NCBI RefSeq assembly: GCF_024505165.1
Contig: NZ_JANIBK010000032.1
Coordinates: forward strand, 1 to 36,509
DNA from: Methylomonas rivi
Lineage (GTDB): Bacteria > Pseudomonadota > Gammaproteobacteria > Methylococcales > Methylomonadaceae
Direction: 5' to 3'
DNA: 36,509 nt
The notes beneath the pieces were generated by a model, which searched no databases, was not told where the DNA came from, and saw nothing but the letters and a program-made list of their open reading frames with translations. A program made the position numbers and the translations under genes. This document shows, piece by piece, positions 1-36,509 of this stretch (within the stretch, counting starts at the first letter, position 1; each line of letters starts with the position of its first letter).

Positions 1-1896
1 GCGGCCGATGGTGCCGCCGCGGCCGTGGAACAGGCGGCAGGGAATGCCTTCTGCGTCCGAAATCGCCGTCACCTGCTGCTGGGCGCGGTACAGTCCCCAG
101 GCCGAGGCCAATATGCCGCCGTCCTTGCAGGAATCCGAATAACCCAGCATGACTTCCTGGCGCAAGCCGGACGCGGTCAGCAAGGCCCGGTACACCGGTT
201 GCGACAGCAGGCCGCGCAGGACGCTATCGATATGGTTGAGGTCGTCTATGGTTTCGAATAAGGGGCTGACGCCGATATGGCAATACCATTGGCCGCCGAT
301 GCGGCCGGCCAAGCCGTTTTGCGCGGCCAGCAGCAGCACTTCCATGATATGGCTGGCCGAATGGGTCATCGAAATCACGTAGCGGCTGAAACAGTCGTTG
401 CCGATTTCGCGGCGCATTTGCGCCATCACCTGAAACACATCCAAGGTTTCCACGGTGGCCGGGCTCAACTCGCTGGCGTCGTAACCCAGCCCGCCGGGAA
501 TGGCAATGGCTTCGCTCAGCACTTGCATGCGCCGGTCTTCATCCAGGCTCAAATAATCCATGCCCAGACCGGACGACAATATTTCCGCCACGGCCTGGCT
601 GTGGCGGGTGGACTCCTGGCGCACGTCCAATTGCATCAAATGAAAGCCGAAGACGTCCACCAGGCGAATCAAGTCCTGCAGGTCGCGGTCGGCGATGGCT
701 TGGTCGCCGTGGCTGATCAACGATTCGCGGATCATGCATAAATCGGCGTGGAAGGCCTGGATATTGTTGTACGCCTGGTCGTCGGTTTGCGAACTGTCGC
801 CGGCAATGCGTTGTTCGATCAACTCCAGGCGTCGGTGCATGCGGAATTTCATCAAGGACAGTTTATGCCGGTAGGGCTCTTGCAGGCAGTTGCGTTCCAG
901 CGCTATTGCCGTGTCGCCGAGCAGTTCCCGGTCGTTTTCCAGGCTGTCTAAAAAGGCTGCGGTAGGCTGGCACATGCCGTGGGAATAAGCCAGCTGTTCG
1001 TGCAAAACGTCGATGCGGCGCAGATATTCCTGGGCGATGGTGCGGGCCTGCAGGCGCAAGGCCAGGGCGGTGGTATGCGGTTTGACATTGGGGTTGCCGT
1101 CGCGGTCGCCGCCTATCCATGAACCGAAGTTTAAAAAACCGGGGACATGCACTTTCGCCGCGGCCTCGCTGCCGTAGACATCGACCAGAGCGCGCTGGAA
1201 ATTGCGGTACACCTGCGCGGTGGCTTCGAATAGCGACAGCGGAAAGTAAAACAGCCCCGAGTCGATTTCGTCGATCACGCCCATGCCGCGGGCGCGCACC
1301 TCATCGGTTTTCCATAATAATTGAATCTGGCTTTGCAGGCGCTCCAGGGCAACGTCGCGAAAATAGCCCTTGATGCCGCTATTTTGCAGTTTTTCGTGGC
1401 TGACGAACACGCTACGCAGGGCGCCGCGCACGGTGCGGCGCTTGGCTTCGGTGGGGTGGGCGGTCATCACCGGCAGATAATGCAAATCGTCCAGCAAGGG
1501 TTGCAGTTGCTCCGCGCTGATGCCGGCGTTTTTGAAAGCCAGCAGAGTGTCGTGAAACGAGCCTCGCCAGTAGTGCTTGTTTTTTTCGATCTGATGGCGG
1601 CGATGCTGCAATTGCGTGGATTCTTCGGCGATATTCAGCAAACTGAAGTACAAACTGAAGGCCCGAATCACTTCGCTCAAGGTTTCCGCAGGCAGATTAT
1701 GCAGCGTTTTGAGGATTTGCCGGCGTTTGGCGGGATTGTTGTCCCGTTGCAGTACGGTAAATTGGCGCTGTAACTGCTCGACAATTTCCGCTACCTGGGG
1801 GCTGGCCTGTTTTTTCAATACCTTGTCCAGCATGCCTTTTAACAGGCGGATATTGGCGCGCAGGGTTTTGTCGTCGTATTCGGGGGTGCGGGACAT
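1..1896 (-). CDS. ppc: Phosphoenolpyruvate carboxylase, 3' part missing at window edge
   Basis: PEP carboxylase makes oxaloacetate from PEP and bicarbonate in the cytosol, an anaplerotic step. The minus strand is open from the ATG at 1896 to the first base of the window, giving 632 codons; family members are usually about 900 residues, so roughly the last third lies outside. Visible family motifs are TAHPTEAKRRTV at residues 145-156, holding the catalytic His147; GSWIGGDRDGNPN; and FHGRGGTIGR at the very end of the visible part. The start is supported by MSRTPEYDDKTLRANIR, typical of the N-terminus, and by an AGGA eight bases upstream. No frameshift is seen. The gene faces away from the nuclease gene at 2398, with 500 bases between them. 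Confidence 0.96.
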   Translation of the reverse strand, partial: MSRTPEYDDKTLRANIRLLKGMLDKVLKKQASPQVAEIVEQLQRQFTVLQRDNNPAKRRQILKTLHNLPAETLSEVIRAFSLYFSLLNIAEESTQLQHRRHQIEKNKHYWRGSFHDTLLAFKNAGISAEQLQPLLDDLHYLPVMTAHPTEAKRRTVRGALRSVFVSHEKLQNSGIKGYFRDVALERLQSQIQLLWKTDEVRARGMGVIDEIDSGLFYFPLSLFEATAQVYRNFQRALVDVYGSEAAAKVHVPGFLNFGSWIGGDRDGNPNVKPHTTALALRLQARTIAQEYLRRIDVLHEQLAYSHGMCQPTAAFLDSLENDRELLGDTAIALERNCLQEPYRHKLSLMKFRMHRRLELIEQRIAGDSSQTDDQAYNNIQAFHADLCMIRESLISHGDQAIADRDLQDLIRLVDVFGFHLMQLDVRQESTRHSQAVAEILSSGLGMDYLSLDEDRRMQVLSEAIAIPGGLGYDASELSPATVETLDVFQVMAQMRREIGNDCFSRYVISMTHSASHIMEVLLLAAQNGLAGRIGGQWYCHIGVSPLFETIDDLNHIDSVLRGLLSQPVYRALLTASGLRQEVMLGYSDSCKDGGILASAWGLYRAQQQVTAISDAEGIPCRLFHGRGGTIGR

Positions 1897-2397
1897 AAGT
1901 ATCCTAAGCAGATTGAAGATGCTGGATAAATTACATGAGTTTTTATCAATAGAAAAATAGAATAAATAAATTTTTTATATAGAAAATTTCTATGTTTCGA
2001 TTGGTGTGTTCAAGCCGGAGGTTGATTGTTACAGTGGGGCATGATGGGTCAGGTTGCGGTCCCCGCCACCGTCGATAGTTTGCGGGAGCGACGAAAATCA
2101 AGGGCCGGCTTACTATTTGAACCTGGCGGCGATTCGTGACGAGGGAAGCTTGGGAGCCGTAGTGTTCCGGTGAAGGGAAAGCTTCAATGTCATATTCTTT
2201 TTGGGGGTGGGTCGATACGACCCTGAGCGGCCTTCTACAATATAGGTTTGATCGGCTTGTAAGTGTTGGACAGCTGACTTTCGTTAAGTTATAAAGAAAT
2301 CGTATATCACCCAATACGGGAATATATAGAATGAGTTATTTAAGAATAAGATCGACCTTTCTCCAAGTCCGAAGCGCCACCACCTGAGAGGAATTTT
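1897..2397. other. Intergenic region, AT-rich edge plus non-coding repeat-like sequence
   Basis: The first 80 bases next to ppc are very AT-rich and probably hold its promoter. The stretch around 2030-2250 is GC-richer and contains a GGGTCGATACGACCCTGAGCGGCC segment of a kind I recall as recurring between genes in proteobacterial genomes. An open frame on the minus strand (1946-2314) has a composition unlike a real protein and no convincing ribosome binding site. Just before the nuclease gene, AGAGGAATTTT gives a good Shine-Dalgarno sequence for its GTG start. Confidence 0.4.
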
Positions 2398-4587
2398 GTG
2401 TCACTCCATCGAAAAAGATTTACTCTAGCACTAGAAAGAATTCAGCCGACTGACTGGGCCAGATTCGAACAATTCGCCTCCGCATTTTTAACTTCGGAGT
2501 TTGATAACCTTAGAACTGTTGCATCCCCGTCCGGAGATGAAGGTCGTGATGCGGAACTTTTTTCACCTACATCAGAACCCGAAATAGTTCTTCAGTATTC
2601 TGTGACGAAACACTGGACAACCAAAATACGGGACACGGCAAAAAAGGTAAAAAAGAATTTAACTCATGCAAGACAATTGCTTTATGTTACAAATCAACAA
2701 ATTGGTGCGGATGGCGATGGATTAAAAAAAGAATTAAGGACTAAATATCAGCTTATTTTGGATATCCGAGATAGCAGCTTTTTCCTTGATCGTTATGAAG
2801 GAGATGACCACCGAGAAGCTGTTGCAGAAAATCTTGCCCGCGATATTGTCGATCCTTTTTTAGAAAGCAAGGACGTCATTCAAAAAAAGGCTCAAGCACT
2901 CACAACAGCAGAAAGCCGTGCAGCACTTGTGTTTCTGGAGCTTCAATGGCAAGACGACGGGCGTGAAAAAGGATTAACAAAAACTGCATTTGATGCGCTT
3001 GTTCGAACAGCTCTTCGAGGCACAAATCCAGATTATCGCCTCACAAGGAATCAGGTTTATGATTTAGTGAAAAAAATTATACCCACAGATGATATTGCTT
3101 TTCTCATTGCCGAAACTGATAAGTCGCTTTCCAGGCTTAATAAAAACTTTATTCGACATTATCCAAATGATGAGTTCTGCCTTTCGCACGAAGAAAATAT
3201 ACGCTTAAAATCACGGATAGCAGAAGTCGAAATCAACGATCAAGAATTGGTAAATGATATAACTAATGCTCTAAAGGCTGTTATTCCAGAAGTTGAATTA
3301 GCTGATAATGGAAACCTATTGTCATATTTATCAATATGCCGCATATCTATGGAGAAATTTCTATTGCAGCGAGGTGAATTATTTGTATCGGCCCTTGAGA
3401 ACGGTCAGCTACAACATCTTGAATATGGCTCAGTCAAGAGAATTGTTCAAGATGAACTTAAAATACCCAATATTAATGAAGAACAACTTACTAACAGACT
3501 TGCAACTGTAATTGAACGGGTATTGACTGATCCAAGTATATCAACTGCATCATATTTGAGAGGAATTGCCGATGCTTACACTTTTTTAGCTTTTCTAAGG
3601 CAGACGCCAGATATTCAATCTGCTGTTAAAAAGATGTTTTCGACTGGAGAAATATGGATAGACACATCGATAGTTTTACCCTTATTAGCAGAGGATTTAT
3701 TGCCCGAAGAGAATTGGCAATTTAGAAAACTAATTTTAGCTGCTAAAAATGCTGGACTCAAGATAAAAGTTACTCCAGGTGTTATTGAGGAAGTTGAAAG
3801 ACATATAAATCGCTCTCAAACTTGTTATGGATTAGTAAATTCGGGTCAAGAATCATGGGATGGTAGTTATCCTTACTTATTTTCTTTTTTTATTTCGACT
3901 GGGTCTGCACAATCATTTTTTTCAAAATGGCTTGAAAATTTTCGTGGCAATATTAGGCCTGAAGATGACGTTTCTGAATATTTAAAACATTTTTTCAGTA
4001 TTGAAATGACAGATATTTCAATAGATGCACAAAAGGCTGACCTAGAAATTCGAAATCTCGTAAAAGAAACATGGGTAAATATTCATACAAATCGTAGAAA
4101 TCGCTCCAATAATGGATTTGATCCATTGCTAAGTTTGAGGTTAGCCGAACATGATACTGAGAATTACTTGGGAGTAATTGTTAGACGACAACATGAAAGC
4201 GAGAAAGCTTTTGGATACACATCATGGTGGCTGACTTTGGATCACAAGGCATTCGAAATCAAACCAATGATTGAACAATCCTCTAAAATTAAAATCCCTT
4301 TAGCACCAGTTATGAGCGCAGACTTTCTGGCCAATTACTTAGCGTTTGGTCCTCTGAGGGGTAAAGTAGCTAAGAATATGCACGGAGCACTTCCCGTAGC
4401 AATAGATCCCGGTTTGGTTGAATATCTTTCTCCAGAATTACTAGAAATAGCAAAATCAGTAAGGCTATCCGCGAAAGATAAGCCCGAGCACGTTATACGT
4501 CGTGATGTGCGTGATGCACTTGATAACGCTAGAAGGCGTCAAGGCGATATTACAAACAAAGGCCTAAATTCTGTATTTGATAGCTAA
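2398..4587 (+). CDS. Large putative nuclease: restriction-endonuclease-like N-terminus and PIN-like C-terminus
   Basis: I do not recognise a named family for this 729-residue protein. Residues 20-95 look like a PD-(D/E)XK restriction-endonuclease-like fold: WARFEQFASAF, then SGDEGRDAELF with Asp51, then IVLQYSVTKHW and a Lys-rich helix. Residues 170-230 (LELQWQDDG, LTKTAFDALV) may be a small helical or winged-helix module. From residue 418, WIDTSIVLPLLAE (Asp422), TPGVIEEVERHI (Glu464/465), an AEHDTEN segment and WWLTLDHKAF resemble the ordered acidic motifs of PIN-domain RNases. The start is GTG with AGGAA upstream. The gene stands alone between housekeeping genes and is clearly AT-richer than they are, suggesting transfer. 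A defence or nucleic-acid surveillance role is inferred. The PIN call is more certain than the exact REase subtype. Confidence 0.62.
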   Translation: MSLHRKRFTLALERIQPTDWARFEQFASAFLTSEFDNLRTVASPSGDEGRDAELFSPTSEPEIVLQYSVTKHWTTKIRDTAKKVKKNLTHARQLLYVTNQQIGADGDGLKKELRTKYQLILDIRDSSFFLDRYEGDDHREAVAENLARDIVDPFLESKDVIQKKAQALTTAESRAALVFLELQWQDDGREKGLTKTAFDALVRTALRGTNPDYRLTRNQVYDLVKKIIPTDDIAFLIAETDKSLSRLNKNFIRHYPNDEFCLSHEENIRLKSRIAEVEINDQELVNDITNALKAVIPEVELADNGNLLSYLSICRISMEKFLLQRGELFVSALENGQLQHLEYGSVKRIVQDELKIPNINEEQLTNRLATVIERVLTDPSISTASYLRGIADAYTFLAFLRQTPDIQSAVKKMFSTGEIWIDTSIVLPLLAEDLLPEENWQFRKLILAAKNAGLKIKVTPGVIEEVERHINRSQTCYGLVNSGQESWDGSYPYLFSFFISTGSAQSFFSKWLENFRGNIRPEDDVSEYLKHFFSIEMTDISIDAQKADLEIRNLVKETWVNIHTNRRNRSNNGFDPLLSLRLAEHDTENYLGVIVRRQHESEKAFGYTSWWLTLDHKAFEIKPMIEQSSKIKIPLAPVMSADFLANYLAFGPLRGKVAKNMHGALPVAIDPGLVEYLSPELLEIAKSVRLSAKDKPEHVIRRDVRDALDNARRRQGDITNKGLNSVFDS

Positions 4588-4699
4588 AGCCGCAGCCAAG
4601 TAGGCCGGGTTTGCAAGGCGTAACCGATAAACATCGATGTCCGATGTCGGGTTACACTACGTTAACCCCGTCTTGAGATCGCGCAATACCGGCCTACCC

Positions 4700-5635
4700 A
4701 TGGATCGTATCAACTACCAACATCTCTTTTATTTCTGGATGGTCGCCAAGCACGGCAGTATTACCGCGGCTTGTGATCGGCTGCATCTGGCGCAGCCGAC
4801 CATCAGCGGGCAACTGGCGGTATTCGAGCAGGCGGTGGGGAGCAAACTTTTTCGCAAGGAGGGGCGTAAACTGGTGTTGACGGAAACCGGGCGGGCGGTT
4901 TTTCACTACGCCGACGAAATTTTTGCCCTGGGCCGGGAAATGACCCACATGCTGAAAGGCCGCACCACCGAACGCGGCATGCGCTTGAATATTGGCGTCA
5001 GCGATGCCATGCCCAAGCTGATTGCCTATCGCCTGATCGCGCCGATACTGCAGTGGACTGAGCCCACCCAGATTCAATGCGTGGAGGACAAAACCGAGCG
5101 CTTGCTGACCGAAATCGGCCTGCACAGCATCGATATGATGCTGGCCGACGTGCCGGCCACGCCGGCCAGCGGCATGCGGGTGTTCAATCATTTTTTGGGC
5201 GAAACCAAGGTGGCGCTGTTTGCCGCGCCGGCATTAGCGGCTAGGTATCGACAGGATTTTCCGCGTTGCCTGAACGGGGCGCCGTTTTTATTGCCTACCC
5301 ATAATACGGCGCTACGGCGTTCGTTGGACCAGTGGTTCGACAGCCGGCAAATCAGCCCGGTGATTCAAGCCGAAGTGGAAGACAGTGCCTTGTTAAAAAC
5401 CTTTGGCGCCGCCGGAGTCGGGCTGTTTTTTTCGTCGCAGGCGGTGGCCGGCGAAATTCAGCGCCAGTACGGCACCGAAATGTTGGGGTTGGCGGATGGC
5501 GTGCTGGAGCGGTTTTATGCGATTACCGCCCAGCGGCGCTTGAAACATCCCTTGGTGTCGGCGATTTTGGCGCACGCCCAGCAAGGCTTGTTCGGCTTGC
5601 TGGACAGGCCGGACGGGAGTCGGTCGTTGTCATGA
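4700..5635 (+). CDS. nhaR: NhaR-like LysR-family transcriptional regulator
   Basis: The 311-residue protein matches NhaR, the LysR-type activator of the Na+/H+ antiporter gene nhaA in enterobacteria. It has the characteristic start MDRINYQHLFYFWMVAKHGS, a helix-turn-helix at about residues 18-37 (AACDRLHLAQPTISGQL), the wing region KLFRKEGRKLVLTETG, and the effector domain with SALLKTFGAAGVGLFF. I prefer the ATG at 4700 to an in-frame ATG at 4637, because NhaR proteins begin with the M-x-x-INY-x-HL segment; neither has a strong Shine-Dalgarno. No antiporter gene of the NhaA type is adjacent, so the target is unknown. Its stop overlaps that of the convergent exonuclease gene by six bases. Confidence 0.88.
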   Translation: MDRINYQHLFYFWMVAKHGSITAACDRLHLAQPTISGQLAVFEQAVGSKLFRKEGRKLVLTETGRAVFHYADEIFALGREMTHMLKGRTTERGMRLNIGVSDAMPKLIAYRLIAPILQWTEPTQIQCVEDKTERLLTEIGLHSIDMMLADVPATPASGMRVFNHFLGETKVALFAAPALAARYRQDFPRCLNGAPFLLPTHNTALRRSLDQWFDSRQISPVIQAEVEDSALLKTFGAAGVGLFFSSQAVAGEIQRQYGTEMLGLADGVLERFYAITAQRRLKHPLVSAILAHAQQGLFGLLDRPDGSRSLS

Positions 5636-6397
5636 CAGATCGATGCGGATACCCACCGGGCAATGGTCGGAGCCCATAATATCGGGCAGAATAAAGCTGT
5701 CTTGAATGTCGGCCAGCAAGGATTGGCTGGCCAGGACATAATCGATGCGCCAGCCGATATTCTTGGCCCTGGCTCCGGCGCGGTAACTCCACCAGCTATA
5801 GGCCACGGTTTCCGGATGCAAATGGCGGAAGCTGTCCACAAATCCGGCCTCGGTGAAGCGGCTGAAACCGTCGATTTCGACTTGGGTGTAACCGGCGGAC
5901 TTGTTGTAATTGGCCTTGGGGCGGGCTATATCGATGGCTTGGTGGGCGACGTTGAAATCGCCGCAAGCTATCACCGGTTTTTGGCTTTGCAATTGCCGCA
6001 GATAAGCCAGCAAAGCCGCATCCCAGGTTTGCCGGTAATCCAGCCGCGTCAAGCCGTCCCCGGAATTGGGCACATAAACGTTCAGCAGAAAAAACTTTTC
6101 GTATTCCGCCACCAGTACCCGGCCTTCCCGGTCGTGTTCGGCCATGCCCATGTCGTGCACGACCCGCAGCGGCTGGTTCCGGCTCAACAACGCCACGCCG
6201 GAGTAGCCCTTGCGCTCGGCGGAGTTGCAATAAACATGGTAATGATCGATGCCTTCCAGGGCTTTATGCACTTGGTCGTCCTGGGCCTTGGTTTCCTGCA
6301 ATAGAATGCAGTCGGCGTCGAAGTGCCGCAAACTGTCCCTAAAGCCTTTTTCTTGCACGGCACGGATGCCGTTGACATTCCAGGAGATGATTTTCAT
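5630..6397 (-). CDS. xthA: Exodeoxyribonuclease III (AP endonuclease family)
   Basis: This 255-residue protein is of the ExoIII/ExoA class, which removes nucleotides from 3' ends and cuts at abasic sites during base excision repair. Signature segments are ISWNVNGIRA (Asn7) at the start, LLQETKAQ (metal-binding Glu35), the VYVPNSG segment, GDFNVAHQAIDIARPK, and the C-terminal GSDHCPVGI with Asp244/His245. Length and motif order are those of the family. The gene converges on nhaR with a six-base overlap of the two 3' ends, an arrangement that leaves no room for a separate terminator. Confidence 0.95.
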   Translation of the reverse strand: MKIISWNVNGIRAVQEKGFRDSLRHFDADCILLQETKAQDDQVHKALEGIDHYHVYCNSAERKGYSGVALLSRNQPLRVVHDMGMAEHDREGRVLVAEYEKFFLLNVYVPNSGDGLTRLDYRQTWDAALLAYLRQLQSQKPVIACGDFNVAHQAIDIARPKANYNKSAGYTQVEIDGFSRFTEAGFVDSFRHLHPETVAYSWWSYRAGARAKNIGWRIDYVLASQSLLADIQDSFILPDIMGSDHCPVGIRIDLS

Positions 6398-6632
6398 GCT
6401 TCTGTCCGGTTACCGATAAAGGGGCGGCTTCTTGTAAAAGCCGGGTCGGCGCATAGTTTACCTATTGGTTTATGCGTAGGCCAGCCGTTCGATGGCGGGC
6501 CCAAAGCGGCATTTCCAAGCCGGGTCAAGTGCGCATGCTGGACGCAATAATTCCTTATAGTCATAATGCTTAAAGATGTTCCGGGAAGTGTTCCTGAAAT
6601 CCGTCGGCTAGTCGTGAAATACTAAATTTGAG

Positions 6633-7619
6633 ATGATAAATTCCCACTCCATCACGCGACGCCGTTTTATGACGTGTTTAAGCGGTCTGGCGTTAGCATC
6701 CGGACTGCCGGGTTGCGGCGGATTATCCGATCGGCCCGTGATCGTCGCCCTTAATAGATGGCTGGGGTATGAACCCTTGTGCCTAGCCTTGCGGGAGGGC
6801 TGGCTAGACCCCGGGCGGGTCGGCTTACTGGAGACCGCTTCCGCCACGGAATCCATGCGGGCATTGCTGGACGGCCGGGCGGATGGGGCGGCGCTGACGC
6901 TGGATGAAACCTTAAAAGTCAGGGCTGCGGGCTTGCCGGTTTCCGTAGTGATGGTCTGCGATATTTCGGCCGGCGCCGATATGCTGGTGGCCAGAGCCGG
7001 GATTCGGCGGTTGTCCGATTTAAAAGGCCGGACGGTCGGTTTCGAGGCTAGCGCCTTGGGGGCTTTGATGCTGGAGGAAGCCCTGCGGGCGGCGGGCTTG
7101 AATAAAACCGACATTACCCCTTTTTCAGTCAGTATCGATAAACATCGGCAGGCCTGGAAACATCGCCAGGTCGACGCGGTAGTCACCTATGAACCCGTGG
7201 CCAGTCAATTGCTGGCCGACGGCGGCATCAAACTGTTCGACAGCGGACAAGTGCCCAATACCATCGTGGACGTTTTGGCCATGCGTAGCGATGTGTTGGA
7301 TTTTAGCCATGCAAGGGCCGTTCGGCATGCGGTGGCGGCGCATTTTATGGCGGTGAATCATTTATACCGCAACCCGTATGACGCCGCCTACCGGATGGCC
7401 GAGCATTTGGGTTTTAGCGCGGCTGAAGTTTTGCCGGCGTTCAAGGGCATCATCCTGCCGGATGAGCGCGATAATTACCGCCTGCTCGGCGGGGCTGCGC
7501 CAGAGCTTTTACGCAGTGCCGGCAAGCTGTCGAGATTAATGCTGGAAAACCGGCTGCTGGCGCGGGAAGACAGTTTGGCGGCGTTGCTCAACCCCGATTA
7601 TTTGCCCAAGGACTTTTAA
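6633..7619 (+). CDS. Periplasmic substrate-binding lipoprotein (NMT1/SsuA-like)
   Basis: The 328-residue protein looks like the binding protein of nitrate/sulfonate/thiamine-precursor type ABC transporters. It begins SITRRRFMTCLSGLALASG, a twin-Arg-like signal, followed by LPGC, a plausible lipobox with Cys28 as the lipidated residue. Further on, VIVALNRWLGYEPL, DGRADGAALTLDE, DLKGRTVGFEASALG, and QVDAVVTYEPVASQLL follow the usual two-lobed NMT1-like pattern. No permease or ATPase gene is adjacent. Instead its stop is directly followed by the ATG of a sensory diguanylate cyclase, so it probably works as a ligand sensor feeding that protein; this is inference. No clear Shine-Dalgarno precedes the ATG at 6633. 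Confidence 0.82.
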   Translation: MINSHSITRRRFMTCLSGLALASGLPGCGGLSDRPVIVALNRWLGYEPLCLALREGWLDPGRVGLLETASATESMRALLDGRADGAALTLDETLKVRAAGLPVSVVMVCDISAGADMLVARAGIRRLSDLKGRTVGFEASALGALMLEEALRAAGLNKTDITPFSVSIDKHRQAWKHRQVDAVVTYEPVASQLLADGGIKLFDSGQVPNTIVDVLAMRSDVLDFSHARAVRHAVAAHFMAVNHLYRNPYDAAYRMAEHLGFSAAEVLPAFKGIILPDERDNYRLLGGAAPELLRSAGKLSRLMLENRLLAREDSLAALLNPDYLPKDF

Positions 7620-9977
7620 ATGCCGCCGACTAAAACCGGACATTTTGGCCATGCGCTATTGAAATGCCTGTCGGTATTACAGTTGTGCGGCGTTTTGGCT
7701 TGCCTGCCCGTTGCGGCGGCCGGGGAATCTGTCAAGATCGGCATCCTGGCTTATCGGTCCAAGCCGCAAACCTTGGCGCAGTGGCAGCCCTTGGCCGTGG
7801 CGCTGAAACAGGCGTTGCCGGATAGGGATTTCGCCATTGAGACATTCGATTTCGATGAATTGGCGTTGGCCGTGGCCAGCCGGCAAGTGGATTTCGTCCT
7901 GACCAATCCCGGGCATTATATTCAGCTATCCAAGCGCAACGGCCTGTCGGCCCCTTTAGCCACTTTGGCGTTAAACGACCGCGATCCCGAGCGGGCGATC
8001 ATGGCGTTCGGCGGGGTTATTTTTAGCCGTGCCGACGATGCCGGTATCGATACCATTCTGGATCTCAAGGGCAAAACCATTGCCGTCACCGGCATCGACT
8101 CGTTGAGCGGCTACCAGTTGCAGGCTTACGAATTTCAACGGGGCGGCGGCAATCTGTCGCAACAGGCCAAACTGCTGCAAACCGGCATGCCGCAGGATAA
8201 TGTCGTGGACGCTGTGCTAAACCGCCGGGCCGAAGTGGGCTTGGTGCGTACCGGGGTCTTGGAGGAATTGGCGGGCGAAGGCAAGCTGGATATGCGGCAA
8301 ATCAAGATTATCAACCGGCAGCCACTGCCCGGCTATCCGCACTTGCTGTCTACCCGGCTTTACCCCGAATGGCCGTTTGCCGCCATGCCGCAAACCGATG
8401 AAAATCTGGCCCGGCACGTGGCGGCGGCACTGTTTATGTTGGAAGAAAATAAAGCGGCCACGCGGGCCATCGGCATCCACGGTTTCGGCGTGCCCGCCGA
8501 CTACACGGCCATTGCGGATGTGCTCAGGGACATGCGGGTGCCGCCCTACGACGTGGTGCCCAGTTTCACCTTGAAAGACATATGGCTGCGCTACCAGTGG
8601 CCGTTGCTGGCGGCATTGCTGATTATCGGTGTGTTCCTGTTGTTGACGCTGAATTTGTTGCTGGTCAAGCGTAAATTAGTGGTGCAGCGCAAGTTGCTGC
8701 TGGAGCAAAAACAGCAACTATTGGACAGCGAAACGTTTTTGCGCACCTTGATAGGCACCTTGCCGGACCTGATTTGGTTAAAAAATGCCGACGGCGTCTA
8801 TCTGGCTTGCAACCCGCGTTTCGAAGGTTTTTTCGGCGCCGAGGAACAGGCGATCGTGGGCAAGACCGACTACGATTTTGTCGATAAAGCCTCGGCCGAT
8901 TCTTTTCGCGCCCACGATATGTTGGCCATGCAAAAGGACGGCCCGTATCTGATCGAAAAATGGGTTACCTTTGCCGACGATGGGCACAAAGAATTGTTGG
9001 AAACCCTGAAGATTCCGATGCGCGACGCGGCGGGCCAGTTCATCGGCGTGCTGGGCATCGGCCACGACATTACCGAGCGCAAGCAAGCCGAGGAAAAACT
9101 TTCGCTGGCGGCCAGCGTATTTACCCATGCCCGGGAAGGCATCCTGATTACCGACGTGGACGGCAGGATCATCGACGTTAACGACACCTTTACCGCGATC
9201 ACCGGTTACAGCCGCGAAGAAGCGCTGCACCGCAACCCCAGCATGTTGAAATCCGATCGGCAAAATAAGGCGTTCTATGCCGCCATGTGGGCGGATTTAA
9301 AGGAAAAAGGCGAATGGTCCGGCGAGCTTTGGAACCGGCGCAAAAACGGCCAGTTGTATGCGGAGATTCTGACTATCAGCGCGGTCCGCGATGCCCAAGG
9401 CAACACCCAGCATTATGTGGCCTTGTTTTCGGATATTACCCCGTTCAAGGAATACGAGCAGCAGTTGGAACGCATCGCCCATTACGATGCGTTGACCGGC
9501 CTGCCCAACCGTATTTTGTTGGCCGACCGCTTGCGCTTGGCCATGATGCAAGCGCTGCGGCGCGGGCAGAAAGTGGCGGTGGTTTTTCTGGATCTTGACG
9601 GCTTTAAAGCCGTTAACGATACCTTTGGCCATGACATGGGCGACGAGTTGTTGACGGCCTTGGCCGGCCGCATGAAGCAGACTCTGCGGGAAAGCGACAC
9701 ACTGGCCCGCTTGGGCGGCGACGAATTCGTGGCCGTGCTGGTGGATTTGCCGGATACCGAAGCCTGTTTGCCGTTATTATCGCGCTTGCTGACAGCCGCC
9801 TCCCAGCCGGTGGTTTACGGTGAATCGGCGATGCTGGTATCGGCTAGTTTGGGGGTTAGCTTTTATCCGCAGGCCGAGGATATCGACGCCGACCAATTGC
9901 TGCGCCAAGCCGACCAAGCCATGTATCAAGCCAAGATGAAGGGAAAAAACCAGTACCATTTGTTCGAGGCGGATTAG
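7620..9977 (+). CDS. Membrane diguanylate cyclase with PhnD-like sensor, two PAS domains and GGDEF
   Basis: The 785-residue protein has a signal peptide, then a periplasmic phosphonate-binding (PhnD-like) domain (VKIGILAYRSKPQTLAQWQPL; VDFVLTNPGHYIQL; DLKGKTIAVTGIDSLSGYQ). A single membrane span lies near residues 327-349, followed by a short coiled linker, two PAS/PAC domains (LRTLIGTLPDLIWLKNADG; and from about 495, ASVFTHAREGILITDVDG) and a GGDEF domain. The active-site GGDEF is intact at residues 699-703, and RESD at 690-693 fits the RxxD inhibitory site, so it should make cyclic di-GMP and be feedback-inhibited. There is no EAL domain. It abuts the upstream lipoprotein gene with no intervening base, implying one transcript and translational coupling. 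Confidence 0.92.
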   Translation: MPPTKTGHFGHALLKCLSVLQLCGVLACLPVAAAGESVKIGILAYRSKPQTLAQWQPLAVALKQALPDRDFAIETFDFDELALAVASRQVDFVLTNPGHYIQLSKRNGLSAPLATLALNDRDPERAIMAFGGVIFSRADDAGIDTILDLKGKTIAVTGIDSLSGYQLQAYEFQRGGGNLSQQAKLLQTGMPQDNVVDAVLNRRAEVGLVRTGVLEELAGEGKLDMRQIKIINRQPLPGYPHLLSTRLYPEWPFAAMPQTDENLARHVAAALFMLEENKAATRAIGIHGFGVPADYTAIADVLRDMRVPPYDVVPSFTLKDIWLRYQWPLLAALLIIGVFLLLTLNLLLVKRKLVVQRKLLLEQKQQLLDSETFLRTLIGTLPDLIWLKNADGVYLACNPRFEGFFGAEEQAIVGKTDYDFVDKASADSFRAHDMLAMQKDGPYLIEKWVTFADDGHKELLETLKIPMRDAAGQFIGVLGIGHDITERKQAEEKLSLAASVFTHAREGILITDVDGRIIDVNDTFTAITGYSREEALHRNPSMLKSDRQNKAFYAAMWADLKEKGEWSGELWNRRKNGQLYAEILTISAVRDAQGNTQHYVALFSDITPFKEYEQQLERIAHYDALTGLPNRILLADRLRLAMMQALRRGQKVAVVFLDLDGFKAVNDTFGHDMGDELLTALAGRMKQTLRESDTLARLGGDEFVAVLVDLPDTEACLPLLSRLLTAASQPVVYGESAMLVSASLGVSFYPQAEDIDADQLLRQADQAMYQAKMKGKNQYHLFEAD

Positions 9978-10029
9978 GGGCGATTTATGCTTGGTTGCCG
10001 GTAGATTGAATTCTTTGTCAATGATCTCC

Positions 10030-10050
10030 TTCCCACGCGGCGCGTGGGAA
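10030..10050. repeat. Short perfect palindrome, REP-like; possible transcript end
   Basis: TTCCCACGC-GGC-GCGTGGGAA forms a hairpin with nine-base arms and a three-base loop. It lies 52 bases downstream of the diguanylate cyclase stop, where it could stabilise or end the transcript, though no T-tract follows. A near copy occurs at 10611-10635, so it belongs to a dispersed repeat family. Confidence 0.6.
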
Positions 10051-10077
10051 TCGGAGTAAAACTATCCAGGGATTTAC

Positions 10078-10497
10078 ATGGCTGCATTAAAAATCAATCG
10101 GACGGACTTCATCCTCGCCTTGACCTCGAATGCCGGGGATTGGGATGAGGCTTGGTTTTTGGACAAGGAAACCGGCGAGTTATGGCTCAATAACGATGGT
10201 GACGATGAAGTGCCGGACGATCTGGAAGACAATCCGCGTTATCTGCCGATTGAGGCCATGGCTTCTCGCGATGCTTTCCAAATCATGGAAGACTTTGTCG
10301 ATGAACTAGGCGACAGCCCGGAAGCCGAGGCGTTGCAAGCCGCGCTCAACGGCCGCAAGCCGTTCCGGCGCTTCAAGGATGCGCTGCTGGATTACCCTGA
10401 ATTGCGCGATAGCTGGTTCGCCTTCGAGGAAACCCGATTGAACCGTCTTGCCCAAGCGTGGTGCGACGAGCAGGGGCTTGCGGTGGCGTGGATTTGA
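10078..10497 (+). CDS. UPF0158 family protein
   Basis: This 139-residue acidic cytosolic protein fits the UPF0158 family of unknown function: an N-terminal segment with WFLDKETGELWLNN, then the RYLPIEAMASRDAFQIMEDFV segment and C-terminal FRRFKDALLDYPELRDSWFAFEETRLNRLAQAWC. The ATG at 10078 follows CAGGGATTTAC, a moderate ribosome binding site. It has no signal peptide or membrane segment. It lies between two copies of the palindromic repeat, so it is probably transcribed alone. Confidence 0.78.
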   Translation: MAALKINRTDFILALTSNAGDWDEAWFLDKETGELWLNNDGDDEVPDDLEDNPRYLPIEAMASRDAFQIMEDFVDELGDSPEAEALQAALNGRKPFRRFKDALLDYPELRDSWFAFEETRLNRLAQAWCDEQGLAVAWI

Positions 10498-10763
10498 GGG
10501 AACGGGTTCACGATAGGATTACAGCGGGGATGTCTCGTTCCTATGCGCTGCGCTGGAATGCCGGGCTTGGCCGCGCTGCGGCACAACTTCACCGCAGCGC
10601 GGAAGGTCTGGGTTTCCACGCGGCGCGTGGGAACCAGGGTCGCCCCCGGCCAATTATGCCGGGCTTGGCGGCTTGATGGAAGATCAAGCTCCCAAGCCGG
10701 AGTTTGGGAGCCAGGTGAAGCTGGAGCTTGGGAACTAGGTAAACTTGGGAACCAAATCAACGA
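10498..10763. repeat. Cluster of REP-like inverted repeats
   Basis: This stretch without genes is packed with hairpins. CCGCGCTGCGG at 10571-10581 pairs with CCGCAGCGCGG at 10592-10602. The element at 10611-10635 has 11-base arms around GGC with one mismatch and closely matches the palindrome at 10030-10050. GCTCCCAA at 10688-10695 pairs with TTGGGAGC at 10704-10711, and further degenerate CTGGAGCTTGGGAAC copies follow to about 10755. Open frames through this block are by-products of the repeats. It lies between two converging transcripts and may act as a bidirectional transcript end. Confidence 0.7.
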
Positions 10764-11609
10764 TTAAGCGTTACGGCGTTTCAATCCAAGCACGCCCAAT
10801 AGGCCACTGCTGAATAACCATATTGCGCCAGGAACAGGTACTGGCGCAACATCTCCCGATCTGACGATCCATGCGCCAACACCGGGGCTACTTTCAGATT
10901 CGTTAATCGTCTGAGCACCATAGAAGATATAGAACATAGATGGCTTTGCATTAGGATTTGGCACTAACTCAGTCCAGAATTTTTGATTGCCGCCAAAAGT
11001 AAAACTATCGCTGGCGTTAGCGTTGGCTGCATCTGCAAAATTGAGGAAATATCCCGTCGTATTTGTCCAGGCTGGGTTCAATTGGCCATTAGGCAAATAG
11101 CTATCCGGCAAATGGAGATTAATATGCCACATATAAGATAATTCTGACGTTGGGCTAGTGATGTTGTATCCAGCATCAGTTGCGCCGTTGTAAGATGAAT
11201 TTGTATTGAAATTAGTACCGTTAATTGGGCTTAAACTTGGCAAACGCCAATTGTTATAGCCTTGATAATTTGTGCTGTTCAAATAATCAATAAATCCATG
11301 CGCACCCCACCATGTCATCGAAACGACATTGCCATTCGGATGTACGCCAAAGTCGTTTAAGGTTAGTGTATGGTCTCCGCCATTGTAACCATCGTAAACT
11401 TTTCCGTTACTAGCGGTAATAATTTGCTGTAAATAATTGATCGAATTTCCAGAGGCGTTTGCTAGAGTTTTCAACAAGTTGGTATCTTTACTCCAGGTGG
11501 CATTCAACACATCGTCATATACCAAGCCATTCCCGCGATCATACAAGGCCGCTTCTGAGTTCAAGCTAAATAGTGTGCCAACTGCCAGCAAAATTTTTCC
11601 GTGTTTCAT
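10764..11609 (-). CDS. Exported protein with DUF1566/Lcl-like region and PEP-CTERM (VPLPA-type) sorting signal
   Basis: The 281-residue protein has a short signal peptide (MKHGKILLAVGTLFSLNSEAA), a body starting LYDRGNGLVYDDVLNATWSKDTNLL and containing YNNWRLPSLSPINGTN, as in the Lcl/DUF1566 family of surface proteins, and a C-terminal sorting signal: VPVPGAIWLFSSGLLGVLGLKRRNA. That tail is of the PEP-CTERM/VPLPA type recognised by exosortases in Gram-negative bacteria, which cut it and help transfer the protein to the surface or matrix. AAGGA lies a short distance upstream of the ATG. The body is rich in Asn, Ser and Thr, as expected for secreted proteins. No exosortase gene is in the window. 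Confidence 0.82.
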   Translation of the reverse strand: MKHGKILLAVGTLFSLNSEAALYDRGNGLVYDDVLNATWSKDTNLLKTLANASGNSINYLQQIITASNGKVYDGYNGGDHTLTLNDFGVHPNGNVVSMTWWGAHGFIDYLNSTNYQGYNNWRLPSLSPINGTNFNTNSSYNGATDAGYNITSPTSELSYMWHINLHLPDSYLPNGQLNPAWTNTTGYFLNFADAANANASDSFTFGGNQKFWTELVPNPNAKPSMFYIFYGAQTINESESSPGVGAWIVRSGDVAPVPVPGAIWLFSSGLLGVLGLKRRNA

Positions 11610-11716
11610 AAGTTAGTTTCCTTAAATCGTCCGTAAATCAAATGAATGTAATAAAGTGCCGATTGATAGAAGCAATAAAGGCTCATCTGCGCAATCGGCT
11701 TTGCATGTTTTTAAAC

Positions 11717-12712
11717 TTAGCGCCGACGTTTCAGGCCAAACAAGCCCAATAGTCCGCTAGCAAACAGCCAAGCCGCCGAAGGCACAGGCACGGCGGCAAG
11801 CGAGGTGGCGTAGACATTGCCGCTGGCGGCGCTATAGCTGGCGCCGGGCGTCAACACCCGTATCGCGAATTTGGCGGTGGCGTCGGCAAACGACGAGACA
11901 TTTTGACCGGTAAACTCGGTAGTCTGAGTTTCGAAATTGAACATTTCCTGATAAGCATTCATTTGACCGCCTGCTATGGTTAGTACGGCATAGAGTCCGG
12001 TCATATCGCCCACGGAGGTATGCAGGGTGTAACTGCCGCTAAGGCTGGCATTGGTGCCGTTGTTCCAGTAATCGAGCGTGTGGGTATCGCTTCCGATAGT
12101 AAGCTGTGCGGAGGGTGTCCCTGGCGAGCCTCCATAAGGATTGAAATTGGCGGGATAGCCGGTTACGCCAAACGAAGCGTCCAGTGACCAATCCACCGCC
12201 AGTTCTACCACTGTGCCTGACTGTAGTTCGGTCGAGGTGACGGTCAGAGGATCTACAATGTACTCTTGAATATAGGAATTCGCTGCGGCGGAGGAATGGG
12301 TGTTGTCGCCCTGATTTGTTCCATAGAAAATAGAGTTGGGGTTGTTGTCGATCCAAGTGTAGTGGCCAACGGATTTAGATGCCGAACTGGACGCGTAACC
12401 GCTTAAATGATTGTAATCGAATGAGCCGTTGATCGCGGCTTGAGCGACTTGAGTTGAAGAAGTGGGGCCAATGTCATCGACGTGGGTGTTACTGACCGAA
12501 TCGGCAATATGTTGAGTAGCTGTGGAATAAATCGTCACATAATTGCCAGGGGCGGATGACTCGATATGATTGTTGAGGCCATCCGTAGACGCGTTTCCTT
12601 CGTAATAATAAGAAAGATATGCATCCGCTGCCTTTGCCGTGCTATTGGCAAGCAACAACAAACTGCCGGAAATAATAGGGATAATTAGCTTGCTTGAACA
12701 TGGTGTTGTCAC
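11717..12712 (-). CDS. Secreted protein with PEP-CTERM sorting signal
   Basis: This 331-residue protein begins at a GTG with AAGGAAACAAC upstream. It has a signal peptide (LIIPIISGSLLLLANSTAKAA), a Ser/Gly/Asn/Tyr-rich body of unknown fold, and a C-terminal tail VPVPSAAWLFASGLLGLFGLKRRR, a PEP-CTERM/VPLPA-type exosortase signal nearly identical in form to that of the neighbour at 10764. The two genes share orientation but are 107 bases apart and have unrelated bodies, so they may be separate transcripts. Role unknown; probably extracellular or envelope-associated. Confidence 0.78.
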   Translation of the reverse strand: MTTPCSSKLIIPIISGSLLLLANSTAKAADAYLSYYYEGNASTDGLNNHIESSAPGNYVTIYSTATQHIADSVSNTHVDDIGPTSSTQVAQAAINGSFDYNHLSGYASSSASKSVGHYTWIDNNPNSIFYGTNQGDNTHSSAAANSYIQEYIVDPLTVTSTELQSGTVVELAVDWSLDASFGVTGYPANFNPYGGSPGTPSAQLTIGSDTHTLDYWNNGTNASLSGSYTLHTSVGDMTGLYAVLTIAGGQMNAYQEMFNFETQTTEFTGQNVSSFADATAKFAIRVLTPGASYSAASGNVYATSLAAVPVPSAAWLFASGLLGLFGLKRRR

Positions 12713-13083
12713 GTTGTTTCCTTGACCCTAAAGGTCATTGCGTGTTTTGTTAAACGACGCAAACCAACGAAGACTGCCGGTTGCGTCAGGATTTCGCAAT
12801 CCGGCCAGCTTCCTTCCCCAAGCTCCGTGATTTTCCGGCCCGGCTTCGCAACCGGTGTGGCGCCGAAATTCTAACGGATTAAACGATTATTCTCTACTGC
12901 CCTTTAGCCCGCGTAGGTACGATTAGCGTAGCGTAATCGTACGAATGCTGGGAAAGCATTGAATCGTCATGCCTACGATTACGTTGCACTATCGGAGCTA
13001 CCTGGCCGCCTGGATAGACAAGCCAATGTAAAACCGCCTCCCACCCCTTATAATGCCAGCCTTTTTACGACATTCGCCGCCCC
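12713..13083. repeat. Intergenic region with inverted repeats and hrpA promoter area
   Basis: GTACGATTA at 12917-12925 pairs with TAATCGTAC at 12934-12942, and AATGCT/AGCATT at 12944-12960 forms a second hairpin. A partial third copy of the TACGATTACG motif follows near 12972. These look like dispersed intergenic repeats. Further on, TATAAT at 13049-13054 is a good -10 box about 30 bases before the hrpA start; I see no matching -35. Confidence 0.5.
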
Positions 13084-16000
13084 ATGTCCGTTCACGACAC
13101 CCTGAAACAACTCGCCAAAAATCTCCACGACTGCATGAGCATCGACCGGCACGGCTTTAAACGCCAACTCGACCGGCTGCGCGGCGAGGTGGGGAAAGGC
13201 AAGGATGTGTCTGGGCAAGTTCAGCAATTGGCTGAAAAAATTGAGCGATCAATCAGCCGTTGCAACCAAAGAAGGGCTTCCGTGCCGGTGATTAATTATC
13301 CCGACCTGCCCGTCAGCGGCAAGAAGGATGAGATTGCCGAGTTGATCAAAAACAATCAGGTCACCATCGTCTGCGGCGAGACCGGTTCCGGTAAGACTAC
13401 TCAATTGCCGAAAATCTGTCTGGAAATCGGCCGCAGCATAAGCGGCTTGATCGGCCATACCCAGCCGCGCAGGATTGCGGCCCGCACCGTCGCCGACCGT
13501 ATCGCCGAGGAACTGGGCCAAAACATCGGTCAGGCGGTGGGTTATAAAGTGCGCTTCCACGACCAGACCCATCCGAATTCGCTGGTCAAATTGATGACCG
13601 ACGGCATACTGTTGGCGGAATCGCAGAACGATCAGTATCTGAGTCAATACGATACCATCATCATCGACGAGGCCCACGAGCGCAGCCTGAATATCGATTT
13701 TTTAATGGGCTATTTGCGCTGGCTGTTGCCGAAACGGCCGGATTTGAAAGTCGTCATTACCTCCGCCACCATCGACCCGGAACGTTTCGCCAAGCATTTC
13801 AATGATGCTCCCATCGTCAATGTTTCGGGTCGCACTTATCCGGTGGATGTGCGATACCGGCCCATCGAATTGATCGAGGAAGACGACGAAACTTCCGCCG
13901 ATTTGCAGCAAGCCATCTTGGACGCAGTGGACGAGTTGTACCGCGATTTGCGCGGCGACATTTTGATCTTTTTAAGCGGCGAGCACGAAATCCGCGAGAC
14001 CACCGAATCCCTGCGCAAATCGCACAATAATGCCCGTTACGAGGTGTTGCCGTTGTATTCCAAACTCAGCGTGGCCGAGCAGGAGCGGGTGTTTAAACCC
14101 AGCGGCAACAAGCCGCGCATCGTGCTGGCCACCAACGTCGCCGAAACCTCGTTGACCGTGCCGGGCATCCGTTGCGTGATCGATTCCGGCCATGCCCGCA
14201 TCAGCCGTTACAGCCACCGCAGCAAGATTCAAAGGTTGCCGATAGAACGCATTTCGCAGGCCAGCGCCAATCAACGCGCCGGCCGCTGCGGCCGGGTGGC
14301 CGAGGGTATTTGCATCAGGTTATATTCCAAGGAAGATTATCTGGCTCGCCCCGAGTTTACCGAACCGGAAATCCTGCGCACCAATCTGTCGTCGGTGATT
14401 TTGCAGATGGCTTCCTTGAAGCTGGGCGACATCGAAGATTTTCCGTTCGTCGAGCCGCCGGACGAGAAAATGATCCGCGACGGCAAGAATTCGTTGTTCG
14501 AAGTCGACGCCTTGGACAAGCAAGGTAACCTGACCGACACCGGACGGCGGCTGGCAAAGATTCCGACCGATCCGAAACTGGCGCGGATGCTGTTGGCGGC
14601 GGCGGATTTGGGTTCCTTGCACGAGGTGGCGATTATCGTTTCGGCCTTGAGTATTCAGGATCCGCGCGACAAGCCCGCCGACAAAATGCCGCAGGCCGAA
14701 GCCAAGCATGCGCAGTTCAAGGCCGAGGACTCGGACTTTCTGACCCTGCTGAATCTGTGGAACGCCTTCGAGGAACAGAAGAAACATTTGACCAACAGCA
14801 AGCTGCGCAAGTATTGCCAGGACAACTTTCTGTCGTATATCCGCATGCGGGAATGGCACGACATCCATACCCAGATCATGCAAGTGGCGCGCGGCGATTT
14901 GGGCTTGAAAACCAGCGGCAATCCGGCCAATTACGAGCAGATTCACATGGCGTTGTTGCCGGGCTTGTTGTCCAACATCGGCTTCAGGCACGAGCAATAC
15001 GAATATCTGGGCGCGCGCGGCCTGAAGTTTTTCATCTTCCCCGGTTCCGGCCAGCATAAGGCGCGGCCGAAATGGATCATGGCCGCCGAGCAGGTCGAGA
15101 CCAGCAAGGTCTACGCCCGCACCGTCGCCAAGATCGAGCCGGAATGGATAGAGGCCTGCGCCCAGCACTTGGTCAAACGCAATTACTACGATCCGCATTG
15201 GGAAAAAAGCGCAGGCCGCTGCGGCGTGTTCGAGCGTACCTTGTTGTACGGTTTGACCTTACAGGCCAAGCGCAAAGTGCCTTACGAAAACGTCGATCCG
15301 AAGGCGGCGCGGGAGATGTTCATCCGCCATGCGCTGGTGAACCAGGATTACCATTCCAACGCGCCGTTCTTCAAGGCCAACGAAAAGCTGCTGGAGGAGG
15401 TGGGCTACATCCAGCACAAGGGTCGGCGGGTGGATTTGGTCGAGGACGAGGAATGGCTGTACCAGTTTTACGACAAGAAACTGCCGGCCGAGATCGTCAG
15501 CGGCATCGCCCTGGACCAATGGCGCAAAAAGGTCGAACGCGACGATCCGAAGATTTTGTTTTTGACCAAGGAAGATTTAACCCGCACCGATGAGAATCAG
15601 ATCAACGACTGGGATTTTCCGGATAGCAAAAAGCTCGGCGATCTGACTATCGAATTGCACTACCGCTTCGAGCCCGGTCACGACGAGGACGGCGTCACCG
15701 CCATCATCCCTGTGCATCAGCTTAACCAGATTCGGCAAATGCCGTTCGACTGGTTGGTGCCGGGCATGCTGGAGGAAAAAGTCACGGCCTTGATCAAGTC
15801 GCTGCCCAAGCATCTGCGCAAGCATTTCGTGCCGGTGCCGAACACCGCCAAGGCCTGTCTGGAAATCGAGCCGGATTTTAAAGGCTCGTTGTACGAATGG
15901 CTGAGCAATCGGCTGCGTAAATTGACTGGCGAAGCCATTCCGCTGAACGAGTGGCAGCCGGACACGTTGCCGGACCATCTGAAAATGAATTTCCGGGTAG

Positions 16001-16974
16001 TGGACGATAAGGGCAGGGCGCTCGGCTATGGCCGCAATCTGGCCAAATTGCAGGCGGAACATGCCGTCAAGGCCGGCGACAGTTTCGATAAGCTGGCGCG
16101 GGAAGAAATGCATCACACCGGCTGCATCGCCTGGGTTTTCGACGATTTGCCCGATACCATGCAATTCATGCAGAAGGGGCAAAGTTTTATCGGCTATCCG
16201 GCCATTGTCGACGAAGGCGAGACGGTGGGCGTGAAAATCCTGGAAACCCAACAAAAGGCCGAGCAGGCGCATTTCGAAGGCTTGACCAAGTTGTTCCAAT
16301 TGCAGTGCCGCAAGGATGCGCAATACATCTTGAAAAATAGCGGCGTGCCGGCGGCTTTGCAACTGGCTTATAACCAGTTGCCCAAGCACCCGATTTTAAA
16401 GGCCCGCGGCGGCGAATTTAAAAACGATCTGTTGTTTTTGATTTTCAGCAGCGCGTTTGTGGAGACCGGGGAGATTCGCGGCCGGCAGACCTTCGACGCC
16501 CGCTTGGCGGATAAAAAATCCAGTCTGATCGGCGTCGGCAACCAAGCCGGCAAGCAAGTCGCGGAAATCATGGCACACTACCAAGACATCGGCCGGCAGT
16601 TAAAACAGCCGGGCATAGTCCCCGCTTTAAAGCAGGACGTGGAAAATCAGCTAAGTTTGCTGTTGTACAGCGGCTTTATTCGTTACACCCCGTTGGCGCA
16701 GTTGCAGGCCATGCCGCGTTATTTAAAAGCCATCGTTTTTAGATTGGACAAGCAAAAGCCGGATTCGGCCGATGTGCAGGGCCTGCAGCGCTTATGGCAG
16801 CGGTATTGGCAGCATGTCGAAAAACGGCTGAAAACCGGCCAGCCCATGCCGGAGCGCGAAACGTTCCGCTGGGGGTTGGAAGAATTGCGCGTCTCGGTGT
16901 TTGCCCAGCAACTGAAAACCGCATTCCCGGTTTCGGTGCAACGCCTGGAAAAGCAATGGAACGAAATGTTTTGA
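13084..16974 (+). CDS. hrpA: ATP-dependent RNA helicase HrpA (DEAH box)
   Basis: The 1296-residue protein has the length and layout of HrpA, a DEAH-box helicase active on RNA and linked to mRNA processing and rescue of stalled ribosomes. Motif I is GETGSGKTT at 98-106, motif II DEAH at 195-198 (followed by ERS), motif III SATID, and motif VI QRAGRCGR. The helicase-associated winged helix and OB-fold follow (VDALDKQGNLTDTGRRLAKIPTDPKLARMLL), then the long HrpA-specific C-terminal domain (LLPGLLSNIGFR; YGLTLQAKRKVPYENVDP). It is intact throughout. A TATAAT lies about 30 bases upstream of the ATG, and the Shine-Dalgarno is weak. The following rhomboid gene begins 40 bases after its stop and may be cotranscribed. 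Confidence 0.96.
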   Translation: MSVHDTLKQLAKNLHDCMSIDRHGFKRQLDRLRGEVGKGKDVSGQVQQLAEKIERSISRCNQRRASVPVINYPDLPVSGKKDEIAELIKNNQVTIVCGETGSGKTTQLPKICLEIGRSISGLIGHTQPRRIAARTVADRIAEELGQNIGQAVGYKVRFHDQTHPNSLVKLMTDGILLAESQNDQYLSQYDTIIIDEAHERSLNIDFLMGYLRWLLPKRPDLKVVITSATIDPERFAKHFNDAPIVNVSGRTYPVDVRYRPIELIEEDDETSADLQQAILDAVDELYRDLRGDILIFLSGEHEIRETTESLRKSHNNARYEVLPLYSKLSVAEQERVFKPSGNKPRIVLATNVAETSLTVPGIRCVIDSGHARISRYSHRSKIQRLPIERISQASANQRAGRCGRVAEGICIRLYSKEDYLARPEFTEPEILRTNLSSVILQMASLKLGDIEDFPFVEPPDEKMIRDGKNSLFEVDALDKQGNLTDTGRRLAKIPTDPKLARMLLAAADLGSLHEVAIIVSALSIQDPRDKPADKMPQAEAKHAQFKAEDSDFLTLLNLWNAFEEQKKHLTNSKLRKYCQDNFLSYIRMREWHDIHTQIMQVARGDLGLKTSGNPANYEQIHMALLPGLLSNIGFRHEQYEYLGARGLKFFIFPGSGQHKARPKWIMAAEQVETSKVYARTVAKIEPEWIEACAQHLVKRNYYDPHWEKSAGRCGVFERTLLYGLTLQAKRKVPYENVDPKAAREMFIRHALVNQDYHSNAPFFKANEKLLEEVGYIQHKGRRVDLVEDEEWLYQFYDKKLPAEIVSGIALDQWRKKVERDDPKILFLTKEDLTRTDENQINDWDFPDSKKLGDLTIELHYRFEPGHDEDGVTAIIPVHQLNQIRQMPFDWLVPGMLEEKVTALIKSLPKHLRKHFVPVPNTAKACLEIEPDFKGSLYEWLSNRLRKLTGEAIPLNEWQPDTLPDHLKMNFRVVDDKGRALGYGRNLAKLQAEHAVKAGDSFDKLAREEMHHTGCIAWVFDDLPDTMQFMQKGQSFIGYPAIVDEGETVGVKILETQQKAEQAHFEGLTKLFQLQCRKDAQYILKNSGVPAALQLAYNQLPKHPILKARGGEFKNDLLFLIFSSAFVETGEIRGRQTFDARLADKKSSLIGVGNQAGKQVAEIMAHYQDIGRQLKQPGIVPALKQDVENQLSLLLYSGFIRYTPLAQLQAMPRYLKAIVFRLDKQKPDSADVQGLQRLWQRYWQHVEKRLKTGQPMPERETFRWGLEELRVSVFAQQLKTAFPVSVQRLEKQWNEMF

Positions 16975-17014
16975 AAAGGCTCATAAAGATGTTTTAAATC
17001 CAAAGGACGCTCAA

Positions 17015-17731
17015 ATGATACCGATTAGAGATTCGATACCATGCAACACTACGCCCTATGTCACTTGGGGCATCATGGCGGTTTGCATCGGGGTTTATCT
17101 TTTGATGCTGCTGATGCCGGACGCCATGGCGCAGCATTTTTTGTATAAGTACGGCATGGTGCCGTTGCGTTACACCAACCCAACCTGGTCCAAGCATTTC
17201 GGTTTGCCGCCGGATTATTATTTTTCGTTTTTAAGCAGTTTGTTTCTGCATGGCGGCTGGGTGCATTTGCTGGTCAACATGATGTTCATGTGGATCTTCG
17301 CCGATAACATCGAAGACTTGATGGGGCACAAGCGGTTTGCGGCTTTTTATCTGATATGCGGCTTACTGGCGACCTACATTCAATGGTATTTTTCGCAAAA
17401 TCTGGTGGTGCCGGTGGTGGGGGCGTCCGGAGCGATAGCCGGAGTGTTGGGGGCGTATTTTTTCCGTTTTCCCTATGCCAGGGTAGTTATCATGGTGCCG
17501 ATTTTGTTTTTTCCGCTGTTTTTCGAAATACCTGCCATCGCCTTTCTGGGCGTGTGGGTGATTTTGCAATTGCAGGAGATCAGTACCGCGGCCATGTTTC
17601 CCGGCCTGGGCGGCAGTTCCGCCTGGTGGGCGCATTTGGGCGGTTTCGTGGTGGGCGCCTTGATTCATCCTTTGTTCATCGATAAACCCACGGTTTACAG
17701 TATCGACGTCGAACCCAGCGAAGAAGCCTGA
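17015..17731 (+). CDS. Rhomboid-family intramembrane serine protease
   Basis: This 238-residue inner-membrane protein has six or so hydrophobic segments and the rhomboid catalytic signature: HGGWVHLLVNMMFMWIFADNIED, then GASG with Ser138, and AHLGGFVVGA with His207. The family cuts transmembrane segments of client proteins within the bilayer. The N-terminus (MIPIRDSIPCNTTPYVTWGIM) is typical of the bacterial subgroup with a short cytosolic leader. AAGGA lies about ten bases upstream of the ATG. No client is suggested by the context; the gene follows hrpA closely. Confidence 0.93.
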   Translation: MIPIRDSIPCNTTPYVTWGIMAVCIGVYLLMLLMPDAMAQHFLYKYGMVPLRYTNPTWSKHFGLPPDYYFSFLSSLFLHGGWVHLLVNMMFMWIFADNIEDLMGHKRFAAFYLICGLLATYIQWYFSQNLVVPVVGASGAIAGVLGAYFFRFPYARVVIMVPILFFPLFFEIPAIAFLGVWVILQLQEISTAAMFPGLGGSSAWWAHLGGFVVGALIHPLFIDKPTVYSIDVEPSEEA

Positions 17732-17756
17732 CGCAGGTAATCCAAGCGCCAAAAAG

Positions 17757-17787
17757 TTGAGTAAGCGTAGGGGTTTTATTTTATAAT
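17757..17787 (+). promoter_or_regulatory. Possible sigma70 promoter for the small membrane protein
   Basis: A perfect TATAAT at 17782-17787 is preceded by TTGAGT at 17757-17762. The 19-base spacing is longer than optimal, so strength is uncertain. It would give a leader of about 80 bases before the ATG at 17874. Confidence 0.35.
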
Positions 17788-17873
17788 GCCGGCCGGTTTG
17801 CGACTGAAATTGTTTGCCTATCAAACCCGCCGCCGCACAAAGATTATTTAATTGACCCCGAGAAAAATAAACC

Positions 17874-18197
17874 ATGAAAAACCTAAATGTTGCTTTGGTA
17901 AGGTTGCTGCAGTTTGTAGTGTTCGTCCTGTTTACTTTCATCGTGCTGGTATATTTCGGCACCATGATTCTGTTGCCGCTGGATATGGTTGTACTGATGA
18001 CCAAGTTCCTGAACGTGTTCGGCATCGGTACTTTGTTTGGCGCCATCGTCGCCGTGCCCGTGGTGGCCTACCTGGGTAAAATCGTTTACAACACTCCAGG
18101 CTTGATCCAAATGATCGTCGATAACGGTATCGACTTGGTCAATCTGGGCAAACAACGGGTGGAAGCATTCAACAAATTCGCCGACGCCGCCAAATAA
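17874..18197 (+). CDS. Small two-span membrane protein of unknown function
   Basis: I do not recognise a family. The 107-residue protein has two strongly hydrophobic segments (about residues 8-36 and 45-72) and an amphipathic C-terminal tail ending NKFADAAK. The ATG at 17874 starts MKNLNVALVRLLQFVV. Codon use is like the neighbouring core genes. It is followed 22 bases later by a strong intrinsic terminator and has its own possible promoter, so it is probably a monocistronic, well-expressed gene. Confidence 0.72.
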   Translation: MKNLNVALVRLLQFVVFVLFTFIVLVYFGTMILLPLDMVVLMTKFLNVFGIGTLFGAIVAVPVVAYLGKIVYNTPGLIQMIVDNGIDLVNLGKQRVEAFNKFADAAK

Positions 18198-18219
18198 GGG
18201 TTTTCGGATAGCGAGGGAA

Positions 18220-18246
18220 AAGGGGCTGTGCAAGCCCCTTTTTTTT
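18220..18246 (+). terminator. Rho-independent terminator
   Basis: AAGGGGCT (18220-18227), a five-base loop, AGCCCCTT (18233-18240) and six further T residues make a textbook intrinsic terminator just downstream of the small membrane protein gene. Confidence 0.9.
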
Positions 18247-18518
18247 GCCTGCTGTTTTTTGGCATTAGGGGAGGGGGGCAAGCGGCCGCCTCCTGCTGGC
18301 CAGGAGATTGAAGAGTTGGCCTTATGAAGGCCATTAACCGACAGTCTTAAAAAAACATCGCCGGCTTAGGCTAGGGTTGGAAACAACTTACCGAAATATA
18401 TTGCCTTTGCAGGAGCGCTTGATCGGGGCTAAAGCCCCTCCTATCCGGCAACAATCACCGAAAATACGGGGATGTTATTCTTGACGAAACCCTTGGCCCC
18501 AACTCGATGCAATTCAAA
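18247..18518. other. Intergenic region between converging genes
   Basis: No gene is visible here. GGGGCT/AGCCCC at 18425-18438 forms a tight hairpin inside a GATCGGGGCTAAAGCCCC element of the kind often repeated between genes. It lies on the 3' side of the minus-strand gene at 18519 but has no T-tract in either direction. Confidence 0.4.
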
Positions 18519-18851
18519 TTATTTTTCCAGCAAAGCTTTGGCCCTTGCCCATTGCCTAAGGACGTTGGCTTTGCAATACGTGTCGCACGATTGCTTCCGG
18601 CAATAGCGGTCGTAGCAACTGTTGAAAATCATTTCCGCGTTATCGTCCGTGGCTTCGTCAGCCGCTTTGCTGAGCGTGATGTCTATCACCTTGTCCGCCA
18701 GCGCCCGATTGCCTAACATGGTCTCAACCAATGCCGCCAGCATGGCTTGCGGCTTGATGTCGTTGGTTCTGGAAAACTCGTTTAAACCATCGTAAGTCCG
18801 AACATCCAACGCAACTTTTTTCCTTGCCGGTTTGATTTTTTCAATTTTCAT
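18519..18851 (-). CDS. Small Cys-rich hypothetical protein
   Basis: Function unknown. The 110-residue protein begins MKIEKIKPARKKVALDVRTYDGL, which resembles the beta strand of a ribbon-helix-helix protein and is followed by helices. Its C-terminal part holds four closely spaced cysteines (Cys79, 84, 89, 93; C-x4-C-x4-C-x3-C) in a basic context, a possible metal site. This combination suggests a small nucleic-acid-binding protein, but that is inference. It is transcribed away from glgP, with 326 bases between the two starts. Confidence 0.55.
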   Translation of the reverse strand: MKIEKIKPARKKVALDVRTYDGLNEFSRTNDIKPQAMLAALVETMLGNRALADKVIDITLSKAADEATDDNAEMIFNSCYDRYCRKQSCDTYCKANVLRQWARAKALLEK

Positions 18852-19051
18852 GTGTGTTCACCCTTTTAAGCGACCGCGGATCAATTTCGAACGTTGCCGA
18901 ATATATGCCGGAAGAACGCCCGGCAACATTACAAATAAACCTTCCGCACGGCTATCTGTATATAAAGCACAAGTTAGCAATTTTGCATGACTTTTGTCAC
19001 CTTGTTCTCGGCCGGGTTAATTTTTACGCCCGTTCTCTGTCGCATTAAAAA

Positions 19052-19083
19052 CTGTCATACAACTGTAATCTATTCGGTATAGC
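19052..19083 (+). promoter_or_regulatory. Pho box and -10 upstream of glgP
   Basis: CTGTCATACAACTGTAAT at 19052-19069 matches the E. coli Pho box consensus at 16 of 18 positions and shows the expected direct repeat CTGTCAT/CTGTAAT with a four-base gap. TATAGC at 19078-19083 is a plausible -10, eight bases on, with the box replacing a -35, as in PhoB-activated promoters. The rest of the 18852-19177 gap holds no gene; TTGCATGACTTTTGTCAC at 18983-19000 might be a very degenerate second box. Confidence 0.75.
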
Positions 19084-19177
19084 GTGCTAAGCCTATGAGG
19101 GCGGAGTTTGGTATAGGTTCCCGCCGCTCGATTACACAAGAATTCTTCTTTTTAGTACGCAAGTCAACGCAATAAAC

Positions 19178-21682
19178 ATGTCATCACATAAAGTCTTCCG
19201 TATCAGCCATCCGAAACCGGACATAACCCTGCTGCCCATGCTCGGCATGGATAAAGAGCACATCACGCATGACTTCAAGCATTACTACAGCCACCGTTTG
19301 GGCCGGGACGAACATTGCCGCTCACCGGAATATGCCTACAAAGCCATTTCCCTGGCTATCAGCGATCGCATGGTCGAACGCTGGAAACGCACCTACAATT
19401 TGCAGCGCAATCAAGACGGCAAGAATGCGTTTTATTTGTCGATGGAATTTTTGCTTGGCCGGCGTTTGAGCAACGCGGTGATGAACCTGGGCGTGGATAA
19501 CGAAGTGGCCAAGGGTCTCTACGATTTGGGCTTGGTAATGGAAGAACTCGTCGACGCCGAGCCCGATGCCGGTTTGGGCAACGGCGGCCTGGGACGTTTG
19601 GCGGCCTGTTTCATCGACAGTTGCGCGACCTTGAATCTACCGGTGACCGGTTATGGCTTGCGCTACGAATACGGCATGTTCATTCAGGAGATCGTCAACG
19701 GCGAACAGGTGGAAAAGCCCGATCATTGGTTGCGTAACGGCAATGTCTGGGAAATCGAGCGCCCGGAATACATCACCCGCATCAAGTTCGGCGGCCGTAC
19801 CGAAACACATATAGACGAAAACGGACACAAACGCATCTGCTGGGTCGATACCCGGGATGTGTTGGCCATGCCCTACGATACGCCGGTGCCCGGTTACAAG
19901 AACGATACCGTCAACACCCTGCGGCTCTGGAAAGCCATGGCAACGGAAGACTTTAATCTGCAGGAATTCAATGCCGGCGATTACGCCGAAGCCGTGGCGC
20001 AAAAAAATACCGCGGAAAATATCACCATGGTGCTGTATCCCAACGATGCCAATGAAAACGGCAAGGTCCTGCGCCTGCAACAACAATATCTGCTGGCATC
20101 CGCCAGCCTGCAGGACGTATTGGCGCACTGGGTAGGCCGCCACGGCCGCGATTTTTCCAAATTCGCGGAAAAAAACTGTTTTCAACTCAACGACACCCAT
20201 CCCAGTATCGCCGTTGCCGAATTGATGCGCTTACTGGTCGATATATACGGGTTATCCTGGAAAAACGCCTGGCAAATTACCCTCCAAACCATGGCCTACA
20301 CCAACCACACCCTGCTGCCGGAAGCTTTGGAAAAGTGGTCGGTCCCCTTGATGCGCCAGCTATTGCCGCGCCTGTTAGACATCATCTTCGCCATTAATGC
20401 CGACTTCATGGCCGAGGTGTCCGCGCGTTGGCCGGGAGACAAACCGCGTCAGGCCCGTATGTCCATCATTGAAGAAGGCTCGGTACAATACGTGCGCATG
20501 GCCTATCTGGCCATCATCGGCAGCTTTTCGGTCAACGGCGTGGCGGCGCTACACTCCGATCTGCTCAAACAAGGCCTGTTCCAGGACTTTTATGCCTTGT
20601 GGCCGGAGAAATTCAATAACAAAACCAATGGCGTCACCCCGCGGCGCTGGCTTGCGGGCTGCAATCCCGAATTGGCGAAACTGATTACCTCCACCATAGG
20701 CGACGGCTGGATCACCGACCTGTCGCATCTGGCAAAACTCAAGCCCTATGCCGATGATCCGGCATTCAGAGCACAGTGGCGGCAAATCAAGCAGTTTAAT
20801 AAACAAAAATTAATCGATCTAAAACAGCAGGAATTGCAAATCGATATCGATGCCGACGCTATGTTCGATGTGCAGGTAAAACGCATACACGAGTACAAAC
20901 GACAGGTGCTGAACATACTGCATGTCATTCACTTATACGACCGCATCAAGCGCGGCGACACCCAAAATTGGGTAGCGCGTTGCGTGCTGATCGGCGGCAA
21001 AGCCGCGCCCGGTTATGCCATGGCCAAGCGTATCATCAAATTGATCAACAACGTGGCGAACGTCATCAATAACGATGTGCAAGTCGGCAAGCAATTGAAA
21101 CTGGCATTTCTGCCCAACTACCGGGCCTCGGCCATGGAAAAAATTTGCCCCGGCACGGATTTGTCCGAGCAAATTTCCACCGCCGGCAAGGAAGCCTCCG
21201 GGACCGGTAACATGAAATTCATGATGAACGGCGCCCTTACCATCGGTACCTTGGATGGGGCCAATATCGAGATTCGGGACGAGGTCGGCGCGGAAAATTT
21301 CTTTTTATTCGGCTTGACGGCCGCCGAAGTGGAGGCAACCCATGCCCATTACAATCCGCGGCGGCTTATCCAACAGGACAGCGATTTGCAACGGGTCATG
21401 CATTTGCTGGAATGCGGTCATTTCAACCAATTCGAACCCGGTATTTTCGACGACATCCTTGCCTCCTTGAAAAGCCCGCAAGACCCTTGGTTAACGTTAG
21501 CGGATTTTCGCGGCTACATAGATACGCAAAAACGGGTGGAGCAGCTCTGGCGCGACCCCGAACAATGGACGCGGATGAGCATACTCAATACCGCCGCCAG
21601 CGGTAAATTTTCCAGCGACCGCACGATTGCGGAATACAACCGCGACATCTGGAAATTGGCGCCGATTACTGCCGATAGTTAA
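19178..21682 (+). CDS. glgP: Glycogen/starch/alpha-glucan phosphorylase
   Basis: The 834-residue enzyme releases glucose-1-phosphate from glycogen using inorganic phosphate and pyridoxal phosphate. Family segments include NLSMEFLLGR-like FYLSMEFLLGRRLSNAVMNLG, DAGLGNGGLGRLAACFIDS, QLNDTHPSIAVAELMRLL, the VKRIHEYKRQVLN segment, and EASGTGNMKFMMNGALTIGTLDGANIEI with the cofactor-binding Lys680. Length is normal and the frame intact. It stands alone behind a strong Pho box, so expression probably rises when phosphate is short, when glycogen is often the remaining energy store. That link is inferred from the site. Confidence 0.96.
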   Translation: MSSHKVFRISHPKPDITLLPMLGMDKEHITHDFKHYYSHRLGRDEHCRSPEYAYKAISLAISDRMVERWKRTYNLQRNQDGKNAFYLSMEFLLGRRLSNAVMNLGVDNEVAKGLYDLGLVMEELVDAEPDAGLGNGGLGRLAACFIDSCATLNLPVTGYGLRYEYGMFIQEIVNGEQVEKPDHWLRNGNVWEIERPEYITRIKFGGRTETHIDENGHKRICWVDTRDVLAMPYDTPVPGYKNDTVNTLRLWKAMATEDFNLQEFNAGDYAEAVAQKNTAENITMVLYPNDANENGKVLRLQQQYLLASASLQDVLAHWVGRHGRDFSKFAEKNCFQLNDTHPSIAVAELMRLLVDIYGLSWKNAWQITLQTMAYTNHTLLPEALEKWSVPLMRQLLPRLLDIIFAINADFMAEVSARWPGDKPRQARMSIIEEGSVQYVRMAYLAIIGSFSVNGVAALHSDLLKQGLFQDFYALWPEKFNNKTNGVTPRRWLAGCNPELAKLITSTIGDGWITDLSHLAKLKPYADDPAFRAQWRQIKQFNKQKLIDLKQQELQIDIDADAMFDVQVKRIHEYKRQVLNILHVIHLYDRIKRGDTQNWVARCVLIGGKAAPGYAMAKRIIKLINNVANVINNDVQVGKQLKLAFLPNYRASAMEKICPGTDLSEQISTAGKEASGTGNMKFMMNGALTIGTLDGANIEIRDEVGAENFFLFGLTAAEVEATHAHYNPRRLIQQDSDLQRVMHLLECGHFNQFEPGIFDDILASLKSPQDPWLTLADFRGYIDTQKRVEQLWRDPEQWTRMSILNTAASGKFSSDRTIAEYNRDIWKLAPITADS

Positions 21683-21704
21683 TTTCGGCGCTTGTAGCCG
21701 CGGC

Positions 21705-21736
21705 ATTTCATAAAGCTGTAACCTGATCGGTATAGC
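21705..21736 (+). promoter_or_regulatory. Pho box and -10 upstream of the dehydrogenase gene
   Basis: ATTTCATAAAGCTGTAAC at 21705-21722 matches the Pho consensus at 14 of 18 positions. TATAGC at 21731-21736 follows after eight bases, the same -10 and spacing as at glgP (CGG-TATAGC in both), which strengthens both calls. It lies just after the glgP stop. Confidence 0.6.
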
Positions 21737-21876
21737 TTTCCCGCATGGGATTAAATAGGCGGGCGGCTGAGGAGGTTTCATAAAAACCGATGCCGTTATT
21801 ACCAAATCGCCCATTTACACAGGTTTTGCGCAATTCGGCCGAGATTAAAAATTCACCACCATGACCGACATCGAAA

Positions 21877-23118
21877 ATGGATACAAATCAAAGCGGCTTG
21901 AACATGCGGCTTGCTGAACACATAACGGTTTCCTCAGAGGGCAACGAGGAAAAATTCAAGATTAAAACCTATAACAACCTATCGCCTATCGGGCTGGAAA
22001 AGCTTTCAAGCGCTCGTTACGAAATTGGCTCCGAGATTGAATATCCCGATGCAATCCTGCTACGTTCGCAAGACTTACACAATGTCGTCATTCCCGATAC
22101 GGTTAAAGCCGTGGGCAGAGCGGGTTCGGGCGTAAACAATATTCCGGTCGATGAACTGTCAGCGCGCGGCGTTCCGGTTTTCAATGCGCCGGGCGCCAAT
22201 GCCAATGCCGTGACCGAGTTGACAATTGCCGGTCTGTTAATGGCGGCGCGCAATATTCCGGAAGCCTTGGCTTTCGTCAACGGTCTTAAGGATGAAGATG
22301 GCGGACTGGATGCGCGCGTCGAGCAGTCCAAGTGCCGTTTCTCCGGCATTGAACTGGCCGGCAAGACCTTGGGCGTCGTCGGGCTGGGCGCAATTGGCGT
22401 CAAAGTCAGCAATGTTGCCCGGGCGCTCGGTTTGAAAGTCGTGGGATTCGACCCGCAAATGACGCTGGAAAATGCATGGCGGCTGTCGTCGGATGCCATT
22501 CCGGCTGACAGCTTAAACGAATTATTATCCCGTTCCGATTTTGTCAGCCTGCATGTCACGCTGAACGATCAAACCCGGCATCTTATGGACGACATACGTA
22601 TCGGCAAGATGAAGCCCAATGCCACCTTGCTGAATTTCTCCCGCGCCGAAATTGTCGATGAAGCCGCGCTCCTGGCCGCACTCGATACCGCCATGCTGCG
22701 CGCTTATGTTTCCGACTTTCCGTCGCCAGCCTTGTTGAATCGCCCGCGCGCCATCGTATTACCGCATTTGGGCGCATCGACCAAGGAAGCCGAAGAAAAT
22801 TGCGCGCGGATGGTTTGCGAACAGGTGCGCGATTTCCTTGAAAACGGCACTATTCGCTGCGCGGTTAATTTTCCGGATATTCATTTATCCCGCAACGAAC
22901 ATTTTCGGCTTGCGATTGCGAATGACAACATACCCGGCATGGTCAGCCAGATCACTGCAATTCTGGCGGAGAACAACATCAATATCGTGGATATGTTGAA
23001 TAAGTCACGCGGTAATTATGCGTTTACATTAATTGACATCAATGAGCGGATTTCGCCGGAATTGCTTGCCCGCCTTATCTCAATAAAAGGCGTTCTTTCG
23101 GCACGCGGCATCGCTTGA
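21877..23118 (+). CDS. serA: D-3-phosphoglycerate dehydrogenase, ACT-containing short form
   Basis: This 413-residue protein is a D-2-hydroxyacid dehydrogenase of the phosphoglycerate dehydrogenase type, catalysing the first step of serine synthesis from 3-phosphoglycerate. FKIKTYNNLSPIGLEKL, AVGRAGSGVNNIPVDEL and FNAPGANANAVTEL are typical of this subgroup; GLGAIG (169-174) is the NAD-binding loop, the SRAEIVDE segment carries the catalytic Arg, and LPHLGAST the catalytic His. An ACT-like domain (IANDNIPGMVSQITAILAENNINIVDML) ends it. The first 18 residues are an extension relative to the usual start, so ATG 21904 is an alternative. Methanotrophs with a serine cycle also need such an enzyme. 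A Pho box lies 155 bases upstream. Confidence 0.88.
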   Translation: MDTNQSGLNMRLAEHITVSSEGNEEKFKIKTYNNLSPIGLEKLSSARYEIGSEIEYPDAILLRSQDLHNVVIPDTVKAVGRAGSGVNNIPVDELSARGVPVFNAPGANANAVTELTIAGLLMAARNIPEALAFVNGLKDEDGGLDARVEQSKCRFSGIELAGKTLGVVGLGAIGVKVSNVARALGLKVVGFDPQMTLENAWRLSSDAIPADSLNELLSRSDFVSLHVTLNDQTRHLMDDIRIGKMKPNATLLNFSRAEIVDEAALLAALDTAMLRAYVSDFPSPALLNRPRAIVLPHLGASTKEAEENCARMVCEQVRDFLENGTIRCAVNFPDIHLSRNEHFRLAIANDNIPGMVSQITAILAENNINIVDMLNKSRGNYAFTLIDINERISPELLARLISIKGVLSARGIA

Positions 23119-23223
23119 TAACCGGTGCCCGACACAATCGCCCTTAGGGTCATGCATCAATAAAAATCAGACAGCGCTATTCCCCCCGGACAACACCGTT
23201 TTTATAAAGCCTACGAGGATACT

Positions 23224-23856
23224 ATGACCGCCGATACTCTTGATAGACCCCTTTCCCGCCCCCTGGAAACCATATTCAAGGAACACCTCGATAACACCAT
23301 CGAGTGCGGCAACGTCCTGAGCGAGCTGTTCTTGAATCTTGAGGAGCCCGACCAATACATCGCCAAAGTCAAACAGCTGGAGGAGAAGGGGGATAAATTA
23401 ACGGCCGAAGCATACGGCGGCCTGGAATTGCTGACCTACTCAGAGTATATCCATATCACCGAACAACTGGTCAAGCGCTTGGACGATATCGTCGACGGCA
23501 TTAACAATACCGCGCGACTGATCGATATTTGCCATCCGAGGCAGATAGAGAATGCGGCGCAGGAGATTCTATCGGCCTTGATGTCGATGATAGAAACATT
23601 GCAATCGCAGGTGGCTCGGTACCCGGACATCGACCTGGCAAGCATGAGAGCTTGCTGCAAGGCGCTCAAGACCAACGAGGAAAATGCCGACTTAATTTAT
23701 CACGAGTGGCGAAAAAAACAGCGCCGCGTGCTGGTGCTTTCCCTGATCGAAGAGAGTAACTGGACCGAAATTCTGGGGGTTCTCGAACAAACCACGGACG
23801 CCGCTTATCACGCGGGGTTATTGCTGGAACGCACGGCCCGCTATCGCCAAAAATAA
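23224..23856 (+). CDS. DUF47/PhoU-like family protein
   Basis: This 210-residue all-helical cytosolic protein fits the DUF47 (PhoU-related) family, usually found beside PiT-type phosphate permeases and thought to regulate them. The pattern of long helices with acidic metal-binding motifs is visible: LEEPDQYIAKVKQLEEKGDKLT (E-x3-D pair), VKRLDDIVDGINNTARLI, and LKTNEENADLIYHEWRK. GAGGATACT precedes the ATG. No permease is adjacent; instead the next gene is a CAX-type antiporter. It follows serA by 105 bases and could be in the same transcript. Confidence 0.86.
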   Translation: MTADTLDRPLSRPLETIFKEHLDNTIECGNVLSELFLNLEEPDQYIAKVKQLEEKGDKLTAEAYGGLELLTYSEYIHITEQLVKRLDDIVDGINNTARLIDICHPRQIENAAQEILSALMSMIETLQSQVARYPDIDLASMRACCKALKTNEENADLIYHEWRKKQRRVLVLSLIEESNWTEILGVLEQTTDAAYHAGLLLERTARYRQK

Positions 23857-24045
23857 TAGCGCGCGCCGAAAATTAGCGCTTCGCTTGTTCCCTTTGCAAT
23901 TGCATGGGGAGGCATTCTACCGTTGCCGATGTAACGCAATTTGGCGGCCGGCGATTGAATTTCGCATGACTATTAACACACGCCATGCCGTTAAACGGCT
24001 GTTCGAAACCCACTATTGCCCTACCCAAAATATAGCGCCCTTGTC

Positions 24046-25158
24046 ATGACAAATTTATGCAGAAACCCGATCTATTGGCTGCTGCCGTTTATACCATTGA
24101 CTTGGTATCTGCAACACTTGGGTGCTGAAATGGCCGCGGATATTAAATTTTCTTGCGCGGCATTGGCCATCATCCCGCTGGCGGGCCTGATGATCGAATC
24201 AACCGAGCAGATAGCCTTCCGGGTTGGGGAGGCCGTCGGCGGTTTGCTAAACGCCACTTTCGGCAACGCACCGGAATTGATTATCTCGCTGATTGCCCTA
24301 AAGGCAGGCCTGCTGGATATGGTAAAGGCGTCCATCGTCGGCGTTATTCTCACCAACCTCTTGTTTGTACTCGGTTTGTCCTTGTTGGTCGGTGGAATAT
24401 GCAACCAGGAACAAAAATTTAATCGACGAGGCGCGCGCGTCGAACGATCGGTGCTGATGATCGCCGCCATCAGCATTGTGGTGCCCAGCGTTTTCGATAA
24501 CTTCATTTCATCCGATACCTACAAACAGGAAATGGCGCTCAATGCCGGCGTGGCTGTGGTTTTATTGATCACTTACGGCTTTAATCTGTTATTTATGTTG
24601 AAAACCCATCCGCATTATTATCTGCCTAAAAAAACCGAGGAAGTCCAGGCGCCGGAAACCGAACAGTGGCCGCTATTTTCGGCGATAACTGTATTGCTGC
24701 TAGCATCGGTGATATTGGCTTTGATGAGCGAAGTATTGGTAGGTAATGTCGAGGAAACGGCAAGGCACTTTGGCATGTCGAAAGCTTTCATCGGCGTGAT
24801 CATTATCGCCTTGATCGGCGGTGCCCCGGAGAGCGTGGCGGCCGTAACCATGGCAAAGAAAAACAAACTTGACTTAACCCTGGGCATCGCCGTGGGCAGC
24901 AGCATTCAGATTGCGCTGTTTGTGGCGCCCGTACTGATGCTCAGCAGCTATTACATTGCTCCCAGACCGCTTAATCTGGTGGTGGGAAATGCCGGCATCA
25001 TGATAGTCATGCTCCCCGTTATGATTTTTTCCATGATCGGCGCCGACGGCAAATCCAACTGGTTTAAGGGCGTCCAACTCCTGAGCGTTTATTTGCTGAT
25101 GGCCTTGTTCTGCTATTTCCTGCCGGATAGGCCTGAACTTCCGATGATCGCACCATGA
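24046..25158 (+). CDS. Ca2+/cation:proton antiporter (CAX/ChaA family)
   Basis: This integral membrane protein has about eleven hydrophobic segments and the two inverted alpha-repeats of the CaCA superfamily: GGLLNATFGNAPELIISLIALKAG and ALIGGAPESVAAVTMAKKNKLDLTLGIAVGSSIQIALF, each with the ion-binding acidic residue (GNAPE, GGAPE). An acidic Glu-rich stretch (PKKTEEVQAPETEQ) lies between the halves. Such proteins export Ca2+ in exchange for protons. I chose ATG 24046 (MTNLCRNPIYWLLPF) over an in-frame TTG at 24016. TATAGC at 24031-24036 is close enough to suggest a very short leader. It sits between the DUF47 gene and a Pho-box-preceded pair. Confidence 0.9.
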   Translation: MTNLCRNPIYWLLPFIPLTWYLQHLGAEMAADIKFSCAALAIIPLAGLMIESTEQIAFRVGEAVGGLLNATFGNAPELIISLIALKAGLLDMVKASIVGVILTNLLFVLGLSLLVGGICNQEQKFNRRGARVERSVLMIAAISIVVPSVFDNFISSDTYKQEMALNAGVAVVLLITYGFNLLFMLKTHPHYYLPKKTEEVQAPETEQWPLFSAITVLLLASVILALMSEVLVGNVEETARHFGMSKAFIGVIIIALIGGAPESVAAVTMAKKNKLDLTLGIAVGSSIQIALFVAPVLMLSSYYIAPRPLNLVVGNAGIMIVMLPVMIFSMIGADGKSNWFKGVQLLSVYLLMALFCYFLPDRPELPMIAP

Positions 25159-25194
25159 CTATAAGCGTGTGGCCTGAACGGAGCGCAAGATCGT

Positions 25195-25231
25195 TTGTCA
25201 TATAGCTGTAATATTCGGCGTGAAGAATAAT
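25195..25231 (+). promoter_or_regulatory. Pho box upstream of the DUF5132-HMA_2 pair
   Basis: TTGTCATATAGCTGTAAT at 25195-25212 matches the Pho consensus at 15 of 18 positions, and is followed by ATTCGG as at glgP. The -10 is less clear: TGAAGA at the eight-base spacing or AATAAT at 25226-25231. It lies 37 bases after the antiporter stop. Confidence 0.6.
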
Positions 25232-25320
25232 AAGTTTGCGTATGGCAAGATGACAACCGCTACGGACGGTTTTAACCCCGTCCGCTTTTAAAACCCTTAT
25301 ATTCTGTTAGGAAGTTGAAT

Positions 25321-25638
25321 ATGCCCAAACTCGACGATCTTGTAAAAAACGGCACCCCGCTGGGTATTGCCATAGGCTTGGGCGCGGCTATCGCCGCAAC
25401 GGTGATTGTACCGGCATTGCCGGCCATCGTGCGCGCCAGCCGCCCCACCGCCAGAGCCGCCATCAAATCGGGGCTGGTATTGCTGGAAAAAGGCCGGGAA
25501 GTCATGGCCGAAGCCAATGAGGAATTCGACGATATGCTGGCCGAAGTTAAAGCGGAATTGAAGCAGGAACGCAAGGCCCGGACAGCCCATGTCGATGACA
25601 CCGAGGTCGTTATCAAATCTAACAGCGACGAAGCATGA
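25321..25638 (+). CDS. Small DUF5132-like membrane-associated protein
   Basis: The 105-residue protein has one hydrophobic, Ala/Ile-rich helix (GIAIGLGAAIAATVIVPALPAIV, about residues 13-36), then RPTARAAIKSGLVLLEKGREVMAEANEEFDDMLAEVKAELKQERKA, a charged amphipathic helix. This fits the DUF5132 pattern as I remember it; function is unknown. AGGAAG lies seven bases before ATG 25321, which is preferred over the TTG six bases earlier. Its stop overlaps the next start (ATGA), indicating translational coupling with the HMA_2-like protein, so the two probably act together, perhaps in the envelope with the P-type ATPase. Confidence 0.72.
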   Translation: MPKLDDLVKNGTPLGIAIGLGAAIAATVIVPALPAIVRASRPTARAAIKSGLVLLEKGREVMAEANEEFDDMLAEVKAELKQERKARTAHVDDTEVVIKSNSDEA

Positions 25639-26144
25639 TGGCGCAAATACTTTTACCTAAAGCCTATATCAAGCATCAACTGGCGGGGCGGGTGCGGCTA
25701 AAAATTCCGCAAAAGCGAAACGACGAGGCCTACTTCGAGGCGGTAGCCGAAGCGTTTGCGGACTGCGAAGCCATTACCCAGTTGCAACTTAACCCGCAAG
25801 CGGCCAGCCTGTTGATTCAACACGGTTCCGCGCCCTTCAGCGACATCGCTACATTTGCCGCCAGCGCGGGGCTATTCGCTTTAGTGGCGCAAGACGATCC
25901 CGATCTGCCGGCCGTCGAGCATGCCTCTGTCGCCGGTTTGTCTTCGCTGGTAGCATCGCAGCTGGACCACAAACTGGCCGACTTAAGCGCCGGCCGCATC
26001 GACGTGCGCTCGGTGTTATTCGTCACCTTCATGGGCCTGACTATTCACGAGGCCGCCAAGGGCCATGTCATGGCCCCGGCCAGCACCTTTTTATGGCGGG
26101 CCATACAGCTGTTGAACAAGAAGAACGAAAAACTGTTCGACTGA
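25635..26144 (+). CDS. Protein with N-terminal HMA_2-like domain
   Basis: The 169-residue protein begins with KAYIKHQLAGRVRLKIPQKRNDEAYFEAVAEAF, whose H-x2-AGR-x-R-x-KIP signature closely parallels the N-terminus of the P-type ATPase at 30408 (HEHVAGRGRVKIPGLYRN). This is the pattern of the HMA_2 (ferredoxin-like, metal-domain-related) family, but no CxxC metal motif is present. The second half has moderately hydrophobic segments (ASLSSLVASQL; VRSVLFVTFMGLTIHEAAKGHVMAPASTFLW). It starts in an ATGA overlap with the DUF5132-like gene. It converges with the MetK paralogue, 14 bases apart. I infer an accessory partner of the ATPase. Confidence 0.7.
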   Translation: MMAQILLPKAYIKHQLAGRVRLKIPQKRNDEAYFEAVAEAFADCEAITQLQLNPQAASLLIQHGSAPFSDIATFAASAGLFALVAQDDPDLPAVEHASVAGLSSLVASQLDHKLADLSAGRIDVRSVLFVTFMGLTIHEAAKGHVMAPASTFLWRAIQLLNKKNEKLFD

Positions 26145-26150
26145 ATAAGA

Positions 26151-26175
26151 CCGCGCTATTACCTCAACAGCGCGG
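26151..26175. terminator. Hairpin between converging operons
   Basis: CCGCGCT at 26151-26157 pairs with AGCGCGG at 26169-26175 around an 11-base loop. It spans the gap between the two converging stops and could act as a weak bidirectional terminator. No long T-tract follows on either side. Confidence 0.35.
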
Positions 26176-27340
26176 CTTTATCGGTATTTTCCCATGGCAG
26201 AACCAAGCCGTGTTCGCCGAAATGGCCGATGGCCGGCAGCCGTTGATAAAAAACCCCGTTATGCAGGGCCGGCAGCTGGCGCAGATTGAAATCGCGCACG
26301 ATGGCGCCCAAACGGAAATCGAAATGCCTGAGCAGGCGTTTACGAATTTCGTGATCGTCCAGCTTGCCGGTACCCTGGGTATTCAACAATACGCTGACCG
26401 GGCCGGCATGGCCGATGCTGTAACTCAGTTGTACCTCGCATTGTTCCGCCAGACCGGCGGCGACGATATTTTTTGCCGCGTGCCGTGCCGCATACACCCC
26501 GACCCTATCGATACGGGATGGCGATTTGCCGCTCAAGGCCGCGCCGCTATGGCGGGCAAAACTGCCGTAGGTATCGCTGTCGCTTTTCCGCCCGGTCATG
26601 CCGGAATGCGCGGCCGGCCCGCTGCGCACGAAAGGCCCGCTGGGATTGATGACGATTTTGGTCAGGTTATCCGGCTGTAAAGGCGCTTGCGCAAACACCG
26701 GCGCGATCACATGGTGGCGCAAATCTTCTTCCATGGTCATTTGCGTGGGCGTTTTGTCGGGATTGTCGCAGCCTATGATCAAGGTAATGCTGTGAATGCG
26801 TTTGGGTTGGTTATCGACGAACTCCACGCCAACCTGGGTGGTGCAATCGGGCGATATGTAGTCCAAAGTGTCCCAAACCAAATGCAAGCGCCGCGCCAGC
26901 GCATTGGCCAGCGTGATCGGCAGCGGCATCAGTTCCGGCGTGTGGCGGCAGGCGTAGCCGAACAAGGTGGATTGGTGCGACACGGTGATCTGCTCGATTT
27001 CGTCGTCTTCCAGCGCCGAAAAATCGGTCTCGCGCGACGACTTCTGCTGTTCGATCAAGCTGGTCACCACCGTGCAGTCCGCCGCGTTGAAGTCTTCCGG
27101 CCAATAGCCGATGTTCTCGATGACTTTGCGCGCGGTTTCCGGAATATCGACCACCGCGTCGCTGGCGTAGCGGGCCGCCAGAAACAGAATGTTGCGCGAT
27201 AGCGCGCATTCGGCGGTGATGCGGGACGTCGGGTCCTGACGCAAAAATGCGTCGATGATCGCATCGCTGACGATATCGCACATGCGGTCCGGATGGCCGG
27301 CGGTTACCGATTGGGAGTTGAATACGAAATCGCTGATCAT
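26159..27340 (-). CDS. Divergent S-adenosylmethionine synthetase (MetK) paralogue
   Basis: The 393-residue protein is collinear with MetK over its whole length: SQSVTAGHPDRMCDIVSDAIIDAF, TLFGYACRHTPELMPLPI, INPSGPFVRSGP, GMTGRK (248-252), SGKSPSRIDRVGVYAARHAAKNIVAAGLAEQCE, and GHFGEHGLVLPWENTD. However, residues needed for catalysis in E. coli MetK are changed: the GGEITT Glu55 is Arg57, the GDQG Asp118 is His122, and the Asp before GLTGRK is His245. The GHPD Asp18, Glu44 and the GRK pair remain. It therefore is unlikely to be the housekeeping enzyme and may be a pseudoenzyme or act on another substrate. Its ATG overlaps the ATPase stop (ATGA), so the two are translationally coupled. Confidence 0.85.
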   Translation of the reverse strand: MISDFVFNSQSVTAGHPDRMCDIVSDAIIDAFLRQDPTSRITAECALSRNILFLAARYASDAVVDIPETARKVIENIGYWPEDFNAADCTVVTSLIEQQKSSRETDFSALEDDEIEQITVSHQSTLFGYACRHTPELMPLPITLANALARRLHLVWDTLDYISPDCTTQVGVEFVDNQPKRIHSITLIIGCDNPDKTPTQMTMEEDLRHHVIAPVFAQAPLQPDNLTKIVINPSGPFVRSGPAAHSGMTGRKSDSDTYGSFARHSGAALSGKSPSRIDRVGVYAARHAAKNIVAAGLAEQCEVQLSYSIGHAGPVSVLLNTQGTGKLDDHEIRKRLLRHFDFRLGAIVRDFNLRQLPALHNGVFYQRLPAIGHFGEHGLVLPWENTDKAALLR

Positions 27341-30300
27341 GCGGCGTCCTCTCGAACTGGATTGCGTTTATTGGAGATTTTTGCGGATTCATTAACAACC
27401 AGCGGCAAACCGGCTCCCGCCAAAATAGCCAGCAGGTCGACCGGACCGACCGGCGCCAGGCGCAACAAACCGCGCAGAGCAGGCACCGTGACCGCCAGAA
27501 TTTGCAACAGCACCGAAAAACCGATTGCGTTATCCAGATAACGGTTGGATTCGCGGTTTTGCGGGTTAAATACCGAGGTCTGCTCGGAACGGCAACTGTA
27601 AGCTTGCAGCAATTGGCCCAAGGTTAACGACATGAAGGCGTTGGTACTGGCTTTCGGCCCCATGCCGTACCGTAACAGGCTGTAGCCGTAAACACCCAAG
27701 GCGCCGGCGCTGATGACGCTGGATTCGCGCAACAGTTTCGCATAGTCCTTGGGCGAAACGATGGGCTGGTTGGGGTCGCGCGGCGGGCGTTTCAGCACGT
27801 TGCCTTCCGGCGGTTCCAACGCCAATGCCAAGCCCGGGAAAATATCGGTAATCAGATTAATCCACAACAATTGCATGGGGTTCAATATTTCCGCGCCGCC
27901 TATCATCGCGCTGACCAACATGACTTCTATTTCGCTGAGGTTGGTGGATAACAGGAAATGCAGACTCTTGCGAATATTATCGTAAATGGTTCTGCCTTGG
28001 CGAATGGCGGTTATCATGGTCGACAAATCGTCCTCTTCCAGTACCACGTCGGCAATCGAGCGGGCCACATCGCTGCCTTTGTCGCCCAGGGTTACGCCGA
28101 CATTGGCGGCTTTCAAGGCCGGGCCGTCGTTGATACCGTCGCCGGTCATCGCCACTACTTTGCCGTTCAGCTGCAAGGCCTCGACAATACGCAATTTATG
28201 CGCCGGACTGACGCGGGAAAATATCGAGGTGGTATTGACCAGACCGGCCAACACCTGCGGATTGAGTTTTTCCAGATGCACCGAGTCGACCATTTCCAGC
28301 GGCTCGTTTTCGCCTTTCAATCCCAGCCGCCTGCCTACTGAATAAGCCGTCGCGCTTTGGTCGCCGGTAATCATCACCGTGGCTATGCCGGCGTCGTGGA
28401 ATTCTTGCATCAGCTCCGCCATGCCGGGACGCATCATATCTTCCATGCCGACCAGACCCAGCCAGATCAAATCGGCGGCACTGTCGTCGGCAAGCTCGTT
28501 CATCAGCCGGTAGGCGACACCCAATACCCGCAACGAATCCGCCCCCAAGCGTTCGTTACCGACTAGGATTTTCTCTCTGGTCTCGTCGCTCAAGGGTTGT
28601 AAACCGTCACTAGTCTCATGCCATTTGCACAAATCCAACATGGCCAGCGGGCTGCCCTTGACGGCCACCAAATAATCGCCATCAACCGCCATGTGCACGG
28701 TCACCATGTAGGGCCGGTCTTCGGCGCGATAGTCGGTTTTTAGCAGAGGATATCGCCCGCGCAGATCCCGCACATCCTCGCCGGCATCCATCGCCAGTTG
28801 CATCAGGGCGTTTTCGGTCGGAGAACCGATCAATCCCTGCCCGTGTTCCGCGAGCTTGGATTCGTTGCACAACACCAAAACTTCCATCATGCGTTTGAAT
28901 GCCGGGTTAAGCGCATAAAGATCGACCGCTTCCTCGCCCTGCAAAAACCGGCCGTGCCGGACTTGCAGAACCGTTTCCAGCCCATGCACGGCAACAGCGC
29001 TCATTTTGTTCAACGTCAGCGTACCGGTTTTATCCAGACATATCACCTGCACGGAGCCCAGGTTTTCCACCGCCGGCAGCTGCCGTATCAGCACTTTATG
29101 CCGCTGCATATCCTTGATGCCCAGCGCCAGCGTGGTGGTCGCAACCGCCGGCAATCCTTCCGGCACCGCCGCCACGGCCAGGGAGATGGCCGACATCAAC
29201 ATTTCCAGCAGGGGCCGGCCGCGTACCAAGCCGACCGCAAATACCAACGCGCAAACGCCGGAGCTGAACAGCGCCAGTTGCATGCCCATGGTGTCGATTT
29301 GTTTTTGCATCGGCGTTTCCGGCGGCCGAGCTTCGCCGACCAACTCCTGAATCTTGCCGATTTCCGTGTAACGCCCTGTCGATACCACCACCGCCTTGCC
29401 GTTGCCGCCCGTCACCATGGTGCCCATGTACACCATGTTCAACCGGTCCGCCAGCGCGGTTTCGTTCTGGCAGGCGAAGGCAAAATTCTTGGAAACCGGC
29501 AGGCTTTCCCCGGTCAGCGGCGACTCGTCGATACTCAGCCGGTTGCTGTTCAGCAAACGCGCATCGGCCGGAATGTAGGCGCCGGGCGCTAGCAACAACA
29601 CATCGCCGATCACCACTTCATGCAGCGGAATCTCGAGGGTTTTGCCGGCGCGAATCACGGTTGCCGTATCGGGCGTCAACTGCCCCAAGGCGCTGATGGT
29701 TTCCTCGGCGGATTTTTCGGTGAAATAGCCGATCACGGCGTTGATACCGACCACGACCGCAATCACCGCTGCATCGGCCAAACCGCCCGTGGCAATGGAT
29801 ATCGCCGCGGAAACGCCCAACATGGCGACAGGCGCCGAAGCAAATTGCTGCAATACCATCTGCAAGGGCGAGCGGTTTCTGTAATGAACCAGCGCATTAG
29901 GCCCGAACCGAGCCAATCGCTGGGAAACCGCATTGGCCGGCAAGCCGTCCTCGGCGCTGTCCAGAATTTCCAGCACGCGGCTGTGCGGCAGGGTATGCCA
30001 AAAATGCTGTGCCTGGGCTTGATAGCCTTGCTCATCGGCGGATATTTCTTTTTTGGCTTTGGCGGCGGGTTTTTTAAGCTTTGCGGTTTTGCCGGGTCGG
30101 TCTATCCCTTCGCTACGCCGTAAAACCGGTTGTCCTAACTCGGCTTCCAGAAAGCGTACAATACCCCGCAAATAGTTTTCCAGCTCCTGCTGGCTGGCGT
30201 ATTCGATTATCAGATTGCCGGTCAATGTGCTGGCGCGCACCGAACGCACGTCATCCAATCCCAGCACATAGGCTTCCAACTCTTCCCTTAACTGCTCATT

Positions 30301-30408
30301 GCGATACAAGCCGGGAATTTTCACGCGGCCGCGCCCCGCAACATGTTCATGCAGCACGGAAAGATAAAGCGGCGGCCGGTCGGTTGCGGATTGCATAAGC
30401 GATGTCAT
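27337..30408 (-). CDS. P-type cation ATPase, Ca2+-pump type, with N-terminal HMA_2-like domain
   Basis: The 1023-residue pump has an N-terminal HMA_2-like region (HEHVAGRGRVKIP at 20-32), a Lys/Ala-rich linker (105-122), then a P2A-type core: TGES at 299-302, PEGLP at 416-420, the phosphorylated Asp459 in DKTGTLT, and TGDGINDGPALKAANVGV. Residues forming the Ca2+ sites of SERCA are matched: Glu in PEGLP, Asn and Glu in the segment STNLSEIE, and Asn, Thr and Asp in LWINLITDIFP. So Ca2+ (or Mn2+) export is likely. A strong Pho box lies about 45 bases upstream. No clear Shine-Dalgarno precedes the ATG. The MetK paralogue follows in the same operon. Confidence 0.9.
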   Translation of the reverse strand: MTSLMQSATDRPPLYLSVLHEHVAGRGRVKIPGLYRNEQLREELEAYVLGLDDVRSVRASTLTGNLIIEYASQQELENYLRGIVRFLEAELGQPVLRRSEGIDRPGKTAKLKKPAAKAKKEISADEQGYQAQAQHFWHTLPHSRVLEILDSAEDGLPANAVSQRLARFGPNALVHYRNRSPLQMVLQQFASAPVAMLGVSAAISIATGGLADAAVIAVVVGINAVIGYFTEKSAEETISALGQLTPDTATVIRAGKTLEIPLHEVVIGDVLLLAPGAYIPADARLLNSNRLSIDESPLTGESLPVSKNFAFACQNETALADRLNMVYMGTMVTGGNGKAVVVSTGRYTEIGKIQELVGEARPPETPMQKQIDTMGMQLALFSSGVCALVFAVGLVRGRPLLEMLMSAISLAVAAVPEGLPAVATTTLALGIKDMQRHKVLIRQLPAVENLGSVQVICLDKTGTLTLNKMSAVAVHGLETVLQVRHGRFLQGEEAVDLYALNPAFKRMMEVLVLCNESKLAEHGQGLIGSPTENALMQLAMDAGEDVRDLRGRYPLLKTDYRAEDRPYMVTVHMAVDGDYLVAVKGSPLAMLDLCKWHETSDGLQPLSDETREKILVGNERLGADSLRVLGVAYRLMNELADDSAADLIWLGLVGMEDMMRPGMAELMQEFHDAGIATVMITGDQSATAYSVGRRLGLKGENEPLEMVDSVHLEKLNPQVLAGLVNTTSIFSRVSPAHKLRIVEALQLNGKVVAMTGDGINDGPALKAANVGVTLGDKGSDVARSIADVVLEEDDLSTMITAIRQGRTIYDNIRKSLHFLLSTNLSEIEVMLVSAMIGGAEILNPMQLLWINLITDIFPGLALALEPPEGNVLKRPPRDPNQPIVSPKDYAKLLRESSVISAGALGVYGYSLLRYGMGPKASTNAFMSLTLGQLLQAYSCRSEQTSVFNPQNRESNRYLDNAIGFSVLLQILAVTVPALRGLLRLAPVGPVDLLAILAGAGLPLVVNESAKISNKRNPVREDAA

Positions 30409-30440
30409 GGCAAAAAGTGCGGCGAATGATTGCTCAAAGC

Positions 30441-30471
30441 ATATTACGCTTGTGTGACAAATTTATGACCG
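30441..30471 (-). promoter_or_regulatory. Pho box and -10 upstream of the P-type ATPase operon
   Basis: On the minus strand CGGTCATAAATTTGTCAC (30471-30454) matches the Pho consensus at 16 of 18 positions, with TAATAT (30446-30441) as -10 seven bases further. Transcription would start near 30434, leaving a leader of about 25 bases before the ATPase ATG. Confidence 0.72.
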
Positions 30472-30775
30472 AAAGCCTGGTGTTAGGTCCCATCTTATTG
30501 AAAAGATCTCACAATTCTTATACAAAATGTCAGAATTCGTAAAATTAGGCATTGATGGCTGGTGACGACCTTAAATTGTCATTCGGCGCTTTGAGCTCAA
30601 TATCGGCAGGTATTCAATTTGCTGCCATTCAAAGTCGCAAACGGAGAGTAGCGGAATTTGCATCCGAATAAATTTGCTTTGTTTGAAACTCCAAGCCTAA
30701 CCTTATCTGTTTTATTATCTGCTTGATCAGTCCGTTTTTGAAGGAGGGTCAAGCCTGTAAATCGCTTCTAAATTC
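30472..30775. other. Intergenic region between divergent genes
   Basis: No supported gene lies here. It is AT-rich, with ACAAAATGTCAG at 30523 and GAAGGAGGG near 30740, and an open frame of 38 codons at 30555 without a ribosome binding site. It marks the change from the Pho-linked core locus to the accessory region. Confidence 0.4.
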
Positions 30776-30794
30776 ATACAAAATATTGTATATT
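30776..30794 (+). promoter_or_regulatory. Probable operator and -10 of the toxin-antitoxin operon
   Basis: ATACAA (30776-30781) and TTGTAT (30786-30791) are inverted half-sites separated by four bases, a likely binding site for the HTH antitoxin. They overlap TATATT at 30789-30794, a good -10 that would place the transcript start at or one base before the toxin ATG at 30802, giving a leaderless message. No Shine-Dalgarno is present. Confidence 0.5.
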
Positions 30795-30801
30795 TTAGCC
30801 T

Positions 30802-31140
30802 ATGACAAACACCAAAACCGTCGAATTTAGAGGCCGGTCGTTGGAAGATTTGCGCACGTTTCCGCTGTCGGCGCGACGTGAAGCAGGATTTCAAATCGAC
30901 AAAGTGCAGCACGGCCAGGAGCCGGACGATTGGAAACCGATGAATACGGTCGGCCACGGCGTGAAGGAAATCAGGATTCGTGACTCAGCCGGAGCGTTCC
31001 GGGTGCTGTATGTCGCCAAGTTTGCCGATGCAGTTTATGTGCTGCATTGCTTTCAGAAGAAAACGGAAAAGACCAGCAATACCGACCTAGACTTAGCCAC
31101 CAAACGATATTTAGAGTTAGTAAAGGAGTTGAAGCCATGA
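30802..31140 (+). CDS. HigB/RelE-type toxin (phage-derived Gp49-like family)
   Basis: This 112-residue protein fits the Gp49-like HigB toxin family, ribosome-associated mRNA endonucleases. Typical segments are VEFRGRSLEDLRTFPLSARREAGFQIDKVQHGQEPDDWKPM, VGHGVKEIRIRDSAGAFRVLYVAKF and YVLHCFQKKTEKTSNTDLDLATKRYLEL. The toxin gene precedes the antitoxin gene, as in higBA, with an ATGA overlap. The message may be leaderless. The pair is the first element of the accessory region. Confidence 0.88.
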   Translation: MTNTKTVEFRGRSLEDLRTFPLSARREAGFQIDKVQHGQEPDDWKPMNTVGHGVKEIRIRDSAGAFRVLYVAKFADAVYVLHCFQKKTEKTSNTDLDLATKRYLELVKELKP

Positions 31141-31424
31141 CCACTCAACGATTTGCCAGCGTATGGGATGCCATCGAGGACACGCAGCAGGAAGCGGAAA
31201 ACATGAAATTGCGTTCCACATTGATGATGGCCATCAAAAACCACATCGCCCGCGCCGATCTCACCCAAGCCGATGCCGCCAAGCTGTTAGGCGTCACTCA
31301 ACCCCGCGTTTCTGACCTGATGCGTGGCAAAATCAATTTGTTTGGGCTGGATGCCCTGGTGAATATGGCTACTGCGGCGGGGTTGCAGATTGAGATTAAA
31401 GTACTGGAAGTGGAAGCAGCCTAA
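31137..31424 (+). CDS. HigA-like XRE-family antitoxin
   Basis: The 95-residue protein starts at ATG 31137 (MTTQRFASVWDAIED), eight bases after GGAG and overlapping the toxin stop. An earlier in-frame ATG at 31047 lies inside the toxin gene and is not needed. The C-terminal half is an XRE-type helix-turn-helix: LTQADAAKLLGVTQPRVSDLMRGKINLFGLDALVNMATAAG. Family members neutralise the partner toxin and repress their own operon, here probably through the inverted half-sites at 30776-30791. Confidence 0.88.
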   Translation: MTTQRFASVWDAIEDTQQEAENMKLRSTLMMAIKNHIARADLTQADAAKLLGVTQPRVSDLMRGKINLFGLDALVNMATAAGLQIEIKVLEVEAA

Positions 31425-31566
31425 AACCGGAGCCGTCAGAGATTAATTCCAAAACACTCGACACGGAAAAGAATTGATCAACACATATCAGCTGACTAGA
31501 AACTCTATCCCACGTTAGGAATGAAAGAGCTAAATCGACCCTTTGCAGACGCCAATACGATGACCT

Positions 31567-31713
31567 TTATCGGCGGCAGTAGAATACATACCTGTCGTTC
31601 GAGGTAATAACAGTGCTTGATTGCAAGACCTGACCCCGTTTTCGTGCGCCTTCGATTACGGCAGCCGTTAGGGTTTGATCGTGGAATTGAATGTTGATGA
31701 GTTGAGCAGTCAT
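31567..31713 (-). pseudogene. Truncated phage antirepressor-like (P22_AR_N-type) gene
   Basis: The 48-codon frame starts with an unusually strong AGGAGG six bases before the ATG at 31713. MTAQLINIQFHDQTLTAAVIEGA resembles the start of P22-type antirepressor N-terminal domains, but the expected continuation is missing; the frame ends after RYVFYCRR. The junction is near a GCAAGACCTGACCCC segment of a sort often seen next to transposable repeats. The position just downstream of a C4-like RNA, as in phages P1/P7, supports the antirepressor reading. It could also be a functional small gene. Confidence 0.45.
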
Positions 31714-31748
31714 GACGGCCTCCTATATGTTATTTTCGATTTAACTTG

Positions 31749-31851
31749 GGTGTCGGGAGTTCGAAACTGCATATAGTCAGCCAGGCCTATTCCCCTTGCG
31801 GGTCTTATATTAGCCTACTCCCGGCATAGATTTGATTATTTTCGTGACACC
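31749..31851 (-). ncRNA. C4 antisense RNA-like element
   Basis: On the minus strand this 103-base stretch begins GGTGTC and ends GACACC, which pair. It contains AGGCTAATA, a CCCGCAAGGGG hairpin, AATAGGCCTGGCTGACTAT, and GCAGTTTCGAACTCCCGACACC at the 3' end. This layout recalls the C4 antisense RNA of phages P1, P7 and P4, which controls antirepressor and immunity genes. It lies directly upstream of the truncated antirepressor-like gene. The call rests on recall of the motif; a covariance-model search would settle it. Confidence 0.5.
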
Positions 31852-31969
31852 ACGAAAATGGTAAAAAACGCCGGACATAAAAAAGCCGCAAGGCTATCGG
31901 GTGCGGTTGACCGCTATATGCTGTGGGTTTCGAGGCCCGGGGGCAGTTTAGCGCTGGGTGGCGGCGTTG
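31805..31969 (-). pseudogene. Ash/Icd-like phage reading frame, remnant
   Basis: A 54-codon frame without a start codon reads CPRASKPTAYSGQPHPIALRLFYVRRFLPFSWC in its central part (split across positions 9-41). The SGxPHPIAxRLFxxRxF segment is characteristic of Ash or Icd-like proteins of P4/P1-type elements. It closes inside the C4-like element. Because no start codon is available it is probably a decayed gene or part of a larger lost one. Confidence 0.42.
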
Positions 31970-32150
31970 TCAATATGGTGACAATAAGAGCAGTAAATAC
32001 ATTAAGCTCAACACTTATAACTACTTCTTGCCTCCACATTGCCGATCTGTTAGAGTTGAAATGGTAATATCGAATATATTTACAAAATATTACACGAAAT
32101 AATTTGTCGATTATTTTACCTGTATAAAAATAAAAATATTGGACGGCATA
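31970..32150. other. AT-rich spacer before the 2TM-GAF gene
   Basis: No gene is visible. From 32040 on, the sequence turns strongly AT-rich, with several TAAAAT/TATAAA-like segments that could serve as -10 boxes for the gene at 32151. GGACGG at 32141-32146 is its likely ribosome binding site. The stretch 31425-31566 on the other side of the phage remnant likewise shows nothing recognisable. Confidence 0.35.
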
Positions 32151-33107
32151 ATGTTAAATAAATATGACATAGGGGTTATTCACTGGATCAATGGTGCTCA
32201 CACTTGGAGATTAGGTGTGCCTGGTTTTTTCCTTCGTCCGCGGGGGTTTATCGTTGTTTCATCAAGCTCTATTTTAACTGTAGCAGGTGTTTTTAGCAAA
32301 AGTTTGTTTTTGTCATCATATATTCCAGAAAAGGTTGAAGTTGCTGGAAAAAATCTTTTTCTATTATCTGTAAGTACTTTTCTTGGTATATTTACATTAG
32401 CATTCTTCTATGTCAGAAGCAGGTCTCAGCGATCATTAAACATTAAAGCGGAACTGCACAATTTATTGCATGAATCAAGAGATGAAATTTGCAATTTACA
32501 AAGCCGAATATCCCAGTATCCAGATAACTTAGATCCTATCCATATCAGCTCTGAAAAAAATAGTCTGGTTCAATTTTCTAATAAAATATGCGAAATTATA
32601 GCTAAATATTTCGCGGAGCTGGTTAGGGATAAGACTGTAGGGGCTGCTATAAGAATGAGTGCCTTTAACCCAAATAACCAAAACAACGCAGTTTCTTACG
32701 TCACTATAGGCCGTGCTAATCTAAGCCCAGGAAGAAAAGACACTAGTGAACCAATCCCTAAATCTGAAGGAATTGTGAAGTTCTTTATGGAAAAAAATAT
32801 AGAAGGTGCCCTATATTATCACGACCTTGAGAAGGCGGCCGTCAAAGGTTTATATAAGAGAACCAAGAACGATGACGATTATCCAGAGGACATTAAAACA
32901 TTGATAGTTGCACCAATTTCGGCTTGGAATGGTGAGAAAAAAGACTTAGTCGGTCTTCTTTTTATTACATCAAAAACAAGCAAAATAATGCATCCCCGGC
33001 ATGTTGATTTAATAAATTTTACAGCCGATTGTTTATCTGTAATATATACATGCATTTTCTTCAAATTGGGCAAGCTTGGCTTTACTACCGATAAACTCGT
33101 TAAATAG
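32151..33107 (+). CDS. Membrane protein with two spans and a cytosolic GAF-like domain
   Basis: I do not recognise a named family. The 318-residue protein starts at ATG 32151 with GGACGG just upstream, rather than at the TTG at 32139. Two hydrophobic segments (about 32-55 and 66-88) are followed by a helical, coiled-coil-like stretch (SLNIKAELHNLLHESRDEICNL) and a C-terminal GAF-like domain from about 135: LVQFSNKICEIIAKYF, GAAIRMSAFNP, IKTLIVAPISAWNGEKKDLVGLLFITS, and the HPRHVDLINFTADCLSVIYT helix. GAF domains bind small ligands or nucleotides. The gene is AT-rich and next to phage remnants, suggesting transfer. It forms a tight unit with the small gene 9 bases downstream. Confidence 0.68.
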   Translation: MLNKYDIGVIHWINGAHTWRLGVPGFFLRPRGFIVVSSSSILTVAGVFSKSLFLSSYIPEKVEVAGKNLFLLSVSTFLGIFTLAFFYVRSRSQRSLNIKAELHNLLHESRDEICNLQSRISQYPDNLDPIHISSEKNSLVQFSNKICEIIAKYFAELVRDKTVGAAIRMSAFNPNNQNNAVSYVTIGRANLSPGRKDTSEPIPKSEGIVKFFMEKNIEGALYYHDLEKAAVKGLYKRTKNDDDYPEDIKTLIVAPISAWNGEKKDLVGLLFITSKTSKIMHPRHVDLINFTADCLSVIYTCIFFKLGKLGFTTDKLVK

Positions 33108-33116
33108 TGACCAATA

Positions 33117-33314
33117 ATGACTACTCTTCAAAAAATCCAAAATTTCTTTTTAGAGAACCCGAAGAATCTAGGTGCCGTGCGCTACGATGCAGATGAAATT
33201 ATTAAGACAATGTCTAATAATACTAATATTCCACCTAAAACAAAGTTATCATGCTCAGAGTTTGAAAAAATAGTAGGTAACGTTATTTATTCGAATGGAA
33301 ATCACAATAAATAG
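33117..33314 (+). CDS. Small hypothetical protein coupled to the 2TM-GAF gene
   Basis: The 65-residue protein (starting MTTLQKIQNFFLENPKNLG) is not recognised. It is polar, probably cytosolic and helical, with TKLSCSEFEKIVGNVIYSNG near the end. It starts nine bases after the preceding stop, has the same AT-rich codon use, and is followed by repeats, so it likely belongs to a two-gene operon. No good Shine-Dalgarno is visible, which suggests coupled translation. Confidence 0.5.
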   Translation: MTTLQKIQNFFLENPKNLGAVRYDADEIIKTMSNNTNIPPKTKLSCSEFEKIVGNVIYSNGNHNK

Positions 33315-33623
33315 CCCGTAGCCCGTAGGCTGGGTTAAGCAAAAGCGAAACCCAGCCAGGTAGGGTACGCACCGCGTACCTTATGGCTGTTGCCATCGGA
33401 ACGGTCTTCATTGGTACGCATTGCGTACCCTACTTGGCTTATTCAAGAGAATACGAAGCATTTCACGGCGTTTCATTCGTGGGTTAATAAAAGTGCATCC
33501 GATGCGCGAGCAATAGCGATGCGCATCGATTACGACCAAGACGATTCAATTAAGCTGTTAGCAGATTAGATTAGCCGTTTGCCGTCTATAATACGGAAGA
33601 CCACGATAAATTTAGGAGACAAG
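33315..33623. repeat. Intergenic inverted-repeat element and ParB-like gene leader
   Basis: GGCTGGGTT (33329-33337) pairs with AACCCAGCC (33349-33357). GGTAGGGTACGCACCGCGTACC (33359-33380, two halves of about 11) is nearly the reverse complement of the sequence at 33413-33434, forming a large stem-loop. GATGCGC and GCGCATC near 33501-33527 form another. These are dispersed intergenic repeats, possibly MITE-like. TAGGAGAC at 33613-33620 is a strong ribosome binding site for the next gene. Confidence 0.6.
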
Positions 33624-35099
33624 ATGCAGCAAACACAGCTTTTACCGGTAAACGACCTTGCTATTGATTTGCAAAACTTTCGCACCGTTCCACAGAAAAA
33701 CGAAGTCGAAGCAATCAACGCTATGATTTCTATTAGCCCCGATTATTTTTGGGGCCTAATGGAAAGTTTGCTTGACGATGGTTATCTTCCAACCGAAAAC
33801 ATCATTGTTCTCGAAGACCCCACAAACGGCTATCAGGTAAAAGAGGGAAACCGGCGCGTTGCATCCCTGAAAATAATATTGGGTTTAGTTGCTGTAACCG
33901 ATTTGGATCTACCCGCGAAAGTCGCCGAGCGTATCGGGCAAATTTCCGCGGATTGGGTTAATTCGAATACTCAAATTCCTTGCACGATCTTTCAATTATC
34001 CGATGCGGCCGTCGTCGATAAGATTGTTACTCTCACGCATGGCAAGGGCCAAAAGGCGGGTAGAGACGCTTGGGAAGCGGTCGCTCGCGCAAGGCATAAC
34101 AAGATCGTGAATGGCGTACCGGAACCTGGTTTAGATCTGTTGGAAAAATATTTAGCGCATGGAACCAATCTTTCGGATGATCAGAAGCTACGCTGGGCCG
34201 GCAAATACCATCTGACTGTTCTTGACGAAGCCATCAAAAAAATAGCCCAACGCCTAGGGGCGAGTTCAAGTGTCGAACTGGCAAAGCTATACCCCAAGAT
34301 TTCTCATAAGAAACCACTTGACGAAATTCTTTATGCCATCGGCATGGAGTCGCTGACTTTCCCGGCAATTAGAGAGTCAACGGATTTTGCATTAAGGTTT
34401 GGCGTTCCGCCCATACCTCCTCCCCCAACCGGACAAAATCCCACTGCAACTTCCTCAGGTGGAACAAGTGGAACTGGAGGGACACCAAATTCTGGAACCA
34501 GTTCGGGAACACAAACGGCAACAAATCCTACGGCCAATGCGGTTAACACCGGATGGCAGACTAATCCTAGCCCAACCACCCTGGGCAGTAGCACAACGAC
34601 TACGGGGCGCAAACCATTAGCTGCGGCCACCAATAACGAGCAATCAGTAAGAAAAGCTTTACGCTCGCTAAAGCTCTATGGCACAAACCGGGACAAAGTT
34701 GTGACGCTACGCAATGAAATTCTGAAATTAAAATTGAAGGATAACCCCATTGCCTTCTGTTTTCTGCTTCGCAGCATGTTCGAGATTTCGGCAAAAGCTT
34801 ATTGCCAAGATCATGCTTCTGAGCAGAATGCTCCAAAGTATTTAAAAAATGACGGTAGCGATCGGATGCTTGCTGATATTCTTCGAGACATTGTTAGTCA
34901 TTTAACCCAAAACAAAACAGACAAACAAATGGTAAAATTACTGCATGGACCACTTACTGAAATTCAACGCCAAGACGGTATTTTGTCTATTACTTCAATG
35001 AATCATTTAGTCCACAATCCTAAATTTACGATCTTACCGGGCGATATTCCTACCTTGTTTTCGAATATTGTTCCGTTACTGGATCAAATGAATAAATAA
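33624..35099 (+). CDS. ParB/Srx-like domain protein with low-complexity linker and unknown C-terminal domain
   Basis: This 491-residue protein starts at ATG 33624, six bases after AGGAG; an upstream in-frame start at 33579 is weaker. Residues 1-100 resemble the ParB/sulfiredoxin fold: LLPVNDLAIDLQNFRTVPQ, LLDDGYLPTENIIVLED, and YQVKEGNRRVASLKIILG with the EGNRR box at 74-78. Helical segments follow to about 275, then a Pro/Thr/Ser/Gly-rich linker to about 345, and a helical C-terminal domain ending ILSITSMNHLVHNPKFTILPGDIP, vaguely HEPN-like. ParB-like domains can bind CTP or act on DNA. The methyltransferase gene begins 13 bases after its stop, so the two form an operon, perhaps for DNA modification or defence. 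Confidence 0.72.
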   Translation: MQQTQLLPVNDLAIDLQNFRTVPQKNEVEAINAMISISPDYFWGLMESLLDDGYLPTENIIVLEDPTNGYQVKEGNRRVASLKIILGLVAVTDLDLPAKVAERIGQISADWVNSNTQIPCTIFQLSDAAVVDKIVTLTHGKGQKAGRDAWEAVARARHNKIVNGVPEPGLDLLEKYLAHGTNLSDDQKLRWAGKYHLTVLDEAIKKIAQRLGASSSVELAKLYPKISHKKPLDEILYAIGMESLTFPAIRESTDFALRFGVPPIPPPPTGQNPTATSSGGTSGTGGTPNSGTSSGTQTATNPTANAVNTGWQTNPSPTTLGSSTTTTGRKPLAAATNNEQSVRKALRSLKLYGTNRDKVVTLRNEILKLKLKDNPIAFCFLLRSMFEISAKAYCQDHASEQNAPKYLKNDGSDRMLADILRDIVSHLTQNKTDKQMVKLLHGPLTEIQRQDGILSITSMNHLVHNPKFTILPGDIPTLFSNIVPLLDQMNK

Positions 35100-35112
35100 G
35101 CGCATATTATCG

Positions 35113-36021
35113 ATGGCTCAGAATCGCACACCGCTCCGCTATCCGGGAGGAAAACAAAAGCTGACTCCATTTATTTTGGAGATCATCTTGGCAAATGGTT
35201 TGGAAGGCGGCCATTATGTCGAGCCGTACGCGGGCGGGGCCGGTGTTGCGATGGAACTGTTGGTTGACGGGTACGTTGACCATGTACACTTAAACGATTC
35301 GTCCTATCACATATATTCCTTCTGGCAATCGGTGTTAACACAGACTGAGGCGTTTTGTTCAAAAATATCCCGGTCGCTTGTCAACGTTGAAGAATGGCTT
35401 GGCCATCGTGAAATTCTTCGCCATCCAGATGAACACAGTCTTCTCGAAGTTGGTTTTGCAACATTTTATTTAAACCGTACCAATCGATCCGGCATTCTTA
35501 ACGCGGGTGTTATTGGCGGGTTTAATCAAAATGGCAAGTGGAAAATCGATGCTCGCTTCCCAATGAATGACCTGATTAGAAGGGTTGAGCTTATTGGATC
35601 GTTACGAGACCGCATTACTTTGTGCAACTTGGACGCAGAACAGTTTTTTTTGACTCACTTTCCAACACTTCCCAATAATAGTTTAGTTTATTGCGACCCT
35701 CCTTATTTCGAAAAGGGAAGTCGGCTATATCTGAATCATTATAAACAAGATGACCATGAGCGAATTTCTGAACTGATTCAGGGTTTAGATAACATTAAGT
35801 GGATAGTATCTTATGACGGTGCAGAGGAGATATTAGCGTATTACGCGGATCGCCGAAAGTTTCTTTATGACCTTCAGTATAATGCATCTAAAGTCTATAA
35901 AGGGAGCGAGGTTTTTATATTCTCAGATGAACTAGTTATTCCACGTATATCATCTGTTCCGTATATATCCAACGCTCTTAAATTAAACTCGAATATATTG
36001 CATTCTGGTTTGCCTAGATGA
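35113..36021 (+). CDS. D12-class DNA adenine N6-methyltransferase (Dam-like)
   Basis: The 302-residue protein is an S-adenosylmethionine-dependent adenine methyltransferase of the D12/Dam alpha group: LRYPGGKQKLTPFI at 8-21, the cofactor loop VEPYAGGAGVAMELL at 36-50, FYLNRTNRSGILNAG, and the catalytic DPPY at 195-198 followed by FEKGSRLYLNHY. It differs from housekeeping Dam by its position in an accessory region and by its partner, a ParB-like gene 13 bases upstream. No restriction endonuclease gene follows, so it is an orphan methylase or part of an unusual modification cassette. Target sequence unknown. Confidence 0.9.
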   Translation: MAQNRTPLRYPGGKQKLTPFILEIILANGLEGGHYVEPYAGGAGVAMELLVDGYVDHVHLNDSSYHIYSFWQSVLTQTEAFCSKISRSLVNVEEWLGHREILRHPDEHSLLEVGFATFYLNRTNRSGILNAGVIGGFNQNGKWKIDARFPMNDLIRRVELIGSLRDRITLCNLDAEQFFLTHFPTLPNNSLVYCDPPYFEKGSRLYLNHYKQDDHERISELIQGLDNIKWIVSYDGAEEILAYYADRRKFLYDLQYNASKVYKGSEVFIFSDELVIPRISSVPYISNALKLNSNILHSGLPR

Positions 36022-36509
36022 TTCGAAAATGATCACTGGGTTAGGGCTGTAGGATGTGGTGAGGAACGACGCAGGGCCGTAGGATGTGCTGAACAGCGTG
36101 AAGCGCATCGTTCGCGATTGGTGAGGTTCGTAAACTCACCACACCCTACGCTTACTTTTAGTTGGACATTTGCCATTGGCGCTCGTTTGTTTCGTCTGAC
36201 GGGTTTTGGCCGAACTAACACCACCAGCTAAGCATTTGAGCATCAGGCCCGTGCGAATGCCGAAGCATATTCGCACGAACAATGTCCCCTCATTCCCCGA
36301 ATACGCTCAACTATTCCAGGCTACACCAGCTAACGTTTTGCCAATTTCTCCGCCTCAACCTCGAGCAAGACCATCGCCACATACGCTCAAAGGCACTTGA
36401 TCCAGATAACTTGAACAAGGCCGTAAGGCAGTAAGGCGGAACGCATCGCGGTTCTGCCGTATGGTGACAATTGGATTGGCGGATCGCCTAACGGCATCAG
36501 CCCTACGGT
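36022..36509. repeat. Repeat-rich region to the window end
   Basis: GTAGGATGTGGTGAG at 36049-36063 is the near reverse complement of CTCACCACACCCTACG at 36135-36150, forming a long stem-loop around GTGAAGCGCATCGTTCGCG. A second copy-like GTAGGATGTGCTGA begins at 36091 region. Near the end, GCCGTAAGGCAGTAAGGCGGAACGC (two pieces) and GCGGTTCTGCCGTATGG form another inverted element at about 36419-36462. Open frames across this stretch have no ribosome binding site and look non-coding. Confidence 0.55.

Follow-up and report, generated by a model that had tools for sequence, protein, structure and literature searches.

We analysed a window of 36,509 nt from contig NZ_JANIBK010000032.1 of Methylomonas rivi, whose genome comprises 4.52 Mb. 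The original prediction, made from the sequence, had placed four Pho boxes on the two strands of this window, and all of them were found again at the same positions (Table 1). All four boxes are intergenic, and the end of each box lies 34-154 bases ahead of a start codon. A 105-amino-acid ORF on the minus strand, which is probably spurious, overlaps the box of the dehydrogenase gene (PGDH). Most of the predicted gene identities were upheld, namely the glycogen phosphorylase, the PhoU_div/DUF47 and DUF5132 proteins, the Ca2+-type P-ATPase and the cax exchanger; the proposed link of the dehydrogenase to serine-pathway flux was weakened, because this protein scores 249 bits against the NCBIfam phosphoglycerate dehydrogenase cut-off of 454 bits. 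The original prediction had overlooked three features: glgP is present as a second copy, a MetK-like gene with an altered active site stands at the end of the ATPase operon, and certain relatives have the module in the neighbourhood of pst operons.

Table 1. Pho boxes, -10 elements and genes of the locus, in window coordinates
Feature	Position	Strand	Details
Pho box before glgP2	19052-19069	+	17/18 consensus positions
-10 of glgP2 box	19080-19085	+	TAGCGT; spacing 10
glgP2, second glycogen phosphorylase copy	19178..21682	+	PF00343, TIGR02093
Pho box before dehydrogenase (PGDH)	21705-21722	+	15/18 consensus positions
-10 of PGDH box	21733-21738	+	TAGCTT; spacing 10
2-hydroxyacid dehydrogenase, phosphoglycerate dehydrogenase kind (PGDH)	21877..23118	+	PF02826, PF00389, ACT; TIGR01327 249 bits, under cut-off
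PhoU_div/DUF47 protein	23224..23856	+	PF01865
cax-type Ca2+/H+ exchanger	24016..25158	+	TIGR00378 317 bits vs cut-off 211; ATG at 24046 may be start
Pho box before DUF5132-HMA_2	25195-25212	+	16/18 consensus positions
DUF5132 small protein	25315..25638	+	PF17195; by eye, a hydrophobic stretch at the N terminus and a helix rich in Glu/Ala
HMA_2 domain protein	25635..26144	+	PF19991
MetK-like protein, methionine site lost	26159..27340	-	TIGR01034 321 bits; overlaps ATPase gene by 4 bases
P-type Ca2+-ATPase	27337..30408	-	N-terminal HMA_2 stretch
-10 for 30471 ATPase box	30443-30438	-	TATGCT
Pho box before P-type ATPase	30471-30454	-	16/18 consensus positions
Overlapping Pho boxes, ATPase promoter	30471-30454 and 30460-30443	-	11 bases apart

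Pho boxes, native PhoB matrix and -10 register

The consensus used was that of the PhoB/PhoR Pho regulon of the E. coli type. Four such sites within 11.4 kb had been called unlikely by chance, and the statistics bore this out. First, 100 dinucleotide shuffles of the window contained a mean of 0.15 sites, with a maximum of 1 and never 4. Second, 28 sites with at most three mismatches were found genome-wide, compared with 16 for the reversed pattern, and 4 of the 28 lie inside the window (binomial chance 7e-5); the glgP2 box is the best consensus match of the whole genome, with a single mismatch. Third, when a native 18-base matrix was built from 12 sites of the same genome with the window excluded, a check proposed in the original prediction, all four window promoters scored above all 599,490 background positions. 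Chance clustering of the boxes was ruled out by these shuffles, the binomial test, the genome-wide rank and the native matrix. With a 36-base matrix built from only four Pho genes, the scores of three of the four window sites were equalled in the background, at 5, 13 and 42 positions. The matrix sites were picked by eye from 24 sites outside the window: of the 12 left out, eight are wholly or partly within an ORF of at least 100 amino acids (L020, L022, L026, L032, L037, L041, L042 and L043) and four lack a convincing downstream gene (L035, L040, L044 and L045), and the kept site ahead of a Porin_O_P gene (L028) also overlaps an ORF of 111 amino acids.

In this genome, the same motif was found ahead of a PstS homologue, phoB, phoU and the Porin_O_P gene, and PhoB, which carries its own Pho box upstream, is encoded at G000:C43 (331 bits against a cut-off of 296). 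The PhoB model has nine other matches in the genome that are nearly full-length but under the cut-off, as would be expected if the boxes were real direct repeats of the OmpR family read by a paralogous response regulator and not by PhoB, with a signal such as calcium or metals. We hold this explanation to be highly improbable, because the same motif and -10 spacing occur ahead of phoB, pstS, phoU and the Porin_O_P gene and because some relatives have pst operons close to the module (see below).

The first two boxes had been predicted to share a CGG-TATAGC -10 element at a spacing of eight bases. This shared sequence is present at both boxes, whereas the eight-base register was replaced by the native one: TAnnnT occurs ten bases after the box in 7 of the 12 native sites and only once in all across 12 other spacings (4-16). 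As the native spacing is ten, the likely -10 elements are TAGCGT and TAGCTT, shifted by two bases downstream of the predicted register. At this spacing, a native-like TAnnnT was found at three of the four window sites, those of glgP2, PGDH and the ATPase, the last in the 30471 register only, and the DUF5132 box is followed by AAGAAT, which agrees with TATAAT at 4 of 6 positions. The two overlapping ATPase boxes differ in this respect. The box at 30460 outscores that at 30471 with both 18-base matrices, but it is followed at spacing ten by CAATCA, which is not native-like; since only the 30471 box has a native-like -10 element, either register may be the working one. A general scan for sigma-70 promoters and terminators returned 8 and 20 sites, respectively, compared with 10.5 and 17.7 in shuffles.

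Conservation of the boxes in relatives

Conservation of the boxes ahead of orthologues, also proposed as a check, was found for two of the four. A box scoring at least 15 precedes glgP2 and its one orthologue found, that of G014, and none of 30 other copies examined; the upstream regions compared were those of L126 and of 31 of the 66 matches, the latter all within the genus. The glgP2 protein groups with G014_C162 with a clade support of 100/100, and it is 80% identical to the product of the ordinary glgP of the same genome (G000:C16). None of the 599,490 background positions reached the score of its box with the 18-base matrices. In Synechocystis, GlgP(2) is the more abundant of two paired glycogen phosphorylases under phosphate limitation (PMC3600050); the available part of that paper names no Pho box on the second copy.

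Ahead of the DUF5132 gene, a box scoring at least 23 was found in 5 of 10 Methylomonadaceae loci (the window and 4 of the 9 others), compared with 0 of 308 control upstream regions with a score of at least 20. Four of the ten loci had no score over 10, and one had a weak site (14.2). Outside Methylomonadaceae, no DUF5132 box was found within 400 bases in any of 7 loci, and one locus (L112) has a site scoring 22.9 about 0.9 kb upstream. The loose consensus showed no excess in 13 relatives (406 sites against 409 for the reversed control), and weak sites in relatives therefore mean little.

The PGDH box was not found ahead of 17 homologues from other genomes (1 of 18, the window only), and a search of 36 other Methylomonas for the dehydrogenase itself gave nothing at E<=1e-60. 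Similarly, only 1 of 26 loci, again the window, showed a box immediately ahead of the ATPase gene. This absence elsewhere would be expected if only the glgP2 and DUF5132 boxes worked and the other two were lineage-specific accidents or recently copied promoters, and the glgP2 and PGDH boxes share the CGGTATAGC that comes after them, as might be the case for a copied promoter. However, no background position scores as high as the PGDH or the ATPase box with the 12-site matrix, a native-like -10 element follows each of the two, and the ATPase promoter carries two registers of the repeat; we regard this possibility as unlikely. The joint PhoB control that had been claimed from the sequence is supported by the native matrix and by this partial conservation. 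No box of their own was accepted for the DUF47 or exchanger genes, as none on the plus strand there was among the ten best matrix scores of the window.

The accessory module and its Ca2+-type pump

An accessory module comprises the HMA_2/Ca2+-ATPase, MetK-like, HMA_2 and DUF5132 genes and has a patchy distribution in methanotrophs, Nitrosomonas, Nitrospirae and a magnetotactic bacterium. One locus (L101) was counted by its ATPase alone, and no MetK-like gene is visible there because the contig ends within the ATPase gene. Of 30 loci, six have pstSCAB-phoU at a distance of up to about 5 kb from the module, and a seventh has pstB-phoU. Nitrosomonas accounts for four of these seven; the linkage was also found in two genera of Methylomonadaceae and in another gammaproteobacterial MAG. 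The remaining 23 loci, several of them on short contigs, showed no pst genes close to the module, and none were found in the window either. A Ca2+ exchanger is present in 10 of the 30 loci, including the window, whose exchanger belongs to another branch. Searches of the open-access literature for DUF5132 and "HMA2 domain-containing" found no papers.

By its motifs and model scores, the module pump is a Ca2+-type P-ATPase, with Ca2+ transport as its predicted function. All 28 other module loci examined have DKTGT and the TM6 motif N-x-x-x-D, and all 25 that cover the TM4 motif have PEGLP; the window ATPase has all three. Its best NCBIfam model is TIGR01522 (PMR1-type Ca2+-ATPase), whose cut-off of 798 bits is not reached by its 628 bits. 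Its best solved relatives by sequence are the P2A Ca2+-ATPases LMCA1 of Listeria and SPCA1 of animals, with which it shares PEGLP, DKTGT and WINLxxD. Unlike these, it has an extra cysteine-free N-terminal HMA_2 stretch and its gene overlaps a MetK-like gene; in TM5, SPCA1 has S and A where the window pump has N-x-x-E.

Metal efflux is a common role of HMA_2 and P-type ATPase genes, and the module might be a general metal-efflux cluster whose nearness to phosphate genes is incidental, as the 23 loci without pst genes nearby would suggest. Against this stand the pst linkage in several lineages, the strong DUF5132 boxes in five Methylomonadaceae loci and the score of the pump, 628 bits with Ca2+-ATPase models (under the cut-off) against 245 with heavy-metal ones, and in our assessment a general efflux role is distinctly unlikely. 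As in the mycobacterial PacL-CtpC metal efflux platforms (PMC9374683), the gene of a small protein with a hydrophobic stretch and a Glu/Ala-rich helix, features of DUF5132 that were judged by eye, stands next to that of a P-ATPase; however, the window pump is Ca2+-type and not P1B. Membership of DUF5132 in the PacL/DUF1490 family was rejected, as the window protein and one relative gave no DUF1490 match up to an E value of 5. A putative calcium-transporting ATPase (BF4348) is listed in a Pho table of Bacteroides fragilis (PMC3547664).

Proposed phosphate control and the MetK-like protein

We consider it very likely from the sequence evidence that PhoB controls a phosphate-linked calcium module, a statement that does not extend to its physiology. 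PhoB, active at scarce phosphate, would bind the 11-base repeats ahead of four transcription units and switch on glgP2, the dehydrogenase (and, probably by read-through, the DUF47 protein and the Ca2+/H+ exchanger), DUF5132-HMA_2, and the HMA_2-bearing Ca2+-ATPase with its MetK-like partner; these genes would respond to phosphate. As in the known PhoB/PhoR regulon, an 18-base box with half sites 11 bases apart precedes the PstS homologue, phoB, phoU and a phosphate-porin-family gene, with a -10 element at a fixed spacing after it. The window set differs by adding a second glgP, the dehydrogenase, probably the DUF47 protein and Ca2+ exchanger, DUF5132-HMA_2 and the Ca2+-ATPase-MetK-like pair, and the Pho regulon of methanotrophs would thereby take in calcium transport and a dedicated copy of glycogen phosphorylase. 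The pump and exchanger might hold cytoplasmic Ca2+ low during high-affinity phosphate uptake or, alternatively, supply Ca2+ outside the cytoplasm, and DUF5132 and HMA_2 may serve the pump as a platform in the membrane.

The MetK-like protein resembles methionine adenosyltransferase over its whole length, and the ordinary metK of the same genome (C22) scores 626 bits. His14, Asp16, Glu42, Asp163, Arg244, Lys245 and Lys265 are kept in 30 of 30 module proteins, whereas the methionine-binding Glu55 and Asp238, as well as Lys269, are replaced in all 30, Asp118 in 29 and Lys165 in 27. By comparison, Glu55 and Asp238 are both kept in 30 of 30 ordinary MetKs, these being the loci that scored best among 42 matches, with nine other ordinary ones outside the sample. 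We infer from these residues that the module protein binds ATP or triphosphate, not methionine. In several lineages, it scores as a SAM synthetase but probably makes no SAM. Tentatively, this paralogue in the Ca2+-ATPase operon, with its methionine site lost and most of the ATP/triphosphate site kept, might form with DUF5132, HMA_2 and Ca2+ exchangers a so far undescribed device for phosphate starvation, in which Ca2+ export is coupled to the status of phosphate or triphosphate. A survey for the MetK-like protein at E<=1e-115 recovered 1 of 398 genomes of the phylum, the source genome itself; more distant members are missed at this threshold, and one of them, from G276, was found at 323 bits. 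The other low-scoring MetK copy, from G273, keeps all of the ordinary residues.

Pho boxes of the window and the native regulon

The 18-base Pho box has the consensus CTGTCATAWAWCTGTMAY. A scan of the window with this pattern, in which at most 3 mismatches were allowed and shuffled windows served as controls, returned precisely the four sites of the original prediction. That so many sites are unlikely to arise by chance was borne out, as shuffles of the window averaged 0.15 sites. The window, contig C32 of a 4.52 Mb genome in 382 contigs, holds 4 of the 28 sites found genome-wide (binomial chance 7e-5; 16 sites with the reversed pattern) and 3 of the 14 with at most 2 mismatches (2e-4). A single mismatch is seen genome-wide at the glgP site alone. 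Outside the window, sites precede a PstS homologue that scores below the TIGR00975 cut-off, phoB, phoU, a Porin_O_P gene, EutB, a two-partner secretion gene and a GTPase, among others. Several among these 28 fall within ORFs and probably reflect chance. The gene for EutB (ethanolamine ammonia-lyase large subunit) stands 65 bases beyond its box (L021, G000:C11:32609), and phospholipid head-group salvage may belong to the same regulon. Two boxes on one contig (L025 and L027, G000:C111:117 and 12822) precede a ShlB-type two-partner secretion gene and a DUF2341 protein.

Features of the window and their Pho boxes (scores from the 18-base matrix trained on 12 sites)
Feature	Position	Strand	Box site	Score	Ten bases past box
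NMT1-type binding protein, then fusion of phosphonate-binding domain, PAS domains and GGDEF	6633-9977
Glycogen phosphorylase (glgP2)		+	19052	23.1	TAGCGT
2-hydroxyacid dehydrogenase, phosphoglycerate dehydrogenase kind (PGDH)		+	21705	18.2	TAGCTT
PhoU_div/DUF47 protein		+
cax-type exchanger		+
DUF5132		+	25195	23.5	AAGAAT
HMA_2 protein		+
MetK-like gene, overlapping the Ca2+-ATPase gene by four bases	26159-27340	-
P-type Ca2+-ATPase with N-terminal HMA_2 stretch		- (convergent with plus-strand genes)	30471	17.6	TATGCT

A native 18-base matrix was built from 12 sites outside the window, picked by eye from 24, and compared with 599,490 positions in 300 kb of this genome. Each of the four window sites scored above every background position (maximum 15.4). 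When the 18-base matrix was trained on four core Pho genes only, three window sites remained above all background and the ATPase site at 30471 was equalled by 10 positions; an overlapping register of this box, at 30460, scores 19.3. The result of a 36-base matrix from four genes counts against a native character of the window sites, since the glgP, PGDH, DUF5132 and ATPase sites were matched by 13, 5, 0 and 42 positions, respectively. With the 36-base matrix from 12 sites, no background position matched any of them.

The -10 element played no part in locating the sites. TAnnnT occurs ten bases past the box in 7 of the 12 native sites and once in total at the 12 other spacings between 4 and 16, so that the eight-base spacing first proposed for the glgP and PGDH sites should probably be replaced by one of ten. 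Register 30460 has the stronger box, yet carries CAATCA at the -10 position, and either register may be the one in use at the ATPase.

Boxes in relatives and the second glycogen phosphorylase

Because the loose consensus gave 406 sites in 13 relatives versus 409 for the reversed control, only strong sites were trusted there; among 308 control upstream regions, none reached 20 and one reached 15. Conservation before orthologues was found for DUF5132 and glgP2, and failed for PGDH (1 of 18 loci) and directly before the ATPase (1 of 26), the window being the single case in both. Within 400 bases upstream of DUF5132, examined in 17 loci, a box of at least 23 was present in 5 of the 10 from Methylomonadaceae, the others scoring 14.2 (one) or below 10 (four), and in 0 of the 7 from outside the family; L112, a non-family locus, has a site of 22.9 about 0.9 kb upstream in the same orientation. 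The operon of module locus L130 is headed by an exchanger, with a box of 17.1 placed 441 bases ahead of it; upstream of pstS in L126 no box exceeded 11.1.

The other glgP of the genome, on contig C16, is 80% identical to the window copy. Among 36 other Methylomonas, G014 alone has a glgP nearer the window copy (85%) than the ordinary ones, and the two form one clade with support of 100/100 in a 12-row tree. Since only these two of 32 glgP copies exceed 15 upstream (23.1 and 16.4, followed by 14.0 and 12.4), the Pho box belongs to the extra copy; in G014 it is followed by the same CGGTATAGCG as at the window glgP. The second glgP would free glucose-1-phosphate from glycogen. At the G014 locus (L114, G014:C162), the boxed glgP2 has a CHAD-domain gene nearby, and also a pair of overlapping box-like sites (7011 and 7022).

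The proposed calcium module

By sequence, the closest solved relatives of the ATPase are SPCA1 and LMCA1, and its best NCBIfam model, the PMR1-type Ca2+-ATPase, gave 628 bits, below the cut-off of 798. All 28 other module loci tested retain DKTGT, the N-x-x-E of TM5 and the WINLxxD of TM6, and all 25 that cover the PEGLP stretch retain it as well; we take the TM5 residues to correspond to SERCA Asn768 and Glu771. The N-terminal HMA_2 stretch scores 28 bits, slightly under the Pfam cut-off of 30.

The ATPase was found at E<=1e-210 in 17 of 237 family genomes, this one included, and with its MetK-like neighbour it is accessory. The ATPase, MetK-like, HMA_2 and DUF5132 genes occur all together in Nitrosomonas, a Nitrospirae MAG and Candidatus Magnetomicrobium; only the ATPase and MetK-like genes are seen in a Syntrophobacteraceae MAG. 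We surveyed the neighbours of 30 module loci, the window among them, many of which are interrupted by contig ends. In six, pstSCAB-phoU lies about 5 kb or less from the ATPase (four Nitrosomonas loci, L126, and L101, whose contig stops within the ATPase gene), and L133 is a seventh, with pstB-phoU. Pfam confirmed pstS, pstC, pstA, pstB, phoU and the exchanger in L126, a pstB-like gene and phoU in L133, and a pstS-like gene and phoU in L101. Nine of the 30 loci carry a Ca2+ exchanger of one branch; that of the window belongs to another, 27% identical over the aligned part. A GTPase pair is present in five (L126, L128, L130, L132 and L134), and a homologue of its first member (63%) lies downstream of a Pho box in the M. 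rivi genome (L031, G000:C212:4392).

Induction of the pump and exchanger by PhoB would keep free Ca2+ low while the cell imports phosphate. Alternatively, they might supply the periplasm, the site of Ca2+-dependent phosphatases, with Ca2+. DUF5132 and HMA_2 may provide the pump with a platform, like the one in which PacL holds CtpC (PMC9374683), although the DUF5132 proteins of the window and of one relative gave no match up to E 5 to DUF1490, the PacL domain. The Pho regulon as a kind is already known; neither this gene set, the glgP2 specialisation nor the MetK-like protein turned up in searches of an open-access library, which does not prove their absence from print.

The MetK-like protein

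Methionine is contacted by Gln98, Asp238 and Glu55 in structures of SAM synthetase (PMC1282579). We compared 14 positions in 29 module MetK-like proteins and in one more, L209, from another family. Asp238 is replaced by His, Glu55 by Arg or Met and Lys269 by Arg in all 30, while Asp118 is replaced in 29 and Lys165 in 27; Asp118, Lys165 and Lys269 presumably have roles in SAM synthetase. Gln98 is retained in the Methylococcales members save L112 and is absent in all others. His14, Asp16, Glu42, Asp163, Arg244, Lys245 and Lys265 are retained in 30 of 30, and Asp271 in 29. Divergence alone fails to explain these losses, because all 14 residues are intact in 30 of 30 ordinary MetKs (the best 30 of 42 matches) and in L210, a divergent second copy outside the module. 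Given the residues lost and the ordinary metK on contig C22, the module protein is probably not a SAM synthetase; it may bind ATP or triphosphate. The paralogue adjoining the Ca2+-ATPase (window, L067-L139 and L209) scores above the SAM synthetase cut-off, and may be misnamed as that enzyme.
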